From: a virus | IMG/VR virus record: IMGVR_UViG_3300021138_000016 | Location: 1-64,000 of that record | Length of the DNA stretch: 64,000 nt | Reading direction: 5' to 3' (one strand) | Shown here: piece by piece, positions 1 to 64,000 of the stretch | How the letters are laid out: each line of letters starts with the position of its first letter | Numbering within the stretch: the first letter of the stretch is position 1 | Translations under genes and position numbers: made by a program | The notes under the pieces: generated by a model | What the model was told of the DNA's origin: nothing | Database searches by the model: none | What the model saw: only the letters and a program-made list of their open reading frames with translations

Positions 1-108
1 GCTACGATACAGAATGTTTGGGGCAATGCTACGATACAGAATGTTTGGGACAATGCTACGATACAGAATGTTTGGGACAATGCTACGATACAGAATGTTT
101 GGTACAAT
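1..108 (+). repeat. Four tandem 27-bp repeats
   Basis: Units begin at 1, 28, 55 and 82. They differ at only two bases near the unit end (GGGGC, GGGAC, GGGAC, GGTAC), so the array is nearly perfect at DNA level and could change copy number by slippage or recombination. It is in frame with the partial coding sequence and continues beyond the left edge. Confidence 0.9.
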
Positions 109-189
109 GGATTGTATAAAGATTATAGAGGCATTAAGCCCAAACTATATTTAAAGAAAAATGCTTTCGAAATAGTATTGATTGATTAA
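1..189 (+). CDS. 3' end of a repeat protein (9-aa repeats), cut by the window edge
   Basis: Frame 1 is open from base 1 to a TAA at 187-189 and gives 62 residues with no start inside the window. The first 36 residues are four copies of a nonapeptide of the form A-T-I-Q-N-V-W-x-N, followed by a 26-residue non-repetitive tail rich in Lys and Tyr. Such hydrophobic/polar nonapeptide repeats are seen in phage and Bacteroidota proteins and suggest a beta-solenoid-like fold, which is inference. The role is unknown. It runs in the same direction as the clamp operon downstream. Confidence 0.65.
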   Translation, partial: ATIQNVWGNATIQNVWDNATIQNVWDNATIQNVWYNGLYKDYRGIKPKLYLKKNAFEIVLID

Positions 190-201
190 ACAAACAACTT
201 T

Positions 202-426
202 ATGACACTACAACAAAAAGAAACACGATTGAATCAGGAATTGGCAAATGAACCCGCAGCGATAATAAACGCCCGTTTCCTCTATCTTACAGACACGAAT
301 CGAAGAAACTATTGTTCCCCCACTTTATTATCTAAAAGGGTAAGTAGTGGAAAGGTAGGGAGTTTAATTAAGGTTTTAGATAGGGGGTATTTTAACCAAC
401 TTACAGAGGGATATTTTGACAATTAA
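202..426 (+). CDS. Hypothetical protein, 74 aa
   Basis: A small charged protein that I do not recognise. The N-terminal half is Glu/Gln/Lys-rich and helical-looking; the C-terminal half has several Gly-Tyr/Phe pairs. It starts at ATG 202, 12 nt after the preceding stop, with only an A-rich leader, and ends 22 nt before the clamp start. It is probably co-transcribed with its neighbours. Confidence 0.55.
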   Translation: MTLQQKETRLNQELANEPAAIINARFLYLTDTNRRNYCSPTLLSKRVSSGKVGSLIKVLDRGYFNQLTEGYFDN

Positions 427-448
427 TCACACTAAAAAATAAATACAA
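425..448 (+). promoter_or_regulatory. Leader shared with the 6880 operon
   Basis: The bases before the clamp gene (ATCACACTAAAAAA, then TAAATACAA) match the leader directly before the gene at 6880 almost perfectly (about 21 of 22 positions). This is the only long leader match I noticed. It may be a shared 5' untranslated or initiation signal. No good TAnnTTTG box lies just upstream here, unlike at 6846. Confidence 0.4.
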
Positions 449-1549
449 ATGAAAAGTAATGAAATTTTAAAGGCTATCGGATTGCCTAAAAGCAAGTACA
501 ATAATGCACATTGCAGTAAGTTAGCAAGTGTTTACTCCCTCTTAAAAGAAGTTAAAGGGGATATTATTAGTGCTGAAATAGTAGGCAGCGAAGAACTATT
601 TTTTGGTAGAGATACTGAAAATAGTTACGATTGGAAACGAGGCAAAGAAATAAAGGTAAATAATGAAGGTCAAAGCATTAAGGCTGAAAAAATAAAAGTA
701 GTTACTTCTTATGGTGGGGTTTATTCGTTTGCTATCCCAATTGAAAATGCTTTTTATTATTCAGTTTTAGACTTGTTGGGGATTTCTTACAAAGATACTA
801 AGGTAGAAATAACAGAATTTAAGATGGGTGTGATTTTAGTTCCCGAAATTTTGGATGACATTAAAAGGGCAGCAAAGTTCGTAAGCAAGGATGACTTAAA
901 ACCACAATTAGGATGTGTTTGTTTGGATTTTAGCGGCGAATGTGTGCAAGTGGTCGCCACCGATGCACATAGGCTTTATTTGAGCCGCAAAAGGGGATAT
1001 GAAAGGAACGATAAAACCCCGTTCAAAATACTAATTAGTGCTGAATCAGTAAAAGAACTATGCAGCGTAAAGGTTGACTACGAATCCCCTATTACTATCA
1101 AAGTAGTGGACAAAGAAACGGCTTATTTCAATGATATTAAAGTAAGCCTTTACGATGGGTACCAAAAGTTCCCAGACTACAAAGCAGTAATCCCCACTTA
1201 CGATACATCTATGGTATTTGATAGAAAGGATATGATAAGCAATGTCAAAAAAGTAATGCCTTACTCTAATAAGTCCACAATGCAAGTAAACTTTCATTTG
1301 AACGGTAAAATAGAAATGATGGCAGAAGATAGGGATTTCGAGTTTGGCACTACTGCATCTTTCCCCTATGTATCAAAAGACTTTCAAGATACTGATATAG
1401 CCTTTAATGGGAAGTTCTTAGTTGAAACTTTGGGGGTATTCAAAAGCAGCGAAGTATCTATGTTACATAATGGAATCCCAACTAAGCCCGCTATTTTTAC
1501 TGATGGCAGCGAACGAGTGTTAGTTTGCCCCTTAATGATAAAGGACTAA
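449..1549 (+). CDS. dnaN: DNA polymerase sliding clamp (DnaN, beta-clamp family)
   Basis: This is a phage version of the ring clamp that tethers a replicative DNA polymerase to DNA. At 366 aa it has the usual bacterial beta length. Family landmarks: residues 170-177 read A-T-D-A-H-R-L-Y, the central beta-clamp motif; residues 240-249 (KFPDYKAVIP) match the family's YPDY..VIP motif; and the end (about 357-364, VLVCPLMI) matches the C-terminal strand that forms the partner-binding pocket. The N-terminal domain is diverged. ATG 449 is the only start that keeps full length. It probably recruits a phage or host polymerase; no polymerase lies in this window. Confidence 0.87.
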   Translation: MKSNEILKAIGLPKSKYNNAHCSKLASVYSLLKEVKGDIISAEIVGSEELFFGRDTENSYDWKRGKEIKVNNEGQSIKAEKIKVVTSYGGVYSFAIPIENAFYYSVLDLLGISYKDTKVEITEFKMGVILVPEILDDIKRAAKFVSKDDLKPQLGCVCLDFSGECVQVVATDAHRLYLSRKRGYERNDKTPFKILISAESVKELCSVKVDYESPITIKVVDKETAYFNDIKVSLYDGYQKFPDYKAVIPTYDTSMVFDRKDMISNVKKVMPYSNKSTMQVNFHLNGKIEMMAEDRDFEFGTTASFPYVSKDFQDTDIAFNGKFLVETLGVFKSSEVSMLHNGIPTKPAIFTDGSERVLVCPLMIKD

Positions 1550-1577
1550 TTTTTTAAACAATTAAAATAAATAAGTT

Positions 1578-1820
1578 ATGAGTACAGAAAGTAAAAATCT
1601 TGTTAAGGTTATGGTTATAACCAATTGCCCTTGTTGTGGGAAAAGTGATAATGTAAGAAAAGATTATGACTACCCAAAAACTTTGAGATTATGCGACACT
1701 TGCGGATGCGACTTCGATACTGATAAACAAACAATTTTTAACACAAAAGAAAGTGTTTGCTGCAATAAGGAAAGCGGAAGGCAAAATATTATAGGCTACA
1801 ATTGTAGCACACTAAAGTGA
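1578..1820 (+). CDS. Small zinc-ribbon protein, 80 aa
   Basis: Two Cys pairs (C-P-C-C near residue 17 and C-D-T-C about 20 residues later) form a C4 zinc-ribbon pattern, followed by further Cys residues (VCCN, YNC) near the end. Such domains often bind nucleic acid or proteins, but nothing here shows the target. It starts 28 nt after the clamp stop and ends 7 nt before the next start, so it belongs to the same operon. Confidence 0.6.
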   Translation: MSTESKNLVKVMVITNCPCCGKSDNVRKDYDYPKTLRLCDTCGCDFDTDKQTIFNTKESVCCNKESGRQNIIGYNCSTLK

Positions 1821-1827
1821 AGCGATT

Positions 1828-1998
1828 ATGATAAAAAAGATTTTGTCTATTTTCAAAAAGAAAAATTACAACAAAGAAGGGTACGGGAACTTTCTTATGT
1901 TAAAGATAGATTTAGATAAGGATAAGCGAAAATTTAATGCAGCGAATCCTAAGCCCGTTTACAAAATATCTAAAATTATTGACCCAAACAATCAGTAA
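1828..1998 (+). CDS. Small basic protein, 56 aa
   Basis: An open frame from ATG 1828 to TAA 1996-1998. The N-terminus is very basic (MIKKILSIFKKKNYNKEGYG) and the rest carries many Lys and Asp residues. I do not recognise it. Tight spacing to the preceding stop (7 nt) and position in a packed plus-strand operon support a real gene. Confidence 0.5.
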   Translation: MIKKILSIFKKKNYNKEGYGNFLMLKIDLDKDKRKFNAANPKPVYKISKIIDPNNQ

Positions 1999-2031
1999 AC
2001 ATATTTAATCACTTTTAAACATTTTTAAGCA

Positions 2032-2187
2032 ATGGAAATAGGATATATTAAAGGGGATATTGTAATCCTTAGAATAGTGGGAAAGATTACAGAAGTAACT
2101 TTCTCACATTATAGCGGGAAGAAAGGCAAAGGGAACTTTTTCTTTGATTTTTTAGGAAACAAATATAATCTCAACCAAATAGCGTAA
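2032..2187 (+). CDS. Small protein, 51 aa, unknown
   Basis: An open frame from ATG 2032 to TAA 2185-2187 ends 3 nt before the next ATG. The sequence alternates hydrophobic and charged residues like a small beta-barrel (I-V-I-L-R-I-V near residues 10-16, then an SGKKGKG turn). No family recognised. Confidence 0.5.
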   Translation: MEIGYIKGDIVILRIVGKITEVTFSHYSGKKGKGNFFFDFLGNKYNLNQIA

Positions 2188-2190
2188 CCA

Positions 2191-2421
2191 ATGGCAATAT
2201 TATCAGTAGCAGAGTACACAAAGAATAAGAATATACGGTTATCACTTCCCTTTAAAATGGATAAAGAAGGGGGTAAATACTATCACAAGGGGGGATGGAT
2301 AGACAAGCAGCGTTTAGACGAAATTTACCCAATAGATTTGCCTTTTGCAGAGAATAGGCGTAAGGGAGAAAACCCCGAAGTAAGCAAACGTTTTATTCAT
2401 AATCAAAAAAGTTATATGTAA
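2191..2421 (+). CDS. Hypothetical protein, 76 aa
   Basis: A polar, Lys/Gly-rich protein with a KEGGKYYHKGGW stretch and a C-terminal basic segment. Its TAA shares one base with the next ATG (TAATG), which suggests coupled translation. No family recognised. Confidence 0.55.
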   Translation: MAILSVAEYTKNKNIRLSLPFKMDKEGGKYYHKGGWIDKQRLDEIYPIDLPFAENRRKGENPEVSKRFIHNQKSYM

Positions 2422-2573
2422 TGGACAAGTATAAGTTGCAATCAGCGATTAATAAAATTAACGATAATCTTCGGTTGGGGAAATGTAAAAACCCCTTTGC
2501 AGCAAAGAACAAAAAGAAGCAATTACAAAGGGAACTAAGGGCAATATTGCAACAAGAATTTGAAGCTAAATAA
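2421..2573 (+). CDS. Small basic helical protein, 50 aa
   Basis: ATG 2421 overlaps the previous stop (TAATG) and the frame runs to TAA 2571-2573. About a third of the residues are Lys or Arg, and the C-terminal half looks like one amphipathic helix ending in acidic residues. Possibly nucleic-acid binding, which is inference from composition only. Confidence 0.5.
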   Translation: MDKYKLQSAINKINDNLRLGKCKNPFAAKNKKKQLQRELRAILQQEFEAK

Positions 2574-2580
2574 ATAAATT

Positions 2581-2784
2581 ATGTACTCAATAGAAGTTCA
2601 AGAAGAACAAACAAGAAAGACTTTAATAACCTATGAAGGAACAATAACCCCACAAATAGGGGATATATACGCAGGGTCTATTTTAGGGAAAGGCTTCTCT
2701 CAAATAGTAGTAGGTAGGTTACTAATCCCCGCTTGCCCAAAAAACATTGTAGTATTTGTTAAAGATGCGTATATAAATGAGTAA
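2581..2784 (+). CDS. Hypothetical protein, 67 aa
   Basis: A probable small beta-rich protein with a central G-S-I-L-G-K-G-F segment. It starts 7 nt after the preceding stop and overlaps the next gene by 8 nt, as is normal in this operon. No family recognised. Confidence 0.55.
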   Translation: MYSIEVQEEQTRKTLITYEGTITPQIGDIYAGSILGKGFSQIVVGRLLIPACPKNIVVFVKDAYINE

Positions 2785-2965
2785 GCAAGAAAGCCCCTTT
2801 ATAAGATGTTTTAGGCTGTATTTCATAGTAGAACGGGAACAAAACAAAGTAAGAAAAGCCCTACTGAAAAGTAAAGACAATAGTGTTGTTATCCCCCTTA
2901 CTAACCGTTACGATATTTTGCAGCGAAGAAAAGATAGACTTAACCGTATTAAACTTAAATTATGA
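2777..2965 (+). CDS. Hypothetical basic protein, 62 aa
   Basis: A Lys/Arg-rich protein whose last 20 residues form a strongly basic helix. It overlaps the preceding gene by 8 nt and the next by 4 nt (ATGA). This stop-start coupling is the best evidence that it is translated. Confidence 0.55.
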   Translation: MSKQESPFIRCFRLYFIVEREQNKVRKALLKSKDNSVVIPLTNRYDILQRRKDRLNRIKLKL

Positions 2966-3276
2966 CAATAAGTGACAAGGCATTAGCGTGGTGGGCGGCG
3001 TTAAGCCCAGAAGAAATAGAAGATTTATATACCATCAGTACTATTGGGGAAACTTTGCCAACCATAGACCCAGAAATATTCATTGAAGGTGTCGAAAATG
3101 GGATTTTAAAAGGTTACGATGCCCCCCTTGCAAAAAGAAACTACCAAGTAGCGGAATATCTATGGCAAGAACTATTAGGAGTAGTTATGATTAATGAAAG
3201 TGGCAGAACCCTAAGCAGCGAAGAAATAAAGTCTTGTAGGGATGCACTAGAAAAACAGCGACCCATTAAGCAGTAA
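2962..3276 (+). CDS. Hypothetical helical protein, 104 aa
   Basis: Last gene of the plus-strand block. It begins with an ATGA overlap and is predominantly helical, with an aromatic N-terminus (A-W-W-A-A-L-S-P-E-E) and an acidic middle. No known domain recognised. The bidirectional terminator follows directly. Confidence 0.6.
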   Translation: MTISDKALAWWAALSPEEIEDLYTISTIGETLPTIDPEIFIEGVENGILKGYDAPLAKRNYQVAEYLWQELLGVVMINESGRTLSSEEIKSCRDALEKQRPIKQ

Positions 3277-3278
3277 AA

Positions 3279-3310
3279 CAAAAGCCCTTACGATTTGTAG
3301 GGGCTTTTTT
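3279..3310. terminator. Bidirectional intrinsic terminator between convergent operons
   Basis: AAAGCCCTTAC pairs with GTAGGGGCTTT (10 Watson-Crick pairs plus one G-T) around a 5-nt loop, with a T run on the right and, read from the other strand, a T-rich run on the left. It lies between the plus operon ending at 3276 and the minus operon ending at 3288, and overlaps the stop of the latter. Confidence 0.8.
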
Positions 3311-3500
3311 GTTGGGTTAGAATATCCCTTTGCCATTGGATAGAAACATTATAGTGAATATAACGGGCTTCTAGTTCGTCCTTTGCCTTTTTCACTTCTT
3401 CTAGGTTATGTCTCCCCGTGATAGGTACTAGAAAAACTTGCATTAAATTACCTTTCGTTTCATAGGGGATATTATTGCTTGTGTGCTTAATTACTGCCAT
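3288..3500 (-). CDS. Hypothetical protein, 70 aa
   Basis: Last gene of the minus-strand regulatory operon. It has a short beta-like stretch (MQVFLVPITGRHN) followed by a charged helix (E-E-V-K-K-A-K-D-E-L-E-A-R-Y). Its start shares a base with the stop of a 26-codon frame upstream. No family recognised. Confidence 0.55.
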   Translation of the reverse strand: MAVIKHTSNNIPYETKGNLMQVFLVPITGRHNLEEVKKAKDELEARYIHYNVSIQWQRDILTQQKSPYKS

Positions 3501-3580
3501 TAAATTTCGTTTTCGGTGTGAACATTATCCCAATCATCATCTTGCCAAATTAGAAGGGGAGTAAGTGGTGTTTCTTGCAT
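3500..3580 (-). CDS. Possible 26-aa acidic microprotein
   Basis: An open frame from ATG (3580-3578) to TAA (3502-3500). It overlaps the end of the DnaA-like gene and shares one base with the next start (TAATG). The product is short and acidic (Q-D-D-D-W-D-N core). Only the coupled overlap supports it, and it could be chance. Confidence 0.33.
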   Translation of the reverse strand: MQETPLTPLLIWQDDDWDNVHTENEI

Positions 3581-4094
3581 CTTGATTATTGTTTAGTGGG
3601 GTTATTGTAATTGGTTGTCCGAAAATCCCCGTAGGACGATATTTTTTCAGTTCTTGTCGTAGGGTGATGTTCTTGTTTATTAGTTCGTTCTTTTCTCTTT
3701 GTAGGCGTTTGTTTAATCCCTTTAATTGGGCGAAATCCCGTACTAAATCATTGTACTCTTGTTCTAGTTGTTCGTATTCTTTTTGGTCTTGAACATTTAG
3801 TTCCAAGTGGGCTTTCAGTAGTTCTATATCATTGTAAGTAACAGTATCACTTACTGCTAATTGGTCTACTACTACATCCCTAGAATGCAATACTGTCGTG
3901 TGGTCTCGTCCCCCGATAGCATCGCCCAAACTCATTAAAGAAAACCTATAATAAACCCTTCCAATATAGCAATAATACTGCCTTATCTTTACTAAGTCCC
4001 TAAACCTTCTTTTACTTTTTATACTGACATCATCAGCATTAAACAAAGTACATATTTCTTCTAGTAGTTGTTCAGGTGTTGTTATGAGTATCAA
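3537..4094 (-). CDS. DnaA domain-IV-like DNA-binding protein with coiled-coil tail
   Basis: Residues about 28-75 match the DNA-binding domain IV of the replication initiator DnaA. The signature G-G-R-D-H-T-T-V-L-H-S at 61-71 is the DnaA box-recognition helix, preceded by a helix with RQYYCYIGR (about 38-46) where DnaA has ARQ..MYL. The AAA+ ATPase (domain III) and the helicase-loading domains are absent. Residues about 95-152 instead form a long charged coiled coil, and the tail is Asn/Thr-rich. It could bind DnaA boxes in the phage or host origin without ATP control, as a helicase loader, competitor or regulator. DNA binding is well supported; the role is inference. Confidence 0.8.
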   Translation of the reverse strand: MILITTPEQLLEEICTLFNADDVSIKSKRRFRDLVKIRQYYCYIGRVYYRFSLMSLGDAIGGRDHTTVLHSRDVVVDQLAVSDTVTYNDIELLKAHLELNVQDQKEYEQLEQEYNDLVRDFAQLKGLNKRLQREKNELINKNITLRQELKKYRPTGIFGQPITITPLNNNQDARNTTYSPSNLAR

Positions 4095-4115
4095 AATCTT
4101 ATAAAATTTAGTCGG

Positions 4116-4469
4116 TTACGAAAATAAGGATTGTTGTTGAAATTCCCCTACCTTTTCTAAGACTTCTTTAGTGGGGAGTGATTGCGTTGCATTATCAAAA
4201 TTAGTCTGTAATCCGCTATCATTTGGAGTAGAAACCAAAAGGTATTGTGCATAAGTACAAGTGTTGTTAAACCTATCGTGGGCGGTCTTGGGGACTGTTG
4301 AAATATCCCAACCCCCACGCCTTAATAACAAGATGCTTTGCCCTATCCTAGTATGCCCGTAAAGCTGAATTGCTTGCCAACTCGTAATTGTTTTGTACTT
4401 CATTAAGTGGGCTACTACTTTCCCGTGCTTAGTTACCTTAGCCGATTGTGTCGGATTTTTCTTTTCCAT
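4116..4469 (-). CDS. Helix-turn-helix protein, 117 aa
   Basis: Residues about 20-60 (T-S-W-Q-A-I-Q-L-Y-G, then R-I-G-Q-S-I-L-L-L-R-R-G-G-W-D-I) match the HTH_39-type winged-helix domain common in small phage proteins. The C-terminal 45 residues are polar and probably disordered. It overlaps the upstream gene by 32 nt and starts at its first ATG. A DNA-binding regulatory or accessory role is likely. Confidence 0.65.
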   Translation of the reverse strand: MEKKNPTQSAKVTKHGKVVAHLMKYKTITSWQAIQLYGHTRIGQSILLLRRGGWDISTVPKTAHDRFNNTCTYAQYLLVSTPNDSGLQTNFDNATQSLPTKEVLEKVGEFQQQSLFS

Positions 4470-4632
4470 TTTCTTTTATTTTAGTATCAACAAATAGTTT
4501 TACCATATCCCAATGTTCTAGGTCAATGAAACACTTCTCATCAAAAGGGGAGTTAAAGTCGTTAGTAAATATAATGTTCCCGAACCCCACTTCAACAGAA
4601 TTATGTTTATCGTATTTAAAAACTTCACTCAT
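4438..4632 (-). CDS. Hypothetical protein, 64 aa
   Basis: A small protein with alternating beta-like segments (V-E-V-G-F-G-N-I-I-F) and a Lys-rich C-terminus. It overlaps the upstream gene by 4 nt. Its 3' end overlaps the HTH gene by 32 nt, one of the larger overlaps in this operon. Unrecognised. Confidence 0.5.
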   Translation of the reverse strand: MSEVFKYDKHNSVEVGFGNIIFTNDFNSPFDEKCFIDLEHWDMVKLFVDTKIKENGKEKSDTIG

Positions 4633-4841
4633 AATGTTTGTTTTTCAAGTCCCATATAATAACCAATATTACCACTACTAAAGTACTCTTTTTGTCCCTT
4701 TTTATGCCCCGTTTCATATTGATAGACGTGCATTTTCTTATTCATTTTTTTGCCATCTGGGGCTATGTCACTATCCCCCACATATATTATTTTTTGCCTA
4801 TCAAAAATAAATGAATCAGGGGGCTTAAATTTTTCTATCAT
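4629..4841 (-). CDS. Hypothetical protein, 70 aa
   Basis: A Lys/Tyr/Gly-rich protein with two Met-Lys clusters (K-K-M-N-K-K-M). It overlaps the gene after it by 4 nt, and its start overlaps the stop of a 26-codon frame upstream (ATGA). Unrecognised. Confidence 0.5.
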   Translation of the reverse strand: MIEKFKPPDSFIFDRQKIIYVGDSDIAPDGKKMNKKMHVYQYETGHKKGQKEYFSSGNIGYYMGLEKQTL

Positions 4842-4918
4842 AATTCTACTTGTTTAGTTCTATAAGGTTTCTTTTTATTACCCCCGAATTTGTGACCGAG
4901 AGGGAAGGTGTGTTTCAT
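4838..4918 (-). CDS. Possible 26-aa basic microprotein
   Basis: An open frame from ATG (4918-4916) to TGA (4840-4838) with an ATGA overlap to the next gene. The product is very basic (G-N-K-K-K-P-Y-R-T-K core). It partly fills the 134-nt gap between annotated-size genes, but is too short to judge by composition. Confidence 0.38.
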   Translation of the reverse strand: MKHTFPLGHKFGGNKKKPYRTKQVEL

Positions 4919-4974
4919 AATTTCTTATATTTAATGGGTTTATAACTCCATATCATTTGGCATCTGTACCGCCG

Positions 4975-5472
4975 TCACGAATAAAGGACTTCTTCTAAGT
5001 AATCCCACATTACTTGAAGATAACCTTTGGTATAAAGCATTTCTTTAAAGTGAGCGTGTTCCTTTTGATATTTAGTAAACATACTACTACCCGTCATTCT
5101 GCTGTATTGACAATTAGCAATCCTATCGCATAGCTTTACAAATAGTGCATTAGGGGTTTCTTTAATGTCTTTATAAATCCAATCGGGCATTCTTTCAGCC
5201 CTATTTCTTCCCCTTGTTAAATTAGTGCAAACCCTTACTATTTCAGCCGTTTCATAAGATGTATTTTCAAGTACATCGTTATAACTTTGTCTAGTATCTT
5301 CAATAAGGTCGTGACACCAACACCCATTAATAACACTTTCTTGATTATCATTTGAAACTAAATGTATAAATTTTTCCCCATTCCTTACAACCATTCTTAG
5401 GTGAAAATCATAAGGTAAATACTTGTCGTAAAAGTGATTTGTTTCAGCGTGTGCTTTAATTGCGTAATCCAT
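4975..5472 (-). CDS. HD-domain hydrolase of RelA/SpoT (small alarmone hydrolase) type
   Basis: The 165-aa single-domain protein carries the metal-binding set of the RelA/SpoT hydrolase fold: His-24 in F-H-L-R-M-V-V, His-Asp at 54-55 in C-H-D-L-I-E-D-T with the Glu-Asp pair at 58-59, and Asp-116 in K-L-C-D-R-I-A-N. Stand-alone members (Mesh1/SAH) remove pyrophosphate from (p)ppGpp and related nucleotides. No synthetase or TGS domain is present. A phage copy could blunt stringent or toxic alarmone signalling. Other HD-fold activities on nucleotides remain possible. It sits in the regulatory operon. Confidence 0.72.
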   Translation of the reverse strand: MDYAIKAHAETNHFYDKYLPYDFHLRMVVRNGEKFIHLVSNDNQESVINGCWCHDLIEDTRQSYNDVLENTSYETAEIVRVCTNLTRGRNRAERMPDWIYKDIKETPNALFVKLCDRIANCQYSRMTGSSMFTKYQKEHAHFKEMLYTKGYLQVMWDYLEEVLYS

Positions 5473-5483
5473 AATTTTATTTT

Positions 5484-5576
5484 TTAAAAGTTAATAATAT
5501 CATCGTCTATGTGGTTAGCCGTCACATAGCATTTAATTGTATATGCTATCATTGCGGCAATCGTTCGTAGTAGCAT
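5484..5576 (-). CDS. Possible 30-aa microprotein
   Basis: An open frame from ATG (5576-5574) to TAA (5486-5484) fills the gap between the HD hydrolase and the YopX-like gene with short spacers (11 nt on each side). The first half is hydrophobic (L-L-R-T-I-A-A-M-I-A-Y) and the end acidic. Support is positional only. Confidence 0.38.
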   Translation of the reverse strand: MLLRTIAAMIAYTIKCYVTANHIDDDIINF

Positions 5577-5587
5577 GGGTTAGGGGG

Positions 5588-5983
5588 TTAGTCGTGAATG
5601 TTGTAAACGTGAATAGTATCATTTATTAACCAGTCTGCAAGTTGTGGGTCGGATAAACTTTTGAATATTAATTCGTCTCCAGATACCAAGTCTTTAATAT
5701 CACTCATACAATATCTAGCCTTAATAACAAAGCCGCCAAAAGTGCGATAAATTCTAAATTTAGTACCTTCATTATCTTTCCTAATATCATCGTCAAATAT
5801 CTTTATATCTTTACAATCGGTTATCCAACTATATTGGCAAACCATTTCGGGTACAACCTCTATCGTTTCCCTGTTTTCATAAGTCCTGATGAAGTGCATA
5901 TCATCATCTTTATTGTACTCGTAAAACCCCTCTACCCATTCTCCGTTATCTACTCGTTTTGCTTTGAAAAGTATCTGTCTCAT
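5588..5983 (-). CDS. YopX-family phage protein
   Basis: The N-terminus (L-F-K-A-K-R-V-D-N-G-E-W-V-E-G-F-Y) and the centre (V-P-E-M-V-C-Q-Y-S-W-I-T-D, then I-F-D-D-D-I) match the YopX family found throughout Gram-positive and Bacteroidota phages and prophages. At 131 aa it has the usual length. The molecular function of the family is not established. It lies between the GIY-YIG gene and the HD hydrolase. Confidence 0.8.
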   Translation of the reverse strand: MRQILFKAKRVDNGEWVEGFYEYNKDDDMHFIRTYENRETIEVVPEMVCQYSWITDCKDIKIFDDDIRKDNEGTKFRIYRTFGGFVIKARYCMSDIKDLVSGDELIFKSLSDPQLADWLINDTIHVYNIHD

Positions 5984-5996
5984 TTTTTTTATTTAT

Positions 5997-6542
5997 TTAA
6001 TTGTTAAGTAATGAATCTACATCAACGCCACGAGCAGTTAATATATTAGACATTTGTTCAAAAATAAGTTTAGATAAACATTCGTCATAACCATTGCCTT
6101 TTAAATATCTTTTGTAAGTACCTTCGCAACATATAACACGCCTATTTGTTTTATCATATCTAGTTAATAAGTGTAAATCACAAGGTGTTACTACTTTATT
6201 AAGAACTCTTATTTTACTTATGTATTTTTCAAGTGGGGATACTCCATTAGGGTATTTAATTGGAGTATCACTCAATGTTCTGTAGCTGTAACTATTTATA
6301 GTTTTATTTTTTAAAATAAAACCCCAAGCCTTAAATTGTTGAATCCAATAAAGTTCAATATATCTAGCTTTAGAATTATCGCAAACTTCAATAGCCTCTA
6401 TTTTTACATCATCTTTTGTAATATTTATTGACTTTAATAAATTAGTGTGACCAGAAAGCCTTTCTTTTAAGGTTTTTTTTGTAGCACCTACATAAAATGT
6501 GACATCATTGCTTTTATAAGAAAGTGTATATATAGTAATCAT
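5997..6542 (-). CDS. GIY-YIG nuclease-like protein, 181 aa
   Basis: The first 35 residues carry the GIY-YIG core: I-Y-T near residue 4, F-Y-V-G-A-T at 16-21 and K-E-R-L-S-G-H containing the catalytic Arg near 28. A conserved Glu follows near 63 in R-Y-I-E-L-Y-W-I. The C-terminal half is unassigned. It may be a free-standing homing endonuclease inserted in the operon or a nuclease used on host DNA. It overlaps the repressor-like gene by 1 nt. Confidence 0.7.
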   Translation of the reverse strand: MITIYTLSYKSNDVTFYVGATKKTLKERLSGHTNLLKSINITKDDVKIEAIEVCDNSKARYIELYWIQQFKAWGFILKNKTINSYSYRTLSDTPIKYPNGVSPLEKYISKIRVLNKVVTPCDLHLLTRYDKTNRRVICCEGTYKRYLKGNGYDECLSKLIFEQMSNILTARGVDVDSLLNN

Positions 6543-6736
6543 TACTTATCGTATTGCATATTAGGAAATACTACTTTAATCTTTTCTATTTGCCCGTCAG
6601 TTGGCGCAAGCCTACCTTTTACAATACGGGATAACTCACTTTCGTGGATACCGCATTTATTCATTAGCCACCTATTAGTCCTGCCATCCATAGCTTTAAC
6701 TAATGCCTGTTGAAATGTAATCTTTTCTTTTGCCAT
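6542..6736 (-). CDS. Cro/CI-like HTH repressor, 64 aa
   Basis: A compact DNA-binding protein: N-R-W-L-M-N-K-C-G-I-H-E-S-E-L-S-R-I-V-K (about 21-40) is a helix-turn-helix, followed by G-R-L-A-P-T-D-G-Q-I, typical of XRE/Cro-like domains. It is the first gene of the leftward operon, 23 nt from the leftward -7 box, facing a divergent rightward promoter. It is therefore the best candidate for regulating both promoters. Confidence 0.72.
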   Translation of the reverse strand: MAKEKITFQQALVKAMDGRTNRWLMNKCGIHESELSRIVKGRLAPTDGQIEKIKVVFPNMQYDK

Positions 6737-6758
6737 TATCTATTTGTTTGATACGCTG

Positions 6759-6790
6759 CAAATATATAGATACATATTTAATCTACCAAA
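6759..6790 (-). promoter_or_regulatory. Leftward Bacteroidota-type promoter
   Basis: On the minus strand a -7 box TATATTTG (6766-6759) is preceded 20 nt upstream by TTTG (6790-6787), matching the Bacteroidota primary-sigma consensus (TTTG, about 19-21 nt, TAnnTTTG). It drives the 6736-3288 operon. Confidence 0.72.
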
Positions 6791-6822
6791 AAAATATTTT
6801 TTAGTAAATTATAAAAAAAAGT

Positions 6823-6853
6823 TTGGTGGTTAATTTATTTCCCTGTACATTTG
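6823..6853 (+). promoter_or_regulatory. Rightward Bacteroidota-type promoter
   Basis: A -33 TTG at 6823-6825 (in TTTGG) and a -7 TACATTTG at 6846-6853 with a 20-nt spacer. It faces away from the leftward promoter. The two -33 regions form an inverted ACCAAA/TTTGGT pair about 30 nt apart over an A/T tract. It drives the 6880 operon. Confidence 0.75.
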
Positions 6854-6857
6854 CATT

Positions 6858-6879
6858 ATCACACTAAAAAAGAAATACA
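6858..6879 (+). promoter_or_regulatory. Leader shared with the dnaN gene
   Basis: ATCACACTAAAAAA followed by GAAATACA directly before ATG 6880 is nearly identical to the leader before dnaN. Here it sits just downstream of the -7 box and so would form the 5' end of the transcript. Confidence 0.4.
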
Positions 6880-7077
6880 ATGAGACACGAGAAAGTAATT
6901 AAAGGTACTGATGGGAGAGAATACACTATTAATGTGTGGGTACACGTTGTAAATAATAAGCCTTCATACTTAACAATATTAACTAATGATATGGGTTATG
7001 AAAGCACATATAAACCCACTCCAGCCGAAATACTAGAAGCGAAACTAGAATTGTGGAATAAAATTAAACCGTGTTAG
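6880..7077 (+). CDS. Hypothetical protein, 65 aa
   Basis: First gene of the rightward accessory operon, probably the most strongly expressed early product of this block. The first half is beta-like (Y-T-I-N-V-W-V-H-V-V), the second half an amphipathic helix (A-E-I-L-E-A-K-L-E-L-W). Unrecognised; a small protein of this size and position could act on host or defence targets, which is speculation. Confidence 0.6.
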   Translation: MRHEKVIKGTDGREYTINVWVHVVNNKPSYLTILTNDMGYESTYKPTPAEILEAKLELWNKIKPC

Positions 7078-7080
7078 TAC

Positions 7081-7263
7081 ATGACAGCAGAATCAATCTA
7101 CACCTTCATCGCAAAGCGTGACGGGATGCCAACTAGCGAAGCATTGATGCAAATGCAATTAGACCGCTATAAAAGATTAATGAAACACCCCCGTAGTGAT
7201 AAGCATAAGACTTATTTAAGAGAGGGGATTTATAACACTAAAAAAGTATTGAAAAATGTCTAA
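7081..7263 (+). CDS. Hypothetical basic protein, 60 aa
   Basis: A helical, Lys/Met/Gln-rich protein (S-E-A-L-M-Q-M-Q-L-D-R-Y-K-R-L-M-K-H). It starts 3 nt after the preceding stop and overlaps the next gene by 8 nt. Unrecognised. Confidence 0.55.
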   Translation: MTAESIYTFIAKRDGMPTSEALMQMQLDRYKRLMKHPRSDKHKTYLREGIYNTKKVLKNV

Positions 7264-7453
7264 CATGAACCATTGTATGTTTGAAAATACATACGCCGAC
7301 TTGAAAGATAGTCTTGAAAAAATGGACAATAACCACTACGATGATTTGTCCGAAACAGAACAAAAGTATTTTAAGTTATTGGTGAAACTTTGTACTAACA
7401 TAAGCGAAGGTTATCAAGAACAAGTTACTAAACTTTTAAAACAAAAGAAATGA
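7256..7453 (+). CDS. Hypothetical helical protein, 65 aa
   Basis: An acidic N-terminal two-thirds with a Leu/Val-rich helix (Y-F-K-L-L-V-K-L-C) and a basic end. It overlaps both neighbours by a few nt. Unrecognised. Confidence 0.55.
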   Translation: MSNMNHCMFENTYADLKDSLEKMDNNHYDDLSETEQKYFKLLVKLCTNISEGYQEQVTKLLKQKK

Positions 7454-7716
7454 CAAAAGAACAAATTGAACAAGTAATACAAGACACTTTTACCCAGTTT
7501 AAGGGTAGTGATAGAGGTGCTATGGTTCTAGCTTGTAGGCAACTATTCGAAACCTACTATACCCCGCTAGAGGAAAGCCATAGGGAGTTGGTGAAAGAAC
7601 TTGAACACCTGCTAAATGAATACAGATTGAAAATAAACGTAGGTAATGAATCACTTATCAAGTCTGCATTAACCGCATTATCTAACGCTAAAAATTTAAT
7701 AAATGAACAACGGTGA
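7450..7716 (+). CDS. Hypothetical helical protein, 88 aa
   Basis: Almost entirely helical by composition, with Leu/Glu heptad-like spacing from about residue 35 to 75 (E-L-V-K-E-L-E-H-L-L-N-E-Y), suggesting a coiled coil. It starts with an ATGA overlap and overlaps the following gene by 14 nt. Unrecognised. Confidence 0.55.
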   Translation: MTKEQIEQVIQDTFTQFKGSDRGAMVLACRQLFETYYTPLEESHRELVKELEHLLNEYRLKINVGNESLIKSALTALSNAKNLINEQR

Positions 7717-7903
7717 TAAAGTAGAAATATTACAAGGACAATTTAAAGGTGTTATCGGGAAGATAATTAATGATGATATGTTTATATGTTCTTGTTGTGG
7801 ACAGAAACCTTTATCAGCGCAAATAGAAATAAATTCAGAAACTCAAATATTCGTATGGAATAGATATTTGGATATTAAAAAATTAATCAATGAAACAGAA
7901 TAA
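7703..7903 (+). CDS. KOW-like small protein with a Cys cluster, 66 aa
   Basis: The N-terminus G-D-K-V-E-I-L-Q-G-Q-F-K-G-V-I-G-K-I fits a KOW motif, an RNA/protein-binding beta-barrel element of NusG and ribosomal proteins. A C-S-C-C-G knuckle follows near residue 29. Possibly binds RNA or the transcription/translation apparatus. The match is short, so function is tentative. Confidence 0.55.
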   Translation: MNNGDKVEILQGQFKGVIGKIINDDMFICSCCGQKPLSAQIEINSETQIFVWNRYLDIKKLINETE

Positions 7904-8297
7904 AGAAACCCCCACAATCGCTGAAATGAGCGAAGTAGTGGCAAAGTATATGGGATTAGAATATATTTCGTCAAAAGATTCAATAGATAGTTGGGGATGG
8001 TGGAAAAAAGGGAAATTCAAAGAGGGTACTGCTAACATCAGTCATGACTTTATATGTATTTCTACACATCAACTAGACTATCTCAATTGGAACAGGCTTC
8101 ACGAAGTTTGGGAGAAGGTGAGTGAATTTAATGTAGACTATTTGTCAGATTGTTGGGATTGGTCAGACAAAAAAAGTGCTATTGAAAAAAGTGCTATATG
8201 CCACAATAAACTCGAAACCCTCACAGCCTTATACAGAGCAATAATATTTATTAATCAATTAAAAAAAAACAAGTTATGCAAACAGAATACAATTTAG
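7890..8297 (+). CDS. Hypothetical phage protein, 135 aa (ABA-sandwich-like)
   Basis: Contains Trp-rich segments (S-W-G-W-W-K-K, Y-L-N-W-N-R-L, W-D-W-S-D) around helices of the type (H-E-V-W-E-K-V) seen in small alpha/beta phage proteins sometimes annotated as Phage ABA sandwich. The resemblance is by eye only. It overlaps its neighbours by 14 and 22 nt. Confidence 0.5.
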   Translation: MKQNKETPTIAEMSEVVAKYMGLEYISSKDSIDSWGWWKKGKFKEGTANISHDFICISTHQLDYLNWNRLHEVWEKVSEFNVDYLSDCWDWSDKKSAIEKSAICHNKLETLTALYRAIIFINQLKKNKLCKQNTI

Positions 8298-8854
8298 ATT
8301 TCCTGTTAGAAAATACAGGATGCTATAAGAAAAGTAAAGTAGAAAATCTCTTTCCAAAAGACAGAGAAGTAGTTAGCTACAAGGATATATTGCAAAGCAA
8401 TATTCCTCTTGAAGATAAGTACTGGTTCTTTTGCCATAGAGTTTTTACAGATAGTCAGAACAGACATCTTGCTATTAAAATAGCAGAAGTTGTTCTTCCT
8501 ATCTTTGAAGATAAGTATCCTGAAGATAACAGACCTCGTAAAGCAATTGAGGCTGCTAGGTTGTACCTAGCAGGTGAGATAGGTATAGAGGAGTTAGAGG
8601 CTGCTGCTGGGGCTGCTGCTAGGGCTGCTGCTTATGCTGCTGGGGCTGCTGCTAGGGCTGCTGCTTATGCTGGGGATGCTGCTAGGGCTGCTGCTTATGC
8701 TGCTGCTTATGCTGGGGATGCTGCTAGGGCTGCTGCTTATGCTGCTGCTTATGCTGGGGATGCTGATGCCTACAAAACAAAATTAACTAATATACTTACT
8801 AACTTTATCGAAAACAATTTAAAACAACAAGAAAATGCAAACAAAGACATTTAG
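8276..8854 (+). CDS. Ala-repeat protein, possibly Imm-5-like, 192 aa
   Basis: Residues 1-108 form a helical domain (P-L-E-D-K-Y-W-F-F-C-H-R-V, then V-L-P-I-F-E and R-P-R-K-A-I-E-A-A). About 60 residues made almost only of Ala, Gly, Tyr, Arg and Asp in short repeats follow (A-A-A-R-A-A-A-Y-A, A-Y-A-G-D-A). Proteins with this build are often labelled putative immunity protein Imm-5 in phages and Bacteroidota; I infer kinship from pattern only. The C-terminal 30 residues are polar. Function unknown. Confidence 0.6.
   Translation: MQTEYNLDFLLENTGCYKKSKVENLFPKDREVVSYKDILQSNIPLEDKYWFFCHRVFTDSQNRHLAIKIAEVVLPIFEDKYPEDNRPRKAIEAARLYLAGEIGIEELEAAAGAAARAAAYAAGAAARAAAYAGDAARAAAYAAAYAGDAARAAAYAAAYAGDADAYKTKLTNILTNFIENNLKQQENANKDI
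8599..8766 (+). repeat. GCT-rich tandem repeats in the Ala-repeat gene
   Basis: A low-complexity stretch built from GCT codons with interspersed AGG, TAT, GGG and GAT in higher-order blocks. The block encoding A-Y-A-A-A-Y-A-G-D-A recurs nearly identically near 8680-8720 and 8725-8765. It is prone to in-frame expansion or contraction. GC content stands out sharply from the AT-rich surroundings. Confidence 0.85.
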
Positions 8855-9278
8855 TGTGAAGGATGGTACACTTAGAATAGAGAATAACAATATTAATCTT
8901 CATTTTGACGGGAAAGATAAAACCACATTACCGTTAGCAAGCACAGATAGAAGTAAAATTGATTTACCTTTATATATCCTCCCCTCTACCCTTATCCGCA
9001 ATCAGACTGATGAGGAATTGGCAGAGAAGAAGTATCCTTATGATGGCAGAAGTCCAATAGAAGCACTTAAAAAAGGTTTCCTATCAGGTCGCAAATCAGT
9101 AGGTGGTGAGTTTCATTTGACAAAGGAACAAGTGAAGTCTATTTACTTTGCAGCTATGGACGGCAAAACATTTGAAGGAACTTTACAATCTTTAAAGCAG
9201 TCTATCTACCCTACTACAATCACAGTAGAACACGATGGAAACAATTATTATTGGGAAACTTTAAAAGCAGAATATTGA
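8835..9278 (+). CDS. Hypothetical protein, 147 aa
   Basis: The N-terminal 55 residues are beta-like (K-T-F-S-V-K-D-G-T-L-R-I). A basic helical region follows (S-P-I-E-A-L-K-K-G-F-L-S-G-R-K-S) and then a beta-like tail ending Y-Y-W-E-T-L-K. It overlaps the Ala-repeat gene by 20 nt. No family recognised. Confidence 0.55.
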   Translation: MQTKTFSVKDGTLRIENNNINLHFDGKDKTTLPLASTDRSKIDLPLYILPSTLIRNQTDEELAEKKYPYDGRSPIEALKKGFLSGRKSVGGEFHLTKEQVKSIYFAAMDGKTFEGTLQSLKQSIYPTTITVEHDGNNYYWETLKAEY

Positions 9279-9279
9279 T

Positions 9280-9486
9280 ATGGGAATAAGATTAGCATAT
9301 ACACCTGTTATGGTAGAACTTTTAAGAATAAAAGGAACTTACACACAATTAAATGTTCAATGGCCTATTGATTCAATTAGATGTATTGGGGATACATCAA
9401 TATATAAAACCCTTTGCTTCATCTACCCCAAAGGTAAACGCCCCGACTTAGGGTATCCAGTTAATAATAAAATTGAAGAGAAATGA
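9280..9486 (+). CDS. Hypothetical protein, 68 aa
   Basis: A small mixed protein with Pro/Gly in the C-terminal half (Y-P-K-G-K-R-P-D-L-G-Y-P). It starts 1 nt after the previous stop and overlaps the next gene by 4 nt (ATGA). Unrecognised. Confidence 0.5.
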   Translation: MGIRLAYTPVMVELLRIKGTYTQLNVQWPIDSIRCIGDTSIYKTLCFIYPKGKRPDLGYPVNNKIEEK

Positions 9487-9695
9487 GTTACAAACTATTA
9501 TCCCCAATAGAAAAGCTATTTGATAGTCATATTGGTAATTTTAAGTGTGTAAAATGTGGTGCAAAAGCACACACTTGTAACTGTTGGACTAAATGTAATA
9601 TTAAAGGCTGCACTTGGTCTTATGAAACAGGAACTAAATGCGGTAATCCGAAACACAATAAAACTAGTGAAAAAATGCACGGCAAAAAATATTAA
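9483..9695 (+). CDS. Cys-rich zinc-finger protein, 70 aa
   Basis: Residues about 22-53 hold C-V-K-C-G, C-N-C, C-N-I-K-G-C and a further Cys with His, enough for one or two zinc sites. The C-terminus is basic. An overlapping frame at 9556-9741 is a shadow. Nucleic-acid or protein binding is plausible but not shown. Confidence 0.6.
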   Translation: MSYKLLSPIEKLFDSHIGNFKCVKCGAKAHTCNCWTKCNIKGCTWSYETGTKCGNPKHNKTSEKMHGKKY

Positions 9696-9697
9696 TT

Positions 9698-10153
9698 ATG
9701 AGCAACTTGAATTTAATGATAGGGGATTTTATAAAAGGTAAGGGGAATGAAGCAACTTTCAAAGTTAGGGAAATATTTGTAGAAGGTATTTCTACCACTA
9801 TGAAGTACATGGATAAATATGTATTTATAGATAATGATAATATCCAACCTATCCCTCTTTCGCCAGAAGTGATGGAGAAGATTGAAAATATATCTAAAAA
9901 TGAAAATAGAGGTACTAGATACGGTTTTTTAGATGGTTATTACAATATTGACAGAGATACTGATTTAGTTGCTATTTTTGAAGATGATGGTTTATTATAC
10001 ATTTATACTTACGAGTATTCACACGAGCAATTTCAATTAGTTTGTACTTTCCAATACCTCCACCAACTCCAGCAACTAATACGATTATTAACAGGTAAAG
10101 AAATTGAAGTAAAAAATGAGTGCAGAAAGATACATAGTAAGAGATTGGCTTGA
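9698..10153 (+). CDS. Hypothetical Bacteroidota-phage protein, 151 aa
   Basis: The C-terminal segment Y-L-H-Q-L-Q-Q-L-I-R-L-L-T-G-K-E-I-E-V resembles a recurrent ending (LHQLQ.L...LTGKEL) that I associate with small proteins of Bacteroides phages. The N-terminus (G-D-F-I-K-G-K-G) is beta-like. Its end overlaps the next gene by 38 nt. Function unknown. Confidence 0.6.
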   Translation: MSNLNLMIGDFIKGKGNEATFKVREIFVEGISTTMKYMDKYVFIDNDNIQPIPLSPEVMEKIENISKNENRGTRYGFLDGYYNIDRDTDLVAIFEDDGLLYIYTYEYSHEQFQLVCTFQYLHQLQQLIRLLTGKEIEVKNECRKIHSKRLA

Positions 10154-10265
10154 CGGTAGTGTTAAAGAGTTTGATAATTTATCAGAAGCAAAAACTGACT
10201 TTGACAATAGTGTTAAATGTTCTGTGATAGAATGTGATTGTAGTCTTTATAAAGTAATTGAATAA
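10116..10265 (+). CDS. Short protein (49 aa) or N-terminal piece of an interrupted gene
   Basis: ATG 10116 to TAA 10263-10265 encodes an acidic peptide with three Cys (K-C-S-V-I-E-C-D-C). The same frame continues open for 83 codons after the TAA, so this may be the first part of a split or readthrough gene. The start overlaps the upstream gene by 38 nt. Confidence 0.5.
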   Translation: MSAERYIVRDWLDGSVKEFDNLSEAKTDFDNSVKCSVIECDCSLYKVIE

Positions 10266-10517
10266 GTTAAATTAGGGGTACTAAATGAAGATAATGTTAA
10301 ATATAAAGATAATAGTAAGCATTATAATGGTATTGATTTAGCACTTCAACAATTTGTTGGATTTTATCACGGCAAAAGAAATAATACTGATGTAGTTGGG
10401 CTTGTGTCAAGTATGGGGTTAACTAAAACAGAATGGGAACAAATTAAAAAGCAAGGCATGCCTACATATCTTTCTGATAGTGAAATAAAAGAAATTAATA
10501 ACTATTTTAAAAAATAA
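10266..10517 (+). pseudogene. 83-codon coding-like stretch with no standard start, in frame after a TAA
   Basis: In the same frame as the 49-aa gene, codons from 10266 run open to TAA 10515-10517. The translation is protein-like: G-I-D-L-A-L-Q-Q-F-V-G-F-Y, then S-M-G-L-T-K-T-E-W-E-Q-I-K and L-S-D-S-E-I-K-E-I. That tail is of a type common in small phage proteins. No ATG, GTG or TTG lies before codon 42, so it needs readthrough of TAA, an unusual start codon, or is a gene that has lost its start. The nearby ATG at 10285 is in another frame and stops after 18 codons. Confidence 0.5.
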
Positions 10518-10519
10518 CA

Positions 10520-10807
10520 ATGACTAATAAGAACCTTAAAGAAGTTAAGGTTAAAATGAAAACGTATATAGATTTTTTTGGCGATAGGTTATTAGATTCT
10601 ATATTGGCAGAACTTAAAATAATTACTAGACAATTAAGAAGTTTGAATAATGGCAACCTAAAATGTATAAAATATAAACACCGCCTTAAACGAGTAGTGA
10701 AGGGTAGGCATTGGGTGAAATATAAACATTACCACCCAATAACGCATTACAAGAACAAGCATCTATTTACAACTTATAGGGGTAATGTAGGGAACTACCC
10801 GTTTTAA
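10520..10807 (+). CDS. Hypothetical very basic protein, 95 aa
   Basis: The N-terminal half is helical. The C-terminal half is rich in Lys, Arg, His and Tyr (K-Y-K-H-R-L-K-R-V-V-K-G-R-H-W) with a strong positive charge, suggesting RNA or DNA binding. It begins 2 nt after the preceding stop. No family recognised. Confidence 0.55.
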   Translation: MTNKNLKEVKVKMKTYIDFFGDRLLDSILAELKIITRQLRSLNNGNLKCIKYKHRLKRVVKGRHWVKYKHYHPITHYKNKHLFTTYRGNVGNYPF

Positions 10808-10819
10808 ACATAACACATT

Positions 10820-11056
10820 ATGACAATCGAACAACAAGCAGAAGCGATAGTAGATAAGTATAAAAACTTATTAAAGACATCAGATTTACAAACTTGCTAC
10901 ACGGGAGATTTAGATAATGAAACAAGGATAACTGCCATCCAATGCGCTATCACAGAAGTAAAGGCGTGTATAGAAACGGCGAATGATAGTATTGCATTTA
11001 AACAAACTAAACGTGATAGGCTTAATGATATTTTAGTACACTTAAAACAAATGTAA
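10820..11056 (+). CDS. Hypothetical helical protein, 78 aa
   Basis: Begins with an E-Q-Q-A-E-A-I-V-D-K-Y helix of a type common in small phage proteins; the middle contains A-I-Q-C-A-I-T-E-V-K-A-C-I. A similar start occurs in the 70-aa gene at 15116. Function unknown. Confidence 0.58.
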   Translation: MTIEQQAEAIVDKYKNLLKTSDLQTCYTGDLDNETRITAIQCAITEVKACIETANDSIAFKQTKRDRLNDILVHLKQM

Positions 11057-11058
11057 TT

Positions 11059-11343
11059 ATGAAAACAGTAGTACAACAATTATTGGAATTAATCCCCGAT
11101 GCTTATGAAATTAAAGATTATATCTTTGAGAATGATGCAGATACAAAGATGCTAGATAGGTGGCTATGGGAAAAAATGTTTAAAGGGAAAGATTGGGTTG
11201 AGTTGGAAAAGCAGCAAATAATAGATGCCTATGGAAAGGGGTCTATTACTGCAACATCATTAATGGACAAGAAAGCTAGAGGCGAATATTTGAACGCCGA
11301 ACAATACTATAATCAAACTTACCCCAATGAAACAACTCATTAA
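11059..11343 (+). CDS. Hypothetical protein, 94 aa
   Basis: A helical, acidic protein ending in Y-Y-N-Q-T-Y, a tail often seen in small phage proteins. The centre has W-L-W-E-K-M-F-K-G-K. It starts 2 nt after the preceding stop, and its last 17 nt overlap a small membrane-protein gene. Unrecognised. Confidence 0.58.
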   Translation: MKTVVQQLLELIPDAYEIKDYIFENDADTKMLDRWLWEKMFKGKDWVELEKQQIIDAYGKGSITATSLMDKKARGEYLNAEQYYNQTYPNETTH

Positions 11344-11443
11344 ATTCATTCTCGGATGCTGTCTAATCTACTTTGCAGGACGGTTGAATAATTGGTGGAT
11401 GTTAGTAGTTGGGTGCTTGATTATATGTACAATAATAGAATAA
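11327..11443 (+). CDS. Small membrane protein, 38 aa
   Basis: An open frame from ATG 11327 to TAA 11441-11443 with two hydrophobic stretches: I-K-F-I-L-G-C-C-L-I-Y-F-A-G, and M-L-V-V-G-C-L-I-I-C-T-I-I after a short N-N-W-W turn. It is very likely inserted in the inner membrane. It overlaps the previous gene by 17 nt and ends 3 nt before the next. Role unknown. Confidence 0.6.
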   Translation: MKQLIKFILGCCLIYFAGRLNNWWMLVVGCLIICTIIE

Positions 11444-11446
11444 TTT

Positions 11447-11635
11447 ATGAAACGAGAAAGCGGTTGGTATTGGGTGAAGTTTACTAGTGACGATGAATAT
11501 GAAATTGCAAGATGGCTTAATAGTAGATTAGCTTGGCAAATAATAGGTAGTGGGCTTTGGTTTTATGATGATGATTTTATTGAAATTAATCCTAAAATAA
11601 TAATTCCCCCACAACAATCACCAGAAGAAAAGTAA
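11447..11635 (+). CDS. Small Trp-rich phage protein, 62 aa
   Basis: The start E-S-G-W-Y-W-V-K-F, then I-A-R-W and L-W-F-Y-D-D-D, and the Pro-rich end (I-I-I-P-P-Q-Q-S-P) follow a layout common in short phage proteins of unknown function (GWYWVK...W...G..I..P). It is 3 nt from the upstream stop. Confidence 0.6.
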   Translation: MKRESGWYWVKFTSDDEYEIARWLNSRLAWQIIGSGLWFYDDDFIEINPKIIIPPQQSPEEK

Positions 11636-11639
11636 AGTT

Positions 11640-11894
11640 ATGAAATTAGGACACAAACAAAAAGGAATATTAAAATTAATGGAAGATGGATGTTTTATAA
11701 ATTCTATTTTTGATTATACAGACTGCTCTACTGTAAATGTTTTACAAGATGATGATAATAATTATCACAGTAATATTACAAATAAAGAATTACAGGCTTT
11801 GATTAATAAGGGCTTATTTAATGAACATTACATTAACAAATCTATCAACATTGATATTCGTGAGTATAGGCTTAAAACCCCAACTGTAAACTAG
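11640..11894 (+). CDS. Hypothetical protein, 84 aa
   Basis: Last gene of the rightward operon; its 3' end overlaps the convergent nuclease gene by 23 bp. N-terminal K-Q-K-G-I-L-K-L-M-E-D-G and the centre N-K-E-L-Q-A-L-I-N-K-G-L-F suggest a small winged-helix-like layout. This is a weak impression; the function is not assigned. Confidence 0.52.
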   Translation: MKLGHKQKGILKLMEDGCFINSIFDYTDCSTVNVLQDDDNNYHSNITNKELQALINKGLFNEHYINKSINIDIREYRLKTPTVN

Positions 11895-12576
11895 GATAAT
11901 ATTGTAAGATAATAGCCTTTAGCTTGTCGATTGATATAGCTGCATCACTTGGCTTAGTACTAGTATTTGTAGGACTATTTAACCCTAACCACGCCAAAGT
12001 AAAGTGGTCGAATTTGACTACTTTAAAATAATAATCCGCTATATAAACTTGGTTGTACTTATGTGGGTGCGAAGTGCTGATTAATACACCCGTGTAAACT
12101 TCACAATCATATTTACTGCCAATACTATCAAATACTATTGCTTCTATATTTTTCCATTGTTGCTCATTGAACCACGATATTTGAAAGGCTGTATTAGTAG
12201 AAAACATCATAGTTTCCTCTGCTGCTATACTATCGAAAGACATTGATTGGTACGGGATTATATGACCGATGTCAACAGTATTATGCTTATCTCCCTTGTA
12301 TTGCTTATTGTAATTAGCATAGTCTGACTTGCTTACCGTTTGCCATTTAGATGGTATTAACGGGTCTTTATGGAACTCGGTTAATAAACTACCTTCACGC
12401 TTTAATTTTGGGCTATTATGGTGCGTAATCGTTTGAGTGTAGTGGTTTAGTATCCCTTGACAAAACACCGTATCAAATTGCACCGTATAGTACTTATGGT
12501 TAAGTTGTATCGTATGCTGCCCCCACGAGTTGACTACAATCACTAACCAACTGAAAAATAATAATGTTTGTTTCAT
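11872..12576 (-). CDS. Predicted exported DNA/RNA non-specific endonuclease (NUC1 type)
   Basis: Residues 1-20 are a signal peptide (K, a hydrophobic core, then S-W-G-Q with the Gln typical of Bacteroidota cleavage sites). Residue 105 is the putative catalytic His in D-I-G-H (102-105), where the beta-beta-alpha-metal nuclease family has D-R-G-H. It is followed by S-T-N-T-A-F-Q (126-132) and W-F-N-E-Q-Q-W (135-141), with Asn-137 as the expected metal ligand. The 234-aa length suits the family. The Arg of DRGH is replaced by Ile, so activity needs proof. It would act in the periplasm or outside the cell. It has its own promoter. Confidence 0.75.
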   Translation of the reverse strand: MKQTLLFFSWLVIVVNSWGQHTIQLNHKYYTVQFDTVFCQGILNHYTQTITHHNSPKLKREGSLLTEFHKDPLIPSKWQTVSKSDYANYNKQYKGDKHNTVDIGHIIPYQSMSFDSIAAEETMMFSTNTAFQISWFNEQQWKNIEAIVFDSIGSKYDCEVYTGVLISTSHPHKYNQVYIADYYFKVVKFDHFTLAWLGLNSPTNTSTKPSDAAISIDKLKAIILQYYPSLQLGF

Positions 12577-12581
12577 ATTTA

Positions 12582-12616
12582 CAAAGATAGTTTATAAATG
12601 ATTATATTTGCCCCAA
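12582..12616 (-). promoter_or_regulatory. Promoter of the nuclease gene
   Basis: The minus-strand -7 box TATCTTTG (12589-12582) lies 6 nt before the ATG, which implies a leaderless or nearly leaderless message. A TTG occurs 24 nt upstream (12616-12614), slightly longer than the usual spacer. The same -7 octamer drives the plus cassette at 51722. Confidence 0.55.
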
Positions 12617-12745
12617 CAGTACTTGGCAGCTTACCATTAGAACAGCTTACTGGTCAAGTCTTTTATTTAAGCCGACTTGGTTTTACCCGTTTGGTCTTAT
12701 CAAGCCGCAAAAAGTCCTCTGTTTTTTAACAGGGGCTTTTTTATG
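12603..12745 (+). ncRNA. Candidate small RNA between a -7 box and a strong terminator
   Basis: A perfect -7 octamer TATATTTG (12603-12610) on the plus strand is followed by about 100 nt with no credible reading frame. A strong intrinsic terminator then begins near 12709. The interval contains a CAAGTC/GACTTG hairpin and a repeated AGCTTAC. No clear -33 TTG is seen, so promoter strength is uncertain. Confidence 0.35.
12709..12742. terminator. Strong intrinsic terminator
   Basis: AAAAAGTCCTCTGTT pairs with AACAGGGGCTTTTTT (with one G-T pair and a small bulge) around a T4 loop. T runs on both strands make it potentially bidirectional. On the minus strand it would end the long late transcript that reads through 12880; on the plus strand it would end the candidate small RNA. 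Confidence 0.78.
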
Positions 12746-12789
12746 TCGACTATTCTGCTCATTTTACTTGCCATATTTTAATAAGCATC

Positions 12790-12866
12790 TCGGATATTTT
12801 CCGAATAGTAACCATTTAATTATCAATTTTGATAGTAATTTTGTTAATACATTATCAAAATTACTA
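12790..12866. repeat. Cluster of inverted repeats in the intergenic hub
   Basis: Three nested elements: TCGGA/TCCGA (12790-12804), TATCAA/TTGATA (12821-12834) and an 11-bp perfect pair TAGTAATTTTG/CAAAATTACTA (12833-12843 and 12856-12866). They lie just after the last late minus gene. They could be a binding-site cluster, an RNA 3'-end structure, or part of an origin. With the flanking elements they account for the 300-nt gene-free stretch 12577-12879. Confidence 0.5.
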
Positions 12867-12879
12867 TTATTGGGTGATA

Positions 12880-13089
12880 TTACGGCAACTTCATATAATT
12901 CTCTGCACGTTCTTTAGCTATCTTTTTATTGTCATCCTCAAACCACTGCTTTAATAAACTATCTTTTGAAATTGCCGACATTTTAACACCAGTATCATAA
13001 CCTACTTCTATACACTCCTTCATTAATTCAAGAAGCATAAACGTAGGATTATAACCTATCTTTTTTAATCGCTTTTCTGCTTTAGTCAT
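12880..13089 (-). CDS. Hypothetical protein, 69 aa, paralogue of the next gene
   Basis: I place the start at 13089 because the sequence from there (M-T-K-A-E-K-R-L) aligns with the start of the neighbouring 60-aa protein and gives a 13-nt spacer. The longer frame to 13143 would overlap the neighbour. The two share M-T-x-x-E-K-R-L, a Leu-rich middle with I/V-G-Y, and W-F-x-x-x-x-K-K near the end, so they look like a tandem duplication. Unknown function. Confidence 0.55.
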   Translation of the reverse strand: MTKAEKRLKKIGYNPTFMLLELMKECIEVGYDTGVKMSAISKDSLLKQWFEDDNKKIAKERAENYMKLP

Positions 13090-13102
13090 AGTTGTATTTG
13101 TT

Positions 13103-13285
13103 TCAGTTACTAACTTTCTTCTTTTCTTCGCTAAACCAATCACGCTGCAAGTCCTCTAGTGTGGTGGTGGATAACCCCATACAAGCGGTGGCGTAACCTA
13201 TTGCCATCATATTCTTTAGCAAGTTAATTAGCGGCTCTGTTGGGGCTATATTACATTCTAGTAGTCTTTTTTCTATTGGGGTCAT
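13103..13285 (-). CDS. Hypothetical protein, 60 aa, paralogue of the previous gene
   Basis: Shares N-terminus, central helix (L-L-K-N-M-M-A-I-G-Y) and the D-W-F-S-E-E-K-K-K end with the 69-aa protein directly downstream. It begins 3 nt after the phosphoesterase stop. Role unknown. Confidence 0.58.
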   Translation of the reverse strand: MTPIEKRLLECNIAPTEPLINLLKNMMAIGYATACMGLSTTTLEDLQRDWFSEEKKKVSN

Positions 13286-13288
13286 ATT

Positions 13289-14533
13289 TTACAATTTAGT
13301 TAAATCAAAAAAATAATCTTCGTGGCTTACCGTTGCTGAATGCTTGTCTATTACCTGTATTGAATAGCCGCTATATGAGCCGTTGTAGTTGTGGCTACTA
13401 TGGAAGGATGGCGGCGCAAATGACATATAATTGCGATAGTCAAACTTATTGCAACGCTTGTATCCTAATTGGTGCAAGTCCCCTTTATCAACGTGAATAA
13501 ACTTAGAATTAATCCCGTGATAGTCTATGTAGCTCCTAAAAAATTCTACAATAGTCGGGGTAAGGTCTAAGGATAAATTCTTAACCCTTTGCTTTTCGTC
13601 CTTTCCGTGAGTGAGGATAAAACAATGGTCACCGTAAAAGAAATGCTCTACAAACTTATTAAGTATTTTAAAACCTATTTGCCCGTTGCCGTAAATTCTA
13701 TCTAATACCATTTTAATGGTTTCGTTGGCTATCCTTGCAAAGTCGCCGCTATGATTATCATTGGAAACATTACGGCACTCTATATTATCGGAAACGTTGG
13801 CAGCTATTAACCTTTCAATTAGGTTTAGTTTCCCCGTAACAAAGGTCTTGAACGCATCAACATTACTCATATTCTGTGGTAAGTCGTGACCGCCTCTAGT
13901 TGTTAAACCATTCCAACCGTCTAAGCCATCGCCTAAGTCATCTATAAATAAAGTGTCAAATTTACCAAACTGATTATGCTTTGCAATTACAGAATTATAA
14001 ACGCTATCTAAGTTTTGAAAGAATATATCTGCGTTGTATTTGTAGTTGTAAATTCCGTATCCGTTGGGGTTTGGGTCTAGTCCAACGTGGGCATCTGATA
14101 TGGTTACTTTTAAGGCTTTTTGGCAAGTCTCGTTAGGTGTTGAAGGTATCTTTATTCTAGTGGTTAATCTTTCGGTTATTATGTCCTCTATTGATTTTAA
14201 AATGTCGCTTTCTTGTGTTTGTTCGCATTTTACGAATATGGAAGCATCTTTAGTTTTCCACCAGTAATGCGTGACCCTTTCTGGCGGCAATCCGTCTCTT
14301 TCGCACTCATTAACTAAGGCTTGGTGTTTTTCTTCTGTCTTTCTTTGCCTATACCCTTCTTCTAACTTAGGCAGTTTGCCCTCTTTGCGAAGTTCCATTA
14401 CTTGTTTAACAATGTAATTCTTAGTACTCTTAAACCGTTTCGCAATACTATCGTAGCTTTCATCTTGGTGCGATAAAAAGTACTCCTTTATCTGTTCTGT
14501 CTTTGTTTTACTTTTTTCTTCGGTGTTAGGCAT
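13289..14533 (-). CDS. Phage calcineurin-like metallophosphoesterase with N-terminal HTH
   Basis: Residues about 10-55 look like a helix-turn-helix (D-S-I-A-K-R-F-K-S-T-K-N-Y-I-V-K). The remainder has the dinuclear metal set of calcineurin-like phosphoesterases: S-D-A-H-V-G at 146-151, D-D-L-G-D-G-L-D at 198-205, N-D-N-H at 258-261 (the GNHD position), L-T-H-G at 307-310 and G-D-L-H at 351-354. Length is 414 aa. Phages of many groups carry such proteins, often near lysis or packaging genes. The substrate (nucleic-acid phosphodiester or nucleotide) is not known. Confidence 0.8.
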   Translation of the reverse strand: MPNTEEKSKTKTEQIKEYFLSHQDESYDSIAKRFKSTKNYIVKQVMELRKEGKLPKLEEGYRQRKTEEKHQALVNECERDGLPPERVTHYWWKTKDASIFVKCEQTQESDILKSIEDIITERLTTRIKIPSTPNETCQKALKVTISDAHVGLDPNPNGYGIYNYKYNADIFFQNLDSVYNSVIAKHNQFGKFDTLFIDDLGDGLDGWNGLTTRGGHDLPQNMSNVDAFKTFVTGKLNLIERLIAANVSDNIECRNVSNDNHSGDFARIANETIKMVLDRIYGNGQIGFKILNKFVEHFFYGDHCFILTHGKDEKQRVKNLSLDLTPTIVEFFRSYIDYHGINSKFIHVDKGDLHQLGYKRCNKFDYRNYMSFAPPSFHSSHNYNGSYSGYSIQVIDKHSATVSHEDYFFDLTKL

Positions 14534-14585
14534 ATTTTCTTTTTAATTAAGCGTAACGGCTCAAATATTATCGGGGGTGTGGGCA

Positions 14586-15119
14586 TTATACAAACAGTTT
14601 TTTAGCTTGTGAGTACATACTATTAAAGTCGCTTATCTCTATTGCAGTAGGCTTATAGTTCTTATCACCATACACCCATAAATCTTCGTAGGCTTGGCAG
14701 AAATTAGCTTCGGTTACATCGGTAAAAGATACATAAGGACTGTTAATTTTTCCGCCTACATAAAGCCCTCTAGTGGCAATTTCATCACTAAGAATATCTA
14801 CACTAGCTTTCCAACTATCAAAACATAAAAAACCCCTTGATTTGCCCGTAAGGTTTTCATTTTCGATGCAGTAGCCTGTGAAATGAACGCTGTATTTGTT
14901 TGGGAATTTGTCTCCATCGCTTTGTAAGCCAATATAGTTGTTTTGCACCCCTGCCGTTCCATTTGCGCCCTCATTCCTAAATATTAAGTAAGTAGCCCTT
15001 TTAACTTCTAACGGTACTTCTAGTGTCTTTATATAAGCAATAACACTATCCATATCAATAGAAGTCTTTTTATATGGTAGTTGTGGTAGTAGTGGGTATG
15101 CTTTGTTGTATTGTGTCAT
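14586..15119 (-). CDS. Putative endolysin (lysozyme-like fold), 177 aa
   Basis: Residues 45-69 contain an F-R-N-E-G-A-N-G stretch with a likely catalytic Glu at 50, then N-N-Y-I-G-L-Q-S-D-G. This resembles the E...G..Q.D core of lysozyme/transglycosylase-like enzymes of Bacteroidota phages. The genes upstream encode a u-spanin-like protein and small membrane proteins, which fits a peptidoglycan hydrolase. No signal peptide is visible, so it would need a holin. The family assignment is by motif and context only. Confidence 0.55.
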   Translation of the reverse strand: MTQYNKAYPLLPQLPYKKTSIDMDSVIAYIKTLEVPLEVKRATYLIFRNEGANGTAGVQNNYIGLQSDGDKFPNKYSVHFTGYCIENENLTGKSRGFLCFDSWKASVDILSDEIATRGLYVGGKINSPYVSFTDVTEANFCQAYEDLWVYGDKNYKPTAIEISDFNSMYSQAKKLFV

Positions 15120-15328
15120 AACGCTTCAATTTCTAATTTAACTTGTTTCCAATATTGATTATGACCAGAGTGTATTTCTTTATCATTTGTAAGATAAATA
15201 CTAGGCACTTGGTTATAAACCTCTTCTACTGCAATATAAGCCATAGTTTTTGCGTGACCTATAAACATACCCTTTTCGATATTAAGAAACTTATCTACTA
15301 ACTCCTTAGCTTTTTCTTTCGGTGTCAT
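15116..15328 (-). CDS. Hypothetical phage protein, 70 aa
   Basis: Starts M-T-P-K-E-K-A-K-E-L-V-D-K-F, an opening frequent in small proteins of Bacteroidota phages. Overlaps of 4 nt on both sides place it in the lysis operon. Function unknown. Confidence 0.58.
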   Translation of the reverse strand: MTPKEKAKELVDKFLNIEKGMFIGHAKTMAYIAVEEVYNQVPSIYLTNDKEIHSGHNQYWKQVKLEIEAL

Positions 15329-15513
15329 ACTATAAAAATTGTATTTATTAAATGAGTAAAAAAGTCGTTATCTTGTTTAATTTTCTGCTTTACTTGTTCT
15401 TTCTTCCTCAATACCTTATCTACATAAACATCTTTGCTTTGTAATATCTCATCGCTTTCAACTTCAACCATTACTTTCTTTTCGCCTACTTGTATTACTA
15501 TTTTATAAGTCAT
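15325..15513 (-). CDS. Hypothetical protein, 62 aa
   Basis: A Lys/Val-rich protein with a beta-like start (Y-K-I-V-I-Q-V-G-E-K-K-V-M-V-E-V) and a Lys-rich helix. It overlaps both neighbours by 4 nt (ATGA). Unrecognised. Confidence 0.55.
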   Translation of the reverse strand: MTYKIVIQVGEKKVMVEVESDEILQSKDVYVDKVLRKKEQVKQKIKQDNDFFTHLINTIFIV

Positions 15514-16028
15514 AATCTAGGTTTTACAATATACAATACCAACGCAATTACTATCGCTGCAATCAATAGCCAAAAGTACAACTCCCACCTACTAGCATCT
15601 TTTTCGTTTGATGCTGCTTGTAATCGGCTATCTGTTACCGCTTGGTTAAGTATTGCTATCTGCTTATCCTTATCCTCAATTTGCGATTTAAGTATGGATA
15701 GTTGTTGATTATCTACTATCGTATCTTTATCGTGAATGTGAATAGTATTAGTGTGGGTTATTGTAGTTGTATCGTGTATGTAATTGCCTACTGTATCATG
15801 ACAAGTAACTATAGATGTATCGTGTAAATAGCTTGTATCGCTACTATGCGATATCACCTTATTATCGCAAGGGTGTAAGCTAGTGTACACTTTCCCAACC
15901 GTATCGAATAACGGTTCTTTAGTAAGCACCTTCTGTAGTGCTGTACGGTCGGACATACAACCTATAAAAACGTTGCCCCAAATAATAAAGTTAAATAACC
16001 ATAATAATATTACTGTTGATTTTTTCAT
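15510..16028 (-). CDS. u-spanin-like envelope-spanning lysis protein, 172 aa
   Basis: The N-terminus has a hydrophobic signal segment ending F-I-G-C with Cys-24, a near-lipobox. Residues about 60-103 are polar with repeated H-D-T units, residues about 105-145 form a coiled coil, and residues about 150-168 are a transmembrane helix (L-I-A-A-I-V-I-A-L-V-L-Y-I-V) followed by K-P-R-L. A lipoprotein N-terminus plus a C-terminal membrane helix in one chain is the layout of unimolecular spanins, which fuse inner and outer membranes at the end of lysis. Its place beside the putative endolysin and holins agrees. Lipobox quality is moderate. Confidence 0.62.
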   Translation of the reverse strand: MKKSTVILLWLFNFIIWGNVFIGCMSDRTALQKVLTKEPLFDTVGKVYTSLHPCDNKVISHSSDTSYLHDTSIVTCHDTVGNYIHDTTTITHTNTIHIHDKDTIVDNQQLSILKSQIEDKDKQIAILNQAVTDSRLQAASNEKDASRWELYFWLLIAAIVIALVLYIVKPRL

Positions 16029-16079
16029 TTGTATTTATTTTAATAACCGTATAAAACTTCTAGTGTGTTGTTGAAGTGC

Positions 16080-16280
16080 CTAAAATGGTGCTATTATTAT
16101 GAGCAATAAAAACAATGTTAATAGTACTAAGTATGATATTGGGTTATATTTATTCAACCCCTTTGTAGAATAACTTTTTAAGCCAGTGTTAGGGTCTTCG
16201 TAAGGCGGCTTACCATCCGACTTAATCACTTTTAATTTTATCAATATAAAAGCAAGTAAAAGTTTTATTTTGTTACTCAT
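16080..16280 (-). CDS. Small membrane protein, 66 aa
   Basis: A C-terminal transmembrane helix (Y-L-V-L-L-T-L-F-L-L-L-I-I-I) and a basic N-terminal segment (K-I-K-L-L-L-A-F-I-L-I-K-L-K) that could be a second, amphipathic one. It overlaps the next gene by 4 nt. A lysis-accessory role is inferred from position. Confidence 0.58.
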   Translation of the reverse strand: MSNKIKLLLAFILIKLKVIKSDGKPPYEDPNTGLKSYSTKGLNKYNPISYLVLLTLFLLLIIIAPF

Positions 16281-16480
16281 TTTCTTTTCATTTTAATTAA
16301 ATCAGAATCAGATAATTGTAAATCGTGAATATCATCTTTAGTTAATCCACTTATATTGCAATAAAAATTAGCAGGGTATTTTATCACAACTGTACACCCC
16401 ACCAACGCCCCTAACATAGCCAAAAAGACTATCATTATGAATAAGTAGTTGTAGCCTTCGGTGTGTTGTTTATGGTGCAT
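16277..16480 (-). CDS. Small membrane protein or lipoprotein, 67 aa
   Basis: The N-terminal hydrophobic helix (Y-L-F-I-M-I-V-F-L-A-M-L-G-A-L-V-G-C) ends in A-L-V-G-C, close to a lipobox, so it may be an outer-membrane lipoprotein or a single-pass protein. The C-terminal 30 residues are charged. It might work with the u-spanin-like protein; function unproven. Confidence 0.55.
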   Translation of the reverse strand: MHHKQHTEGYNYLFIMIVFLAMLGALVGCTVVIKYPANFYCNISGLTKDDIHDLQLSDSDLIKMKRK

Positions 16481-16485
16481 ATTAC

Positions 16486-16569
16486 TTAAATTTTAAACAT
16501 AACCCAACCCACGACACAAACTATCGCTGTAAGGATTACTTCTTTAGTGAGGAATAGTAGATGTTTCAT
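16486..16569 (-). CDS. 27-aa single-pass membrane microprotein
   Basis: An open frame from ATG (16569-16567) to TAA (16488-16486), 5 nt before the next start. Product: a short basic start, then E-V-I-L-T-A-I-V-C-V-V-G-W-V-M-F, one transmembrane helix. Typical of tiny lysis or membrane-active phage proteins, but role not known. Confidence 0.5.
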   Translation of the reverse strand: MKHLLFLTKEVILTAIVCVVGWVMFKI

Positions 16570-16589
16570 TTTTTCTAATTTTAAAAGTA

Positions 16590-16680
16590 CCCTCTATCGT
16601 TCTTGTGTTAGATAGAGGGCGTTAAGTGTGTCTCGGACACTAGCCCCGTATGATTTGAGGGCGAACTTGGGGCAATGTAG
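16590..16680 (-). other. Structured non-coding interval with three hairpins
   Basis: A perfect 9-bp stem CCCTCTATC/GATAGAGGG (16590-16598, 16611-16619), a GTGTC/GACAC hairpin with a 3-nt loop (16628-16640) and a GCCCC/GGGGC pair (16643-16647, 16669-16673) lie close together with no reading frame. On the minus strand the first stem is followed by TACTTTT, a weak terminator. It may terminate, process or protect the lysis transcript. Confidence 0.45.
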
Positions 16681-16691
16681 CCGCAATGATG

Positions 16692-16784
16692 TTAAAAATG
16701 TGGGTCTCTGGAAACGTTATAACACTGCTTAGGTGCGTATGCGTTGTGCAATCCTTTTATGCCACATTCATTTACTTGCACCAT
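16692..16784 (-). CDS. Possible 30-aa microprotein
   Basis: An open frame from ATG (16784-16782), 3 nt after the holin-like gene's stop, to TAA (16694-16692). It has two Cys and no membrane segment. Only its spacing supports it. Confidence 0.33.
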   Translation of the reverse strand: MVQVNECGIKGLHNAYAPKQCYNVSRDPHF

Positions 16785-16787
16785 AAT

Positions 16788-17045
16788 TTACTTTGAAGGC
16801 TCACTCGTAAGTACTTGCCCGTTGCTATTTGTAATAAACTGCTTTAACACATAAGAAGCCCCCACCGTCAAAGCTGTATGCTCAACACTATGCCAATCAA
16901 TATTAAATGTACCTGCGTTAATTGACGTGTAAACAATACTACCCACCGAACCTATTACGGCAGCTATTAATCCGTGAATAAAATCTTTAACCCTTACCGA
17001 ATATAAACCGCTAACCTGATTTGCGAAAAAACTTTGTAAACTCAT
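16788..17045 (-). CDS. Holin-like membrane protein, 85 aa
   Basis: Two hydrophobic segments: D-F-I-H-G-L-I-A-A-V-I-G-S-V-G-S-I-V (about 21-38) and T-A-L-T-V-G-A-S-Y-V-L-K-Q-F-I (about 57-71). The polar tail is of the N-S-N-G-Q-V-L type. Size, two membrane helices and closeness to the endolysin region fit a phage holin that permeabilises the inner membrane. Homology not tested. Confidence 0.65.
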   Translation of the reverse strand: MSLQSFFANQVSGLYSVRVKDFIHGLIAAVIGSVGSIVYTSINAGTFNIDWHSVEHTALTVGASYVLKQFITNSNGQVLTSEPSK

Positions 17046-17049
17046 TTTA

Positions 17050-17328
17050 TTAATATTTAAGTGTTAATACTTTTACTACATTCATTTGAGCATCTAGTAT
17101 GTCACCAAAAGCCTTATTGATAAGGATATTGCTAATTTCTGAACGTTCACATCCACTTGTTTCGGTGTAAAGTAAATCAGCCAAATCGGCACAAAGCCTT
17201 TTAGCTTTACTAACTTTATCATCGTTGCTTGGATTAAAAGTTAATCCTACTAATTTTTCACCAAAAGTCCGAACAGTTTGGGGGTTTGTTGGTTCAGCCA
17301 TTTCGAATTCTTTTTTTTCTGTAATCAT
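17050..17328 (-). CDS. Acb2/Tad1-hairpin-like anti-CBASS protein, 92 aa
   Basis: Residues about 20-53 carry the pattern typical of this family: F-G-E-K-L-V-G-L-T-F-N-P-S, then D-D-K-V-x-x-A-K and A-D-L-A-D-L-L. A second helix near 60-90 completes the helical hairpin. Acb2 (T4 Vs.4-like) forms oligomers that trap cyclic oligonucleotides and so block CBASS (and, for Tad1, Thoeris) defence. Here the second helix lacks the usual A-Q-M-W-A-V segment but has D-A-Q-M-N-V-V-K at the same place. Ligand binding is therefore inferred, not certain. It sits between holin-like genes. Confidence 0.68.
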   Translation of the reverse strand: MITEKKEFEMAEPTNPQTVRTFGEKLVGLTFNPSNDDKVSKAKRLCADLADLLYTETSGCERSEISNILINKAFGDILDAQMNVVKVLTLKY

Positions 17329-17331
17329 TTC

Positions 17332-17421
17332 TTATCTTTTTTTATTGTTTAATGGATACGCCAATACGGCATAACCCATATACATAGACAAAACTACATA
17401 AATAAGTTTAATTATCCACAA
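17332..17421 (-). CDS. Possible 29-aa membrane microprotein (TTG start)
   Basis: A hydrophobic frame from TTG (17421-17419) to TAA (17334-17332): W-I-I-K-L-I-Y-V-V-L-S-M-Y-M-G-Y-A-V-L-A, then a basic tail. It is a clear transmembrane helix in a cassette of small membrane proteins, ending 4 nt before the Acb2-like start. The only ATG would remove half the helix, so the start is uncertain. Confidence 0.35.
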   Translation of the reverse strand: MWIIKLIYVVLSMYMGYAVLAYPLNNKKR

Positions 17422-17432
17422 TTTATTTTATT

Positions 17433-17648
17433 TTAGTCTATTTCGGGGTTTTTCCCTTTCTTCACCAACTTTCTCATTTGATACCATTTATCAATAGTAA
17501 ATGCCATCGTCAATAACCCCGTACCTATGGACACATAAACAAGTACATCACTTGCTGTTATTACTCCTGCTACACCTGATAAGTTGGTAATAACCCAACC
17601 TAGTAAACTGTACTTGCTATTGGTATTAGCTTCGTTTAAATGTTCCAT
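17433..17648 (-). CDS. Small membrane protein, holin candidate, 71 aa
   Basis: Two membrane-compatible segments, L-L-G-W-V-I-T-N-L-S-G-V-A-G-V-I (about 15-30) and V-L-V-Y-V-S-I-G-T-G-L-L-T-M-A-F (about 36-51), then a basic tail (R-K-L-V-K-K-G-K). The two-helix hairpin with a positive C-terminus fits a holin or antiholin. With the 85-aa protein it could form a two-component system. Confidence 0.6.
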   Translation of the reverse strand: MEHLNEANTNSKYSLLGWVITNLSGVAGVITASDVLVYVSIGTGLLTMAFTIDKWYQMRKLVKKGKNPEID

Positions 17649-17663
17649 AGTTAATTGATATTT

Positions 17664-17891
17664 TTATTTGAAGGTTAATTGAATATTTATTACTGCATCA
17701 ATAGCACTCCTGTCCGCCACATATTTACTCGTCACTTCATCTGCTATAATTGCGAATTTGCCGTCAATAGTTTCTTTAATGTCTGTATATTGTTTTGTTA
17801 CGTCAACGGCATCATTATCAATCCCTTCGCCTGTTGTTATAGCGTTATTTATTGCCGTAGCTTGTTCGATAGTGTCGTAGATAAAATACAT
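17664..17891 (-). CDS. Hypothetical protein, 75 aa, downstream of fibre genes
   Basis: An acidic, Asp/Ala/Ile/Thr-rich protein with helical segments (I-E-Q-A-T-A-I-N-N-A-I). Its position right after tail-fibre-like genes suggests a fibre-associated or assembly protein, but nothing in the sequence proves this. Starts 1 nt after the preceding stop. Confidence 0.52.
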   Translation of the reverse strand: MYFIYDTIEQATAINNAITTGEGIDNDAVDVTKQYTDIKETIDGKFAIIADEVTSKYVADRSAIDAVINIQLTFK

Positions 17892-17892
17892 A

Positions 17893-18849
17893 TTAGTAGA
17901 CTTTATAAAAGTTATTTACATTTCCTCCTATTGCAGTAGCGTTTGATATTTGATTGCTTTGCCATACTACAACTTCTTGGAAATATTCTGTACTGAAATT
18001 AGCTATTGCATTATCAGTTCCTAGTGCTATTGTTCCACCACCTGTTGATACATTTGCGGTATTATTTACAGTTATGGGAGCATTTGAACCGTTTAACTTC
18101 AAGGCATTTTCAGTACTATTTAATGAGCCAAACCAAATATTTTGAGAGTTATTAGTATAAATATGTGTTGGAGTTAATAATCTAGGGTTATTTGATGAAG
18201 GATAGCCATTGCCAAACATTAGAGTTCCACCTCCAACCCAATCTTGGTAATTATTTTGAGCAGATGATATAAAAGATTTGAAACCTGTGCTTGGTGGATT
18301 TATACCAATAGAAAATTGATAATTATAACTATAAAACGCCCCTGTACTCCATTTATTAAACATTACACTACTAAAGGATAAAGATGTTGCAAAAGAACTA
18401 AAGCTTGTAGTTGATAATAAATAATTAGTTGAACCGTTAAATACCGCACAAACATTCCCATTTGTGTAGTTAATAACACCAGAAACAACTAGACTAGGTT
18501 GCGCTGTGGCTGTACTTTGCGATACATCATAGCCGCCGCCGCTTTGGTCATACCAAGTAGTTATAAAGCCGTTATTAACCCCAACGAAAGTCTTTAATGT
18601 GGCTGTGTCTAAATAGTTGTTTACAAAGCCGATATTACTTTCGGTGTTATCACTACTACGGCGAACTCTAATACAGTTACCTGCATAAGTACTTGATAGC
18701 TTTCTGAATGAGTAAGCAAAGCCTGTCGTTGGGTATAAGTCTAGTAAGAAAGAGTATTGGCTTAACGGCACATAATAACGGCTAGCATTGATTATTTGCC
18801 CTTTGCCAACAGTAGCAACTAATAGTAATATGATTAATAACCTATACAC
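17893..18849 (-). CDS. Tail-fibre-like protein with signal peptide and arabinofuranosidase-B-like domain, 318 aa
   Basis: Residues 1-18 are a signal peptide (Y-R-L-L-I-I-L-L-L-V-A-T-V-G-K-G-Q). Residues about 40-115 follow a lectin/arabinofuranosidase-B-like pattern common in phage fibres: A-Y-S-F-R-K-L, R-V-R-R-S-S-D-N-T-E, L-D-T-A, then T-T-W-Y-D-Q-S-G. The C-terminal half is Gly/Ser/Asn-rich and beta-structured, like a concanavalin-like sugar-binding fold. It probably binds surface glycans. A signal peptide is unexpected for a virion protein. It overlaps the 783-aa gene by 8 nt. Confidence 0.7.
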   Translation of the reverse strand: MYRLLIILLLVATVGKGQIINASRYYVPLSQYSFLLDLYPTTGFAYSFRKLSSTYAGNCIRVRRSSDNTESNIGFVNNYLDTATLKTFVGVNNGFITTWYDQSGGGYDVSQSTATAQPSLVVSGVINYTNGNVCAVFNGSTNYLLSTTSFSSFATSLSFSSVMFNKWSTGAFYSYNYQFSIGINPPSTGFKSFISSAQNNYQDWVGGGTLMFGNGYPSSNNPRLLTPTHIYTNNSQNIWFGSLNSTENALKLNGSNAPITVNNTANVSTGGGTIALGTDNAIANFSTEYFQEVVVWQSNQISNATAIGGNVNNFYKVY

Positions 18850-21193
18850 GCTTCTTATATCCGATTAATGTTAAAGTAAAATAGGTAGGCTTAGTCGTAA
18901 CTTTTGGTGTTTTAACCCACACCCAAGTATTAGGGGGTATTTTCATATTATCAAAGCTAGTAACACTATTTAGCCCATACAGACTGCTTATCGTACTTCC
19001 TGCTGTCACTAACTTATATCCGCCTGTTGTTTCAACTAATAAACTATCATTTACCCATACAGTTGCTAACACACTAGCCGATGTCCCTTGCACCCCTCCT
19101 TGTATTCTTGTTATCACTAAAGTATCAGTTCCACTATTGAAGAATGAGCCATATACTGCCGATGTGCTGAATGCTGCCGTGTCCCCTGCCGCTGCTGAAC
19201 CTGCACCAAAAGAAACTAATGTAATAGTGTCTGTGTTTAGTGTAACTGTTGATGGTAAATCTGCTGCTGTCGCTGCACTAACATTACCACTACCGTCCGC
19301 CTTTAATATCCCCGTTACACTACCTGCACCGCCTTTAGTACTGCCTATTACTGACCCGTTCCATGTAGCGTTGGTTATACTTGCCGCCCCTAGATTAAAA
19401 GTGTTTGTACTCCAACTTACCGCCGAAGGTGCGCTAAAATGATAATCCCATGTACCCGCTGAACTGCCATTGCTTACCAATACAACATAGGCATAACCGC
19501 CCGAAGGGATGGATAAAACAGTTGTTCCAGAGTTATTGTTTACGGTTACTGCTCCACTAGACTGATTGTTATTGAAACTAAAAGTACACCCATTGGGCAA
19601 AGTAGTTGCATCAGGTAACTGCACAACCTGCCCACCTGACCCTGTTATGTAATAGTTGGGGGTAGATAAAACGGTTAAAGTTATCTGTGTGCCGCTTGCC
19701 GCTACGTTACTAAAACCGCTATAAAACGTATTCGCCGCTACATTACCACACGCTGTATCTACTGTTACACCGTTGGTATATCCCACATGGTTTGTGCCAT
19801 TCCAATAAGTTAGGGGTACTTTCGAAGATGTGATAGTTGGGGAGTTGCCTGTGATGCTACCTGTGCCTTTGTTAGCGTTGAAGTAAGTAGGGGTAATGTA
19901 TAAACTACTATCTTTTGCCATTAAGACTTGCCTAAAATATTGCCCCGAACCTATTTGAGCAAATAAACTACCATTATGAGTGCCTATCAAATTATAAGCA
20001 ACGTTTCTGTTGGTGTCGGGCAATGATAAGTAATTAATAGGATATATCGCACCTCCTGTTATGGCTGCGCTACTCGATGCGGTTACGTCACCTGCAAAAT
20101 CAAAAGAAACGCCACTATTACTTAATGTGCCTGTTTTGCCGAAAGTCCAATAGTTAGTATTGTTATTCATTATTTTCAAGTCGTTATTATCCGTAGTACC
20201 CAATGTTGCAGTTGTGCCGAATGAGTTGCCGCCTTGTGAGAAATAATTAGAAGCGTTTAAACTATCTTTAGGAACGTTACCGATTGCAACCAATAATGAA
20301 CCGTTTGTATTATTAGCGGTTACTATACCTATTCTCATTGCAGGGTATAATGTAGAGGGGGTTGGTGATATTCCCCCGTTATCGCCTAGATAAACGTTTT
20401 GTCCTGCATTGTATATGCTTAAATTAAGCCCCGTTACTATCCCCCCGTTATAAACTATTCTTCCATATCCATTATTAGGGATGGAATCTAAAGATATTGC
20501 AAAAGGGGGGTATCTAGGATTACTACCTTTTGCTATTGCTATACTAGATGTTGAATCAAGGCAAACGGGTGTTAGTGGGGAAATCCCCGTCCCCGTATTT
20601 TTGGGACTAGCCCCTACTGTACTTAACCTACTTGAATTGCCAAGACTATCTATGTAGTAGGGTTCTGTAAAGCCATTATTAGTCTTTGAATAAACCGATA
20701 TTCCGACACTAGGATTAGAAGGGTCTGTACTTAGTGGGGTATAATTATTTTTGGTTGTTTTACCTATGTAATAATATGTCGTACCGCTAGGTGTATCTAT
20801 TGAAAGATTTGCAGTATAGCTTAATGAATGAACACCATTATAAAATGGTATGTCTTGAATAACACCATTTCCCGTTATTACGTTAGAAGGTAGTGAGCCT
20901 AACTTAAAAGCATACCAATTGTCATTTATTAAAGTAGTTGATTTTAATTGATAGGTAGTGTCTGTGTTTTTAACATAAACTAACATACCGTATTTTCTTT
21001 CTGCAAAGGGGATTGAATCCCTTTGACCCGTTGTTACTAATACTCTGTAACCCCCTTTTACTAAACTATCGTATGTTACGCAGTAGTTTGTATCTGCTAT
21101 TGCATTAGTAGATATTGGTGCTGTTATTTTTGTATTTTGGGCATTAGCGTACCCTATTAATCCTAAAAACAATATAATAAATATCTTTCTCAT
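18842..21193 (-). CDS. Tail-fibre-like protein with signal peptide, 783 aa
   Basis: Residues 1-19 (R-K-I-F-I-I-L-F-L-G-L-I-G-Y-A-N-A-Q) form a signal peptide with a Bacteroidota-type A-x-A-Q site. The body is Ser/Thr/Asn/Gly-rich, beta-structured and repetitive, as in phage fibres. Around residues 590-650 it has the fibre signature N-A-T-W-N-G, G-G-A-G and I-L-K-A-D-G-S-G-N-V-S-A-A-T. The C-terminal 120 residues form a separate, probably receptor-facing or trimer-capping domain. It lies between two other signal-peptide proteins of similar style. Confidence 0.72.
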   Translation of the reverse strand: MRKIFIILFLGLIGYANAQNTKITAPISTNAIADTNYCVTYDSLVKGGYRVLVTTGQRDSIPFAERKYGMLVYVKNTDTTYQLKSTTLINDNWYAFKLGSLPSNVITGNGVIQDIPFYNGVHSLSYTANLSIDTPSGTTYYYIGKTTKNNYTPLSTDPSNPSVGISVYSKTNNGFTEPYYIDSLGNSSRLSTVGASPKNTGTGISPLTPVCLDSTSSIAIAKGSNPRYPPFAISLDSIPNNGYGRIVYNGGIVTGLNLSIYNAGQNVYLGDNGGISPTPSTLYPAMRIGIVTANNTNGSLLVAIGNVPKDSLNASNYFSQGGNSFGTTATLGTTDNNDLKIMNNNTNYWTFGKTGTLSNSGVSFDFAGDVTASSSAAITGGAIYPINYLSLPDTNRNVAYNLIGTHNGSLFAQIGSGQYFRQVLMAKDSSLYITPTYFNANKGTGSITGNSPTITSSKVPLTYWNGTNHVGYTNGVTVDTACGNVAANTFYSGFSNVAASGTQITLTVLSTPNYYITGSGGQVVQLPDATTLPNGCTFSFNNNQSSGAVTVNNNSGTTVLSIPSGGYAYVVLVSNGSSAGTWDYHFSAPSAVSWSTNTFNLGAASITNATWNGSVIGSTKGGAGSVTGILKADGSGNVSAATAADLPSTVTLNTDTITLVSFGAGSAAAGDTAAFSTSAVYGSFFNSGTDTLVITRIQGGVQGTSASVLATVWVNDSLLVETTGGYKLVTAGSTISSLYGLNSVTSFDNMKIPPNTWVWVKTPKVTTKPTYFTLTLIGYKKRV

Positions 21194-21200
21194 TTATACT

Positions 21201-22181
21201 TTAATAATGTAATGAATAACTTATAGCCCCTGTTGTCGTAAGAGGGGAAACTAATACTGTGTAATTAGCAATACCCCCACTTTGATTTGTGAAACTATTA
21301 TATGGATTAGATATGTATGATACTTGAAGACCCCCTATATATACTAAAGGAGTTGTGATAGTAGATAGGAAAGCAAAAAAAACATACTTTGGACTTGAAG
21401 GGGCAGCTAAATTGCCTATCAACGGTGTGTTAAATATCGTATTGCCCGTTGTATTTAAAAATGAATTTGCACCTGCATATAATTCAGAAGGTGTTGGCGT
21501 AGATGTAGAAGAATACCCTATATATATCTTGCTATAAGCATTAAAACTTGTTGTTGCTGTTGCTGATTTTCCGTCTGTAGTTAAAACAACGTTACTAAAT
21601 GAAGTATTAGTATTATATGTTACTGTTACCCTTTGTGTGTCACTGATTGTACAAGGGGGGGATGAACACCCTGTTGTTGATTTGCTAACCCCTGCTACTG
21701 TAATAGATGCAAAAGGGGATGTTGCTGCCACGTTTGTTCCTGCGGCTAACCTTCCTGCTGAATAATTTAAAGTAGGAGTGAATGTCCCCGCACTATGTAG
21801 TTCGTAATTACTTCCCCCCGTCAAAGTAGCAGTAGGGTTTTGTGTTTGTATCTTTACATACCCCAATAAGGTATCATTAAGTGCTGTATGGGTTACAAAT
21901 AGGCTACTATCTACTGTTGATGAGTTTCGTTTCCATCCGAAACCATTCCAAAACCATTTTGCTGTATCCACCCCTGCATTTGCAAAAATTATTTCTGTAC
22001 CATAATAACGGGCTTTCATATTTGTATCCGTCCTTACTGCGGGGATATAGCCACTATCTGATTTTAAAAAAGCGTATTTTATCCAACTTGTAGAATTGGT
22101 TACGGGATTACCTTGTGGGAGTGATTGTGAAAATCCCCCTAAGACAAAAAAACAAGATATAAAACTAATTACTAATCGCAT
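21201..22181 (-). CDS. Fibre-like beta-rich protein with signal peptide, 326 aa
   Basis: The N-terminus R-L-V-I-S-F-I-S-C-F-F-V-L-G-G-F-S-Q is a signal peptide, again with Gln at the predicted new end. The rest is Thr/Ser/Asn-rich and beta-like. A C-S-S-P-P-C pair may form a disulfide, which would suit an exported protein. It begins inside the end of the 155-aa gene (17-nt overlap). Probably an accessory fibre, baseplate or surface protein; no family recognised. Confidence 0.62.
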   Translation of the reverse strand: MRLVISFISCFFVLGGFSQSLPQGNPVTNSTSWIKYAFLKSDSGYIPAVRTDTNMKARYYGTEIIFANAGVDTAKWFWNGFGWKRNSSTVDSSLFVTHTALNDTLLGYVKIQTQNPTATLTGGSNYELHSAGTFTPTLNYSAGRLAAGTNVAATSPFASITVAGVSKSTTGCSSPPCTISDTQRVTVTYNTNTSFSNVVLTTDGKSATATTSFNAYSKIYIGYSSTSTPTPSELYAGANSFLNTTGNTIFNTPLIGNLAAPSSPKYVFFAFLSTITTPLVYIGGLQVSYISNPYNSFTNQSGGIANYTVLVSPLTTTGAISYSLHY

Positions 22182-22632
22182 AATTTATCATTACTTTCAT
22201 TCCATATTGTAATCCCAAGTTTTCTGTTGGGTTGTCAATGGAATAGTTAAAGAAGTTTATTGTTACTGTATTGTTAGTGCCATATACTATTGTAATGTAT
22301 ATTTGATTCGTTACTGCTACGGGGTATATTGGTGTCCCTTCTATTATTACTTTTACTGATTGTGGTATTATATTCTGTACGGGGTTATCTACTTCTTGAC
22401 CTATTACATAAGTTACATCGCCACTATTCAAAACCCCGTCTACGCCAACTATTGTATTCAATTCGGGAAATGTTATTGAAGAAATACAAGAAAGAATGTT
22501 TGATATACTTCTTAAAGCGTACATCCCTGCCCCTGCACCGCCTACCGCTCCACTAACAAGTATCATCTCACTTGGAGATGGGCATCCCGTTAGTACGGGC
22601 AACTGATTTATTTCAACAGAACATCCTGCCAT
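22165..22632 (-). CDS. Hypothetical structural-type protein, 155 aa
   Basis: I choose ATG 22632, which forms a TAATG overlap with the upstream stop, over an in-frame ATG 21 nt earlier. Cys residues (A-G-C, T-G-C-P, L-S-C) and a Gly-rich central patch (G-A-V-G-G-A-G-A-G) precede a beta-rich C-terminal half. Context suggests a small tail or fibre-attachment protein. Confidence 0.55.
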   Translation of the reverse strand: MAGCSVEINQLPVLTGCPSPSEMILVSGAVGGAGAGMYALRSISNILSCISSITFPELNTIVGVDGVLNSGDVTYVIGQEVDNPVQNIIPQSVKVIIEGTPIYPVAVTNQIYITIVYGTNNTVTINFFNYSIDNPTENLGLQYGMKVMINYAISN

Positions 22633-22952
22633 TAGTTTAAAAGTAGGGCGCATCCATTTATTGTGGCTACGCAGTTATTGATTAATAAAGAACAAAATCC
22701 ACTACAAGGGGCGCATATTGCATCTTTATAGGTGACAAAGTTAAGGAAAGAATTGAATTGTCGTGTACCAAATATATCTTCCCCCACTTTTACTAAAAAA
22801 ACATTGGTTGCAACTATATCATCATTTATTGTATAACCCCTTACAACAGAGTTACCAATAGGGGTTACAGAATAACAAGGCAATGATAATACTATGGGAA
22901 ATTCTTGTATCGCCCCATTAACTGTATCTGCTATGATTTCTATGTACTGCAT
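22632..22952 (-). CDS. Hypothetical Cys-rich protein, 106 aa
   Basis: A beta-rich N-terminal half and a C-terminal region with six Cys (C-A-P-C-S-G-F-C, C-V, C-A) that could bind metal or form disulfides. It sits between the ATP-grasp gene and the fibre block. Its last base pairs overlap the next start (TAATG). Unrecognised. Confidence 0.55.
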   Translation of the reverse strand: MQYIEIIADTVNGAIQEFPIVLSLPCYSVTPIGNSVVRGYTINDDIVATNVFLVKVGEDIFGTRQFNSFLNFVTYKDAICAPCSGFCSLLINNCVATINGCALLLN

Positions 22953-22956
22953 TGGT

Positions 22957-24237
22957 TTATATAAATCTTATTCCGTTTTTCGATAAATTCTGTAATGCTT
23001 CTTTTGCTTCTTCTATACAATCAGTATTTATCTTTAAATCATGCCCTTTTACTGTTTTTGCTATTTCTACTGCCATTTTAATTGCAGACTCCATAGAGTT
23101 ACCTAATCCTATAACCGCACCGACCTCGCACATTTCAATATTGTTAGGAACATAGTAATGTGTACCATCTTCTTCTACTACTAAATTCTTAATCTTTACG
23201 TTATTTTTATACTCTATTGGGAACTGAATTGCTATTGGCTCTGTTTTAGCTAATTCAGACTTCATAATTAATTCGCAGCCCCAAAGATACTTATATTTTA
23301 TGTTTGGAACAATACCGTTTGCAACTTCCCATATTATTTCAGAATAATTTTCATATTGTTCTAATGTTATAGAAGTATTGGGTTCGGGAAATCTTAATGT
23401 CGGGTCAATAAAATACCCCACCTTGTTTTCATCAACCCTTATTTCTGTACTAAATGCAGCCCTATAACCTTTACTTTGTAGTATTGGTGCAAATTTGTCA
23501 TTTACTTCCCTTACTTGTTTAGGTAGCATTTCATACCTAGTCATTTTGCTAACAGCGCACGCATCTTTTATCTCTAAGCAACAACTACTTTCTTTTGGGT
23601 ATTCCCCGTCCACAGAAAAGCCATCGTAGCCTATTTCTCCGATAGCATCTACGGGGTCGCAAATCAAGTAAGTTTCATCATTTGCATAAGTTCCCATATC
23701 GTGTTTAAGCCTTTTTAACTCTGTTTGTGTAAGCGTATAATTAACATGATGAAAAGTTTCGAGGTCGCCACGAAGGCTTGCTTTGATGTATTTATCTTCT
23801 ACTCTTTTCAACTTATACTCTAACTCGTCTAGCCCATTTGCTACATCATAAGTTAGTGTAGGCAATCCTAAGTCACTAACTAATTCTAAAAATTCCTTTC
23901 TATTGCTTTCTAATTCACTTGCAGTACCCCCACCAAAAACGGGTTTGCCTATCCCTCTAAGATATTCTTGCAATCCCCCCATGTATATGTCTGTAAATAC
24001 AAATAAATCTATCTCTCTAATATATTGCCACCAATCATCTACTCTTTCTACCCCTTCAACTCCTCTACCTATTGAATGTGCTTTATGGTCTTTAAATCCA
24101 TTTGTTACAGATGGGATATAATACAATACTCTTTTATAGTCTCTAGCCAACCTTTCAGCAACGGCAAACTGACTGCCAAAATCGAAAACCAAAACGGTCA
24201 TTTCGCTTAGTCCATATTTATCATATACCTTATCCAT
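22957..24237 (-). CDS. ATP-grasp enzyme resembling phosphoribosylamine-glycine ligase (PurD)
   Basis: The chain follows the PurD/carbamoyl-phosphate-synthetase build. An N-terminal Rossmann-like part starts near T-V-L-V-F-D-F-G (14-21). A hinge F-G-G-G-T-A-S-E-L-E-S-N-R-K-E-F (101-116) corresponds to the G..A..LE.SK..F segment of ATP-grasp ligases. An ATP-binding Lys stretch K-Y-I-K (149-152) follows, and R-F-P-E-P-N near 290 occupies the metal-binding R-x-G-x-P position. At 426 aa the length fits. It may join amino acids or amines, perhaps to modify a small molecule or protein. The substrate is not deducible, and purine synthesis seems unlikely without partner genes. Confidence 0.62.
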   Translation of the reverse strand: MDKVYDKYGLSEMTVLVFDFGSQFAVAERLARDYKRVLYYIPSVTNGFKDHKAHSIGRGVEGVERVDDWWQYIREIDLFVFTDIYMGGLQEYLRGIGKPVFGGGTASELESNRKEFLELVSDLGLPTLTYDVANGLDELEYKLKRVEDKYIKASLRGDLETFHHVNYTLTQTELKRLKHDMGTYANDETYLICDPVDAIGEIGYDGFSVDGEYPKESSCCLEIKDACAVSKMTRYEMLPKQVREVNDKFAPILQSKGYRAAFSTEIRVDENKVGYFIDPTLRFPEPNTSITLEQYENYSEIIWEVANGIVPNIKYKYLWGCELIMKSELAKTEPIAIQFPIEYKNNVKIKNLVVEEDGTHYYVPNNIEMCEVGAVIGLGNSMESAIKMAVEIAKTVKGHDLKINTDCIEEAKEALQNLSKNGIRFI

Positions 24238-24246
24238 TATTTATGT

Positions 24247-24639
24247 TTAAAGTGATTCTATTAAGTTGGAATATTCAATCCAATCAACCCCACATTCTGC
24301 TGCTAAAAGCATTTCTATTGCTGTACTTTGCAAGTGCTGTTTTCGGTAAGGGGCGTTGTGTCTAAATCCGTTTTCAATATCATCTGTCATTGTACCAATT
24401 TCTTTTGCTTTTTCACAATAGGCATCCCAATCTGTTATTTCTTTTTCGCTGATATTATTAGCCTCGCAAGTAAGCACTTCGAATAATTCGTGAATAGCAA
24501 TTAATGATTCTTTCTTTTTATCCCCCAACTCTGCAACTAAGATGTTCAAAACGCCATTTGCATCATAGAAATAATCGCCCACGTCATTATTTCTGATTTT
24601 GCTTTTATCTACTGACTTAATATGTATTTCTAGTGCCAT
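24247..24639 (-). CDS. Small zincin-like protein with HExxE motif, 130 aa
   Basis: I-A-I-H-E-L-F-E (residues 47-54) gives an H-E-x-x-E pattern. The family ending follows (A-P-Y, H-L-Q-S-T-A-I-E-M-L-L-A-A-E-C-G-V-D-W). I have seen this layout (HELxE, then WD, then APY..H, then GVDW..Y) in uncharacterised phage proteins. A metallohydrolase role is possible but unproved. It lies between the giant virion-protein gene and the ATP-grasp gene. Confidence 0.58.
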   Translation of the reverse strand: MALEIHIKSVDKSKIRNNDVGDYFYDANGVLNILVAELGDKKKESLIAIHELFEVLTCEANNISEKEITDWDAYCEKAKEIGTMTDDIENGFRHNAPYRKQHLQSTAIEMLLAAECGVDWIEYSNLIESL

Positions 24640-24663
24640 TTTGTTTATGGGGGTTGTTTAAAA

Positions 24664-27600
24664 TTATTGTTCTGTTGATGGTTCAAATCCCTTCCCGCTT
24701 GGATGCTTCTCGTTGTTTTTGTAAAAACTTTTTATATCTTTATCCAATTGTTCATCAATATGTTTTTTCTTTTCTTCCTTTTGTTCTTCACTAAGGGACT
24801 TGTTTGTTTCTACTTCTCCTTTTCTGTGTTTTGCAGACTTTACTGCGTTTGTTGCTTTTTTATACCAAAACTCGGACAATAATTCTTTTTTATTCCCTAT
24901 ACCTACCCATTTAACGTAATCTTCGGGTGTAAAGGTAACTCTTTTTATGTCATTCCCCTTTTCATCTACATCATTAATTTTATAAGGCGGCAATAGCCTT
25001 TGCGAAAGCGGGTCAAACACCCATTTTTGTCCCCTTTCTAATTGTGGTGAACTTTCAATAAGATGTTCCACATTTGACACTACCGCATCTTTTGCCGCTG
25101 CTGCCGATATTTCTCCACGTTTAATTTTATCTTTATACACATCTGCCGCATCTAAAGCCATCATTGCAGGATAGAAAGCGGGGGTATGTTCTATTACCAT
25201 AGACACCCATTTAGGTAAAGTATAATTACCGATACGAATATCCCCCGTTTTTGTTTCGGGTTCTTTTGTCTTTTTTTGCCTTCTTTCTTTCTCCTTATCT
25301 TCTGCTGATTGACCTAGATGTGGGAATCCACCAAATGAAGCCCCGAAATACATTGACCCAATAGAAGCTAAAGCAAACATCCCTAACCCAAATCCCCCCT
25401 TTCTAAAAGCCCTTGCTATGGTTGCAGCTTCTTTAGCGGGGATTTCATTTAATCGTTCCCTTAATGCTGTTTTAAATTCTTCTGAATCCCTATCAGTATA
25501 TCCTAAATCAAACGCTTCGCCTTTAGCTTGTCTATATGCCTTATTCATTTTATATACTGCAATAACAGACCCTGCCGTGTATTCCATAACTAACTCTTTT
25601 AGCATATTGTTAGGTACACGGGTAATTGCTACATCTAGTCTTAATGCCGCCGCTACTGTGGGGTATTTTTTTTCTATATTAGTTAATGTATCGTTCCAAA
25701 ATCTTGTTACCGCATTATCTTCTGAATATTTACCACGTTCCCAATCGGGATAACTGTCATAGGCTATTTCTAATATTTTATTTGAATCTATTGGCATCCC
25801 TGCTTCTATATTCCCTTCTAATCTTGCAATAAATCCTGCCGCAAATTCAGAACGTGCAGAAAATGTTTTTAAAGCCCCGTGAAGCCTTCCCATCACACCA
25901 ACTAAATGTTCTATTGATTGTACAGATACTAATTGGTTTTGCCAATCGCTTCTTTCTTCATTCAATTCGCCAAATTCTTTTTCTATTTTATTTACCCTAT
26001 GTAAAAAAGTTTCATAAGCATCTTCAAAAGAACGTCCTGCAATAAACTCATATACCATATTGCCCAAGTCCTCTACCATAGCTTTGCCGTAATCTACTTT
26101 TAACTTGTCTACCTCTGTTTTTTTAGAATCATACTCTTTAGACTTTGATAAAGGGATTTCATCTAATTCTTTTTTGGCATCTAAATATTTACCTTCCGCT
26201 AGTTTAAACTTTTCCCTAGATTTTTCGTATAAGTTAGCTAATCCCTTCTCACCATATTGCATCCAAACAGCTTGTTGCAGTTTCTTTAGTGTTTCTATGG
26301 AATTGCTTTCGCCACCTAGCTTTGCATTTTTAGAAATAGCCTTTGTTGTTTCAAATGGAAGTGCATCAAATATTTTACCCGTAGTAAGTTTTGTTAATGC
26401 GTTTAATTGGGGTTTTATCCCTGCCGAAAATGCCACTTTCAACAAAGTTTTCCAACTATGTATAAGAAAAGCCACATTCAACCCTCTTGCCAATACTCCT
26501 GCCGCCCTCCATTGCCAATTTTTACCTTTGTTTTGTGAGGCTGCTTTTTCTTTAGACAATTCAAATGCTTGTTTCTTTAATCTTCTTTGATTTTCAAGCC
26601 TAATCAAGTCTGCATCGTATTGGGTAAATGGTTCTGTCTTTTTAGGCTCATCATCAAATTCCCCTGCATTTATTTTTCTTTCATACTCATTAATATCTGA
26701 TTGAAACTTACGTTTGGTTTTTTCTAACTTAATAGTAAGTTCATCTTTCTTTTTATCTTCTTCATAGTTATCTAATATAGACTTTGCTTTTAACCTATTC
26801 TCATAATCTTTAGCATCTTTAAATACATCCAAAGCGTTTTTCATAGCTTTTTCTGCTGCTTTAAATTTAGGTTCTTCGCTTGTCCCATCTAAATAAACTT
26901 TTGACTTCTCAAGTTCATCTATTGCATTTTCAAGCATAGACTTTTGCCTATTAAAATTTTTGTCAGTAGTGTCCCCTATTTCTTCAATCTTGTTTTTAAA
27001 ATCTTTTATTGCGTCATCTACTCTTTGATTATGACTTGATGCACGAGTTTCATAAGAAGCCCTTGTAGTGCTATCTGTATGACTTACTTTCAACTCCTTC
27101 TTCCTTAGTGAATCAGCTAATTCTTTTTGTTTTTTAACTAAGTCCTTATCTATTTGTTTAGGGGATTTATTACGGTTCTTTTTAAAATATTCCCCACTTT
27201 CATTAACTCTTTTTATCTGTTTGTCATAATCCTCTATCTGTTCATTTTTGCGATTTATATCCCTCTGAATCTTCTTTAATTCGTTTTCTTTATCACGCAA
27301 TTCTTTGTCAGCAACTTTTACTGATTCTTTTAATGCTTCTATTTCGGGAGTATCTATTTTTTCGTTGGATTTAGCCCTTTTTTCACGAATACCTTGTTGC
27401 AACTTATCCCTTTTATCGGTAAGTTCTTTTATTGCCCTTTCTTGTCTTTTTGCTTCATTTTCTTTATCACGCAATTCTTTTCTTGCTGCCGCTGCCTTTT
27501 CACGTCTATCTTTTAATATGGCTTCCTTTTCAGCAATAAGACCCTTTTCATATTCGTCACGTTCTCTTTGTGATTCAAATTGTTTTCCCTTAATATCCTT

Positions 27601-30600
27601 TAACTCCTTCAAGTCATTAATGTCATTTTCTAATTTAGTAATAGCATTAAATTCTATTTGGGTGTTTTGTTGTTTTGATTTAATCTTCCTAGATGTTTCT
27701 TGGGTAAATTCGTCTTTTTTAAGATACGCTTTTCTTAGCTTATTCTCGTCAACGTTTGGTAATACTTTCTTTAATTCTTCTAATGCTTGGGGTAATATTT
27801 CTTTCGCATCATAAGAAGGGAAATGAGCCTTAATATAATCATCAATTAGTTTTTTGCCTACCATTTCGTTATTAATATCATTTACCCCGTTTAGTTCGGC
27901 ATATTCTTTTATTGCATTTAAAGACTTTTCAATAGATGAAGGCTCGTTTAATATTTCTTCGTCTATCCCTGCTTCTTTTAACTTAGTCTTTATTTCTAAT
28001 TTTAATTTTTCCTTATCCGTACCATCATCGACTTTATTTACTGCTTTTTCTATAATGTCAGGGATTGATTTATCCCCCTTGTCTAATCCTGTTTTTATTT
28101 CACGAATAGCATCTGCGGACGACATTTTTTGTGGGGTTTCTTTACTGCCCGTATCTATCTTTTCTGATTTAGCACGTTCGTCAAATTCAGTAGCAAAATC
28201 TTCTAGGATAAGTTTAGCTTTATCCCTAATTGGTTTTTCTACTTTTGTTTTATTTACTTTCCCGCCTTGTGCTTTATCAGCCTTTTCTGATTCCGATTTT
28301 GCTTTAGCAACATCATCAGACAATCTTTTTTCAAAGTCTTTCTTAATCTTTTCAATTTCTATTTCTTGTGACTTTATAAGACTTGCCCTTTCTTCTTCCC
28401 AATCCCTTGCTGTTCTTTCTAGTTCTTCGGGGGATAAAGGTTCACCCTTTGCAGCACGAAGTTCTCCACGCTTTATTTCTAATCCCGTATCACTATCATA
28501 TCCTAATGCGGCTTGTAAGAATACTAAAGAACGCCCTAACGTAGTACCCCCTGCTTTAATTACTTTTACTATATCTTCAAATTGGCTTATTAATTTTTTA
28601 TAAGAATCATTTGCTTTTTCTTTTGATAATGGGGTTTCGGCAGTAAATCTATCTTCTGATTTTTTTACTAAATCTTGTTCTGTTTCTCTTTTTAAATATA
28701 ACATTACTGCCAAATCTTCATCATCCATTCTTATCCTGCCATTTTCAATATCCGAAAGATGTTTATATAGCATTTGTTCTGCACCTTCTTTTAAACTTAA
28801 ATGGGGGTAATCTTGCTTAACCCTATTAAGCCCTTTTTCTAAACTTTCACTCCACTTTTTAACCCCTTGTGCTTCGTAGGCTTCTTTTAAAGCAGAAACT
28901 TCTTTTAATTGGGTAGCCTTGTTTATTTGAGTAAATTTAGGTTGCCCACTTTCTTTTATAATAGGTTCTGTAATAGGAGGCACAATAGGAGGTGGGGGAA
29001 CAAGCCCCCTATCCTCAAATACATCTTCTTCCCGCCCTTCGGCATCGGCTTCTTTGTCCCTTTGTCTTTCAACTTGTTCTATTTTTGCTTCTCTACCGAT
29101 ATTGGCATTATCTTGTGTTGGGGTTTGTTCCCCTACTGTTTCTTCTTTCGGCTCAACGTTAATATTGCCGCTTTTTTCTGTAAATCCGTTAGTGGCTGCG
29201 TACTGTTCCCAATATTCTTTTTCAAGTTGTTCGATTGTATCAAACTGTTGTTCTGCAAGTTTTTGTTGCCCTTCTGTGAGTTTTCTAAATTCATTTTCTA
29301 TCGCTTTTGTGGCTATCTCATTGTTTAATGGAAGCCCTGTTAATTTTTCAAATTTGTCTTTTGCACTTTGTGCAACGCTATTTTCTGATTCTTTTAATGC
29401 GCTACTTTCGCCTTTAGGGAATTTGATAATAAAGTCAACAATATCTTGTGGGGTTATTTCAGTTCCATAATGGTCGGACATTTCTTTTGCAACCTCGTCT
29501 ATACTTCTTGCTTCTTCGCCTTTTTTGCCTTTAAAATAACTATTTATAATGTCGGAATCAATATTATTCCTATCCCCAAAACTTTTAAAGCTATCTTGAG
29601 ATATTTTACCAAGACCATATTCTGCTATTTGTCTTTCTTTCGTGTCAATTACTTCCCCTTCGGGCTGTTGCCTAATATAAGTTTCTGCAATTTCTAGTGG
29701 ATTATTTGAATTGTCAATTACATATTGGTCTGCTTCTTTCTCGTCTTTAAAAGAAATCCCTTTAGGTTCTTTTGAAACTTCTCCCACATTAAAATTATAA
29801 TTGTCTGCCGCCTCGTTTATAACCTTTTTAGATGTTTTTTTACTTACTTCTTTACCCGTATTAATATCAACCACTTTGGCAAACCCGTTCTCGTCATAAA
29901 CTAATTTATTTCTCCCACTTTTTGAAATATACTCTTTTGGTTCTGCAACTTGGATATTTTCTTCACTAGGTACAGATGCTTCTTCTTTAGGTACAGATAC
30001 TTCACTTGTTGGGATAGGTGTCGTAGGTTTTTCTTCTTGTTGTTGGGGTTCGGTTGCTTTTTCTGCTGCTACTTCTCTCTTATTTAATTCATTTGCATTT
30101 ATGAATTTAATATCCGCACCTAACCCTAAGTTTTCTACTTCTCCTGCAACTGCATTACTATTATCTATTAATACCCCCCCACTTTTTTCTGCTAAAGATG
30201 CCTTTTCTTCACCACTTAACCCTTGTATTATTGTAAGGTTCTTTTCTGCTTCGGGGGATAATCCCATAGTCTTTAAAATTTCAGCCTTGTTTTCTTCGGG
30301 GTTATCCTTTCCACTTTTGGTAACTATTGTTACCTTCTCCCCGTTTTCTAAACGTTGCTTTACTTCTTTACCAAAAGGTAATAATTCCCCATTTTTAGCT
30401 ATTGTACTATGATAGTCTGAAAATATTGGTCTGCCTTCAAATTCGTTTTCTTTACTTACAAATTTATCTGTACCCTTCTCTATTGGGGCTTGTTCCCCTT
30501 CTGCTTTTTTAACTTCCTTCTTTAATTGTTCTGCCTCAAATAATTGTTTTCTATACTTAGATGGAAATTCGGCATCGTCACTTTTTACTACTTCCTTAAT

Positions 30601-33585
30601 ATACCCCTTATCCATCCCCTTTTTAATATCACCATTTTCAGTCATTACTTTTAATGCTTTGTCTGATAATATTACGGGGTTATCATTGCCATCTACTAAA
30701 TAATGGAATGATGCCTCGTTATTCATTGATTTAGAGGCTTCTTCTTGGTATTCTTTTGATTTAGATTTATGGAAGTCTGCTAATGCTTTATTTTCCCCGT
30801 TATCCCCTGCTAATTGCTTAGATAGGGCATCGTGCATATCTGCTAGGGTAAGATTGTGTGCAGTATATAAATCATTGATGTTATATCTGTCTAGTTTTGC
30901 ATTTGCTATATTCCTTTCCAATCCTTGTGCGTGAAGAATAGTGTTTTCTAAAGATATTTTATTGGCTTTTGTTTCAGCCTCATTATCTGTTTTGTAATCG
31001 CCGTTTTCTTTCATCAACATAAGGTTGTCAATCAAAGATGCACTATTGTCATTTATAGCGTGTTGTATGTTGTTATTATAGAATTTATTTTGGTGGATTT
31101 CGGCATTTGTCGTATTCAATAATTCGTTCCAATTTTTCATTGAAGCCAAATGACCTTGAACCCCGTGATATAAATCCATAGGCAAGAAAGACAATGCAGA
31201 AACAAAACTATCAACACCGTGTTTTTTTACATAATCAACTATGTTTGGCTTTTCATTACCTAATGCTTCTGCTTGGGCTGATTCTTGTAATAATCCTTGA
31301 TTAGTCATCATTGCGGTATTGGCAGCAATGTTTTTTGTCAAGTTAGTAGCGGTCTTTAATAAAGTGGGTTTTAATGTTTTTCCAAATAAAGATGCTGACT
31401 GTAAATACCCCGTAAAAGCATTAAACAGCAAATCATTGGCAGCAATATTACTTGTCGCTGTACTTGCATCATAGGTATTAACCCCTTGCTTTAATAAACT
31501 ACCATAAGAATTAGCCAAATTAGCGGCAGTCATATATCCTGCATTACCTACTGTTGCCAATCCCGTCCCTACTACTTCGGGCGCACCTAAAGCAACTGCA
31601 CCTTCACCTATCCCCCCTGTTGCAGCACCCAATACTGTTGCACCTGCTATTAAAGGTGTAGAAGAACCTAAGAAGTGTTGCCAATAATCCCAACTTTTTA
31701 AAGAATTAATCCCCTTGTATTCAAAATGTTCTTTTGCTACGTTAGACAGGTCTATATTATTAGCACTAAGGCTTGAATTGTAAACTCTTGCAGCATCCCC
31801 ACCGTGTCCTGTTTTTGCGTACATAAAAGCACTAAGACCATACATCATATTTTTATATGCTTGGTCTACACTTGCCATATAAGTCCCCTTATCTGCTAAT
31901 ACTTCATCCGCTTTTCTTCCCCTTGCTTTAGATACTGCTTCTAGGGTTTTGTTTTCTACTTCACCTAACCCCTTATAGTAATCTTCTAGTGCTTTTTGTG
32001 ATTGGGCTTTAGTCATGCCTTTTATACCAATACTTCCATCGGGATAAACAGACACATCTTTGTTTGCTGATTGCAAAGCCCCAATTAAAAATCCTTTACG
32101 AACATCATTTGCCTTATCCTTTGCATTTTTTATATCTGCTTCTCTTTTCTTTACTAAAGCAGATGTTTCTTTATTGTTTTGTAGGTCACGGATAATATTC
32201 TTTTGGGCTATTTCGGGTGTAACCATTTTTGATTCCACTTGCGAAGCCCATTTTTGCATAATAGATTTCCCCGATTCATTTGCATCCAACGCTTTATTAA
32301 AGTTGTCATTTGCCGCTAATACATCATTATTAAAATGTGTTTCTGCTAATGAGTTTGCTTGTGCATATTTTTCGGGGGAGAAAGTATCTTTTATATTATG
32401 TCCGTTGTCTATAAAACTTTTTAAGGCAGGGTTATTTTTAGCAACTTGTTCATTGTATTTTCTTGTTGCGTGTTGTACGGGGATAGCCGTTTCTATATGG
32501 TCTATAATACGATTTTCTACATCTGTGTACTCTGTATTTTTCAAGTTTTCTCCCAATGCTAATCCTGCACCGTGTTCTTTTGCAGCAGCAATAACATCAT
32601 TCTTACTTGACATATAATCGTGTACTATCTTACGGATAGCATATTGGTCTGATTCGTCAAATATATGTGCTTGTCCTAGTGGGCTTCCTTTCCTTTGTTC
32701 GGGGTTTAATGACTTTAATTTCCCTTCATAATCCAACGCTGCTTTTTCAATATATTTTTGAAGTGCAGGTAGTTGTAGTAATTGCGGTTGGTATTCCGTA
32801 GTGTATTTGTGGTTATAAACTACATCAATACCGTGTTTTATAAAGTTCTCTTTATCCTTTAAGTTGTTTAATTGTGCATCTATTTTTTCGTAATCTTGTT
32901 GTGAAGGGGTAACGAAACGGGAAGCCAAATTTTGCCTTTGGTTATTCAATCGTTCCATATCCTTCTTAACATTCCCCCATTCTTGCAAAGCGGGCATAAT
33001 GCTTTGTGTTTGAGTAAGATTAGATATAGTTGCTAAATTCTTATTTTTTTGATTTATTGCATTGGTTAATTGTGGTAAGTCAATACCCATATTAGGCTTA
33101 ACCCCGTATGCTTCTAAATCTTCTTCTTTTAAATCACCCTTATAAAACCTTTCAGTTATATCTTGTCTTTTATTGGCATCGTGTATATTAGCCTCTAAGT
33201 TTTCGGGGGAAACCAATGATGTTGTTGGCTTTTTACCCGACAATATCCCACTAAATAAGTTTTTGTTCTTTATTTGTTGTTCTTGGGCTTGTTTAGCCAT
33301 TTCAGCATTATTACCTTCTACTACTGTTTTAGTTAAAGGCGAAACAGGCTTATCATCCCTTCCTAATGTAGATTTTGAAGTGGATGTGGATGTGGGTGAA
33401 GTTACCCCACCATTTTGCAAAGGCTTTGAGCCATCCAAAGGTATAGTTGGTATAGTAGGTTCGGTAGATGCTTTTTTTTTTAATATAGGCAATCCATCTT
33501 CTGTTGTTTCCGTGTTTGCAGAAACATTTTGATTACTAATTATTGGTAACCCATCCTCTGTGTATTTTCTAACCGATGTAGCCAT
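24664..33585 (-). CDS. Giant internal virion-like polyvalent protein, 2973 aa
   Basis: The N-terminus repeats T-E-D-G-L-P-I twice and is Pro/Ser/Thr-rich. Residues about 150-640 are helical; about 640-690 form a Gly/Ala-rich hydrophobic patch that could insert into membrane. Residues about 1045-1180 resemble a HAD-like domain (F-S-D-Y-H-S-T, I-V-T-K-S, L-I-D-N-S-N). Residues about 1330-1480 carry a motif common in phage large polyvalent proteins (R-S-I-D-E-V-A-K-E-M, then P-Q-D-I-V-D-F). Long coiled coils cover roughly 1680-2330, and a second hydrophobic helix lies near 2760 (G-L-G-M-F-A-L-A-S-I-G-S-M-Y-F-G). Size, layout and neighbours fit a protein packed in the capsid and injected with DNA. 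I found no RNA-polymerase catalytic motif. Confidence 0.7.
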   Translation of the reverse strand: MATSVRKYTEDGLPIISNQNVSANTETTEDGLPILKKKASTEPTIPTIPLDGSKPLQNGGVTSPTSTSTSKSTLGRDDKPVSPLTKTVVEGNNAEMAKQAQEQQIKNKNLFSGILSGKKPTTSLVSPENLEANIHDANKRQDITERFYKGDLKEEDLEAYGVKPNMGIDLPQLTNAINQKNKNLATISNLTQTQSIMPALQEWGNVKKDMERLNNQRQNLASRFVTPSQQDYEKIDAQLNNLKDKENFIKHGIDVVYNHKYTTEYQPQLLQLPALQKYIEKAALDYEGKLKSLNPEQRKGSPLGQAHIFDESDQYAIRKIVHDYMSSKNDVIAAAKEHGAGLALGENLKNTEYTDVENRIIDHIETAIPVQHATRKYNEQVAKNNPALKSFIDNGHNIKDTFSPEKYAQANSLAETHFNNDVLAANDNFNKALDANESGKSIMQKWASQVESKMVTPEIAQKNIIRDLQNNKETSALVKKREADIKNAKDKANDVRKGFLIGALQSANKDVSVYPDGSIGIKGMTKAQSQKALEDYYKGLGEVENKTLEAVSKARGRKADEVLADKGTYMASVDQAYKNMMYGLSAFMYAKTGHGGDAARVYNSSLSANNIDLSNVAKEHFEYKGINSLKSWDYWQHFLGSSTPLIAGATVLGAATGGIGEGAVALGAPEVVGTGLATVGNAGYMTAANLANSYGSLLKQGVNTYDASTATSNIAANDLLFNAFTGYLQSASLFGKTLKPTLLKTATNLTKNIAANTAMMTNQGLLQESAQAEALGNEKPNIVDYVKKHGVDSFVSALSFLPMDLYHGVQGHLASMKNWNELLNTTNAEIHQNKFYNNNIQHAINDNSASLIDNLMLMKENGDYKTDNEAETKANKISLENTILHAQGLERNIANAKLDRYNINDLYTAHNLTLADMHDALSKQLAGDNGENKALADFHKSKSKEYQEEASKSMNNEASFHYLVDGNDNPVILSDKALKVMTENGDIKKGMDKGYIKEVVKSDDAEFPSKYRKQLFEAEQLKKEVKKAEGEQAPIEKGTDKFVSKENEFEGRPIFSDYHSTIAKNGELLPFGKEVKQRLENGEKVTIVTKSGKDNPEENKAEILKTMGLSPEAEKNLTIIQGLSGEEKASLAEKSGGVLIDNSNAVAGEVENLGLGADIKFINANELNKREVAAEKATEPQQQEEKPTTPIPTSEVSVPKEEASVPSEENIQVAEPKEYISKSGRNKLVYDENGFAKVVDINTGKEVSKKTSKKVINEAADNYNFNVGEVSKEPKGISFKDEKEADQYVIDNSNNPLEIAETYIRQQPEGEVIDTKERQIAEYGLGKISQDSFKSFGDRNNIDSDIINSYFKGKKGEEARSIDEVAKEMSDHYGTEITPQDIVDFIIKFPKGESSALKESENSVAQSAKDKFEKLTGLPLNNEIATKAIENEFRKLTEGQQKLAEQQFDTIEQLEKEYWEQYAATNGFTEKSGNINVEPKEETVGEQTPTQDNANIGREAKIEQVERQRDKEADAEGREEDVFEDRGLVPPPPIVPPITEPIIKESGQPKFTQINKATQLKEVSALKEAYEAQGVKKWSESLEKGLNRVKQDYPHLSLKEGAEQMLYKHLSDIENGRIRMDDEDLAVMLYLKRETEQDLVKKSEDRFTAETPLSKEKANDSYKKLISQFEDIVKVIKAGGTTLGRSLVFLQAALGYDSDTGLEIKRGELRAAKGEPLSPEELERTARDWEEERASLIKSQEIEIEKIKKDFEKRLSDDVAKAKSESEKADKAQGGKVNKTKVEKPIRDKAKLILEDFATEFDERAKSEKIDTGSKETPQKMSSADAIREIKTGLDKGDKSIPDIIEKAVNKVDDGTDKEKLKLEIKTKLKEAGIDEEILNEPSSIEKSLNAIKEYAELNGVNDINNEMVGKKLIDDYIKAHFPSYDAKEILPQALEELKKVLPNVDENKLRKAYLKKDEFTQETSRKIKSKQQNTQIEFNAITKLENDINDLKELKDIKGKQFESQRERDEYEKGLIAEKEAILKDRREKAAAARKELRDKENEAKRQERAIKELTDKRDKLQQGIREKRAKSNEKIDTPEIEALKESVKVADKELRDKENELKKIQRDINRKNEQIEDYDKQIKRVNESGEYFKKNRNKSPKQIDKDLVKKQKELADSLRKKELKVSHTDSTTRASYETRASSHNQRVDDAIKDFKNKIEEIGDTTDKNFNRQKSMLENAIDELEKSKVYLDGTSEEPKFKAAEKAMKNALDVFKDAKDYENRLKAKSILDNYEEDKKKDELTIKLEKTKRKFQSDINEYERKINAGEFDDEPKKTEPFTQYDADLIRLENQRRLKKQAFELSKEKAASQNKGKNWQWRAAGVLARGLNVAFLIHSWKTLLKVAFSAGIKPQLNALTKLTTGKIFDALPFETTKAISKNAKLGGESNSIETLKKLQQAVWMQYGEKGLANLYEKSREKFKLAEGKYLDAKKELDEIPLSKSKEYDSKKTEVDKLKVDYGKAMVEDLGNMVYEFIAGRSFEDAYETFLHRVNKIEKEFGELNEERSDWQNQLVSVQSIEHLVGVMGRLHGALKTFSARSEFAAGFIARLEGNIEAGMPIDSNKILEIAYDSYPDWERGKYSEDNAVTRFWNDTLTNIEKKYPTVAAALRLDVAITRVPNNMLKELVMEYTAGSVIAVYKMNKAYRQAKGEAFDLGYTDRDSEEFKTALRERLNEIPAKEAATIARAFRKGGFGLGMFALASIGSMYFGASFGGFPHLGQSAEDKEKERRQKKTKEPETKTGDIRIGNYTLPKWVSMVIEHTPAFYPAMMALDAADVYKDKIKRGEISAAAAKDAVVSNVEHLIESSPQLERGQKWVFDPLSQRLLPPYKINDVDEKGNDIKRVTFTPEDYVKWVGIGNKKELLSEFWYKKATNAVKSAKHRKGEVETNKSLSEEQKEEKKKHIDEQLDKDIKSFYKNNEKHPSGKGFEPSTEQ

Positions 33586-33590
33586 TTATT

Positions 33591-35246
33591 TTACTTTAAT
33601 CCTGTTTGTTTAATATATTCATCAACGCTTACCCCCGATGCCTTTGCCGCTTTAGTAATTTGGTCTATGCTGAAACTTTTTGAGCCTAGCTTATACTGCT
33701 TTTGTTCGTTATTCTTTGCAGGTTCTTTACCAATTAATTTATTAACCCCACCTTCTTTGTGCAAAATATCTTGCGCCTGTTTAAGTATATCTAAATGTTC
33801 TTTACTTGTTCCCGAACCACTTGTCTTAACTATTTTATTCATTAAGTCATTTGTAGTTACAGGCTCTCCCGAAGTGTATAAAGGTATGTTTTTATCTTTC
33901 TTTATTTCTCCAACTTTAGGGGCTTCCCCCTTTTTAGTCACATCCCAAATATCAATTTCTGATTGAGAATACCTACTATAATAGATAGGTCTTATTTCCC
34001 CATCGGGTGTTCTAGTTATAACATCGGGGTGAATAGTTTTTGTTTCTATTTTTATCTTACCTGCATCGTCTTTTATCTCAACTTTTTCTTGTTTGTCAAA
34101 TAATTTATTTATATCTGTTGAAACCGATAATACGGGTTCTTTTTGTCCCCCTTGTACTGATATTGCGGGAGTGTTTTCATCTACGTTAGTGAGAACATCT
34201 TTTGTGATATTAACCAACCCTTTTGCTGCTTCCGACTTCTCTTTATCAGAATGTCCAAATTCAAGATTTTTTAAATATATAGCTTGTCTTTGTCTTTTAT
34301 CTGCAAGCATCAACTCTGTTTCTCTTTTATAAGCAGGGTCTTGTTCGTCTTTAATTGTTTCTTTGCCACCTTCGGGTCTATATGCTTCTTGCCAAGATTT
34401 TAGCCAAAATGCTTTTTCGGGATTAGTTGGATTTTCTTTTTTGAAAACTTCTTTTTGCTCGTCAGGTAGTTTGTTGAACATATATTTAGAAGCATCTGAA
34501 ATAGAATACTTTTGATTTCCGCCCGCAGGTTGGTTACTATCATAAAGAGCATTGCCAATATTCATATATTGCCCCTTATCAAATTCTATCCCCCCTTCTT
34601 TTCTTCTTAATAATCCCGTATAAATAGCTTTATCCCCTTCACCTTCCATCACACGTTCCCCTTGCGATGGGTATTGTTTTGATTTACCTATACCACCGTG
34701 TTCTACTGTTGTGAGAACCTTGCTAGATAACCCTTGAAGGTCTACTGTCTTAGGCATATCAAATTGGAATATAGGTGCATCTAACCCCCCTTGTCTAAAA
34801 TCTGCTATCCTTTTTTTATTTTCATCAGTAAGTACACTAGGGTCTTTATCTGCAAATGATTGTTGTGTTTGTAGGTATGAGTTACGGGCTTTGCTTTTTT
34901 GCATATTACCCAATAATTGTTGAAATTCGGGGTCATTACCTATTTGTGCTAACTTGCTAGGGTTTTGAGCCATCTTTTGAAAGTAGGCGGTTGATTGCTT
35001 TTGAAGTAGTGGGACATCTTCTTGCATTACACCTGCCCAATCTAATTGATGATTAGCAGCCCAATCTGCTACTTGCTTTTGATGATTTTCGTACTTAGCC
35101 CAATCGTATTGTGCTTTTTCGTGCGCTGCATCCCAAACCCCTTTTAAACCGCTAGATATATCCAATACAACGGCAGGGCTACCTGCAACGAGGTTAGCAT
35201 CTTTGTCAAAGCTATTGATTTCTCCTAAAGAGGGTTCGTTTGCCAT
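33591..35246 (-). CDS. Probable internal virion or tail protein, 551 aa
   Basis: A helical, charged, Lys/Gln-rich protein. The N-terminal third resembles internal virion proteins (W-D-A-A-H-E-K-A-Q-Y-D-W-A-K-Y and a long Gln-rich helix); the remainder is polar. There is no signal peptide or membrane helix. It is tightly linked to the giant gene (5-nt spacer) and the 262-aa gene (10 nt), as expected for a group of co-ejected proteins. Assignment is by context. Confidence 0.55.
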   Translation of the reverse strand: MANEPSLGEINSFDKDANLVAGSPAVVLDISSGLKGVWDAAHEKAQYDWAKYENHQKQVADWAANHQLDWAGVMQEDVPLLQKQSTAYFQKMAQNPSKLAQIGNDPEFQQLLGNMQKSKARNSYLQTQQSFADKDPSVLTDENKKRIADFRQGGLDAPIFQFDMPKTVDLQGLSSKVLTTVEHGGIGKSKQYPSQGERVMEGEGDKAIYTGLLRRKEGGIEFDKGQYMNIGNALYDSNQPAGGNQKYSISDASKYMFNKLPDEQKEVFKKENPTNPEKAFWLKSWQEAYRPEGGKETIKDEQDPAYKRETELMLADKRQRQAIYLKNLEFGHSDKEKSEAAKGLVNITKDVLTNVDENTPAISVQGGQKEPVLSVSTDINKLFDKQEKVEIKDDAGKIKIETKTIHPDVITRTPDGEIRPIYYSRYSQSEIDIWDVTKKGEAPKVGEIKKDKNIPLYTSGEPVTTNDLMNKIVKTSGSGTSKEHLDILKQAQDILHKEGGVNKLIGKEPAKNNEQKQYKLGSKSFSIDQITKAAKASGVSVDEYIKQTGLK

Positions 35247-35256
35247 TAATTATTTA

Positions 35257-36045
35257 TTATTCGGGTGTCCATCCTAATCCACCGTAAGAAGGTTGAGCCA
35301 TTTCTACTCCCAATGGAGTAGGTGGCAACGCTTGTGGTGCGTTAGGTGTTGTTAAATTGGGTAAAGGTCTTGAAACTATACTTTGTGGTATAGAATTACC
35401 ACTAGCATCCGTTGGGGTATATCTTGGGGAATAAGTATCACCTTTTAGTTGATTTATTTGAGCCTTGTTTAATGCTGTATTTTGCATACCCGTACCAAGT
35501 GCAGAAACCCCGCTTATTGCATCACTTAGCCCACCAAAAGCATTTTGTTTACCTGCTGCCATTCTTTGCTTCAACTCATTTAACTTCCTTTCATAAGGTT
35601 GGTATTCGTTCAAACTCCATTGCATTGTTTTTTGCCCCGCCAACTCTTTATTCCGTTCCATAAAACGGTTAATGTTTTCAGTGTGCATTTGTGCATCTGC
35701 TACGGCGGTTGAACCTAATTGTTGATTGTAATTTTGCAATAATCTTGCTATATTGTTTACATCGCCACCGCCTTGCAATGTTGCCCCAATACCTGCACCT
35801 AATCCCCTTTGTGTTTCTTGGGTTAAATAGTCTTTAGCCCCTGTACCTAATCCCCCTTGCGCTTCTTGTGCTGCAAGGTCACGGTTTTGTTGGTATTCGC
35901 TTTGTATCTTATAAAAAGGCTGCCTTAAATTAGCCATTTCTTTTTTGGCTTTGGCTTCATCACTAAATCCTTCAATAGACTTAGCTATGCCCAAACCTGT
36001 TTGTGCAATACCCGCTCCTAAAATTAAACCTCCCGAAATTGGCAT
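35257..36045 (-). CDS. Probable ejection/internal virion protein, 262 aa
   Basis: The N-terminus is a Gly/Ala/Ile-rich hydrophobic segment (G-G-L-I-L-G-A-G-I-A-Q-T-G-L-G-I-A). Ala/Gln-rich helices and a Pro/Thr-rich tail follow. Small internal proteins of podoviruses (T7 gp14, P22 gp7 type) have this layout, with a membrane-active N-terminus. The match is one of architecture, not of sequence. It is separated from the upstream neck genes by a homing endonuclease. Confidence 0.55.
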   Translation of the reverse strand: MPISGGLILGAGIAQTGLGIAKSIEGFSDEAKAKKEMANLRQPFYKIQSEYQQNRDLAAQEAQGGLGTGAKDYLTQETQRGLGAGIGATLQGGGDVNNIARLLQNYNQQLGSTAVADAQMHTENINRFMERNKELAGQKTMQWSLNEYQPYERKLNELKQRMAAGKQNAFGGLSDAISGVSALGTGMQNTALNKAQINQLKGDTYSPRYTPTDASGNSIPQSIVSRPLPNLTTPNAPQALPPTPLGVEMAQPSYGGLGWTPE

Positions 36046-36056
36046 TGTTATTTATT

Positions 36057-36851
36057 TTAATTTGTTACTTGTTTCCATCCGAACCCAGCTGCACTATATC
36101 CCTTGCCATTAACCACTCTTGCAATACTCTTCGTATCTAATCCAAGACTTTTTGCTGCGTGAGATATACTTGTATAATAAGATATAACTACATTTGTTTT
36201 TAAATCAAATTGACATACTTTTTTATGTTGAGAAATATTAGATTTGCCATCTTTAAATTTCCAAACATATCCCGCACAAGTTTTACTGATACCATTTACT
36301 GCATTTTTTATAGCAGTTCTTTTTAATCCATTTTCATTTGCGGCATCTACCGTACTAGGGTACTCTTTTATAAAGTCACCATTGGTATCATACTGCAATA
36401 TTGCTCTTTGAGATGCCTCTTTACACTTTAATAAAGTTTCCTTAGAAGGTTTTACTCTTGCATTATTTACGCTAACCCTATTTCTTGATTCGATAGATAA
36501 CGACTTCCCAATATTGGATAATGATATTTTTTCTGTCATATCTTTACTCCTAATCTCTTTTAATTCTCCATATTTAGGCAAAATAGAATTTAAACCTAAT
36601 TCTAAATCTAATACATTATATAACAACCCAAATTCTCTTTCTTTTAAAAATCTAATAGAAACATCTCCTTCCCATACTATTTCTGTTTTGTGATTATTAT
36701 AACCATAAGCAAAAATGCTATTATATAGCTTTAATTGAAATTTGCAATTACCGTTTTTATAATAGTTCAATCTTCGCTCAAAATTTAAGGTAGAGCCAAT
36801 ATAAACTTGCCCAATAGGATTCGTTATTTTATATACAAATGCTTTACCCAT
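36057..36851 (-). CDS. GIY-YIG homing endonuclease with NUMOD repeats, 264 aa
   Basis: Residues 6-27 hold the GIY-YIG core (V-Y-K-I-T-N, then V-Y-I-G-S-T-L-N-F-E-R-R-L). Two C-terminal NUMOD-type DNA-binding repeats follow: I-L-Q-Y-D-T-N-G-D-F-I-K-E-Y with A-G-Y-V-W-K, and V-C-Q-F-D with A-A-K-S-L-G and F-G-W-K. This is the structure of free-standing phage homing endonucleases that cut intron- or gene-free alleles. It is more AT-rich than its neighbours and interrupts the tail gene order, consistent with a mobile insertion. Confidence 0.87.
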   Translation of the reverse strand: MGKAFVYKITNPIGQVYIGSTLNFERRLNYYKNGNCKFQLKLYNSIFAYGYNNHKTEIVWEGDVSIRFLKEREFGLLYNVLDLELGLNSILPKYGELKEIRSKDMTEKISLSNIGKSLSIESRNRVSVNNARVKPSKETLLKCKEASQRAILQYDTNGDFIKEYPSTVDAANENGLKRTAIKNAVNGISKTCAGYVWKFKDGKSNISQHKKVCQFDLKTNVVISYYTSISHAAKSLGLDTKSIARVVNGKGYSAAGFGWKQVTN

Positions 36852-36853
36852 AT

Positions 36854-37315
36854 TTAATTGTTAAAAAATCGTCTCAAAATTACATACTTTTTCTGATTAT
36901 CTGTAATTTCATTTATTATCTCAAATCCGTTACTTAAAAGATGCTTTATTGCGGGGGTGTTTTTGGTACAAAGCCCTGCATAATAATCGTTCCCTAAATT
37001 AGCATCTATAAAATTCCAAAACAAAGATAAGAACCATTTTACTCTGTACTTCTTCCTTATATGGAAAGAATTTAGAACTATTGAAGTCCCATCTGTAAAC
37101 CTTGTAAAGAACGCTGCTAATTCATCGTCTACTTTTATTTTGTACACTATCTCGTCATGCGAAATACACCGCAACGTATCATCAATATTCTCTTGTACTG
37201 TACCGCCGTTCTTGTGGACATTTTTATGCCAATCGGGGCTTTCTTCTGAATATAATTCTTGAACAATGTCTCTAACGTTTTTAACCTGTTTGCAAATAAT
37301 CTTTCTGCCATCCAT
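36854..37315 (-). CDS. GNAT-like acetyltransferase fold protein, 153 aa
   Basis: Residues about 65-150 fit the GNAT pattern: F-T-R-F-T-D-G-T-S-I-V-L-N-S-F-H-I-R as core strands, a Y-R-V-K-W-F-L helix, then K-N-T-P-A-I-K-H-L-L-S-N-G-F, the conserved segment near the acetyl-CoA site. Similar acyltransferase-like genes sit in tail clusters of podoviruses. Substrate unknown. Its start overlaps the upstream gene by 35 nt. Confidence 0.6.
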   Translation of the reverse strand: MDGRKIICKQVKNVRDIVQELYSEESPDWHKNVHKNGGTVQENIDDTLRCISHDEIVYKIKVDDELAAFFTRFTDGTSIVLNSFHIRKKYRVKWFLSLFWNFIDANLGNDYYAGLCTKNTPAIKHLLSNGFEIINEITDNQKKYVILRRFFNN

Positions 37316-37628
37316 TATCTATTATAAACTCATTTATTTGTGATTGTATTTCAGTATTGTAAGAACCAAAGTTAGGTCTTATTTGTGATTGTTGTAATGT
37401 TGGGATATTATTGTTTATCTCTAAAGTAAAATATCCTGCAATAGTGCCATTATCTCCTTCTATTCTATAAGGGATTACATTGCTTGTTACCAATGCTATT
37501 TTGGCATCTACAAGGGGTTGCAAAACATTCCCATTACCAACAACGGGGAAAGCGGTTTGCCTTGCATCCAACAAAACAAACTGAATTAACTTTGCATAAT
37601 AAAATTCGTAAACAAATCTGAACGTCAT
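37281..37628 (-). CDS. Hypothetical tail-region protein, 115 aa
   Basis: A mixed alpha/beta protein starting F-R-F-V-Y-E-F-Y-Y-A-K-L-I and ending in a charged segment. It overlaps the 1584-aa gene by 4 nt (ATGA). Placement between the large tail protein and internal proteins suggests a minor virion or chaperone role, which is inference. Confidence 0.52.
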   Translation of the reverse strand: MTFRFVYEFYYAKLIQFVLLDARQTAFPVVGNGNVLQPLVDAKIALVTSNVIPYRIEGDNGTIAGYFTLEINNNIPTLQQSQIRPNFGSYNTEIQSQINEFIIDNGWQKDYLQTG

Positions 37629-40600
37629 TTTTCTACTATTGAATTGCCACTAGCAATGTATTGTAAGTAAATCTTGTTTAACTCAAAGTAACTTCCTGCA
37701 CTATAAAAATCTTCTATCAATCTAAGTATAAAGTATTTCCCTGCTACCCTATTGCCATCTACTATCATACTTCTAAAGTCTTGTTCTGCATCGGCAGGGG
37801 GGTATGTATTCCCGTTTCTTAAAACTTGCCCGTAAGATAACCCCTCTTTATTTTGAAAGTAACTCGAAGGTACATAACTAAAGCTATATTTTGCAGTAAA
37901 ATAAATTAAGTCTATGAACATTTTTGCATTAGTAATGTCTAAAGCTACATTCTGTAATATCTTTATTGTTTCGGGCATCATATTTATTACTAGCATTAAA
38001 GCAGGTAATTGAGTAAGCCCATAATAAGTGCAATAGTCTGTTGGTGGGGTATTATTGTGATAATAAGGTAATCCTGCTGCAAAACTGAAAAACTGATTGA
38101 TTGTACCTATGCCCCTTAATTTGCCATAACTTTCGGGGGCGAATCCTGCAAACCTTGTCCATCTTCCCGTATTCAAATTAAAGACTAATGTTTCTTGGAA
38201 GTCTAATTGAATATTTCTTCTATCGTTTACATAAGATGTTAAGTCATTTGTTTTGCCCCTTCTTGGTCTGAATGTAAGGTATATGTTTTCTCTTTCTAAA
38301 TCTATTCCACTTACTACGTCAAATTTGTATCCTGTACTGTTATTTTCGTTCCAACTGCCTATGAATTGGGATTTGGCTGTATAGTAAGATTTAATCCCCA
38401 CTATTGCACCGTTTTCAATAATATGTGTAATGTCTTTTGCTTGTCTGAAATCACAAAGTACATAGCATCCGTTTCTTTGGTCGTGCCAAAAAGCATACTT
38501 ATCATTGAATAAAATGCTACTTGTATATTCATAAGCGCATCCGTAATTATCCCCTATTTTTTGATGTGGCGTACCCATAGCATTATCTAGGTTTGCTATT
38601 TGTACTCCTTGTGCGTTTGCATATATGTAGTTGAAGTTAAAGTCGGTTACAAACCAATCGTTTTCACAAAGGAAAAACACTAATTGGAATTGGGTTTTGA
38701 TTGCGACAATCCCCCCACGACCATAACCCTTAAACACTTTTCTGTTTTCATTTCTAAATGTTGCTAATCCGTTCTTTAAACCTTGACTGATATAATCATC
38801 TGATTTAATAGTATCATCTAGGTAGAACATTTGTTTTGCATAGGGGTTTATTAAGTTTGATTGACCCCCACTTGCTGCATCGTAACCCCAACTATCTGTT
38901 ATGTTTGGGCTTTCAAAGTTATGTGTAAAGAACTGCACCCCTGCATTTGGGATAGTAATTGAACGTGGGAATAAATAAGTATCCCAATAGTTTAAATCCC
39001 CCGTAGTAGGAGCATAGGTAACCCCGTTATACACTATTGAAGGTTCTCCATCTATTATAGGCATCCAACTTGTAATGAATGTTTGGCTATTTTCTTGTGA
39101 TTCTGTTTCGCTTTGAAAGAAAGGTGTCAAATCATTATTTTCAGAAGGGGAATAAATCTCTATCCAAAAGCCTGTTTTAAACTGTAACTGATTGAATCTA
39201 TTATCGTATTCTACAAATAAATTCACCCCTGTTGATGTGGTTGTGCTACTTGGTAATACAGTATTTGAAGGGGGCGATATAAGTTGTGCGTTTATCGCTG
39301 ATTGGTTGTAGTTTGTACCTTGTATTGGTACGTCTATAACTGCACTTAATAATTGCCCTTGTCCATTATCATATATCCTTAATCTATCGTTTTGTTGGAA
39401 CTGATAGTTTGCCAATAAGTTAAGATTGTTTTGAATATTTGTATTCAATAGGCTTGTAATAGATACAGAACAATACGTTGCCAAAGCGGGGTCAATTACC
39501 ACTATTCCTGCCGCATTATAATATGTAATGGAATCCCCTACCCATTGTATGTATTTTTTATAGTTGGTGGCTTTTGTAACAAAGAAAGCCATATATGCTG
39601 CATTTTCGGTTTGGGTATATGTATTCAGTTTTAATCCCCCCGTAGCAATAGCCCATTGTAAATAAGTAGGTAAAGTATTCCCCCTTGAAACAAAAGAAGG
39701 TACTGTAATGTCTTGTACTTTTTGGATAGCCGTTACTCTCCCTGCCAAATCTGCCAAAACAACCCCCACAGAATAACTACCTTGTTGTTTTACACTTGTA
39801 TATTGATTTGCTATCACATTAACCAATAATGGGTATGGCGAATAAAACAATGTCCTTTGTGAAGTGGAACAAGCCGATGCAGGTAAAGCCTGTGGTACTA
39901 TATATCCACAATTGGCAAGCGTAATCAAGAAATTACCGCCTGAATTTACATATACCAAGTCTGTTGAAGTGTAAACATTATCAGATGATTTTCTTGTGCT
40001 GCTGCTACTTGCATTATGTATGACCAATGTGGCAATACCATCTTCGTTGGTGTATGCAACTGCCCCATCCTTTACTGATACCCCTATATTTGAATACGGT
40101 ATAGTGCCACTTAAATCTGTTACTTTTGCCTTATAAATTATTGCATTTACGTTTACATTGTAAGGCGTGGTATCAGGAGAAACGGGAACGTAGTCTGAAA
40201 TGTACGATATCCCCATAGTATTATAGCCGCCGCTAGACGCACCTTTTGCTAGAATTGTAAATAATATAAAGTTTCCACATTCAAAATAACCTTGAACATG
40301 AACATCCGTTGCCGCACTTGTAGCATATCTAAGCATAAAGAAAAACCCATTCTTATCTGTGTAGTAATACTTGGGAGACCCTGCTCCCGTTGCAGGATAA
40401 TTTAAGTCTTTAGTGCCAGATATTTGTAATAATTCAAAAGGATTGTTTGTAGTCCTAGTGTCATATATGTAGCCTTCATTAAAGCACCATTCCCCTGATT
40501 TTGTTGCGGGCGATAATACTATGAAGGAGTTGATGGCATCCCCCCACACATCCACGTCACCTGCCGTACAATCAACCTCAAACTCCTTTGAATAATCCAA

Positions 40601-42379
40601 AATGTCCGCCGTTGCATCAAATCCTTTGGCAGACTTGTAAAGCCCCATTATATAGGTGCTTTGTCCCCTGAAATCTTGGTTAAGGGAAATGTTGTGACGA
40701 CCCAATGTTGCCGTGTAATATCCTGCGGGAACTTCAAAGTCAAAAACACAAACAAAATAGGCATTCTTTGAATAAATAGATGTAAGATAAGTCGTAAGGG
40801 CTGTACCGTCTCCGTTGTAATCCAAAGGTGTTGTTATTTCGGTAAAAACCCCTGCGTCAGACACCCAATTCCATTTCCCCACCGCAAAGTATGGAGTGCC
40901 TTTCAAGTAACAGACAAAGGCATTGTTTTCTCCGTCCGCCCCAAACCTTAAATCGAATGTGGAAAACTGTGAAAAATCAATATGTGCATTAGTTCCGTCA
41001 AATGTCATTCCCCCAAAACGCATACCCAACGCATCCTTGCTATTATAAAACCCTACCTGTGTGGCATTGTTGTCAGCATTGGTAACGGTGGCGTATAACC
41101 TTATCTTTCTTGTAGGTATGACGCAACCCATAGATGCCTTTTCCTGTACTGAAATGGAAATCTTGTTGGTTATTTCTTGCGGGATATTGTCATAGCCGTA
41201 TTGATTGTTCCCTAAAACAATTCCATCCCCCAAATCACTCATTCCCACACTTAACAGGGGCATATTGCTTTGAACCATCGCAAACAATGATTGGTCAACT
41301 ATTTGTCCTATTTTAGTGTTATCAAAAATATAGGTAAGCGTATTAGTTATTGAATCGTAACTGTTTACATTTGAGTTTTGCCATGCCCCTGTTCTTTTCC
41401 AATATTCAACGGGACTATTTGTACCAAACTTATAGATAGTATCATATAAATACCAATCACTCCAAGTTACATAAGCATTTACGTTTTGTTGTTTTTTTGT
41501 GAACCTATAAAATAGATTTATTTTTTCAACAAGGGGTGACCCTGTATATAATGTCAATAACCATTGGTTATCTATCAAATTAGGGTTAGCCAAAAATGAT
41601 TGTGACTGTATTATATTTGGAACTGAAAACGGGGATACTGTTGTTTCCCTTCCATCAGTATAAACAAACTGATAACAGAACTCAAAACCGTAGTCTAATA
41701 TATCGTTTAATCCGTTTGTATTATTTAGTTGTGAAACTGCCGTTACGGGCTGCATAGGTGGTCTAACGGGGTATTCTAACAACTCCCTTCTATCAAAAAG
41801 TGGTGGTTGTAAATCATAATAAGGATATTCTGTTGCATCATACCCATCAGTATTGATAGCCGCTATTACGTTTATCCATATTTGCCATCTATCCCCGTTT
41901 GTAGCGATAAAATACTTCTCAATTACGTTTTTATTTTCATCATACTTTACTCTTAATGTGCAACGATGTTCTGCAAAAAATCCGTCTTGTTCGTCTGTAA
42001 AGTTTAGTTGTGGGTCTATGATAACTTTTGTTACATTCAAATCATCCCCACTTATAATATATATTCCGTGTTGGGAGTTGCTATTATAGTTAAGGTAGTA
42101 TAATTCTTTTGTTAGTGTACTTTCAAATGTGCCAACGTTTTTATTGTATCCATCGGGCAAAACTGAATCAGGCACTTGTACGTTTCTTCTTAGTGGGGTT
42201 AGTGCTAATTCGTTCTGACCTTCCCCTGTAGGATTGCCTGTACCCGTAGATAGTTGTGGGTTACTGTTTATATCCCATCCTAAGTCCTTTATAAAAGGGG
42301 AACTATCGGGCTTCATGGTTTCATTGCTCGAATCAGTATCCAAAAATAAAGGTAGTATTTTAGATTGCTCTTGTGCCAT
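37625..42379 (-). CDS. Large tail/neck protein (P22 gp10-like stabilisation or crAss muzzle-type), 1584 aa
   Basis: A long, beta-rich, Asn/Thr/Tyr-rich protein with no coiled coil. The N-terminal ~110 residues have the phage-structural style P-L-R-R-N-V-Q-V-P-D and L-Y-Y-L-N-Y-N. A middle section near 760-850 looks like an immunoglobulin-like fold (G-V-S-V-K-D-G-A-V-A-Y-T-N-E-D-G). The C-terminal third contains A-F-W-H-D-Q-R-N-G-C-Y-V-L, a beta-propeller-like strand pattern. In crAss-like podoviruses a protein of this size and position, after the neck-ring genes, forms the tail stabiliser or muzzle. Identification is from position and composition. Confidence 0.55.
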   Translation of the reverse strand: MAQEQSKILPLFLDTDSSNETMKPDSSPFIKDLGWDINSNPQLSTGTGNPTGEGQNELALTPLRRNVQVPDSVLPDGYNKNVGTFESTLTKELYYLNYNSNSQHGIYIISGDDLNVTKVIIDPQLNFTDEQDGFFAEHRCTLRVKYDENKNVIEKYFIATNGDRWQIWINVIAAINTDGYDATEYPYYDLQPPLFDRRELLEYPVRPPMQPVTAVSQLNNTNGLNDILDYGFEFCYQFVYTDGRETTVSPFSVPNIIQSQSFLANPNLIDNQWLLTLYTGSPLVEKINLFYRFTKKQQNVNAYVTWSDWYLYDTIYKFGTNSPVEYWKRTGAWQNSNVNSYDSITNTLTYIFDNTKIGQIVDQSLFAMVQSNMPLLSVGMSDLGDGIVLGNNQYGYDNIPQEITNKISISVQEKASMGCVIPTRKIRLYATVTNADNNATQVGFYNSKDALGMRFGGMTFDGTNAHIDFSQFSTFDLRFGADGENNAFVCYLKGTPYFAVGKWNWVSDAGVFTEITTPLDYNGDGTALTTYLTSIYSKNAYFVCVFDFEVPAGYYTATLGRHNISLNQDFRGQSTYIMGLYKSAKGFDATADILDYSKEFEVDCTAGDVDVWGDAINSFIVLSPATKSGEWCFNEGYIYDTRTTNNPFELLQISGTKDLNYPATGAGSPKYYYTDKNGFFFMLRYATSAATDVHVQGYFECGNFILFTILAKGASSGGYNTMGISYISDYVPVSPDTTPYNVNVNAIIYKAKVTDLSGTIPYSNIGVSVKDGAVAYTNEDGIATLVIHNASSSSTRKSSDNVYTSTDLVYVNSGGNFLITLANCGYIVPQALPASACSTSQRTLFYSPYPLLVNVIANQYTSVKQQGSYSVGVVLADLAGRVTAIQKVQDITVPSFVSRGNTLPTYLQWAIATGGLKLNTYTQTENAAYMAFFVTKATNYKKYIQWVGDSITYYNAAGIVVIDPALATYCSVSITSLLNTNIQNNLNLLANYQFQQNDRLRIYDNGQGQLLSAVIDVPIQGTNYNQSAINAQLISPPSNTVLPSSTTTSTGVNLFVEYDNRFNQLQFKTGFWIEIYSPSENNDLTPFFQSETESQENSQTFITSWMPIIDGEPSIVYNGVTYAPTTGDLNYWDTYLFPRSITIPNAGVQFFTHNFESPNITDSWGYDAASGGQSNLINPYAKQMFYLDDTIKSDDYISQGLKNGLATFRNENRKVFKGYGRGGIVAIKTQFQLVFFLCENDWFVTDFNFNYIYANAQGVQIANLDNAMGTPHQKIGDNYGCAYEYTSSILFNDKYAFWHDQRNGCYVLCDFRQAKDITHIIENGAIVGIKSYYTAKSQFIGSWNENNSTGYKFDVVSGIDLERENIYLTFRPRRGKTNDLTSYVNDRRNIQLDFQETLVFNLNTGRWTRFAGFAPESYGKLRGIGTINQFFSFAAGLPYYHNNTPPTDYCTYYGLTQLPALMLVINMMPETIKILQNVALDITNAKMFIDLIYFTAKYSFSYVPSSYFQNKEGLSYGQVLRNGNTYPPADAEQDFRSMIVDGNRVAGKYFILRLIEDFYSAGSYFELNKIYLQYIASGNSIVEK

Positions 42380-42388
42380 TAAGTGTCA

Positions 42389-43519
42389 TTAATAATTAAC
42401 GTCCTGTGCGTAATTACCCCCAAAATAAGAAGGCATATAAGTCTTTTGTGCGAACATTGAACCAAGTTCTTTAACGGTGTATTTGTTTAATTCTCCCAAT
42501 AACCCCCACTTCATTTTTGCATACTTTACATTATACCCATCATTTAATCTTTGCATATTGTCATTATACAAGGTATAGTAGTATTTAAGCCCCATTATGA
42601 AAGTAGGTACTGCTATAAAGGGGATTGTCATTTTTTCTAGTGGAACACTTTCGTAGTAACGTATAAGTACTTTTTTGTGACCAAAATTTTTAGGGAATAT
42701 CAATCTATTACCTAATTCTGAAATATTGTAAATATCATTAAATTGATTTCTGCAATTCCCTCTTGAAAAATAACAACCACATTGCGTACTGTATATGTCT
42801 GCTTTTGAACTGCAATAATATATCCAAGTATTTACATTGGGGGATGGTGGCAACCAAGAATCTCCCCCTATTGCTACCTTTTGATTATTAGGTACAGCGC
42901 AATGGGAACAAGCCAATATAGCATCGTAATTTTCTTCACAATCTGTAACACATCCTTTTTTATCTGTTTTTAAGGCGCAAAGTTGTGTATTAGTCGTTAC
43001 TACTTGTGTTGAAGTCCACACACCGTCTGTATATATTGCTTGTGGGGCTTGTTTTTCTTCGTAATAATGTCCGTCCAAAAAACCCCTTCTAGTAATGCAA
43101 GTGAATTGTTGTGTATTCCCATCGGGCAACGGTGCTGTCACATAAGATGTAATTCCTTCATACCCCTTAATCATATTACACAACTCATAATTACAAGTAC
43201 AGTTACCACGCCCCCCTGCATTTACATCAACTAAATCATCGTGTAACTTTTGATTCATAAATACGGGGGTAAAAGAACCGTTTTCGTTCATTATTGAAAC
43301 CCCACTTAAATCTAAGTAGTTGCAAGGTAAATCAACCGTATTCGTTCTTTTGTTTACGTCCAATAATACCCTAGTAGCATTTTTTACTGTTGTAAGATTG
43401 AGGTCGTCCCAAACGTATTTTGCAAGACGGTGGTAACGCATCTTCAACTGTTGCAAGATGTCGTCACCGAAAAGGCTTGCATCTTCTATTGCTTCTGATA
43501 TAGGGATAAATCTACCCAT
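42389..43519 (-). CDS. Neck/ring structural protein with Cys clusters, 376 aa
   Basis: The N-terminal helical region (L-K-M-R-Y-H-R-L-A-K-Y-V-W-D-D-L) precedes V-D-L-P-C-N-Y-L-D-L-S-G-V-S and Cys-dense loops (G-N-C-T-C-N-Y-E-L-C, C-A-L-K-T-D-K-K-G-C, C-S-H-C). The Cys groups suggest structural metal sites. Similar connector-like proteins occur in the head-tail region of crAss-like phages. The gene sits directly upstream of the large tail protein. Confidence 0.55.
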   Translation of the reverse strand: MGRFIPISEAIEDASLFGDDILQQLKMRYHRLAKYVWDDLNLTTVKNATRVLLDVNKRTNTVDLPCNYLDLSGVSIMNENGSFTPVFMNQKLHDDLVDVNAGGRGNCTCNYELCNMIKGYEGITSYVTAPLPDGNTQQFTCITRRGFLDGHYYEEKQAPQAIYTDGVWTSTQVVTTNTQLCALKTDKKGCVTDCEENYDAILACSHCAVPNNQKVAIGGDSWLPPSPNVNTWIYYCSSKADIYSTQCGCYFSRGNCRNQFNDIYNISELGNRLIFPKNFGHKKVLIRYYESVPLEKMTIPFIAVPTFIMGLKYYYTLYNDNMQRLNDGYNVKYAKMKWGLLGELNKYTVKELGSMFAQKTYMPSYFGGNYAQDVNY

Positions 43520-43526
43520 AGGTTAT

Positions 43527-44189
43527 TTATTGTGGGGCTGAATCCCCTAGTTTACTTTTTATTTGTTGTAACATTTCATTACTTTCATCATCTACCTTGT
43601 TTTGGGGCAATTTACGGGTATCCAATAACAAAGCCAAAACAGATTTAACAATATCAAAAGCAATGTCATTGGGGACTTGCAATTCATCGCTATCCCATAA
43701 CCCTTCTACTTCTACTTCGTTGATGCAAAGTGGGAAATTATAGGCATCTATCCCGTTCCCCCTTTTTGAAAAGAAAGAAAGCCCTTTAAATTCGGGCGTT
43801 AGATAAAATCTTTCTTCGGCAGGTTGTACTTGTGTTATTGTGCTGAATATGGTGCTAGTATCACAACTACCTATCCCTTCCACATTGAATATGTCCTTAT
43901 TTTCGGGTAAGGGTATAGTGTAATACTTTCCAAATTCAACCCTTCTTCTGCCCGATGCAGTAGGTTCTCCTAGTGGGAATTTCTTTCTGAAAAGGTTTGC
44001 ACTAAAAAAATAGTTTTCATTGTCGTTGTTCTTGTTTTGGTATCTCATATACAATTCACGCATAACATTGGCATAACCAAGTTTACAGAACTGTACTATC
44101 TTCTGTTGGCTAATCAACTGTTGTGTTGATTTAGGATTACCATTGTTGTAGGCACTCCAAATAATATTTGCTAAGTCGTCTAGGCGCAT
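43527..44189 (-). CDS. Head-tail connector-type protein, 220 aa
   Basis: Helical ends (Q-K-I-V-Q-F-C-K-L-G-Y-A-N-V-M-R-E-L-Y, and I-A-F-D-I-V-K-S-V-L-A-L-L-L) enclose a beta-rich centre. Helix-beta-helix with a C-terminal helix is typical of tail completion or adaptor proteins (P22 gp4 / HK97 gp6 type). Its position in the neck run agrees. No family match could be tested. Confidence 0.52.
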   Translation of the reverse strand: MRLDDLANIIWSAYNNGNPKSTQQLISQQKIVQFCKLGYANVMRELYMRYQNKNNDNENYFFSANLFRKKFPLGEPTASGRRRVEFGKYYTIPLPENKDIFNVEGIGSCDTSTIFSTITQVQPAEERFYLTPEFKGLSFFSKRGNGIDAYNFPLCINEVEVEGLWDSDELQVPNDIAFDIVKSVLALLLDTRKLPQNKVDDESNEMLQQIKSKLGDSAPQ

Positions 44190-44192
44190 TGA

Positions 44193-44555
44193 TTAAAGGC
44201 TTTTGTAAACAAAGTAATTCACCGATACTAAAATAAAAATATCCCAAATCCAAACCCATATTTCTATTGTATGAAACCCAAATACAGAAACAACCGTTCC
44301 CCAATAAGTTATAGACCCCCAAACAGATGCCATACACTTAACACATCCCCACAAAGGCAATGTCCAATTATTGCCCCTATACTTTTCAAAGAATGAAGGG
44401 TTTAGTTTATAAAATATGTTTCCACTACAAATATTCCCCTTATTAATATCATTTACACAACCACCTTTAAATGCTTCATAAACACCATTTATAGCTAAAG
44501 ACTGTAAATAAGTAAAAAGAAGAAAAGATAATATGTATAAAAAAAGTGTACCCAT
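44193..44555 (-). CDS. Integral membrane protein inside the virion cluster, 120 aa
   Basis: At least two, probably three, hydrophobic helices (T-L-F-L-Y-I-L-S-F-L-L-F-T-Y-L; V-W-G-S-I-T-Y-W-G-T-V-V; W-I-W-D-I-F-I-L-V-S-V). A Cys-Val-Lys-Cys-Met-Ala-Ser knuckle lies before the second helix, and two further Cys near 33 and 43. It resembles small CxxC membrane proteins, but I cannot name a family. It overlaps the 256-aa gene by 1 nt. It is not obviously a structural protein. Confidence 0.6.
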   Translation of the reverse strand: MGTLFLYILSFLLFTYLQSLAINGVYEAFKGGCVNDINKGNICSGNIFYKLNPSFFEKYRGNNWTLPLWGCVKCMASVWGSITYWGTVVSVFGFHTIEIWVWIWDIFILVSVNYFVYKSL

Positions 44556-45325
44556 TATGTAAGCCCTATTTGTTTTAATTCTTGTGCAAAAGCCCTAAAT
44601 GTATTGTCTTTTGAATAACACCCATAAAGAACACTTAACCCTTTAAATATGTACTCATACGCATTTGTTTCCCACTCTGTTTCTATTGTTGTTTCGGGGT
44701 TATAAACAAATGTATCATCGGGTTGTTGTATGTATCCTAATGAATAAGTATTTTCATTGCGAAGATACCTAATTTCTACCGAAGTTAAATCGTATGGGCA
44801 AACTTTTAAGTTACTGTCAAAAAAGCAACCTATTGGGTCTTTGTATGTCGGATAGTCAAAATTATCTGTTGTACGGTAATCCCATTCATTTTGGTCTACG
44901 ATTACGATTGGTCTGCTTTGGCATCCTGCTTTTGCTACGCTTATTTTAAATTCTTGTAGTTTTTGTTGTTGGGTTTGAAATGGCTTCCCCTCCTTTTCTT
45001 CTTTTGTTTCGTATGTGCCACATTCCCCCGAAAAATCATTTTTTACTGTTACCCCTGCGCTTAAAAAGTTTCTGCAATCATTGGGTATTACTATCATCCC
45101 ATTAGTTACGGGTATAGATACTTTTACCATAAAAGGACGTGCTATATCTATTATGCGTTGATTTGTAGGGAATAACTCTGCTACTTTAGATAACAGCCAA
45201 GAACTGACTGTATTATACATTGCTGAATATATCGAAGGGGGCAAGAACTGATTGAAGTCTTGATTCGATACAGCCAACAATGAAGTAAGCATATTGTTAA
45301 GACTAGATTTGTTCTCTGATGCCAT
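44555..45325 (-). CDS. Neck/ring-type structural protein, 256 aa
   Basis: A helical N-terminus (S-S-L-N-N-M-L-T-S-L-L-A-V-S-N-Q-D-F) leads to a beta-rich body with V-P-V-T-N-G-like strands (I-P-V-T-N-G-M-I-V-I-P-N-D-C) and a short C-terminal helix. Its location between beta-rich virion proteins and the connector-type gene suggests a ring protein of the neck. Assignment by context. Confidence 0.5.
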   Translation of the reverse strand: MASENKSSLNNMLTSLLAVSNQDFNQFLPPSIYSAMYNTVSSWLLSKVAELFPTNQRIIDIARPFMVKVSIPVTNGMIVIPNDCRNFLSAGVTVKNDFSGECGTYETKEEKEGKPFQTQQQKLQEFKISVAKAGCQSRPIVIVDQNEWDYRTTDNFDYPTYKDPIGCFFDSNLKVCPYDLTSVEIRYLRNENTYSLGYIQQPDDTFVYNPETTIETEWETNAYEYIFKGLSVLYGCYSKDNTFRAFAQELKQIGLT

Positions 45326-45338
45326 TATTTAATATTTA

Positions 45339-46424
45339 TTAACAAGATAATCCCGTGTTGTTGCCTATTAATCCTGTTGATGGATTGATGCTGTAAATAC
45401 TTCCCCCTACGCCTGTTGTAACACCTAAGAACCCTGTAACGGGAACTGTCAATGCGTTATCGTAATATAAAGTAACACCCGTAGCAATAGGTTTTGAAGA
45501 ATACAATGTAATTGGGGTTTGTCCACAAACAGTATAGATAGTACTTCCTAAAAGATAACTTCTACTGTAAACAGAACTAAATTGTGAAGCATAGAACGTT
45601 TGTACCAAGTTATTTAGTGTCGCCGCTAAATTTATATTAAACGCTGATTGAGAAGTGCTTGAAGGGTATGTAGTTGTATTTACATTGTGATTATAGTCTA
45701 TTGTCTGTAATGATATAGATTGCCCTATTGTAACTTCCAATGCGGTCAAAGAACATATATAATTTATAATTGCTTGCAATACCGCTACCAAACTTGTGCT
45801 TGTGCTTTGGAAAGGTACAGTCATTGGGCTACCATTAACAATCAGAACTACCGATACGGGGTTGTTTGCATTGCCATTTGTTAGAATATTAAAATAGCCC
45901 CCACTTGTACTATTTGAATAACTTGTTTGGTATGTGCCAAGTCCTAAACCATTTAGCCAAGCCAATATGTCAGACGAATCTGAAACTAAATAAGGTGTTG
46001 GTGCTGTATGTGTCGTTGCCCCAATTAATATGCTTTGTATTTGCGCTGCATTACTAGGTACTGATTGTGATAAGAAGTAATTAGTAGAAGATAGGTTTAT
46101 AACACATCCCCCGTTAAGATTAGCAAGGTTTATAGCATTTGATTGTGTTACCAATGCGTTTAATTGCGCTTCCAAAACCCCTGTTGTATCTGCCGCTATT
46201 GCAGCAAGGATATAAGATGCCAATTTTGTATAATTCCAAGAAATAAGGTATTGTACATTATTTGGGATTGCGGTATTTAGTGTTATCTCAAATGCCAAAT
46301 CGCTATTGTTAGCTTTCGCCACTTGATACGAACTAGATTGTATCTCAAATTGGGTAGTACTACCTACTGGTTCACTTGTAACGGTTGTAGCCCCTGCACC
46401 TATGATATTTACATTTTGTGGCAT
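45339..46424 (-). CDS. Beta-rich virion protein, 361 aa
   Basis: Ser/Thr/Asn/Gln-rich throughout with many short strands and almost no Lys or Arg, typical of outer capsid or decoration proteins. It lies next to a 324-aa protein of similar style, and both may decorate the head. No domain recognised. Confidence 0.5.
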   Translation of the reverse strand: MPQNVNIIGAGATTVTSEPVGSTTQFEIQSSSYQVAKANNSDLAFEITLNTAIPNNVQYLISWNYTKLASYILAAIAADTTGVLEAQLNALVTQSNAINLANLNGGCVINLSSTNYFLSQSVPSNAAQIQSILIGATTHTAPTPYLVSDSSDILAWLNGLGLGTYQTSYSNSTSGGYFNILTNGNANNPVSVVLIVNGSPMTVPFQSTSTSLVAVLQAIINYICSLTALEVTIGQSISLQTIDYNHNVNTTTYPSSTSQSAFNINLAATLNNLVQTFYASQFSSVYSRSYLLGSTIYTVCGQTPITLYSSKPIATGVTLYYDNALTVPVTGFLGVTTGVGGSIYSINPSTGLIGNNTGLSC

Positions 46425-46430
46425 ATCTTA

Positions 46431-47405
46431 TTAATAAAATTGGTTTTGATTATTGCAATTACAATTTAGTATGTCTTGCATTATTTTTATTTGGGAAGAA
46501 GCATCTTGCCCTATTGATTCCAATGCTTGTGCTATTGCCAAAGGTACAGTTATTTGTTGTAGTTTCTGATAGGCGTTTTGTCCTATTGCATTATTACAGT
46601 TAGCCTTGTATATTTCTTGTTGTTGAAGTATGCAGCATATAACACTTTGTACTGCATTATTACAAGTAACGTCATAAGGCTGATTGGTATAATAAGAAAC
46701 CAATACATAAGTATCTGTCCCAACTAGATAGGTAGCAGTAGTCGTGTTCACTATCCTAAATTCCCCCGAAACAACAGAATTATTTACAAAGGGGGTAAAA
46801 GTAAATGGAACGGGAGAAATAGTACCTACGGGGTAATATAATTCACCCGAAACCACTTTACTTGTAGGAATGGTGTTTTGATAGAACAACGGCGTAATTT
46901 CTGTAACCGTCAATGCGTTTGTTTGGCAATTAGGCGTAATTGTGAAAGCCCCCTGTGAATATCCCGTAGATAAAAACAAAGGCGGTTTACTTACCGTTGC
47001 TACCATTGGTGTAGTTTGGTAAATAGTGCCATCTTGGTCTTTTATCGCCCCTTGAATAATATAATCTTGAAATAAGAATGGGTAATTAACAGAAGATAAA
47101 TCTAATGTAAATGTACTTTCCCCCATATATACAGGTTCGTTATCTGTACTTGGGTGTGGGATTTGTGGGCTTGTCCAATTATAAGACAAAAGAACTATCC
47201 CCGAACTATCTTGCAAGGAAAAGCAAATACCCTGTACATTCAAAGCCCCACCACTCTTAAAAATAGTAAGTTGTGAAATATCAAATACAACTACCCTATT
47301 AAGTATGTCAAAAGTAGTTGAAAACCCAAATTGGGATATATTAGGAGAATCTATTTGTACTTGTGGCACTTGTGTTAATTTTTGCTGTAAAATAATAAAG
47401 GGCAT
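46431..47405 (-). CDS. Virion protein, 324 aa, with start codon inside a hairpin
   Basis: N-terminal ~190 residues are beta-rich and immunoglobulin-like in texture (V-D-S-P-N-I-S-Q-F-G-F-S-T-T-F-D). The C-terminal ~100 residues are helical with Cys pairs (V-I-C-C-I-L-Q-Q-Q, N-C-N-C-N-N-Q at the end). A head-tail or decoration role is inferred from neighbours. The ATG is locked in a 9-bp hairpin (47398-47423), which may limit its translation or transcription. Confidence 0.52.
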   Translation of the reverse strand: MPFIILQQKLTQVPQVQIDSPNISQFGFSTTFDILNRVVVFDISQLTIFKSGGALNVQGICFSLQDSSGIVLLSYNWTSPQIPHPSTDNEPVYMGESTFTLDLSSVNYPFLFQDYIIQGAIKDQDGTIYQTTPMVATVSKPPLFLSTGYSQGAFTITPNCQTNALTVTEITPLFYQNTIPTSKVVSGELYYPVGTISPVPFTFTPFVNNSVVSGEFRIVNTTTATYLVGTDTYVLVSYYTNQPYDVTCNNAVQSVICCILQQQEIYKANCNNAIGQNAYQKLQQITVPLAIAQALESIGQDASSQIKIMQDILNCNCNNQNQFY

Positions 47406-47423
47406 CCGAAATTAGATGCCCTT
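47398..47423 (-). promoter_or_regulatory. Hairpin covering the start of the 324-aa gene; possible attenuator
   Basis: AAGGGCATC/GATGCCCTT form a perfect 9-bp stem with an 8-nt loop. In the minus-strand transcript the 3' arm contains the AUG of the next gene and is followed by a U-rich tract (UAUUAUUUUA). It could act as a partial intrinsic terminator after the capsid genes and as a translation block. Confidence 0.6.
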
Positions 47424-47461
47424 CAAATCTTTTCGGGAATTACTAGCGTAATATTTTAAGA

Positions 47462-48058
47462 CTACGAACTACAAGCCCCAAGATAAACCGTATCTGTACC
47501 TTGCACCAAACTTTGGAATTGGGTGTAAGTATAGTAGCTTTGAATTGTGTAGTGGGATGTGTTACTAAAGTTACTTCTCATAACCGCAGTACCTACATAT
47601 AAACCTACATAATCATCTGCGAAAGCATCGTGCGCCCCTGCACTACCATCATCATTACGATAAATACACAAAGAGTTTATTGAAAGGGGAGTGAAAGCAG
47701 GTGCATTACCTCCGTATAAGTTGGCAACAATAGTTGGGACAGTACCGCAACACGCATCACACGCTTGTTGAAATACCGCTATTGACGTAGCATCAATCAT
47801 CACATCTTGACCGTCTTGTTCTATCCAAAAACCTTGCAATGTATTAGCGTCCAACAACTCGTCAGACGTTGGTTGGAACGTTGGTTCATACAAGATTATT
47901 GTGCCATCACCGGGAGCAAGGATTCTCTTTAACCAAACAGGTCTTGGAGAAAACGCTTGTAAGCGTTCACAGTTTATAGATATGGTAACCCCTTGACCCC
48001 CAACGTAGGAGTTCATCGTACCATTGTAAATGACGTAAGCGTTGATTAAATTTGCCAT
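47462..48058 (-). CDS. Small capsid-associated protein, 198 aa
   Basis: Ser/Thr/Ala/Gly-rich with an A-C-D-A-C-C-G cluster near 105-111 and a Tyr-rich C-terminus. The second gene after the major capsid protein; a decoration or head-completion protein is likely from position. It is followed by the start-site hairpin. Confidence 0.5.
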   Translation of the reverse strand: MANLINAYVIYNGTMNSYVGGQGVTISINCERLQAFSPRPVWLKRILAPGDGTIILYEPTFQPTSDELLDANTLQGFWIEQDGQDVMIDATSIAVFQQACDACCGTVPTIVANLYGGNAPAFTPLSINSLCIYRNDDGSAGAHDAFADDYVGLYVGTAVMRSNFSNTSHYTIQSYYTYTQFQSLVQGTDTVYLGACSS

Positions 48059-48077
48059 TGTATTTGATATTTATAAT

Positions 48078-49076
48078 TTATTTAAACTGTTTTGCTACTA
48101 TTTGATTCAACTTGATTATTGCTTCAAAAATGTCGGCATCCAAATAATTCTCAAAGACGTAATCCAACATCCCTTCTCCCTTTGCAGGAATATCTTTCAA
48201 TAGAACTTCTTTTTTTGATTTACCTACTACTATTTCACCGTCAGTAGTCAAATCTAAGAAGTTGTTGTCAGACTTAATCTTTTCAAACAAAGCGGATACA
48301 TCTCCTTTGTACTTAGTAACTCCGTTTATAATAATTTCGGGTTCTTTATCAGCAAGTTTCTTTAAGTGGCTAAACTTGTTTTCATCTGCCACCGTATTGT
48401 CTCCTGCACCGTACAATATACTATAAAGGTTCTTTACCTTGTTTCTAGTGTTATCCAAACCAGCTTCGTTTACTATTTTCAACGCCTCGAATTTAGAATC
48501 TAAGAATGATTCGTTTTCTGATTCAACAAATTCATCTTTGTATTCTTCAAACATAGAGTTGAAGTGTCTTGGGTCTTTACTTACACTATTCTTGTTGTAT
48601 GGGCTTGCTTTTAAAAATTGAATCTTATAAGGTTCAATATCTTCATCAAACTCGTTTACTCCACTTGTTAGCGTAATAAAGAAGGCATCTGCTGAACTAG
48701 CATCATTATCATTAATGTTTTTATCTGCATTAAGGATAAGGTTTTGATACTGCGTGTCCAATGTGGCGTAAGATTGAAGAAATCTAACGGGTATCAAACT
48801 ACCTTGTGGGTCTCCCCATTTAAGTATCTTGATTTTCCCCGAATAGTTAGTGTCTTTGACATCTAATACCTTTTCGGGGATTTTACCGTTTTTATCCAAT
48901 CTTACCGCCCATATATCGGCAGAGTTTGGAATCCCTACGGATTGCGGTTGTAACGTGTATTGCGTTTTTGTGCCGCTGTCCGTAACTGATTGCCCACTAT
49001 TCTTTTCAATGAACTGTCCTGTCAATGTTGCAGGTCTATCACCCGCACCTGCGAATACTTTGTACTTCTGTCCCAT
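48078..49076 (-). CDS. Capsid-region protein, 332 aa
   Basis: Begins with a beta-like segment (K-Y-K-V-F-A-G-A-G-D-R-P-A-T). A long charged section follows, rich in Lys/Asp/Glu with helices (F-N-S-M-F-E-E-Y-K-D-E-F-V-E). It is the first gene after the major capsid protein, in the place often used by auxiliary head proteins. Unrecognised. Confidence 0.5.
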   Translation of the reverse strand: MGQKYKVFAGAGDRPATLTGQFIEKNSGQSVTDSGTKTQYTLQPQSVGIPNSADIWAVRLDKNGKIPEKVLDVKDTNYSGKIKILKWGDPQGSLIPVRFLQSYATLDTQYQNLILNADKNINDNDASSADAFFITLTSGVNEFDEDIEPYKIQFLKASPYNKNSVSKDPRHFNSMFEEYKDEFVESENESFLDSKFEALKIVNEAGLDNTRNKVKNLYSILYGAGDNTVADENKFSHLKKLADKEPEIIINGVTKYKGDVSALFEKIKSDNNFLDLTTDGEIVVGKSKKEVLLKDIPAKGEGMLDYVFENYLDADIFEAIIKLNQIVAKQFK

Positions 49077-49114
49077 TTTATTCTTTTAGTTTATTTTTTT
49101 AGCTTGTTTGAATC

Positions 49115-50608
49115 CTAGTTATAAACGTTACCCCTAGAAATCATACCCAACTGTGTTGGCTTGTGTATTTCAAGACCGAAACTGTCTTTTGCAAATACTG
49201 ATGCGATACGACCACCTTCATTTCTGAAATCGTGCATCCATACCTTTTGGTCTTTTGCAGGTTCAGCACCTTGAATATTAACATAGTTCATAATTGGAAC
49301 TCTGTTGCCATCTGTATCAGTGTAAGCCTTTGCAGGAAGTAATGCTGCAAAATATTCCAAAGGACGACCTAATTGGTAATCATCGAAAGCATCCATTTGA
49401 TAAGTAAGGAAATGGTAGTTATTCCAAGAGAAATTACCAAAGTTAAAATATTCAAACTCTCTCATTCCTTCACCACCTTCACCAAACAATCTGTATTGGT
49501 AGTTTTGGTTGTAGTTACGAACCAATGCTGCGATTGCTTCGCTCCAATCTAAGCCAAAGTTGAAGTCGTGAATCATAAAGTAATCAGTAGAACCATTTAC
49601 TTTACGAAGTGATTTGATAATAGAGAACAACAATGATTTGAAAGAACCACCCAAGAATTGGTCGTATGCGTAGTTGAATAACCCGTATTTTCTGATAGTT
49701 GGAATCAAACCATCGAAATCTTGGTCTAATTGGCTATCGTGTTGGTTGAACAAGGTTCTCATAATACGGTTTTGAGTAATCCAAGTTTCAACTTCCATTG
49801 ACAATTGTGGGATATAGAAATAATCTATTGTGTTACCGTTTGCATCAAGACCCTTTGCAATCATAATGTCCTTGTCATAGATGTAGTTATCTATTTCAGA
49901 TTCATCCACGTCAATACGTTGCTCATATTTTTGTACTTGTGAAGCATACAATACAGGTGGGTTCTTAACGATACCTTGACCTTGTATTTGATTTGCAGGG
50001 TATGGGTTTTGTACCGATTCGGGTTGATACTTAGTGTTAGTGTAGTTACGCATTGCGTTCATAACTACTGTATATTGACCTCTTACTGTAAGGTCTAACA
50101 CTTGGTTATTGATTGGTTGCAATGTTACTGCATAGTTACCTGCCGAAGTGGTAGTAACGTTTGTGATAGTAACTACTTGTTGGTTGTTTTCTTTGATGAT
50201 TGCTTTCAATCCAACTTCGGGTTTTGCAAACACACCGTTTTGGCTCAAAGAAGAACGACTGATATTAACAGTTACAGGAACACCTGCTGGCGGTACAGAG
50301 CCACTTGCTTTCAAGATAGCAAAAGAGAATGTTTGGAATTGGTCGTATTCAGCCCACCAAAACTTTCTTGACTTAACCATTTTAGTGTCAGAACCCAATT
50401 TAGATTGAAGTTGTGACAACAACCCCCAAATAGAAGTTTTAGGATAAGGCAACACGGGAGCAATATTCCCATTAGCACCCCTTCTTATACTTGGTTGATA
50501 AGCAACTTGCTTCAACGGGTCATAGAAAGTCAAAGGTGTTTGACCTTGTATTACTTGGTCGATACTGAACGACCCTGCTTCTGAAAAAAACTGATTCTGA
50601 TTTGCCAT
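49115..50608 (-). CDS. Major capsid protein (HK97-like fold inferred), 497 aa
   Basis: Directly follows the scaffold-like gene, and its length is within the range of crAss-like major capsid proteins. Residues about 75-90 have K-S-R-K-F-W-W-A-E-Y-D-Q-F, similar to the W.E.D segments of such capsid proteins. A P-like long-helix region with V-E-T-W-I-T-Q-N-R-I-M follows near 275, and strands with D-Y-F-M-I-H-D-F near 340. Codon choice here looks more regular than in small genes, as in highly expressed genes. Identification rests on gene order and general texture. Confidence 0.72.
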   Translation of the reverse strand: MANQNQFFSEAGSFSIDQVIQGQTPLTFYDPLKQVAYQPSIRRGANGNIAPVLPYPKTSIWGLLSQLQSKLGSDTKMVKSRKFWWAEYDQFQTFSFAILKASGSVPPAGVPVTVNISRSSLSQNGVFAKPEVGLKAIIKENNQQVVTITNVTTTSAGNYAVTLQPINNQVLDLTVRGQYTVVMNAMRNYTNTKYQPESVQNPYPANQIQGQGIVKNPPVLYASQVQKYEQRIDVDESEIDNYIYDKDIMIAKGLDANGNTIDYFYIPQLSMEVETWITQNRIMRTLFNQHDSQLDQDFDGLIPTIRKYGLFNYAYDQFLGGSFKSLLFSIIKSLRKVNGSTDYFMIHDFNFGLDWSEAIAALVRNYNQNYQYRLFGEGGEGMREFEYFNFGNFSWNNYHFLTYQMDAFDDYQLGRPLEYFAALLPAKAYTDTDGNRVPIMNYVNIQGAEPAKDQKVWMHDFRNEGGRIASVFAKDSFGLEIHKPTQLGMISRGNVYN

Positions 50609-50635
50609 TGTTTGTTATTTAAACTGTTTTTATAT

Positions 50636-51670
50636 TTATTTACCAAAACGCTCCCTTGCGGCTGCTATTTTTCTGTTACTTTCTTCTAAAGCATCTGCAT
50701 CAAATTTCCTTACAGGGGGCTGACCGCTTTGTTGTGTTCCAAAAAGGTTTTCTGCACCTATTGTAGAACCGTTTTTTACTCCTATACCTTTACCCACTTC
50801 GTAAGACCTATTAACTACCCTATCGTAGTTGTTCAATTTGATAAACCCTTGTATTTTAGATGCTATCTTTTCTTTTACTGCATCACGGCTATCTTTATTT
50901 GTAAGGTATTGGTATAGTGTCTTTTCGTTTTTGAAGGACTTTTCAATTTCCTTCTTTTGTTCCTTAGTCAATTCTATATCAATATCTACATCTACTTCGC
51001 CGTCTTTTACTTTTGCTACTAACTTATCTGTTACAGTAGTTTCAATTATATCGTCAATGAACTTATTAAATGCGGGGTATTCTGTTCTTAGGGTTTTGTT
51101 TTCATCGTATCTGCTTTTTGCAGTACCAAACTTTTCTTCAAGTGGCTTTCTTAATTCTGCTGCTTCTTTTGCAATCTTTTGTTCCCAACGTGCTTTTTGT
51201 TTGTCATTAGAAGCATTTAGGTGGTATTCTTCTTCAAAGTCTTGCTTTGCTTGTTCCCTTGCTTCTTTTGCATCGTAATCGGGATTTTCTTCTTGCCAAG
51301 CCTTCAAGTAGTTTTCAAAAACCAAGTCTGTATCTGATTTTGATTTTAGACTTTCATAGGTGTTAATTTCTTCAACCCCCATTATATCTTCGTCAGTAGA
51401 AAACTTAATGAAATCCGCTTTTTCTTTTTCTTGTTCCCTCTTTATTTGTTCGGGGGATTTGCTTGTTTCTTTTACTTTAGCAAAATATTCGTTTGCCGCT
51501 TCAATACTATCAAACCCCCACCCTTTTATTACATCTTCGCTAAAAGTAGGTTTTACTACTTCTTGTGGTTGTTCTGCGACTATTGGTGTTTCTACTATTT
51601 CAGTAGTACTGCTGCCGTTACCGCCTTCCCCTTCTTCTGTATTATAAAAAAAACGACTTTTAAAAAGCAT
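50636..51670 (-). CDS. Scaffold-like protein, 344 aa
   Basis: Highly charged, helical and coiled-coil-rich, with almost no aromatic core outside two short regions. This is typical of phage scaffolding proteins and of their place just upstream of the capsid gene. The acidic linker (E-E-G-E-G-G-N-G-S-S) lies near the start. I place the start at ATG 51670 rather than the longest frame (51865). The extra 65 residues are unlike the rest, Cys-rich, and would run through the promoter and first gene of the plus cassette. No protease triad was seen. Confidence 0.62.
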   Translation of the reverse strand: MLFKSRFFYNTEEGEGGNGSSTTEIVETPIVAEQPQEVVKPTFSEDVIKGWGFDSIEAANEYFAKVKETSKSPEQIKREQEKEKADFIKFSTDEDIMGVEEINTYESLKSKSDTDLVFENYLKAWQEENPDYDAKEAREQAKQDFEEEYHLNASNDKQKARWEQKIAKEAAELRKPLEEKFGTAKSRYDENKTLRTEYPAFNKFIDDIIETTVTDKLVAKVKDGEVDVDIDIELTKEQKKEIEKSFKNEKTLYQYLTNKDSRDAVKEKIASKIQGFIKLNNYDRVVNRSYEVGKGIGVKNGSTIGAENLFGTQQSGQPPVRKFDADALEESNRKIAAARERFGK

Positions 51671-51696
51671 ACATTTGTTTAAATGATTACACAAAG

Positions 51697-51729
51697 TTGG
51701 TACAGTTTGTAATTTTAATACTATCTTTG
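51697..51729 (+). promoter_or_regulatory. Promoter of the plus-strand cassette
   Basis: TTG at 51697-51699 and TATCTTTG at 51722-51729 with a 22-nt spacer match the Bacteroidota consensus. Transcription would start about 12 nt before ATG 51748. The element lies just outside the scaffold-like gene. Confidence 0.65.
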
Positions 51730-51747
51730 TCGGACATAAATTTTTAT

Positions 51748-51975
51748 ATGTCAGATACAACGCCCCGTAGGATATACCTAAGAGTAAGTGAATTTGAATG
51801 GAGGAAGTTTCAAAGACTAAAAGACAATGGCATTGGCGCAAGAGAGATTTTTGAAATAATATCAAATCAATGTTTATGCGAAAAGTGCAATAAGATAGAA
51901 ATGGTTGCGTTTAATAAAGAAAATGGAGAACCTATAATAATCCCCAATAAAATTTTAACTAAAAGAAATAGATAA
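51748..51975 (+). CDS. Cassette protein A, 75 aa (RHH-like with CxCxxC)
   Basis: I use ATG 51748; the longer TTG frame would begin upstream of the transcription start. P-R-R-I-Y-L-R-V-S-E-F-E-W-R-K-F followed by a Gly-turn helix (G-I-G-A-R-E-I-F-E-I-I-S) resembles a ribbon-helix-helix DNA-binding domain. C42, C44 and C47 (C-L-C-E-K-C) form a small metal knuckle. It may regulate the cassette or late genes. The RHH reading is a pattern impression. Confidence 0.55.
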   Translation: MSDTTPRRIYLRVSEFEWRKFQRLKDNGIGAREIFEIISNQCLCEKCNKIEMVAFNKENGEPIIIPNKILTKRNR

Positions 51976-52193
51976 TGAAAATAGAAATAGAACAAGCAGA
52001 ATACGATAAGCTAAAAGAAAGAATAGCTTGTTTAGAAGGGGATACCCTTATTTATAAAATGAAAATAGAGGCATTAACTAAAAAGTATGAATTTATTTAC
52101 AAAAATGCTTCTGAAAATTTAAAGAACAAAGTAACTTTTGACCGACAATTTATCCCAAGTTTTAGTGACATTTTTAAAGCATTAAAAAGATGA
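51975..52193 (+). CDS. Cassette protein B, 72 aa coiled coil
   Basis: Starts in a TAATG overlap with protein A. Residues 1-50 form a Lys/Glu heptad helix (Y-D-K-L-K-E-R-I-A-C-L-E-G), likely dimeric. The tail ends in a small Phe/Ser-rich segment. It overlaps protein C by 4 nt, so the three are translationally coupled. Unknown function. Confidence 0.6.
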   Translation: MKIEIEQAEYDKLKERIACLEGDTLIYKMKIEALTKKYEFIYKNASENLKNKVTFDRQFIPSFSDIFKALKR

Positions 52194-52882
52194 AAAAAGC
52201 AATAGAACTAGCAAAGAAGATAACTCTTAATATAGGGGTAGATAATACAGAACTACTTACTGATTACAACTTCCACAAAATATTTGAGCCTATATTAGAA
52301 ACAAGCGAACCCCACTTAATAAAGAACACCCTTATAGCAGCAATAATATATGGCTATGACAATGATAGTAAATGGATAGATACTAGACTAGATGGGATTA
52401 CTAACAATAAAAACATCCTTAAAGGTTTAAATGCTGACTTTAAAAACCCCACTTTAATAGAGTTTATAAACTTACAGCACGAACCATCTTTAGAATGTAT
52501 TGGGAATTTCTTGGATAGACTACCTGACTGGCGTTTTCGCCACATAAGGCGTTTGTTAGATTCTTATACTACTACTATGAATCAAGCATCCCCCGATGTT
52601 TCAGAAGTTGATGCCGAAAAAGTTGCAATGGTTTTTGTTAATTGGGGGAAAGCAATGGAATCTGCAAAAAGACAAATGTATGATTCACAAGAAATGCTTA
52701 AAGAGATTGAACGTGATTATCTAGCAACTAACTCTAAAACAGAAAGTGATTTGGGAGAACCATTTACAACCAAGACATTACAAATGTTTGAAGAAGAAAA
52801 TACAAAACGAGATGCAATGAGTTGGAATCAATACGTTAGAACCGTAGTTATTCCTAAAAGAAAAAATCCCCCTATTGTATAG
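52190..52882 (+). CDS. Cassette protein C, 230 aa
   Basis: An all-helical protein with no recognised domain. It includes I-A-A-I-I-Y-G-Y, W-R-F-R-H-I-R-R-L-L-D-S-Y and a long C-terminal acidic helix (E-M-L-K-E-I-E-R-D-Y), then a basic end. It converges on the portal gene with an 11-bp overlap of 3' ends inside a shared terminator. It is not a typical virion protein. Possible roles are late regulation or superinfection exclusion; neither can be shown from sequence. Confidence 0.6.
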   Translation: MKKAIELAKKITLNIGVDNTELLTDYNFHKIFEPILETSEPHLIKNTLIAAIIYGYDNDSKWIDTRLDGITNNKNILKGLNADFKNPTLIEFINLQHEPSLECIGNFLDRLPDWRFRHIRRLLDSYTTTMNQASPDVSEVDAEKVAMVFVNWGKAMESAKRQMYDSQEMLKEIERDYLATNSKTESDLGEPFTTKTLQMFEEENTKRDAMSWNQYVRTVVIPKRKNPPIV

Positions 52883-52897
52883 GTGGGAGTTTTTTTC
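52868..52897. terminator. Bidirectional terminator shared by the cassette and the portal gene
   Basis: CCCCCTAT/ATAGGTGGG (one bulge) forms a hairpin with a T7 run to the right and a T6 run to the left on the other strand. It covers both stop codons (52880-52882 plus, 52872-52874 minus). It insulates the cassette but would also cut the portal message from the scaffold and capsid genes unless antitermination occurs. Confidence 0.68.
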
Positions 52898-55418
52898 TTT
52901 GTTCCGCCTCTGCCTCTAATTCTGCCTTTGTTTTTGCTTCTTGCTGACGGTTATTGCCTTTTTGGTCTATTAATTGTGATTGTGATAGTGTCTTTAATTG
53001 TGCAATAAGTTGTTGAAGTTCCATCTTTATTTTACCTTCTTCATCAACAAGTGCTATCTTGCTTTGTGTTTGCGCTTGTAACATCATCATTGCTGATTGT
53101 TGTTGTGCTTGTTGCATTTCTAAAGCCCTCTGATGTTGAAGTTCCTCAAAATCGCTTTTCTTTTTCTCCATCTTATTTGCAGCGATAACCATTAATACTG
53201 CACCATACTTGTAGTTTTGTTGTATTGTATCTACTATTAATTGCACGTCTTGGGTTTCTATCTTACCATCCCTTAACATCTGCATTGCCATATTGATAAA
53301 GAAATCTGTTTTGGCTTTAACATCCTCTAATGAAACTGTTAGTGCCAAATCTTCGGCTTCGATTCCTTCAATACTGTCTAATAAAGAAGCGTTTGCAATA
53401 CCAATGGCACTTGTTAGTTCTTCCCACCTTTGTTTAAAGCCATATTTTTTCTTTTCTTTAATCATTGCTAATATATGCTGTACACATCTTTCCCCATACA
53501 TTATTAGCATTTCCCTACAAGCCTTTTCCATAAACCATATACCTTCATTAGCGGCGTTTAGTTGGGATGTTATTGATTGCTCATTTTGTCTTGGGGCAAT
53601 TTGACCTAAAGAAGCATCAGTAGCGGATAAAGCAACAGTCATTTGGTCGTATAATTGCATCATTACTTTTAAGTAATTTTCTGCTTTATCCAAATGTTTT
53701 GTATCTATTGGGACAAATAACTTAGAAGGGTCGTTTACTACTACATTACCGTTTTTGTCTCTGAATTTAAGCCAAGCCATACCGCTTTGTCTTAGCATCT
53801 TCCATTGTTCCATTGCCGCATCGTATCCATTATTCCCAGATGGCTTATCTTCATCTACGTTGCCTATGTTTTTAGAGTTCGCTTCGTCTGCCACATTCAA
53901 TAACCCACTTATCAAATCCCAATCCATTGCCAACCCTGTCATATCTTGTACTATACAGTTTTGGAATTTATGCCATAAAGTATTTATTTTAGGCATATAG
54001 GCTTGTTTAATATCCATATAAGATGGTCTTTCTACATCTTGCCAAATAACAAGTGTACTTTTAGCGTATCTCATATCAATACCATATCGGTACATATCAA
54101 TATCTTTTTTCATATCGAAAATGTACTGCGACTGCCAAGCCCAATCTGTTTGTTGGTTATTTTGAAGCCTATCTCCGGGCGGTGGGACATAATAACAACT
54201 GTACCAAGTGTTGTATATCCTTTGCCTTTTTTCTTCGCTATCTGTTTCGGGAATCCAATTAAGAGGTTTTGGTTGCCAAGTCTTTATTTTATCATTAACC
54301 AATTTTTCGGAAAATGATTCAGCATCTTGTGTAAGTATTGAAAAGAATCCTACTTGTATAAAAGCATTACTGCCGCTAACTCCCCCTGCTTTGGAGTAAC
54401 TCATATTGTGACCTGCACCTTGAACCTTATTTAGTTCAAATACTTCTTTCAATTGTTCGTCTGTAAGTGTTTCACCAAACCTTCTTACAAATTCTGCAAA
54501 GGTTATTAGTTTCTGATGATACCAAAATACAATATCTTCCCCGTTATGCGTTTTAAAGGGGGATGTAAACAATTCTGTTGGGTCTATGTATTCTACTGTA
54601 CCCCTACCGTTAGTTTCATCCGTGTACCATCTGCCACAAGCCCGATTAAAGTTTTTTATATCTCTATTGAAGTCTTGGGATATTATTCTCCACTTATTAA
54701 GGTTTATTAAATAGTGTTCTATACCTAATTCAAAAGCTAATTCAATATTCCCCCTGTAAATGTAAGATTGATATAAGGCAAGTGTTTGGGAATCGTTTAT
54801 TTGTGATTTTATGTAATCTAAAACCCCACTTATCTTATCTTCCTTTAAAGTAACATCCTTATCGTCCGATTTTTTACCGCCTTTTGTTGCTAATGATGCA
54901 GCATATTTATATGGGTCTTGGCTTTCTGATAGTGGGGACATATTTAATTCAACCAAAACGTGATTGATTATATCCCTAAATAAATGCTGATAGATTAACT
55001 TGTCTTTTTCTTTCTGCCTTTGCATTTTGGCATACTTATCTATTTCGTTTACTTGTATTTTGTTTTCAATCCCAATTTTATCTAGTTTTGCTAAAATGAT
55101 ATTATCTAAATGTGCGTCTATGGGGTTTGCCTTAAAATCTGCCGAAAAATAAGATGCAGTACCACCGCCGCCTTGTGGTGTTTTAGGGTCAATGATATTT
55201 ATATACTCTTGTTTGTTTAATTCTAGTACATCTAGTTTTCTGTAAATTTTTGCTTTTTTGGGGTCTAAAAACCTAGAACTATTTTTTTGTGCATAGAATA
55301 TGGCTTGTGCTAACCATAACTTAGATAGCTTTAAATCTTCGGGAAAGAAGTTTAAATCCGACCAAAATAAGGTTATATCTTTAACTTGGGGCGTGTTCGT
55401 AATTTTTGGCTTTGCCAT
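52872..55418 (-). CDS. Portal protein, 848 aa
   Basis: By position (after the large terminase, before scaffold and capsid) and build this is the portal that docks the packaging motor. Its helical wing/stem region contains Y-K-P-like basic segments. The C-terminal ~130 residues are a Gln-rich coiled coil (E-M-Q-Q-A-Q-Q-Q-S-A-M-M-M-L-Q), as in portal barrels. The middle has L-S-A-T-D-A-S-L-G-Q-I-A-P-R-Q-N-E-Q-S, a typical portal loop. Its length exceeds most portals, matching large podoviral ones. Confidence 0.72.
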   Translation of the reverse strand: MAKPKITNTPQVKDITLFWSDLNFFPEDLKLSKLWLAQAIFYAQKNSSRFLDPKKAKIYRKLDVLELNKQEYINIIDPKTPQGGGGTASYFSADFKANPIDAHLDNIILAKLDKIGIENKIQVNEIDKYAKMQRQKEKDKLIYQHLFRDIINHVLVELNMSPLSESQDPYKYAASLATKGGKKSDDKDVTLKEDKISGVLDYIKSQINDSQTLALYQSYIYRGNIELAFELGIEHYLINLNKWRIISQDFNRDIKNFNRACGRWYTDETNGRGTVEYIDPTELFTSPFKTHNGEDIVFWYHQKLITFAEFVRRFGETLTDEQLKEVFELNKVQGAGHNMSYSKAGGVSGSNAFIQVGFFSILTQDAESFSEKLVNDKIKTWQPKPLNWIPETDSEEKRQRIYNTWYSCYYVPPPGDRLQNNQQTDWAWQSQYIFDMKKDIDMYRYGIDMRYAKSTLVIWQDVERPSYMDIKQAYMPKINTLWHKFQNCIVQDMTGLAMDWDLISGLLNVADEANSKNIGNVDEDKPSGNNGYDAAMEQWKMLRQSGMAWLKFRDKNGNVVVNDPSKLFVPIDTKHLDKAENYLKVMMQLYDQMTVALSATDASLGQIAPRQNEQSITSQLNAANEGIWFMEKACREMLIMYGERCVQHILAMIKEKKKYGFKQRWEELTSAIGIANASLLDSIEGIEAEDLALTVSLEDVKAKTDFFINMAMQMLRDGKIETQDVQLIVDTIQQNYKYGAVLMVIAANKMEKKKSDFEELQHQRALEMQQAQQQSAMMMLQAQTQSKIALVDEEGKIKMELQQLIAQLKTLSQSQLIDQKGNNRQQEAKTKAELEAEAEQRKKLPPIQ

Positions 55419-55463
55419 TAATAAAAAATTTCTACAAAATTAGAGATATTTTTGGTAGTTCCA

Positions 55464-56201
55464 TTATTTTTTTGTATTGGTGGCTATCGCAAGTACATCT
55501 GTATCTACTACGCAATCAATTTTTTTGTCATTTAGTATAACGGGAAACACGTCCCTATCGTCTAATAATAGTATATCTCCTTTATTTATTGGTATTTGTT
55601 TGTTTAGATAAATAGGGGATGATATTACTTTCCTTTGATATGTTTTTTCTTCTTCTGTGTACAAAATATCAAATGCAGATACTTTTTGTATAACACTTTC
55701 TTCGTGTTCTAGGAATACATAAGGGCTATTGCTTATTAACTCACCCCCTCTTATTAATCCTAGTATTGGGCTTAACTCATCCACATCCCCTGCATAATAA
55801 ACTATGGTGGGTTTTGTTATCCTTCTGTTGGCATCAACTACCAATGTTTCTTTGTGATAAGTACTGTTGGCATTTACCAAAAATAAATCATCGTCACCAT
55901 CTTTACAAAAGAAGTTAGAAGAACTATTACAAACAGTATAGTCTATTATTGCTATATCCCCTACTTGAATGTTTTTCTCATTGGGGTTTACTTTCTCTAC
56001 TGTTGCTGTCTGTACAAACTTAGAGTTGTATGCTTCATCTATTTCATCAACCTTAATGGTTTTGAATAGGGTTACTTTACTACCATCGTCCCTAACTATT
56101 TGCTTTGTATAGATACTTTCTCTATGCTCTGATGTTATTCTTAGTAAGATTCTATCTCCTAATAACTGTACTTTGCTTAAATCTAAATCTGTGATAGCCA
56201 T
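55464..56201 (-). CDS. Protein with two GroES-like halves, 245 aa
   Basis: The N-terminal half has L-G-D-R-I-L-L-R-I (14-22) and V-G-D-I-A-I-I-D-Y (80-88). The C-terminal half has K-G-D-I-L-L-L-D-D (207-215) and D-V-L-A-I (235-239). These are the landmark strands of co-chaperonin GroES (x-D-R-V-x-V, V-G-D-x-V, S-D-I-L-A-I). Phage GroES-like proteins (T4 gp31 type) adapt host GroEL for capsid-protein folding. Its place between terminase and portal supports an assembly role. The tandem reading is inference from motif spacing. Confidence 0.55.
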   Translation of the reverse strand: MAITDLDLSKVQLLGDRILLRITSEHRESIYTKQIVRDDGSKVTLFKTIKVDEIDEAYNSKFVQTATVEKVNPNEKNIQVGDIAIIDYTVCNSSSNFFCKDGDDDLFLVNANSTYHKETLVVDANRRITKPTIVYYAGDVDELSPILGLIRGGELISNSPYVFLEHEESVIQKVSAFDILYTEEEKTYQRKVISSPIYLNKQIPINKGDILLLDDRDVFPVILNDKKIDCVVDTDVLAIATNTKK

Positions 56202-56207
56202 TTTCTT

Positions 56208-58232
56208 TTATTTATTTCTTGGGGGGTTTATTTCCATCATTATTTGCATCATTGTTCTAGTACTATTGTCTGTAAGATTTGTTTCTTGTATCTGCTTTAA
56301 TCCATACTCTAACATTACCTCTGACATTGTTATGTGGGATTCCTCTGTATTGCTCAAATCGAAATTCTTTTTATCTTCCAAACCTTCTTCAAAAGGGTAT
56401 TGTTCTAGTTGGTCTATGTCGTTGGGGGATTTTGGTATATCAAACCTAGTCACCAACATTTGCAATCCATTTTCAGTTGTCTTTGGGGTTGTCCACATTC
56501 CCCACTTCTTATCTGTTTCACTTTTCAATAAAAAGTTAGACATATTTTCTTCTTCAAATACTTCTTCTGTTGATTCTACCTGTCTTTCTGCCATTACGGG
56601 GTATCCCCAAAACTTACAAGCCTTAACGCACTCTTTATGTGCTATTTTAGGGTCACTTGGACGTTGTAAATATAAGGCACAATATTTATTTGCATTACCA
56701 CTACCAAAATAATCAAATTTTTGATACACGACTATTGATGCTTTAGATAGTTTTTTACTGATAGTGTTATCGGTCTTATATCTTATAGGGTCATATCCTA
56801 TACAACCTTCGGGGTTTATTGGGGGATAGTAAGTACCTTCACTACGTCTGAACCTATTTCTTGTATCAATGTTTTTTTCTGTATCAAAGTATGGCATAAC
56901 GGCAACTAACCAAGCCCCTTCATCGTTCTGTTCAAACCAAACCTTGCCTTGTTTATCTTCTACCAAATCCCCTTTAACATAAGGCTTTTGGTCTATTGGG
57001 AGTGCGTAAAGATGATTTAACCTTTCGTCAAAACGCATTACCGAGAAGTAGGTTTTGTCATTTGCCGACATTAACCCGTGTTCTTCTTTTAGTGGCATAC
57101 GCCTTAACTCAAATACATATTGCTTACTATCTTTTGCGTATTTGTTTGCTTGCGCCCATACATAAGCCTCACAAGCATCTTTGTTTACTTTGCCAAATCT
57201 GGTATAAACAGGGTCACGAACCTTATCGGGGATGTCGGCAGAGTGTATTGCACTAACGAACCATTTGTATAACCCACTTGTTGTACGGTTATTAGCATCC
57301 CTTACAAGGGGATTACTTTCCATATACATCTTACACCCTTCCTTTACGGCGTTTAATTGGTTGTCACTATCTCCCATTGTAGAAAGAACATCTATCTTAC
57401 CTTTTATGCCATATTCTACTACACACTTTTTATTAATGTCTAGTGTTTCCATTGTAGAGGCGGTTGTCCACTTAAAGGCTTCGTCCTGTACTATAAATCT
57501 CTTTTTTGTACCATCCATTGCTGATGCTACTGTTGGATAAGCCCTTGCAGTTCCCCCTAAGTAAGTATTGTTTTCATCACTATCCTCATCTTTAAGAACA
57601 TTGCAAGTTAATTCTATCCCGTTACGGGGTTTCTTTGATGCAGGGGTATAAATCTTTTCACGCATCCAAATAGGTCTTGCAAGATATGTTTCTATAAAAG
57701 GCAACATCAAAGTTTCCTTTACTTTTTTATCGGTATTACTTTGTAATCCAACGTGACTATTTTCATCTTCTAGTAGAGTATAAATACCTTCGCTTATTTC
57801 CTCTGACGACATACCACTACGCCTACACTTTAGAATACATTTCCCAAAACAATCTGCATCTTTTCTAACCAAGTCCCTAAAATAAAAGTCTAATCTTTGT
57901 TGGTCTAAGTAGTTGGGGTATCCGAAGTCAAACTTATTGAAAACAAGAAAGTCATAGTGCATCCCTGTAAGGTAAACCAATTCTCCTCCTATAAGTATCC
58001 AAACCCCTTCAAGCCATCTTTTTCTATGCAAGTCTATTATTTCAATCCTTTTCTTTTCTGTCAATCTTCTTACATCGGGTATGTCGGGGCGTGTCCAAAT
58101 TTGATTTTGTTTATTATAAACATCAAAGTTTATTATATCTTTTTCATCATTAGGTACAGACAAAGGGATTTCGTAGGTATATAACCCATCCATTAGTGAA
58201 ACCGTATTACTATTTGTTACTTTCTTTGACAC
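56208..58232 (-). CDS. terL: Terminase large subunit, 674 aa
   Basis: This is the packaging ATPase-nuclease. The N-terminal ATPase shows a Walker A-like C-R-R-S-G-M-S-S (136-143), a Walker B with R-F-I-V-Q-D-E-A (245-252, Asp-Glu) and a coupling-like L-S-T-M-G-D (283-288). The nuclease domain starts with I-G-Y-D-P-I-R (478-484), where D481 is the expected first metal ligand. The N-terminal G-E-L-V-Y-L-T-G-M-H-Y-D-F-L is common in terminases of Bacteroidota phages. No small terminase is obvious; the winged-helix gene upstream is a candidate. Confidence 0.85.
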   Translation of the reverse strand: MSKKVTNSNTVSLMDGLYTYEIPLSVPNDEKDIINFDVYNKQNQIWTRPDIPDVRRLTEKKRIEIIDLHRKRWLEGVWILIGGELVYLTGMHYDFLVFNKFDFGYPNYLDQQRLDFYFRDLVRKDADCFGKCILKCRRSGMSSEEISEGIYTLLEDENSHVGLQSNTDKKVKETLMLPFIETYLARPIWMREKIYTPASKKPRNGIELTCNVLKDEDSDENNTYLGGTARAYPTVASAMDGTKKRFIVQDEAFKWTTASTMETLDINKKCVVEYGIKGKIDVLSTMGDSDNQLNAVKEGCKMYMESNPLVRDANNRTTSGLYKWFVSAIHSADIPDKVRDPVYTRFGKVNKDACEAYVWAQANKYAKDSKQYVFELRRMPLKEEHGLMSANDKTYFSVMRFDERLNHLYALPIDQKPYVKGDLVEDKQGKVWFEQNDEGAWLVAVMPYFDTEKNIDTRNRFRRSEGTYYPPINPEGCIGYDPIRYKTDNTISKKLSKASIVVYQKFDYFGSGNANKYCALYLQRPSDPKIAHKECVKACKFWGYPVMAERQVESTEEVFEEENMSNFLLKSETDKKWGMWTTPKTTENGLQMLVTRFDIPKSPNDIDQLEQYPFEEGLEDKKNFDLSNTEESHITMSEVMLEYGLKQIQETNLTDNSTRTMMQIMMEINPPRNK

Positions 58233-58298
58233 GTTATAGATTAAAACTATTAAAAACCTTGTAAATATAGAAAATATCTATCAAGTGCTATTCTGTTT

Positions 58299-59096
58299 TT
58301 AGAATTTAACGATGTATTTTTCAAAAATCTCGTTTAAAACATCTTTCCCCAATGCTGTTATTTTTAATTTAGTCCCCATTAACTTTCCGCTTTTGCTTAT
58401 ATAACCTTTATTTTGAAGGGTGCTAAATGCCAATTTTATTTTAGTCTTACTGCTATTGAAAGAATATTTATACAAATCACGCCAAATTGTACTGCTTAAT
58501 ACCTCTTCCCCTGCATATAACCTAATCATTACTTGAAATTCGGGCATATTTAACTTAGTCCTTAAAGCAATAGTCTTTCTATTAGCTTCATAATTAACTA
58601 AGAACCTAGACATATAGTTTGAAGCTATCATCCATTGGTCTTTAGGTATAGATAGTTTGTTCTTTGATTTTATAAGGTAGTTGTATGTTGGGGAAAGATT
58701 AATTGTATTTATTTTGGAAAATGTATCAACCAATTCCTTGCATCCTAAAACAAAAATACCCTTACTGATAATATCATCTGAATCTTTTGATTTTAAGTTC
58801 TTTTCGTGCAATTCTTTGTACTTAAAAAACTCCTCAACAGACATCCCATTTACATCATCCTCAACTATTAGTATCCACTTCTTTCTTAAAGCCCTAATCA
58901 ATACAAACATCTTGGATAAGAAACTTAACTTACAACTAGACTTAGTATCAAATATGTGACCTTTCTTGAAAATTTTATACCCTATGTCTTTAGGTAATAA
59001 TTCTCTTTGAGCCTCTCCCATAAGTGATGCTTGGCTTTGAAAATAGTATTCAAAGTTTTCGTTCTGCAAATCAAATTTACTATTGCCTATATTCAT
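58299..59096 (-). CDS. Winged-helix protein, 265 aa; possible small terminase or late regulator
   Basis: The C-terminal ~85 residues fit a MarR-like winged helix (L-R-T-K-L-N-M-P-E-F-Q-V-M, then L-Q-N-K-G-Y-I-S-K-S-G-K as the wing, and L-K-I-T-A-L-G-K). The N-terminal ~150 residues are helical and unassigned. The gene lies just upstream of terL, in the usual site of the DNA-recognition subunit of terminase; a transcriptional regulator is an equal alternative. Its start shares a base with the zinc-ribbon gene (TAATG). Confidence 0.55.
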   Translation of the reverse strand: MNIGNSKFDLQNENFEYYFQSQASLMGEAQRELLPKDIGYKIFKKGHIFDTKSSCKLSFLSKMFVLIRALRKKWILIVEDDVNGMSVEEFFKYKELHEKNLKSKDSDDIISKGIFVLGCKELVDTFSKINTINLSPTYNYLIKSKNKLSIPKDQWMIASNYMSRFLVNYEANRKTIALRTKLNMPEFQVMIRLYAGEEVLSSTIWRDLYKYSFNSSKTKIKLAFSTLQNKGYISKSGKLMGTKLKITALGKDVLNEIFEKYIVKF

Positions 59097-59269
59097 TAGT
59101 TGTTAGGTTTAGTTTTCAATACTTCGTGGGGGTTGCTTGGGCAAGTACACATTTCCTTATAGAAAATAAGTTTGCCACACTCACAAGTCCTGCCATCAAA
59201 CTGTAAGTCGTTTGGTTGTGGTATAACCCCATCAACCTTATGTGCATCTTTACAAGGTTTGTTATCCAT
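59096..59269 (-). CDS. Small zinc-ribbon protein, 57 aa
   Basis: An open frame from ATG (59269-59267) to TAA (59098-59096), overlapping the upstream gene by 8 nt and the downstream start by 1 nt. It has C-E-C-G and C-T-C about 10 residues apart plus an N-terminal Cys, a minimal zinc-binding pattern. It fills what would otherwise be a 165-nt gap. Role unknown. Confidence 0.6.
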   Translation of the reverse strand: MDNKPCKDAHKVDGVIPQPNDLQFDGRTCECGKLIFYKEMCTCPSNPHEVLKTKPNN

Positions 59270-60248
59270 CGCTAAAAGTGTTTAGTTGGATTTCTTTGAA
59301 TTGAAACCCGTGATTAACAATAATTTTTTCTAATTGATTTATCCTATTACTCCAAGTGTGATTTGATAGAAATAATCTATTGGTGGCTTTTGCAGCCCCC
59401 TGTACAAAAAAGTCCCTATACAAAGCAGCGTGACATATTTCACCTAATTCTTTAAAGTTAGACCATTTGTAAATAAAATCTTCTGACAATCCTTTTATAT
59501 CTTGGTGAACCGTGAATATACCACAAGCCAATGCCCTAAAATCCCTATCACTACAATATCCTTCACGTTCAAAGTTGTTTTGGGTAAATGTTATCTTGGC
59601 TGAATTGTAACAAAGTATTTCTTCTTGTGGGTTTAGGAATCCACCTTTTTGCCCCAACCCATAAGCCTTAAACTTGTCTCCAAATTCTTTCTCCATATAC
59701 TCAATTACTTCTTGTCGTTCTTTTGACTTAGGGAAGTTTAAGTTTGAGTTTTGATAGTTACTACCTATGAATACTATTGGGGGAAAATCAAATATAGTGT
59801 TCTTGTTATTAAACTTTCGATACATTTTAGTATCACAACTTGGTTGCATATAATCAACGTTGTTAATCCCTTTTTCTTTTAGTTGTGCAACACTTTCTCT
59901 ATCACAAAAAAGAATAAGATTTAAGTGTGGGGCAAGTTCTTCTATGAAGTCAATATTGTCCCTTACATCTACTGTATAAAAAAAAGTAAATCCCAACTTA
60001 GACAACTCCGATGCAGTATAACTGTCTAAAGAACCTTCGTTTTGCATTTGAATAAATATCAAATCGGGTTCTTCCATTGCTGCTTTAGCAATAAGTCGTG
60101 GGGAAACCCCCTCTATCCCTGCGTTTAGCTTTACTTTCTGCCAATCAATTTCAGAAACTTCCCATCCATTGCTTTCAAATGCTTCGCTTATCCCCGTATT
60201 TGGATATGCGGCACTTGTTTGTCTGATGTGTAATACTTTCTTTATCAT
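59262..60248 (-). CDS. CgeB-like glycosyltransferase, 328 aa
   Basis: A two-domain GT-B-type layout. The N-terminal part includes D-L-I-F-I-Q-M-Q-N-E and F-F-Y-T-V-D-V-R-D-N. The C-terminal part includes I-V-F-I-G-S-N-Y and R-D-F-R-A-L-A-C-G-I-F-T-V-H-Q (about 232-246), the donor-binding region of CgeB/GT4-like enzymes. It would transfer a sugar to a virion, host or DNA component. Its start overlaps the frameshifted gene by 4 nt. Confidence 0.72.
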   Translation of the reverse strand: MIKKVLHIRQTSAAYPNTGISEAFESNGWEVSEIDWQKVKLNAGIEGVSPRLIAKAAMEEPDLIFIQMQNEGSLDSYTASELSKLGFTFFYTVDVRDNIDFIEELAPHLNLILFCDRESVAQLKEKGINNVDYMQPSCDTKMYRKFNNKNTIFDFPPIVFIGSNYQNSNLNFPKSKERQEVIEYMEKEFGDKFKAYGLGQKGGFLNPQEEILCYNSAKITFTQNNFEREGYCSDRDFRALACGIFTVHQDIKGLSEDFIYKWSNFKELGEICHAALYRDFFVQGAAKATNRLFLSNHTWSNRINQLEKIIVNHGFQFKEIQLNTFSDG

Positions 60249-60561
60249 TTGTCTTTTTTTATTGCTTTAATATGTTCCGTATAATAACTTAAAGAAAATA
60301 AAGAATGTTTTATTAATAACTTCTTACCTTCTTCCAAATATTTATCTAAGTCATTATGCCCCCACTCTTCTGGGTCAAAACTAATTCGGACTTCTTTTGT
60401 TGTTCTCTTACTTTCTTTATGTTTTATATAAAAAAATAAGCAATCTCTCTGCCGCCAGAACTAATAAAATCGTGAACCCAATCTTTGTAAAAAAAATCTG
60501 TACCCTCAAAAGATTGTTTTAAAATACTGTCTAAATAAAGTAATTCATTAATTTGTATCAT
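60245..60561 (-). CDS. Gene of about 105 aa split by a -1 frame change at a T7 run
   Basis: ATG (60561-60559) overlaps the upstream stop as ATGA. The zero frame ends at TAA (60426-60424) after 45 codons. The -1 frame then runs open to TGA (60247-60245), again in an ATGA overlap with the next gene. At 60436-60430 lies T-TTT-TTT, a canonical slippery heptamer, two codons before the zero-frame stop. Slipping there joins Y-F-F to Y-I-K-H-K-E-S-K-R and on to R-I-S-F-D-P-E-E-W, one fluent protein of about 105 residues. It may be programmed frameshifting, a one-base deletion in the homopolymer, or a sequencing error. Function unknown. Confidence 0.65.
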
Positions 60562-61226
60562 ATATTATTTGTTAATCGGTTAAAATTTTGTTCCATCATT
60601 ATTGAAAAATCAACAACTCCCAATTCTTTATTATAAATACTATCAAGACCTTTATGCTTTAATGGGTCGTAGTTGAATATGTCTGATTTAGTAGGTCTTT
60701 GTGTAAATATCATTGGGTTACTGCAATAACACTTGCCTAATGGCTGTATCTTTCTCATAATACTTACATCTATTGGTTGTGTTTCATCTTCCAAGAGGGG
60801 CAAGATTAGATTTATCGCTTCCTTCGAGTAAAATGTAGCGTGTAAAGCGTATGAAGCTGTTATTTTAAGTATGTTTTCAGATACTTTAGTAGGTGGAACT
60901 AATAAGTTTACCCCTAAGTGTAGGCAATGATAGTCTTTAGGGATTTGTTGCAAACATTCTGAAATAAACCCTTCTGTACCTTCTATAAATTTAGCATCAT
61001 CTTCAAATACAAGTATATTTTCATAATTCATTAGTTTGGCTATTGAAAAAAGGCTGTGCATTGTCTTAATTAAACCAACATAACCTTCTTTGTTTCTTAA
61101 AGCATCAAACTTAACCCATTCAATCCCCAATGAATCCAATTCCTTACCCAACACATCAAGTCTATCCGACTTTCTTTCGGGCAATGAAATAATAAAAACC
61201 TTATCTACAAAATCATTAATTAGCAT
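60558..61226 (-). CDS. GT25-family glycosyltransferase, 222 aa
   Basis: V-F-I-I-S-L-P-E-R-K-S-D-R (10-22) and V-F-E-D-D-A (73-78) are the typical start and the E-D-D metal/nucleotide-sugar motif of GT25 LPS galactosyl-type transferases. A-L-H-A-T-F-Y-S-K-E-A near 127-137 also fits. The protein is cytosolic. It overlaps the FkbM-exostosin gene by 11 nt. Confidence 0.8.
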   Translation of the reverse strand: MLINDFVDKVFIISLPERKSDRLDVLGKELDSLGIEWVKFDALRNKEGYVGLIKTMHSLFSIAKLMNYENILVFEDDAKFIEGTEGFISECLQQIPKDYHCLHLGVNLLVPPTKVSENILKITASYALHATFYSKEAINLILPLLEDETQPIDVSIMRKIQPLGKCYCSNPMIFTQRPTKSDIFNYDPLKHKGLDSIYNKELGVVDFSIMMEQNFNRLTNNI

Positions 61227-62763
61227 CTGTTATTATTTGATACTTGAAAGAAATAAACTTGTTGGTTATCGTTTTCTTGACCCCTTCGTAAGTAAAAAAT
61301 TCATTGAACATTGCTTTACAGTTTTCTTGCAATATCCATATTTGCTTTTCGGGATATGATTGCAATATAATATCAATGTCATTTATTTCTGCTTCACTAA
61401 TAACAATACCAAATCTTTCAAATTGTTCTTTTGTCAGTCCGTATGGATATAAATGCTTGTCAGAAATGTAAACAGGGATACTACCTTGCTCAACCGCTTC
61501 CATTATTCTAAAACTACTCAATCCAAACCCCCTAAAACATAAAGTAAAAACAGATTGTGCCATTATATCGCAATATTCTTGCATTGAATGATTATCTGTT
61601 GATATGTAGTAGTTGGGGTTGTTTCTTAAAGATTTAATACCTTCACTTCTTAGGGGGTTTGTTAATCTGCCAACAAAGTTCGCCAAGTACTTCTTATCTG
61701 TTTTTTTTGATTTGCCGTGTGGCTTACAGATAAGTGGCAGTATATAGTCACATTGCTCGTCACACATACCAAATACCTTTATGTCTAAGTTGCTTAAATC
61801 GTTGATAACCCCCAAATCAAATTGGCAAATAGTAAAATACTTCTTTGACTTGTCTAGCTTATCCAAATAGGATTGTAATTGCTTTATCGCTAGTGTATCG
61901 TTACCGAAATTGTGGTTTTTATAATAAGCAGTCCACATAATAGGTAGATACTCTCTGTCTTTCACTTCTCCTTTGTATGTTGATGCAAACCATTCCTCAA
62001 ATATTTGTTCGTTATCTGATGGATACTTGCTTGTTTCTTTAGGGGTAAATAATTTGGGGATGCCAAAATCGTTAAATTCTTCCAATAGCTTAGGTATATA
62101 CCTTTTTTCTGCGAATTTCAAGGCACTTTTAGCGGGTTCACGTCTAATATAGAACGCATCACCCCATCCTGCCCCTGTCATTGATAATTCTACCCTATCA
62201 AACCCATTTCTTTCCAAAAATTCGTCTATTTCGTGCAGTTTAGGCACTCCCTTGTAGACTTCTCCCGTGTTTACCTCACAATAAATGTACTTCATCTGCT
62301 TTAAAAAGTTACCAAGACCTTTTAAAGCCATCAATTCAGCACCCTGTATGTCTAAATTTAAGAAAAAATCAGAAACGTCCACTCTTTGTATTCTTAAAAA
62401 AGTGTCTAATCGCTTTGTAGTAAGTTGTATTTTACTTACAAATGATACTTCGGGGTGGTTTGTTGTGTGTGTACCAAAATCAAATATTGAACTGCTTTCC
62501 CCTTTGTTAGAAGAAACATTAAATTGCACTACTTCACCGTCTTTGTCGCCTACACATACATTGTACGCCTTGTGTGTGGGGTAATCTTTCAGTATTTCTT
62601 TTGCTGAATTAAATGTTTCGGGCAATGCATCTACCCAATAAACGTTTTCAAGACCATTACGTTTGTAATCCTCTCTTTCTTGGAAGTAATTAGCCCCAAC
62701 GTGAAGTACCCCGTTTGCTTTTATATTGTATTTGTTATTTAGAAAGTCTAGTTTAATCAGCAT
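61216..62763 (-). CDS. Fusion of FkbM methyltransferase and exostosin-like (GT47) glycosyltransferase, 515 aa
   Basis: Residues 1-210: FkbM-type SAM methyltransferase with G-V-L-H-V-G-A-N (18-25), V-Y-W-V-D-A-L-P, L-N-L-D-I-Q-G-A-E-L (138-147) and Y-I-Y-C-E-V-N-T. Residues about 240-515: exostosin-like glycosyltransferase with F-T-L-C-F-R-G-F-G-L-S-S-F-R-I-M-E-A-V-E (about 403-422) and S-I-P-V-Y-I-S-D (about 425-432), the donor-site signature. One chain may add a sugar and O-methylate it. The frame is unbroken, so this is a true fusion in this sequence. Confidence 0.78.
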   Translation of the reverse strand: MLIKLDFLNNKYNIKANGVLHVGANYFQEREDYKRNGLENVYWVDALPETFNSAKEILKDYPTHKAYNVCVGDKDGEVVQFNVSSNKGESSSIFDFGTHTTNHPEVSFVSKIQLTTKRLDTFLRIQRVDVSDFFLNLDIQGAELMALKGLGNFLKQMKYIYCEVNTGEVYKGVPKLHEIDEFLERNGFDRVELSMTGAGWGDAFYIRREPAKSALKFAEKRYIPKLLEEFNDFGIPKLFTPKETSKYPSDNEQIFEEWFASTYKGEVKDREYLPIMWTAYYKNHNFGNDTLAIKQLQSYLDKLDKSKKYFTICQFDLGVINDLSNLDIKVFGMCDEQCDYILPLICKPHGKSKKTDKKYLANFVGRLTNPLRSEGIKSLRNNPNYYISTDNHSMQEYCDIMAQSVFTLCFRGFGLSSFRIMEAVEQGSIPVYISDKHLYPYGLTKEQFERFGIVISEAEINDIDIILQSYPEKQIWILQENCKAMFNEFFTYEGVKKTITNKFISFKYQIITDAN

Positions 62764-62775
62764 TTTTTTTATTTT

Positions 62776-62976
62776 TTAATTATCAGATATTATTTCACAT
62801 TGGTCTAACCTAGCATATACATAATCCCCATGTCCATGTATTTCAATTATTAAAGGACTATCTAAAAATGACATATTATTATCCAAATCTTTTACTACTA
62901 TTGTGCCTTTAGGATATTTATAAATAGTCCCATAAACATCTTTTTCTATTTGTTCTTTCAAAACAAGATTTCTCAT
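62776..62976 (-). CDS. Hypothetical small beta protein, 66 aa
   Basis: A Val/Lys/Asp-rich, all-beta-looking protein (I-Y-K-Y-P-K-G-T-I-V-V-K-D-L-D, then Y-V-Y-A-R-L). It is linked to the methyltransferase gene by adjacent start and stop (no spacer). Function unknown. Confidence 0.52.
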   Translation of the reverse strand: MRNLVLKEQIEKDVYGTIYKYPKGTIVVKDLDNNMSFLDSPLIIEIHGHGDYVYARLDQCEIISDN

Positions 62977-63594
62977 TTACTTTTTAGTTATAATTATTAG
63001 TTTTTCATCTGCCTCTATTGAAACAGACTTTATTAGGTTTTGGAATACTTTACTTTCCCCATCACTAAAGAACTTGTTTTGTATTTTACCTGTTTCCAAG
63101 TAGTTTTTAAACATCCATAGTGGGGTATCTTCAAATACATTTACTCCTTCGCCCCAATAAAATTCATCCTTGCAGCAATGGGTATCCTCTATAAAGTAAA
63201 CACCGCCACTATTTAAGTTATTTACAAATAAGTGTTTAAAGGTTATTATTTGGTGGGCAGAGTTATGTGACGCATCTTCTGAAATTAATTCAAATTTTTG
63301 ATGTATCCTAGATAAAGCATCTATATCTGTTTGGCTACATTGATAAGGGACAAAAAAGTGTTCCCTACACCATCTTTGGGTAGTGTGGTTGGGGTCTAAA
63401 AACAAATCAACACAATGAATATCAACCTTGCTTTGAAAGTAATCATTAAACATAAGCAATGATGCCCCTTTTGCAATACCAACTTCTAAATATGCTAATG
63501 TATTTTTAGGGATATATTTTTCGTAAAAAGGTAAATACCCGTGTTCTACTTTATCTGTTTTGTATCTTCTTCCAAGTGTTTCTAAATATGACAT
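62977..63594 (-). CDS. Class I SAM-dependent methyltransferase, 205 aa
   Basis: The N-terminus (L-G-R-R-Y-K-T-D-K, then H-G-Y-L-P-F-Y-E) and the SAM motif L-E-V-G-I-A-K-G-A-S-L (36-46), followed by H-C-V-D-L-F, match macrocin/demethylmacrocin-type sugar O-methyltransferases. The S-E-D-A-S-H segment near 104-109 occupies the active-site/metal position. It probably methylates a sugar made by neighbouring transferases. Confidence 0.75.
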   Translation of the reverse strand: MSYLETLGRRYKTDKVEHGYLPFYEKYIPKNTLAYLEVGIAKGASLLMFNDYFQSKVDIHCVDLFLDPNHTTQRWCREHFFVPYQCSQTDIDALSRIHQKFELISEDASHNSAHQIITFKHLFVNNLNSGGVYFIEDTHCCKDEFYWGEGVNVFEDTPLWMFKNYLETGKIQNKFFSDGESKVFQNLIKSVSIEADEKLIIITKK

Positions 63595-63597
63595 TTA

Positions 63598-64000
63598 TTA
63601 GTATTTAATTTGATGAAAATAATCGGGTATTATTGTTTCAGTAGAAAGGTGCTTGTTATCTTCTCCAAACCAATTTTCTTTTGAAGGGGATATGCAAATT
63701 TTATTTTGTGAATCAGAAAGTATTGCAGCAATTAAACTAAATGTGCTATTGCTAATTATAAAATTTGCACAACCAAGCATTAATAAAAAATCTTCACTAT
63801 CGCTTTTACCTTCTGAAAATAATACGCTATCTGCATTTAAAATAGGGTCAAATAATTTATTAAACCCTATTAAATTATTTTTACACCAATCTATATCATC
63901 AGAAAAAACAATAAACATAGGTCTTAATGGCATTATACCATTAATAAAATGAGCGGATTCACATATATATTCATAAGTTACACAAGGATGCTTTGAAGAC
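63598..64000 (-). CDS. GT11-like (alpha-1,2-fucosyltransferase type) glycosyltransferase, C-terminal part
   Basis: The minus-strand frame is open to the right edge, so the gene starts outside the window; an internal Met at 63933 is not the likely start. F-I-V-F-S-D-D-I-D-W-C-K-N-N and L-G-C-A-N-F-I-I-S-N-S-T-F-S are the two hallmark C-terminal motifs of GT11 fucosyltransferases (FSDD..WCK; hFIisNStFSwW). The usual Trp after STFS is replaced by Leu-Ile. It is part of the glycan island. Confidence 0.72.
   Translation of the reverse strand, partial: SSKHPCVTYEYICESAHFINGIMPLRPMFIVFSDDIDWCKNNLIGFNKLFDPILNADSVLFSEGKSDSEDFLLMLGCANFIISNSTFSLIAAILSDSQNKICISPSKENWFGEDNKHLSTETIIPDYFHQIKY

Follow-up and report, generated by a model that had tools for sequence, protein, structure and literature searches.

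We found that a viral DNA stretch of 64,000 nucleotides (the window; positions 1 to 64,000 of IMGVR_UViG_3300021138_000016, a record of 78,142 bases) harbors a three-gene cassette that is likely an inserted unit. The retention of its first and third genes, termed A and C, in the nearest relative, the empty or variable junctions of other phages at the same site, the fixed spacing of two conserved sequence blocks and a terminator all favor this reading. The best explanation, which includes the coupling of gene A to an operator and to which we give about an even chance, is that the cassette is a moron-type unit at a transcription-unit boundary that is older than the split from the nearest relative and has been kept since.

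The cassette comprises three overlapping ORFs on the plus strand, encoding A (51748-51975 from its ATG; 75 aa), B (51975-52193; 72 aa, charged and probably helical) and C (52190-52882; 230 aa). It is flanked by two leftward genes, a scaffold-like gene (50636-51670, minus strand; 344 aa) and the portal gene (52872-55418, minus strand; 848 aa), and these coordinates and strands bear out the original prediction of a unit that runs against the direction of its neighbors. The overlaps of 1 nt between A and B (TAATG) and of 4 nt between B and C (ATGA) make the claimed translational coupling of the three genes plausible. The 3' ends of C and the portal gene overlap by 11 nt, and the stops of both genes are covered by a bidirectional intrinsic terminator (inverted repeat I1, 52857-52900, both strands; hairpin arms 52857-52872 and 52885-52900). 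Its folding z-scores on the two strands were -4.3 and -4.0, with none of 200 shuffles as strong, in line with the predicted terminator. The GC content of the cassette is 0.317 compared to 0.343 for the genome, and 19% of same-size windows are equally low; an origin-like repeat array of the SPP1 oriR type was not found in the cassette. A further strong hairpin is located at 47396-47425, between genes for 198-aa and 324-aa proteins; it contains the start codon of the 324-aa gene and could act either as a terminator or by sequestering that start.

The portal gene was identified by a profile match to the portals of relatives (99.6%, E 7e-25), the scaffold-like gene by synteny and a moderate profile match to the relatives' scaffold genes (E 6e-5), and TerL by its match to a terminase PHROG. 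The capsid gene showed weak homology in the profile comparison (E 0.0065) and was identified mainly by gene order. The portal and TerL proteins have distant relatives only among phages of Flavobacteriaceae and related records, namely Elemovirus, Pervagoviridae, Pachyviridae, Maribacter phage Panino, and one environmental podovirus record. The head module is oriented leftward, and a separate rightward replication operon lies past 67,980. The first gene of this operon encodes a 75-aa HTH-like protein (record 67980-68207, plus strand; L010 7980-8204), directly upstream of which a -7 box, TATGTTTGCATTT, is kept in both cassette phages. Leftward glycosyltransferase- and methyltransferase-like genes, assigned by eye from their translations, occupy the interval (59262-64395) that separates the head module from the early region.

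The synteny of relatives, proposed earlier as a check for insertion, was assessed at the portal/scaffold junction. The gene order common to the relatives is GroES-like, TerL, portal, scaffold, capsid. In elemoA, phi38:1, Calle_1, Panino, and ctfjg026, five distant relatives, the portal gene directly adjoins the scaffold gene, and in Gundel_1 additional same-strand genes follow the portal gene. The four Pachyviridae, whose portals are at least 99% identical, carry differing cargo at the junction: two reverse-strand genes in phi13:2, one in phi46:3, a 37-aa reverse ORF in phi18:3, and an HNH endonuclease in phi19:3. Neither A nor C was detected anywhere in the ten related phage records, junctions included. 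Since the junctions are empty or differently filled across relatives, cargo, including reverse-strand cargo, turns up repeatedly at the portal/scaffold boundary. Pachyviridae also possess a second reverse-strand cassette past the capsid genes, in which variable genes lie behind an identical 74-aa winged-helix-like lead gene (L008 25996-26220, L017 19403-19627, and L022 19120-19344, all minus strand).

A single contig, IMGVR_UViG_3300021139_000007, came up in the pattern scans, whether these were built on C, A, capsid, or TerL; such collection scans rest on exact short peptide patterns, and distant homologues may therefore be missed. The cassette in this relative is alike in site, orientation, and gene order. 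The two phages share 52% identity in A and 69% in C, compared to 44% in TerL, 42% in the portal, 46% in the capsid, and 30% in the scaffold. The B slot of the relative is occupied by an unrelated 55-aa membrane protein with two hydrophobic stretches, so that A and C form a conserved core with an exchangeable slot between them. Because this is the one carrier relative, the phylogenetic depth of the cassette is poorly sampled. No recognisable terminator was found between C and the portal gene of the relative. The same interval contains an HNH endonuclease-like ORF (L002 8678-8983, minus strand; phrog_3377, E 5e-24) with its own TATATTTG box and an N-terminus that appears short. Taken together, the moron-like character proposed for the cassette holds in a broad sense, because the unit has its own promoter box and terminator, lies on the opposite strand, and is absent from the junction of distant relatives. 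A recent or unstable insertion is unsupported, because both A and C are kept in the only relative found and the conservation of C exceeds that of the capsid genes.

Across the whole genome pair, the identity of C was topped only by that of a leftward 130-aa protein (85%, the highest in the genome pair; window 24247-24639, minus strand), for which no PHROG or Pfam match was found. The four-fold sites of C were identical at 24 of 39 positions, exceeding the pooled 206 of 480 of the flanking genes (p 0.03), and identical-codon use was borderline (p 0.07); the case for recent horizontal transfer of C was considered weak and was not adopted. The conservation of C is higher than usual for a moron, which is a point against the best explanation. 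It suggests an alternative in which C is not cargo but a conserved protein of morphogenesis or packaging, its reverse orientation being incidental, as the gene is located in the head module and its 69% identity compares with 41-46% for portal, TerL, and capsid. We consider this unlikely, since C is missing from the junction and was not detected elsewhere in the ten related phages that share the head module, and since it lies on the opposite strand, has a promoter and a terminator of its own, and shows no similarity to virion PHROGs.

The C protein is soluble, predicted to be helical and devoid of hydrophobic segments; its AF2 model has a pLDDT of 49. No family or structure match was obtained in PHROG, Pfam, NCBIfam, PADLOC, or PDB, where A likewise had no match, in agreement with the original prediction that the products are unlike anything known. 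The hits of C in Pfam, NCBIfam, PADLOC, and PDB to Spatacsin_C, NOV5WD8W, HORMA, and nuclear elongation and deformation protein (E 0.008-1) were attributed to chance. The pattern scan of the genome_contigs and plasmids collections revealed no relatives of C, and a candidate second relative, L025 (48% identity over 33 aa), was also a chance match on an unrelated contig lacking a C ORF.

We think that A is a small DNA-binding protein, assigned as RHH by pattern only. Its pattern is that of a strand, RRIYLRV, followed by two helices. In the alignment with the single relative, R8, Y10, and R12 are invariant and positions I9, L11, and V13 are hydrophobic, and a poor AF2 model (pLDDT 49) places helices at residues 15-26 and 31-38. 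The protein also contains a CxCxxC cluster of three invariant cysteines and a basic tail. No RHH family profile matched A in Pfam, even at E values up to 10, or in NCBIfam, PHROGs, and PDB sequences. Of the predicted RHH/zinc-knuckle assignment, the RHH-like part is thus kept as a tentative reading, whereas the zinc knuckle (CX2CX4HX4C) is not supported, only CxCxxC being invariant and no histidine occurring at the required spacing. The small RHH-like lead gene with a larger coupled gene behind it and a palindrome in the promoter would also suit a toxin-antitoxin or superinfection-exclusion unit, in which A serves as an RHH-type antitoxin and repressor and C as the toxin or exclusion protein; the two-helix membrane protein in the B slot of the relative resembles some exclusion proteins. 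This reading appears very unlikely to us, given that C has no toxin fold or family match and no hydrophobic segments, that the middle gene can be exchanged, and that no sign of lysogeny was seen, an integrase being absent among the 35 non-virion proteins scanned.

The promoters of the locus were assessed using TAnnTTTG, the flavobacterial sigma-A -7 consensus (PMC9723704). The -7 box of the cassette promoter, TATCTTTG (51722-51729, plus strand), conforms to this consensus, and TATATTTG is found at the corresponding place in the relative. Of the consensus promoter originally proposed, TTG-N22-TATCTTTG starting at 51697, the string is present and the -7 box is retained; taken by itself the pattern is weak, with 32 genomic hits where about 20 are expected, and the assignment of the TTG is not upheld. 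This TTG falls within a 12-nt block (51689-51700) that is better explained by the -7 box of the leftward scaffold promoter. The block, ACACAAAGTTGG, contains on its other strand CAACTTTG (51692-51699, minus strand), probably the -7 box from which the scaffold/capsid genes are transcribed leftward; this box is kept in the relative, and its first base is C where the consensus has T. We also considered the TTG at 51697 as an in-frame start of A, as the reading frame is open and in phase in both cassette phages. It is less likely than the ATG at 51748, because the conserved nucleotides keep their distance to the scaffold box and not to A, and because TAnnTTTG boxes fall within the stretch.

A second conserved block, TTGTCGGACAT, contains the palindrome TGTCGGACA (51728-51736), a candidate shared operator that is unique in both genomes. 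Both blocks of the pair ACACAAAGTTGG-N26-TTGTCGGACAT are found only once in each cassette phage, with a spacing of exactly 26 nt, and when the two intergenic regions were shuffled 3000 times, no shuffle matched the pair; IMGVR_UViG_3300021139_000007 was the only contig found when IMG/VR was scanned for the pair. The distance from TTGTCGGACAT to the ATG of A is 20 nt in the window and 29 nt in the relative, whereas the distance to the scaffold box is constant; a link of TTGTCGGACAT to the scaffold promoter is therefore more likely than one to the translation of A. The two blocks are best read as a putative promoter for leftward scaffold transcription and an operator-like palindrome that would also cover the cassette start. 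If both boxes are assumed to lie at -12 to -5, sequence arithmetic places TGTCGGACA over the cassette start and at about -45 relative to the scaffold start, with the predicted starts 47 bp apart in the window and 42 bp apart in the relative. A single RHH dimer is able to recognise a short spacerless palindrome, and TGTCGGACA therefore fits an RHH-type site; being short, this palindrome could belong to another regulator. From this arrangement we infer that the cassette and scaffold promoters may be coupled.

The original prediction held that the terminator splits late transcription between the portal and capsid genes. On the virion strand, a TAnnTTTG box was detected just upstream of the scaffold gene in elemoA, phi38:1, Calle_1, Panino, ctfjg026, and the four Cellulophaga Pachyviridae, and none was detected for the scaffold of Gundel_1 in the gaps examined. 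In both cassette phages, the portal gene also has such a box 23-24 nt 5' of its start (window 55395-55450). The terminator is thus most likely not the cause of the split, since the scaffold promoter box exists with or without cargo and the relative has no hairpin. As the scaffold has its own box in lineages with and without cargo, the split is most likely ancestral and older than the cassette.

Under the best explanation, the cassette would have been inserted where the portal unit meets the scaffold-capsid unit, at a time before the two phages diverged. Early in infection, a host sigma-A-type polymerase would transcribe A-B-C from the cassette promoter, and the terminator would keep the cassette and portal transcripts from colliding. 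A would then bind the palindrome at the cassette start, about -45 of the scaffold promoter, and repress the cassette. Because both promoters are packed within about 50 bp, bound A may favor the capsid promoter by making the overlapping scaffold promoter more accessible. C would act as the effector, with B as an accessory that can be swapped; the strong conservation of C would also fit a role in host transcription or the assembly machinery. There are precedents in phi29 p4, one regulator for early and late promoters (PMC3100819), and in AmrZ, an RHH protein that represses itself and activates another promoter (PMC3325190). A stronger version, in which a compact early/late switch resides in the intergenic region and the single operator of A both shuts its own promoter and turns on the capsid operon, strikes us as fairly improbable. 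If true, it would mean that an acquired insertion became the timer of virion gene expression, and that A and C were therefore kept and the spacing from operator to scaffold promoter fixed.

As for the function of C, counter-defence is the most natural guess, because the layout is acr-aca-like. A full alternative of this kind, in which C (and B) would counter a host defence while A, as an autorepressor, shuts the unit off after an early burst of transcription, is possible, although we doubt it. It would account for the DNA-binding-like small gene, the inverted repeat in the core promoter, the exchangeable small gene, and the cassette's own promoter, as in acr-aca operons (PMC9410906), and the Pachyviridae opposite-strand cassettes similarly combine the invariant 74-aa lead gene with variable small genes. 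However, the cassette proteins matched nothing in PADLOC defence models, NCBIfam, or Pfam and include no known Acr or HTH Aca; the Aca families reviewed are HTH proteins usually encoded downstream of acr genes (PMC9410906), whereas A comes first and is not HTH; and the strong conservation of C is unusual for arms-race genes.

Regardless of its function, A and C have been kept through a divergence that left the portal and capsid proteins at 41-46% identity, and they represent two protein families with relatives detected in this phage pair only. The portal/scaffold boundary is a clear place to seek further cargo. We found little literature on the transcription programmes of Bacteroidota phages, and the shared site, if it is a real operator, would show phage cargo built into late-gene timing in this group.

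Compared with known systems, the cassette matches the broad moron concept and is set apart as a variant by running backward, by sharing its control region with the capsid promoter, and by two families without relatives. Autonomous cargo at the portal/capsid boundary is known from the lytic phage SPP1, in which three moron genes are bracketed by transcriptional signals (PMC6316719); a backward-running unit that shares the control region of the main capsid promoter is different. The SPP1 morons (ORFs 8-10 with oriR) are alike in comprising three small genes with transcription signals at this boundary of the head module. Their proteins are unrelated, and the cassette differs in running opposite to the head genes, in its RHH-like lead gene, in a promoter that overlaps the scaffold promoter, and in lacking origin-like repeats. 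The Pachyviridae cassettes (Cellulophaga phi13:2 gp102-103, phi46:3 gp097, and phi18:3 gp102 and gp106-111) similarly consist of reverse-strand small genes at the portal/scaffold junction or past the capsid genes, immediately upstream of a TAnnTTTG promoter on the virion strand, but they have no sequence similarity to A, B, or C, and their content turns over despite near-identical portals. The acr-aca operons share a promoter of their own with an inverted repeat, a small DNA-binding-like regulator, and swappable small genes, whereas in the cassette the regulator comes first and is RHH-like instead of HTH, and neither a known Acr nor a defence-related protein was matched. P22 Arc/Mnt and AmrZ have the strand-helix-helix pattern tentatively assigned to A and the alternating Arg/Tyr/Arg seen in RRIYLRV of A, which differs by its lack of an RHH profile match and by the extra CxCxxC and basic tail. 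In phi29, one regulator, p4, serves closely packed early and late promoters, as in the mechanism proposed here, although p4 is an unrelated protein and the putative cassette switch is known from sequence footprints alone.

Follow-up and report, generated by a model that had tools for sequence, protein, structure and literature searches.

Transitions between two reading frames are known from several described systems. Programmed −1 ribosomal frameshifting at a slippery heptamer of the form X_XXY_YYZ is represented by dnaX, IS3-family transposases, and the G/GT tail assembly chaperone of phages. In E. coli, the majority of such heptamers show some tendency to frameshift; without stimulators, the rate is no more than about 10 times a background of some 0.05% (PMC4066793). 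Transcriptional slippage, as in Thermus dnaX and Shigella spa13, is another established route in bacteria (PMC5009743), and its known sites are usually homopolymers of at least 8 (PMC3711429). A third group consists of orphan singletons detected by GeneTack in a survey of prokaryotic frame transitions across 1,106 genomes, which lack database hits and of which 33% were ascribed to gene overlaps and 67% to sequencing errors and indel mutations (PMC3711429).

The gene studied here lies in a 78,142-base virus record, of which a stretch of 64,000 nt (the window) was analyzed. It is part of a cluster of glycosyltransferase and methyltransferase genes on the minus strand, upstream of the terminase gene. 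The terminase is distantly akin to those of Flavobacterium elemoviruses and Cellulophaga phages (about 20–26% identity), and on the basis of this kinship, the host of the phage is probably a Bacteroidota bacterium. The features of the locus are listed below in the direction of transcription.

60558–61226, minus strand: upstream neighbor, glycosyltransferase family 25 (PF01755, E 1.4e-6)
60424–60561, minus strand: frame-zero open frame of 45 aa (N45), ending at TAA 60426–60424
60489–60496, minus strand: second in-phase T_TTT_TTT of the same gene, a T8, where a −1 slip leads to a stop after 9 codons
60427–60460, minus strand: frameshift box of 34 nt, from the last stop of the −1 frame (60463–60461) to the stop of frame zero (60426–60424)
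60430–60436, minus strand: T7 run, phased T_TTT_TTT, the sole long homopolymer within the frameshift box
60245–60430, minus strand: C-terminal part in the −1 frame (C61), 61 aa plus TGA, coding-like from about 60376 and weak over 60430–60377
59262–60248, minus strand: downstream neighbor, glycosyltransferase of the Glyco_trans_1_2 type (PF13524, E 4.3e-9)

The slot between the two glycosyltransferase genes runs from 60561 to 60245 and has an ATGA overlap at each end. The TGA of the family 25 gene (60560–60558) overlaps the ATG of the slot (60561–60559), and the TGA of the −1 frame (60247–60245) overlaps the ATG of the downstream glycosyltransferase gene (60248–60246). At 317 nt, the slot is 1 base short of an uninterrupted gene of 318 nt. 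Frame zero reads TAT TTT TTT across the T7, and the −1 frame, which contains neither ATG nor GTG, is open from 60460 to its TGA, giving a read-through product of 44 + 61 = 105 aa. A first-pass annotation of this DNA had proposed a one-gene slot with ATGA overlaps at both ends, a frame zero ending after 45 codons, a C-terminus of about 60 residues in the −1 frame, and a T_TTT_TTT heptamer at 60436–60430; the coordinates, the heptamer phase, and the coding scores given below bear out all of these.

Both halves were scored with codon frequencies taken from 32 long genes in the window. Against true in-frame windows, N45 ranks at the 17th percentile in frame zero, a score that no open window in a wrong frame attains. 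C61, read in the −1 frame, ranks at the 11th percentile, and just 0.18% of the wrong-frame windows remain open while scoring at least as high. Two coding-like frames therefore jointly fill one gene slot, as in the singletons of the survey, and since both halves score as coding between two intact ATGA junctions, the slot is best read as one gene split over two frames.

These codon scores are unreliable against antisense frames in this window, as long plus-strand open frames antisense to 24664–33585 (minus strand, itself a single open frame of 2,973 aa) also score as coding-like. A scan for further frame breaks was too noisy against such frames, barring one candidate at 10266–10517 on the plus strand. 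This open frame is strongly coding-like (score 22.9), but its first ATG, GTG, or TTG occurs only at 10404, and an ATG in another frame is found near 10285; it may be another small gene with a disrupted frame, or a gene with a non-standard start. The protein predicted at 8276–8854 (plus strand) carries an alanine-rich repeat of type AAAYAGDAARAAAYA in its C-terminal half.

As to the cause of the interruption, we consider it likely that the frame was disrupted by a net one-base indel, arising by mutation or by an error in assembly or sequencing. The affected gene would be a small orphan of the glycosyltransferase cluster, and the simplest cause would be a change in the number of Ts at 60436–60430. 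The DNA as written would yield the 45-aa N-terminal fragment only, with the other 61 codons out of frame. If it is a real mutation in the phage population, the gene would be in an early stage of decay and may carry another lesion further downstream. The first-pass annotation had listed a homopolymer indel or read error as its main alternative to programming, and we judge it the better explanation of the two. The locus resembles the GeneTack singletons in its single frame transition with a homopolymer at the break, and in having no homologue found and no conserved stimulatory context (PMC3711429). It differs from them in a coding signal that is well preserved on either side of the break and in two intact operon junctions, so that any damage would be recent. 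The good preservation of the C-terminal frame from about 60376 was counted against an indel, and any decay must therefore be recent. The 27 other A/T runs of at least 7 inside annotated genes of the window all leave the frame intact, which was likewise counted against an indel. Errors at such runs are therefore not frequent in this contig, and a genuine mutation is no less likely than a faulty assembly.

The explanation favored by the first-pass annotation was programmed −1 frameshifting at the T_TTT_TTT heptamer, by which most ribosomes would make the 45-aa protein and a slipping fraction the 105-aa protein. Like dnaX, the IS3-family transposases, and G/GT, the locus has a heptamer of the right form, correctly phased within the only box that the stop codons permit, and the frame beyond it is coding-like; the general proneness of such heptamers to frameshifting in E. 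coli also speaks for programming (PMC4066793). With an in-phase A7 or T7 in 0.85% of 36-nt boxes of intact genes, its presence in this box is more than chance, but it cannot separate a programmed slip from an indel, because both predict a homopolymer there. By itself, the heptamer is weak evidence: such heptamers are common in genes that need no frameshift, with 15 in the 32 intact genes on the minus strand. The slip-ready phase of the T7 was counted against an indel, though about half of the A7/T7 runs in intact genes (15/31) share it. Both runs are scarcer than a synonymous codon shuffle predicts (22 and 9 observed, 37 and 16 expected for A7 and T7, respectively), as expected if they are indel-prone in this phage. 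A7 and T7 are likewise depleted from E. coli genes in all frames, for which transcriptional slippage or indel mutation has been invoked (PMC4066793).

The surroundings of the T7 also argue against programming. No stem formed within 40 nt after it in pseudoknot-free folding, in agreement with the first-pass annotation, which had seen no clear 3′ stimulatory stem; longer windows fold at an average level, with only a slight gain over shuffled sequences (z about −1). In E. coli, motifs lacking a stimulator peak at about 10 times the background given above (PMC4066793). In addition, the T8 lies 60 nt upstream of the T7 in the same phase, and a slip at this identical heptamer would truncate the product.

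Programmed sites are further expected to be conserved in position and direction among several homologues. Searches with the 105-aa product, its halves, and the neighboring proteins found no credible homologue of the interrupted gene in viral_contigs, genome_contigs (84,980 prokaryote species, one genome each), phages, or plasmids; the contig scans matched short exact peptide patterns and thus reach close relatives only, so that distant homologues could have been missed. Alignments of the terminase and the glycosyltransferases led to 84 loci, none of which encode the interrupted gene, and a sequence search against solved structures gave no match. As neither the halves nor the fusion have a homologue among these, there is no conserved frameshift to cite. 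A Pfam match to BtrH_N (E 0.006–0.012), confined to the C-terminal half, was well below the cut-off; it stayed below it in a six-frame search, as did matches in 6 of 14 control genomes, and was treated as chance. The same applies to weak matches to NCBIfam DarH and to DUF7258 and phrog_9169, the latter two of which did not recur in direct six-frame searches. An AlphaFold model of C61 alone was a single long helix (mean pLDDT 74.5) and uninformative.

The closest relative found, an 86-kb record (L011) whose terminase is 55% identical, contains homologues of the flanking glycosyltransferases, of the FkbM methyltransferase domain, and of a 265-aa protein. In our window, the FkbM domain is fused to an exostosin-type (GT47) glycosyltransferase domain (61216–62763, minus strand), while L011 has the FkbM part only. 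The homologue of the 265-aa protein is encoded directly after the family 25 glycosyltransferase in L011, and a search of the whole record gave no match to the interrupted gene, which places the gene in a variable region. By the collections searched and this comparison, the interrupted gene is a putative orphan of that region. Taken with the stem-less heptamer and its truncating twin, the lack of a homologue in the collections searched that would conserve the site or the frame sets the locus apart from dnaX, the IS3-family transposases, and G/GT, as does the fact that the gene is neither a tail chaperone nor a transposase gene. The T run itself is all that points to programming, and we consider this part of the first-pass reading unlikely. 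If programming did operate, ribosomes finishing the 105-aa product at the ATGA overlap would also supply the translation of the downstream glycosyltransferase; a stem-less slip at the T run that governs the number of ribosomes arriving at this junction, and hence the output of that enzyme, seems less likely still.

The point at which the frame changes is less sharply defined than the first-pass annotation had claimed, by which the −1 frame was entered exactly at the heptamer. Stop codons alone confine a single −1 transition to 60460–60427, and in a frame-contrast score the −1 frame is clearly coding only from about 60376, with 60430–60377 at the 0.4th percentile of in-frame windows. Over 60423–60377, frame zero continued past its TAA outscores the −1 frame by 5.4 nats over 16 codons, a contrast that known genes show in only 2 of 14,105 in-frame windows. 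That these first 16 codons are less coding-like in the −1 frame is a further point against programming. We treat the contrast as a caution and not as proof, because the stretch was chosen after the scores had been seen and two rare codons, GTC and CGA, supply most of the difference. The weak segment leaves room for a decaying gene with a nonsense change and a later frame change, and also for a second gene starting near 60385.

In the latter case, the slot would be shared by two small genes, that of 45 aa and another in the −1 frame starting at ATT 60385 or TTG 60337. The position at which the −1 coding signal becomes clear, close to the ATT, fits this arrangement, and gene overlaps are expected to account for one in three orphan frame transitions (PMC3711429). 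The −1 frame, however, has no ATG or GTG, the TTG would leave 30 aa and lose clearly coding codons, and ATT start codons are very rare. Moreover, about 40 nt would separate the stop from the start, whereas the neighboring junctions of the operon overlap. Two genes therefore appear improbable.

Transcriptional slippage on the T run would instead yield mRNAs that differ in run length, some of them encoding the full-length protein. As in Thermus dnaX and Shigella spa13, an A/T homopolymer is present in the gene and correctly placed, and as in spa13, the extension overlaps the beginning of the following gene (PMC5009743). Realignment of this kind calls for a homopolymer of at least 8 or two shorter ones (PMC3711429), and the run here, unlike those sites, is 7 long and accompanied by a longer one in the same gene. 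This T8 should slip at least as readily and break the frame, making transcriptional slippage very unlikely.

Should the T run be a programmed site after all, frameshifting would be at work in a Bacteroidota phage gene that belongs to neither the tail nor the transposase genes, which is rare. As an indel, the break is mainly a matter of annotation: homopolymers of the contig merit checking against reads, and a single interrupted gene, instead of a gene of 45 aa, should be annotated in the slot.
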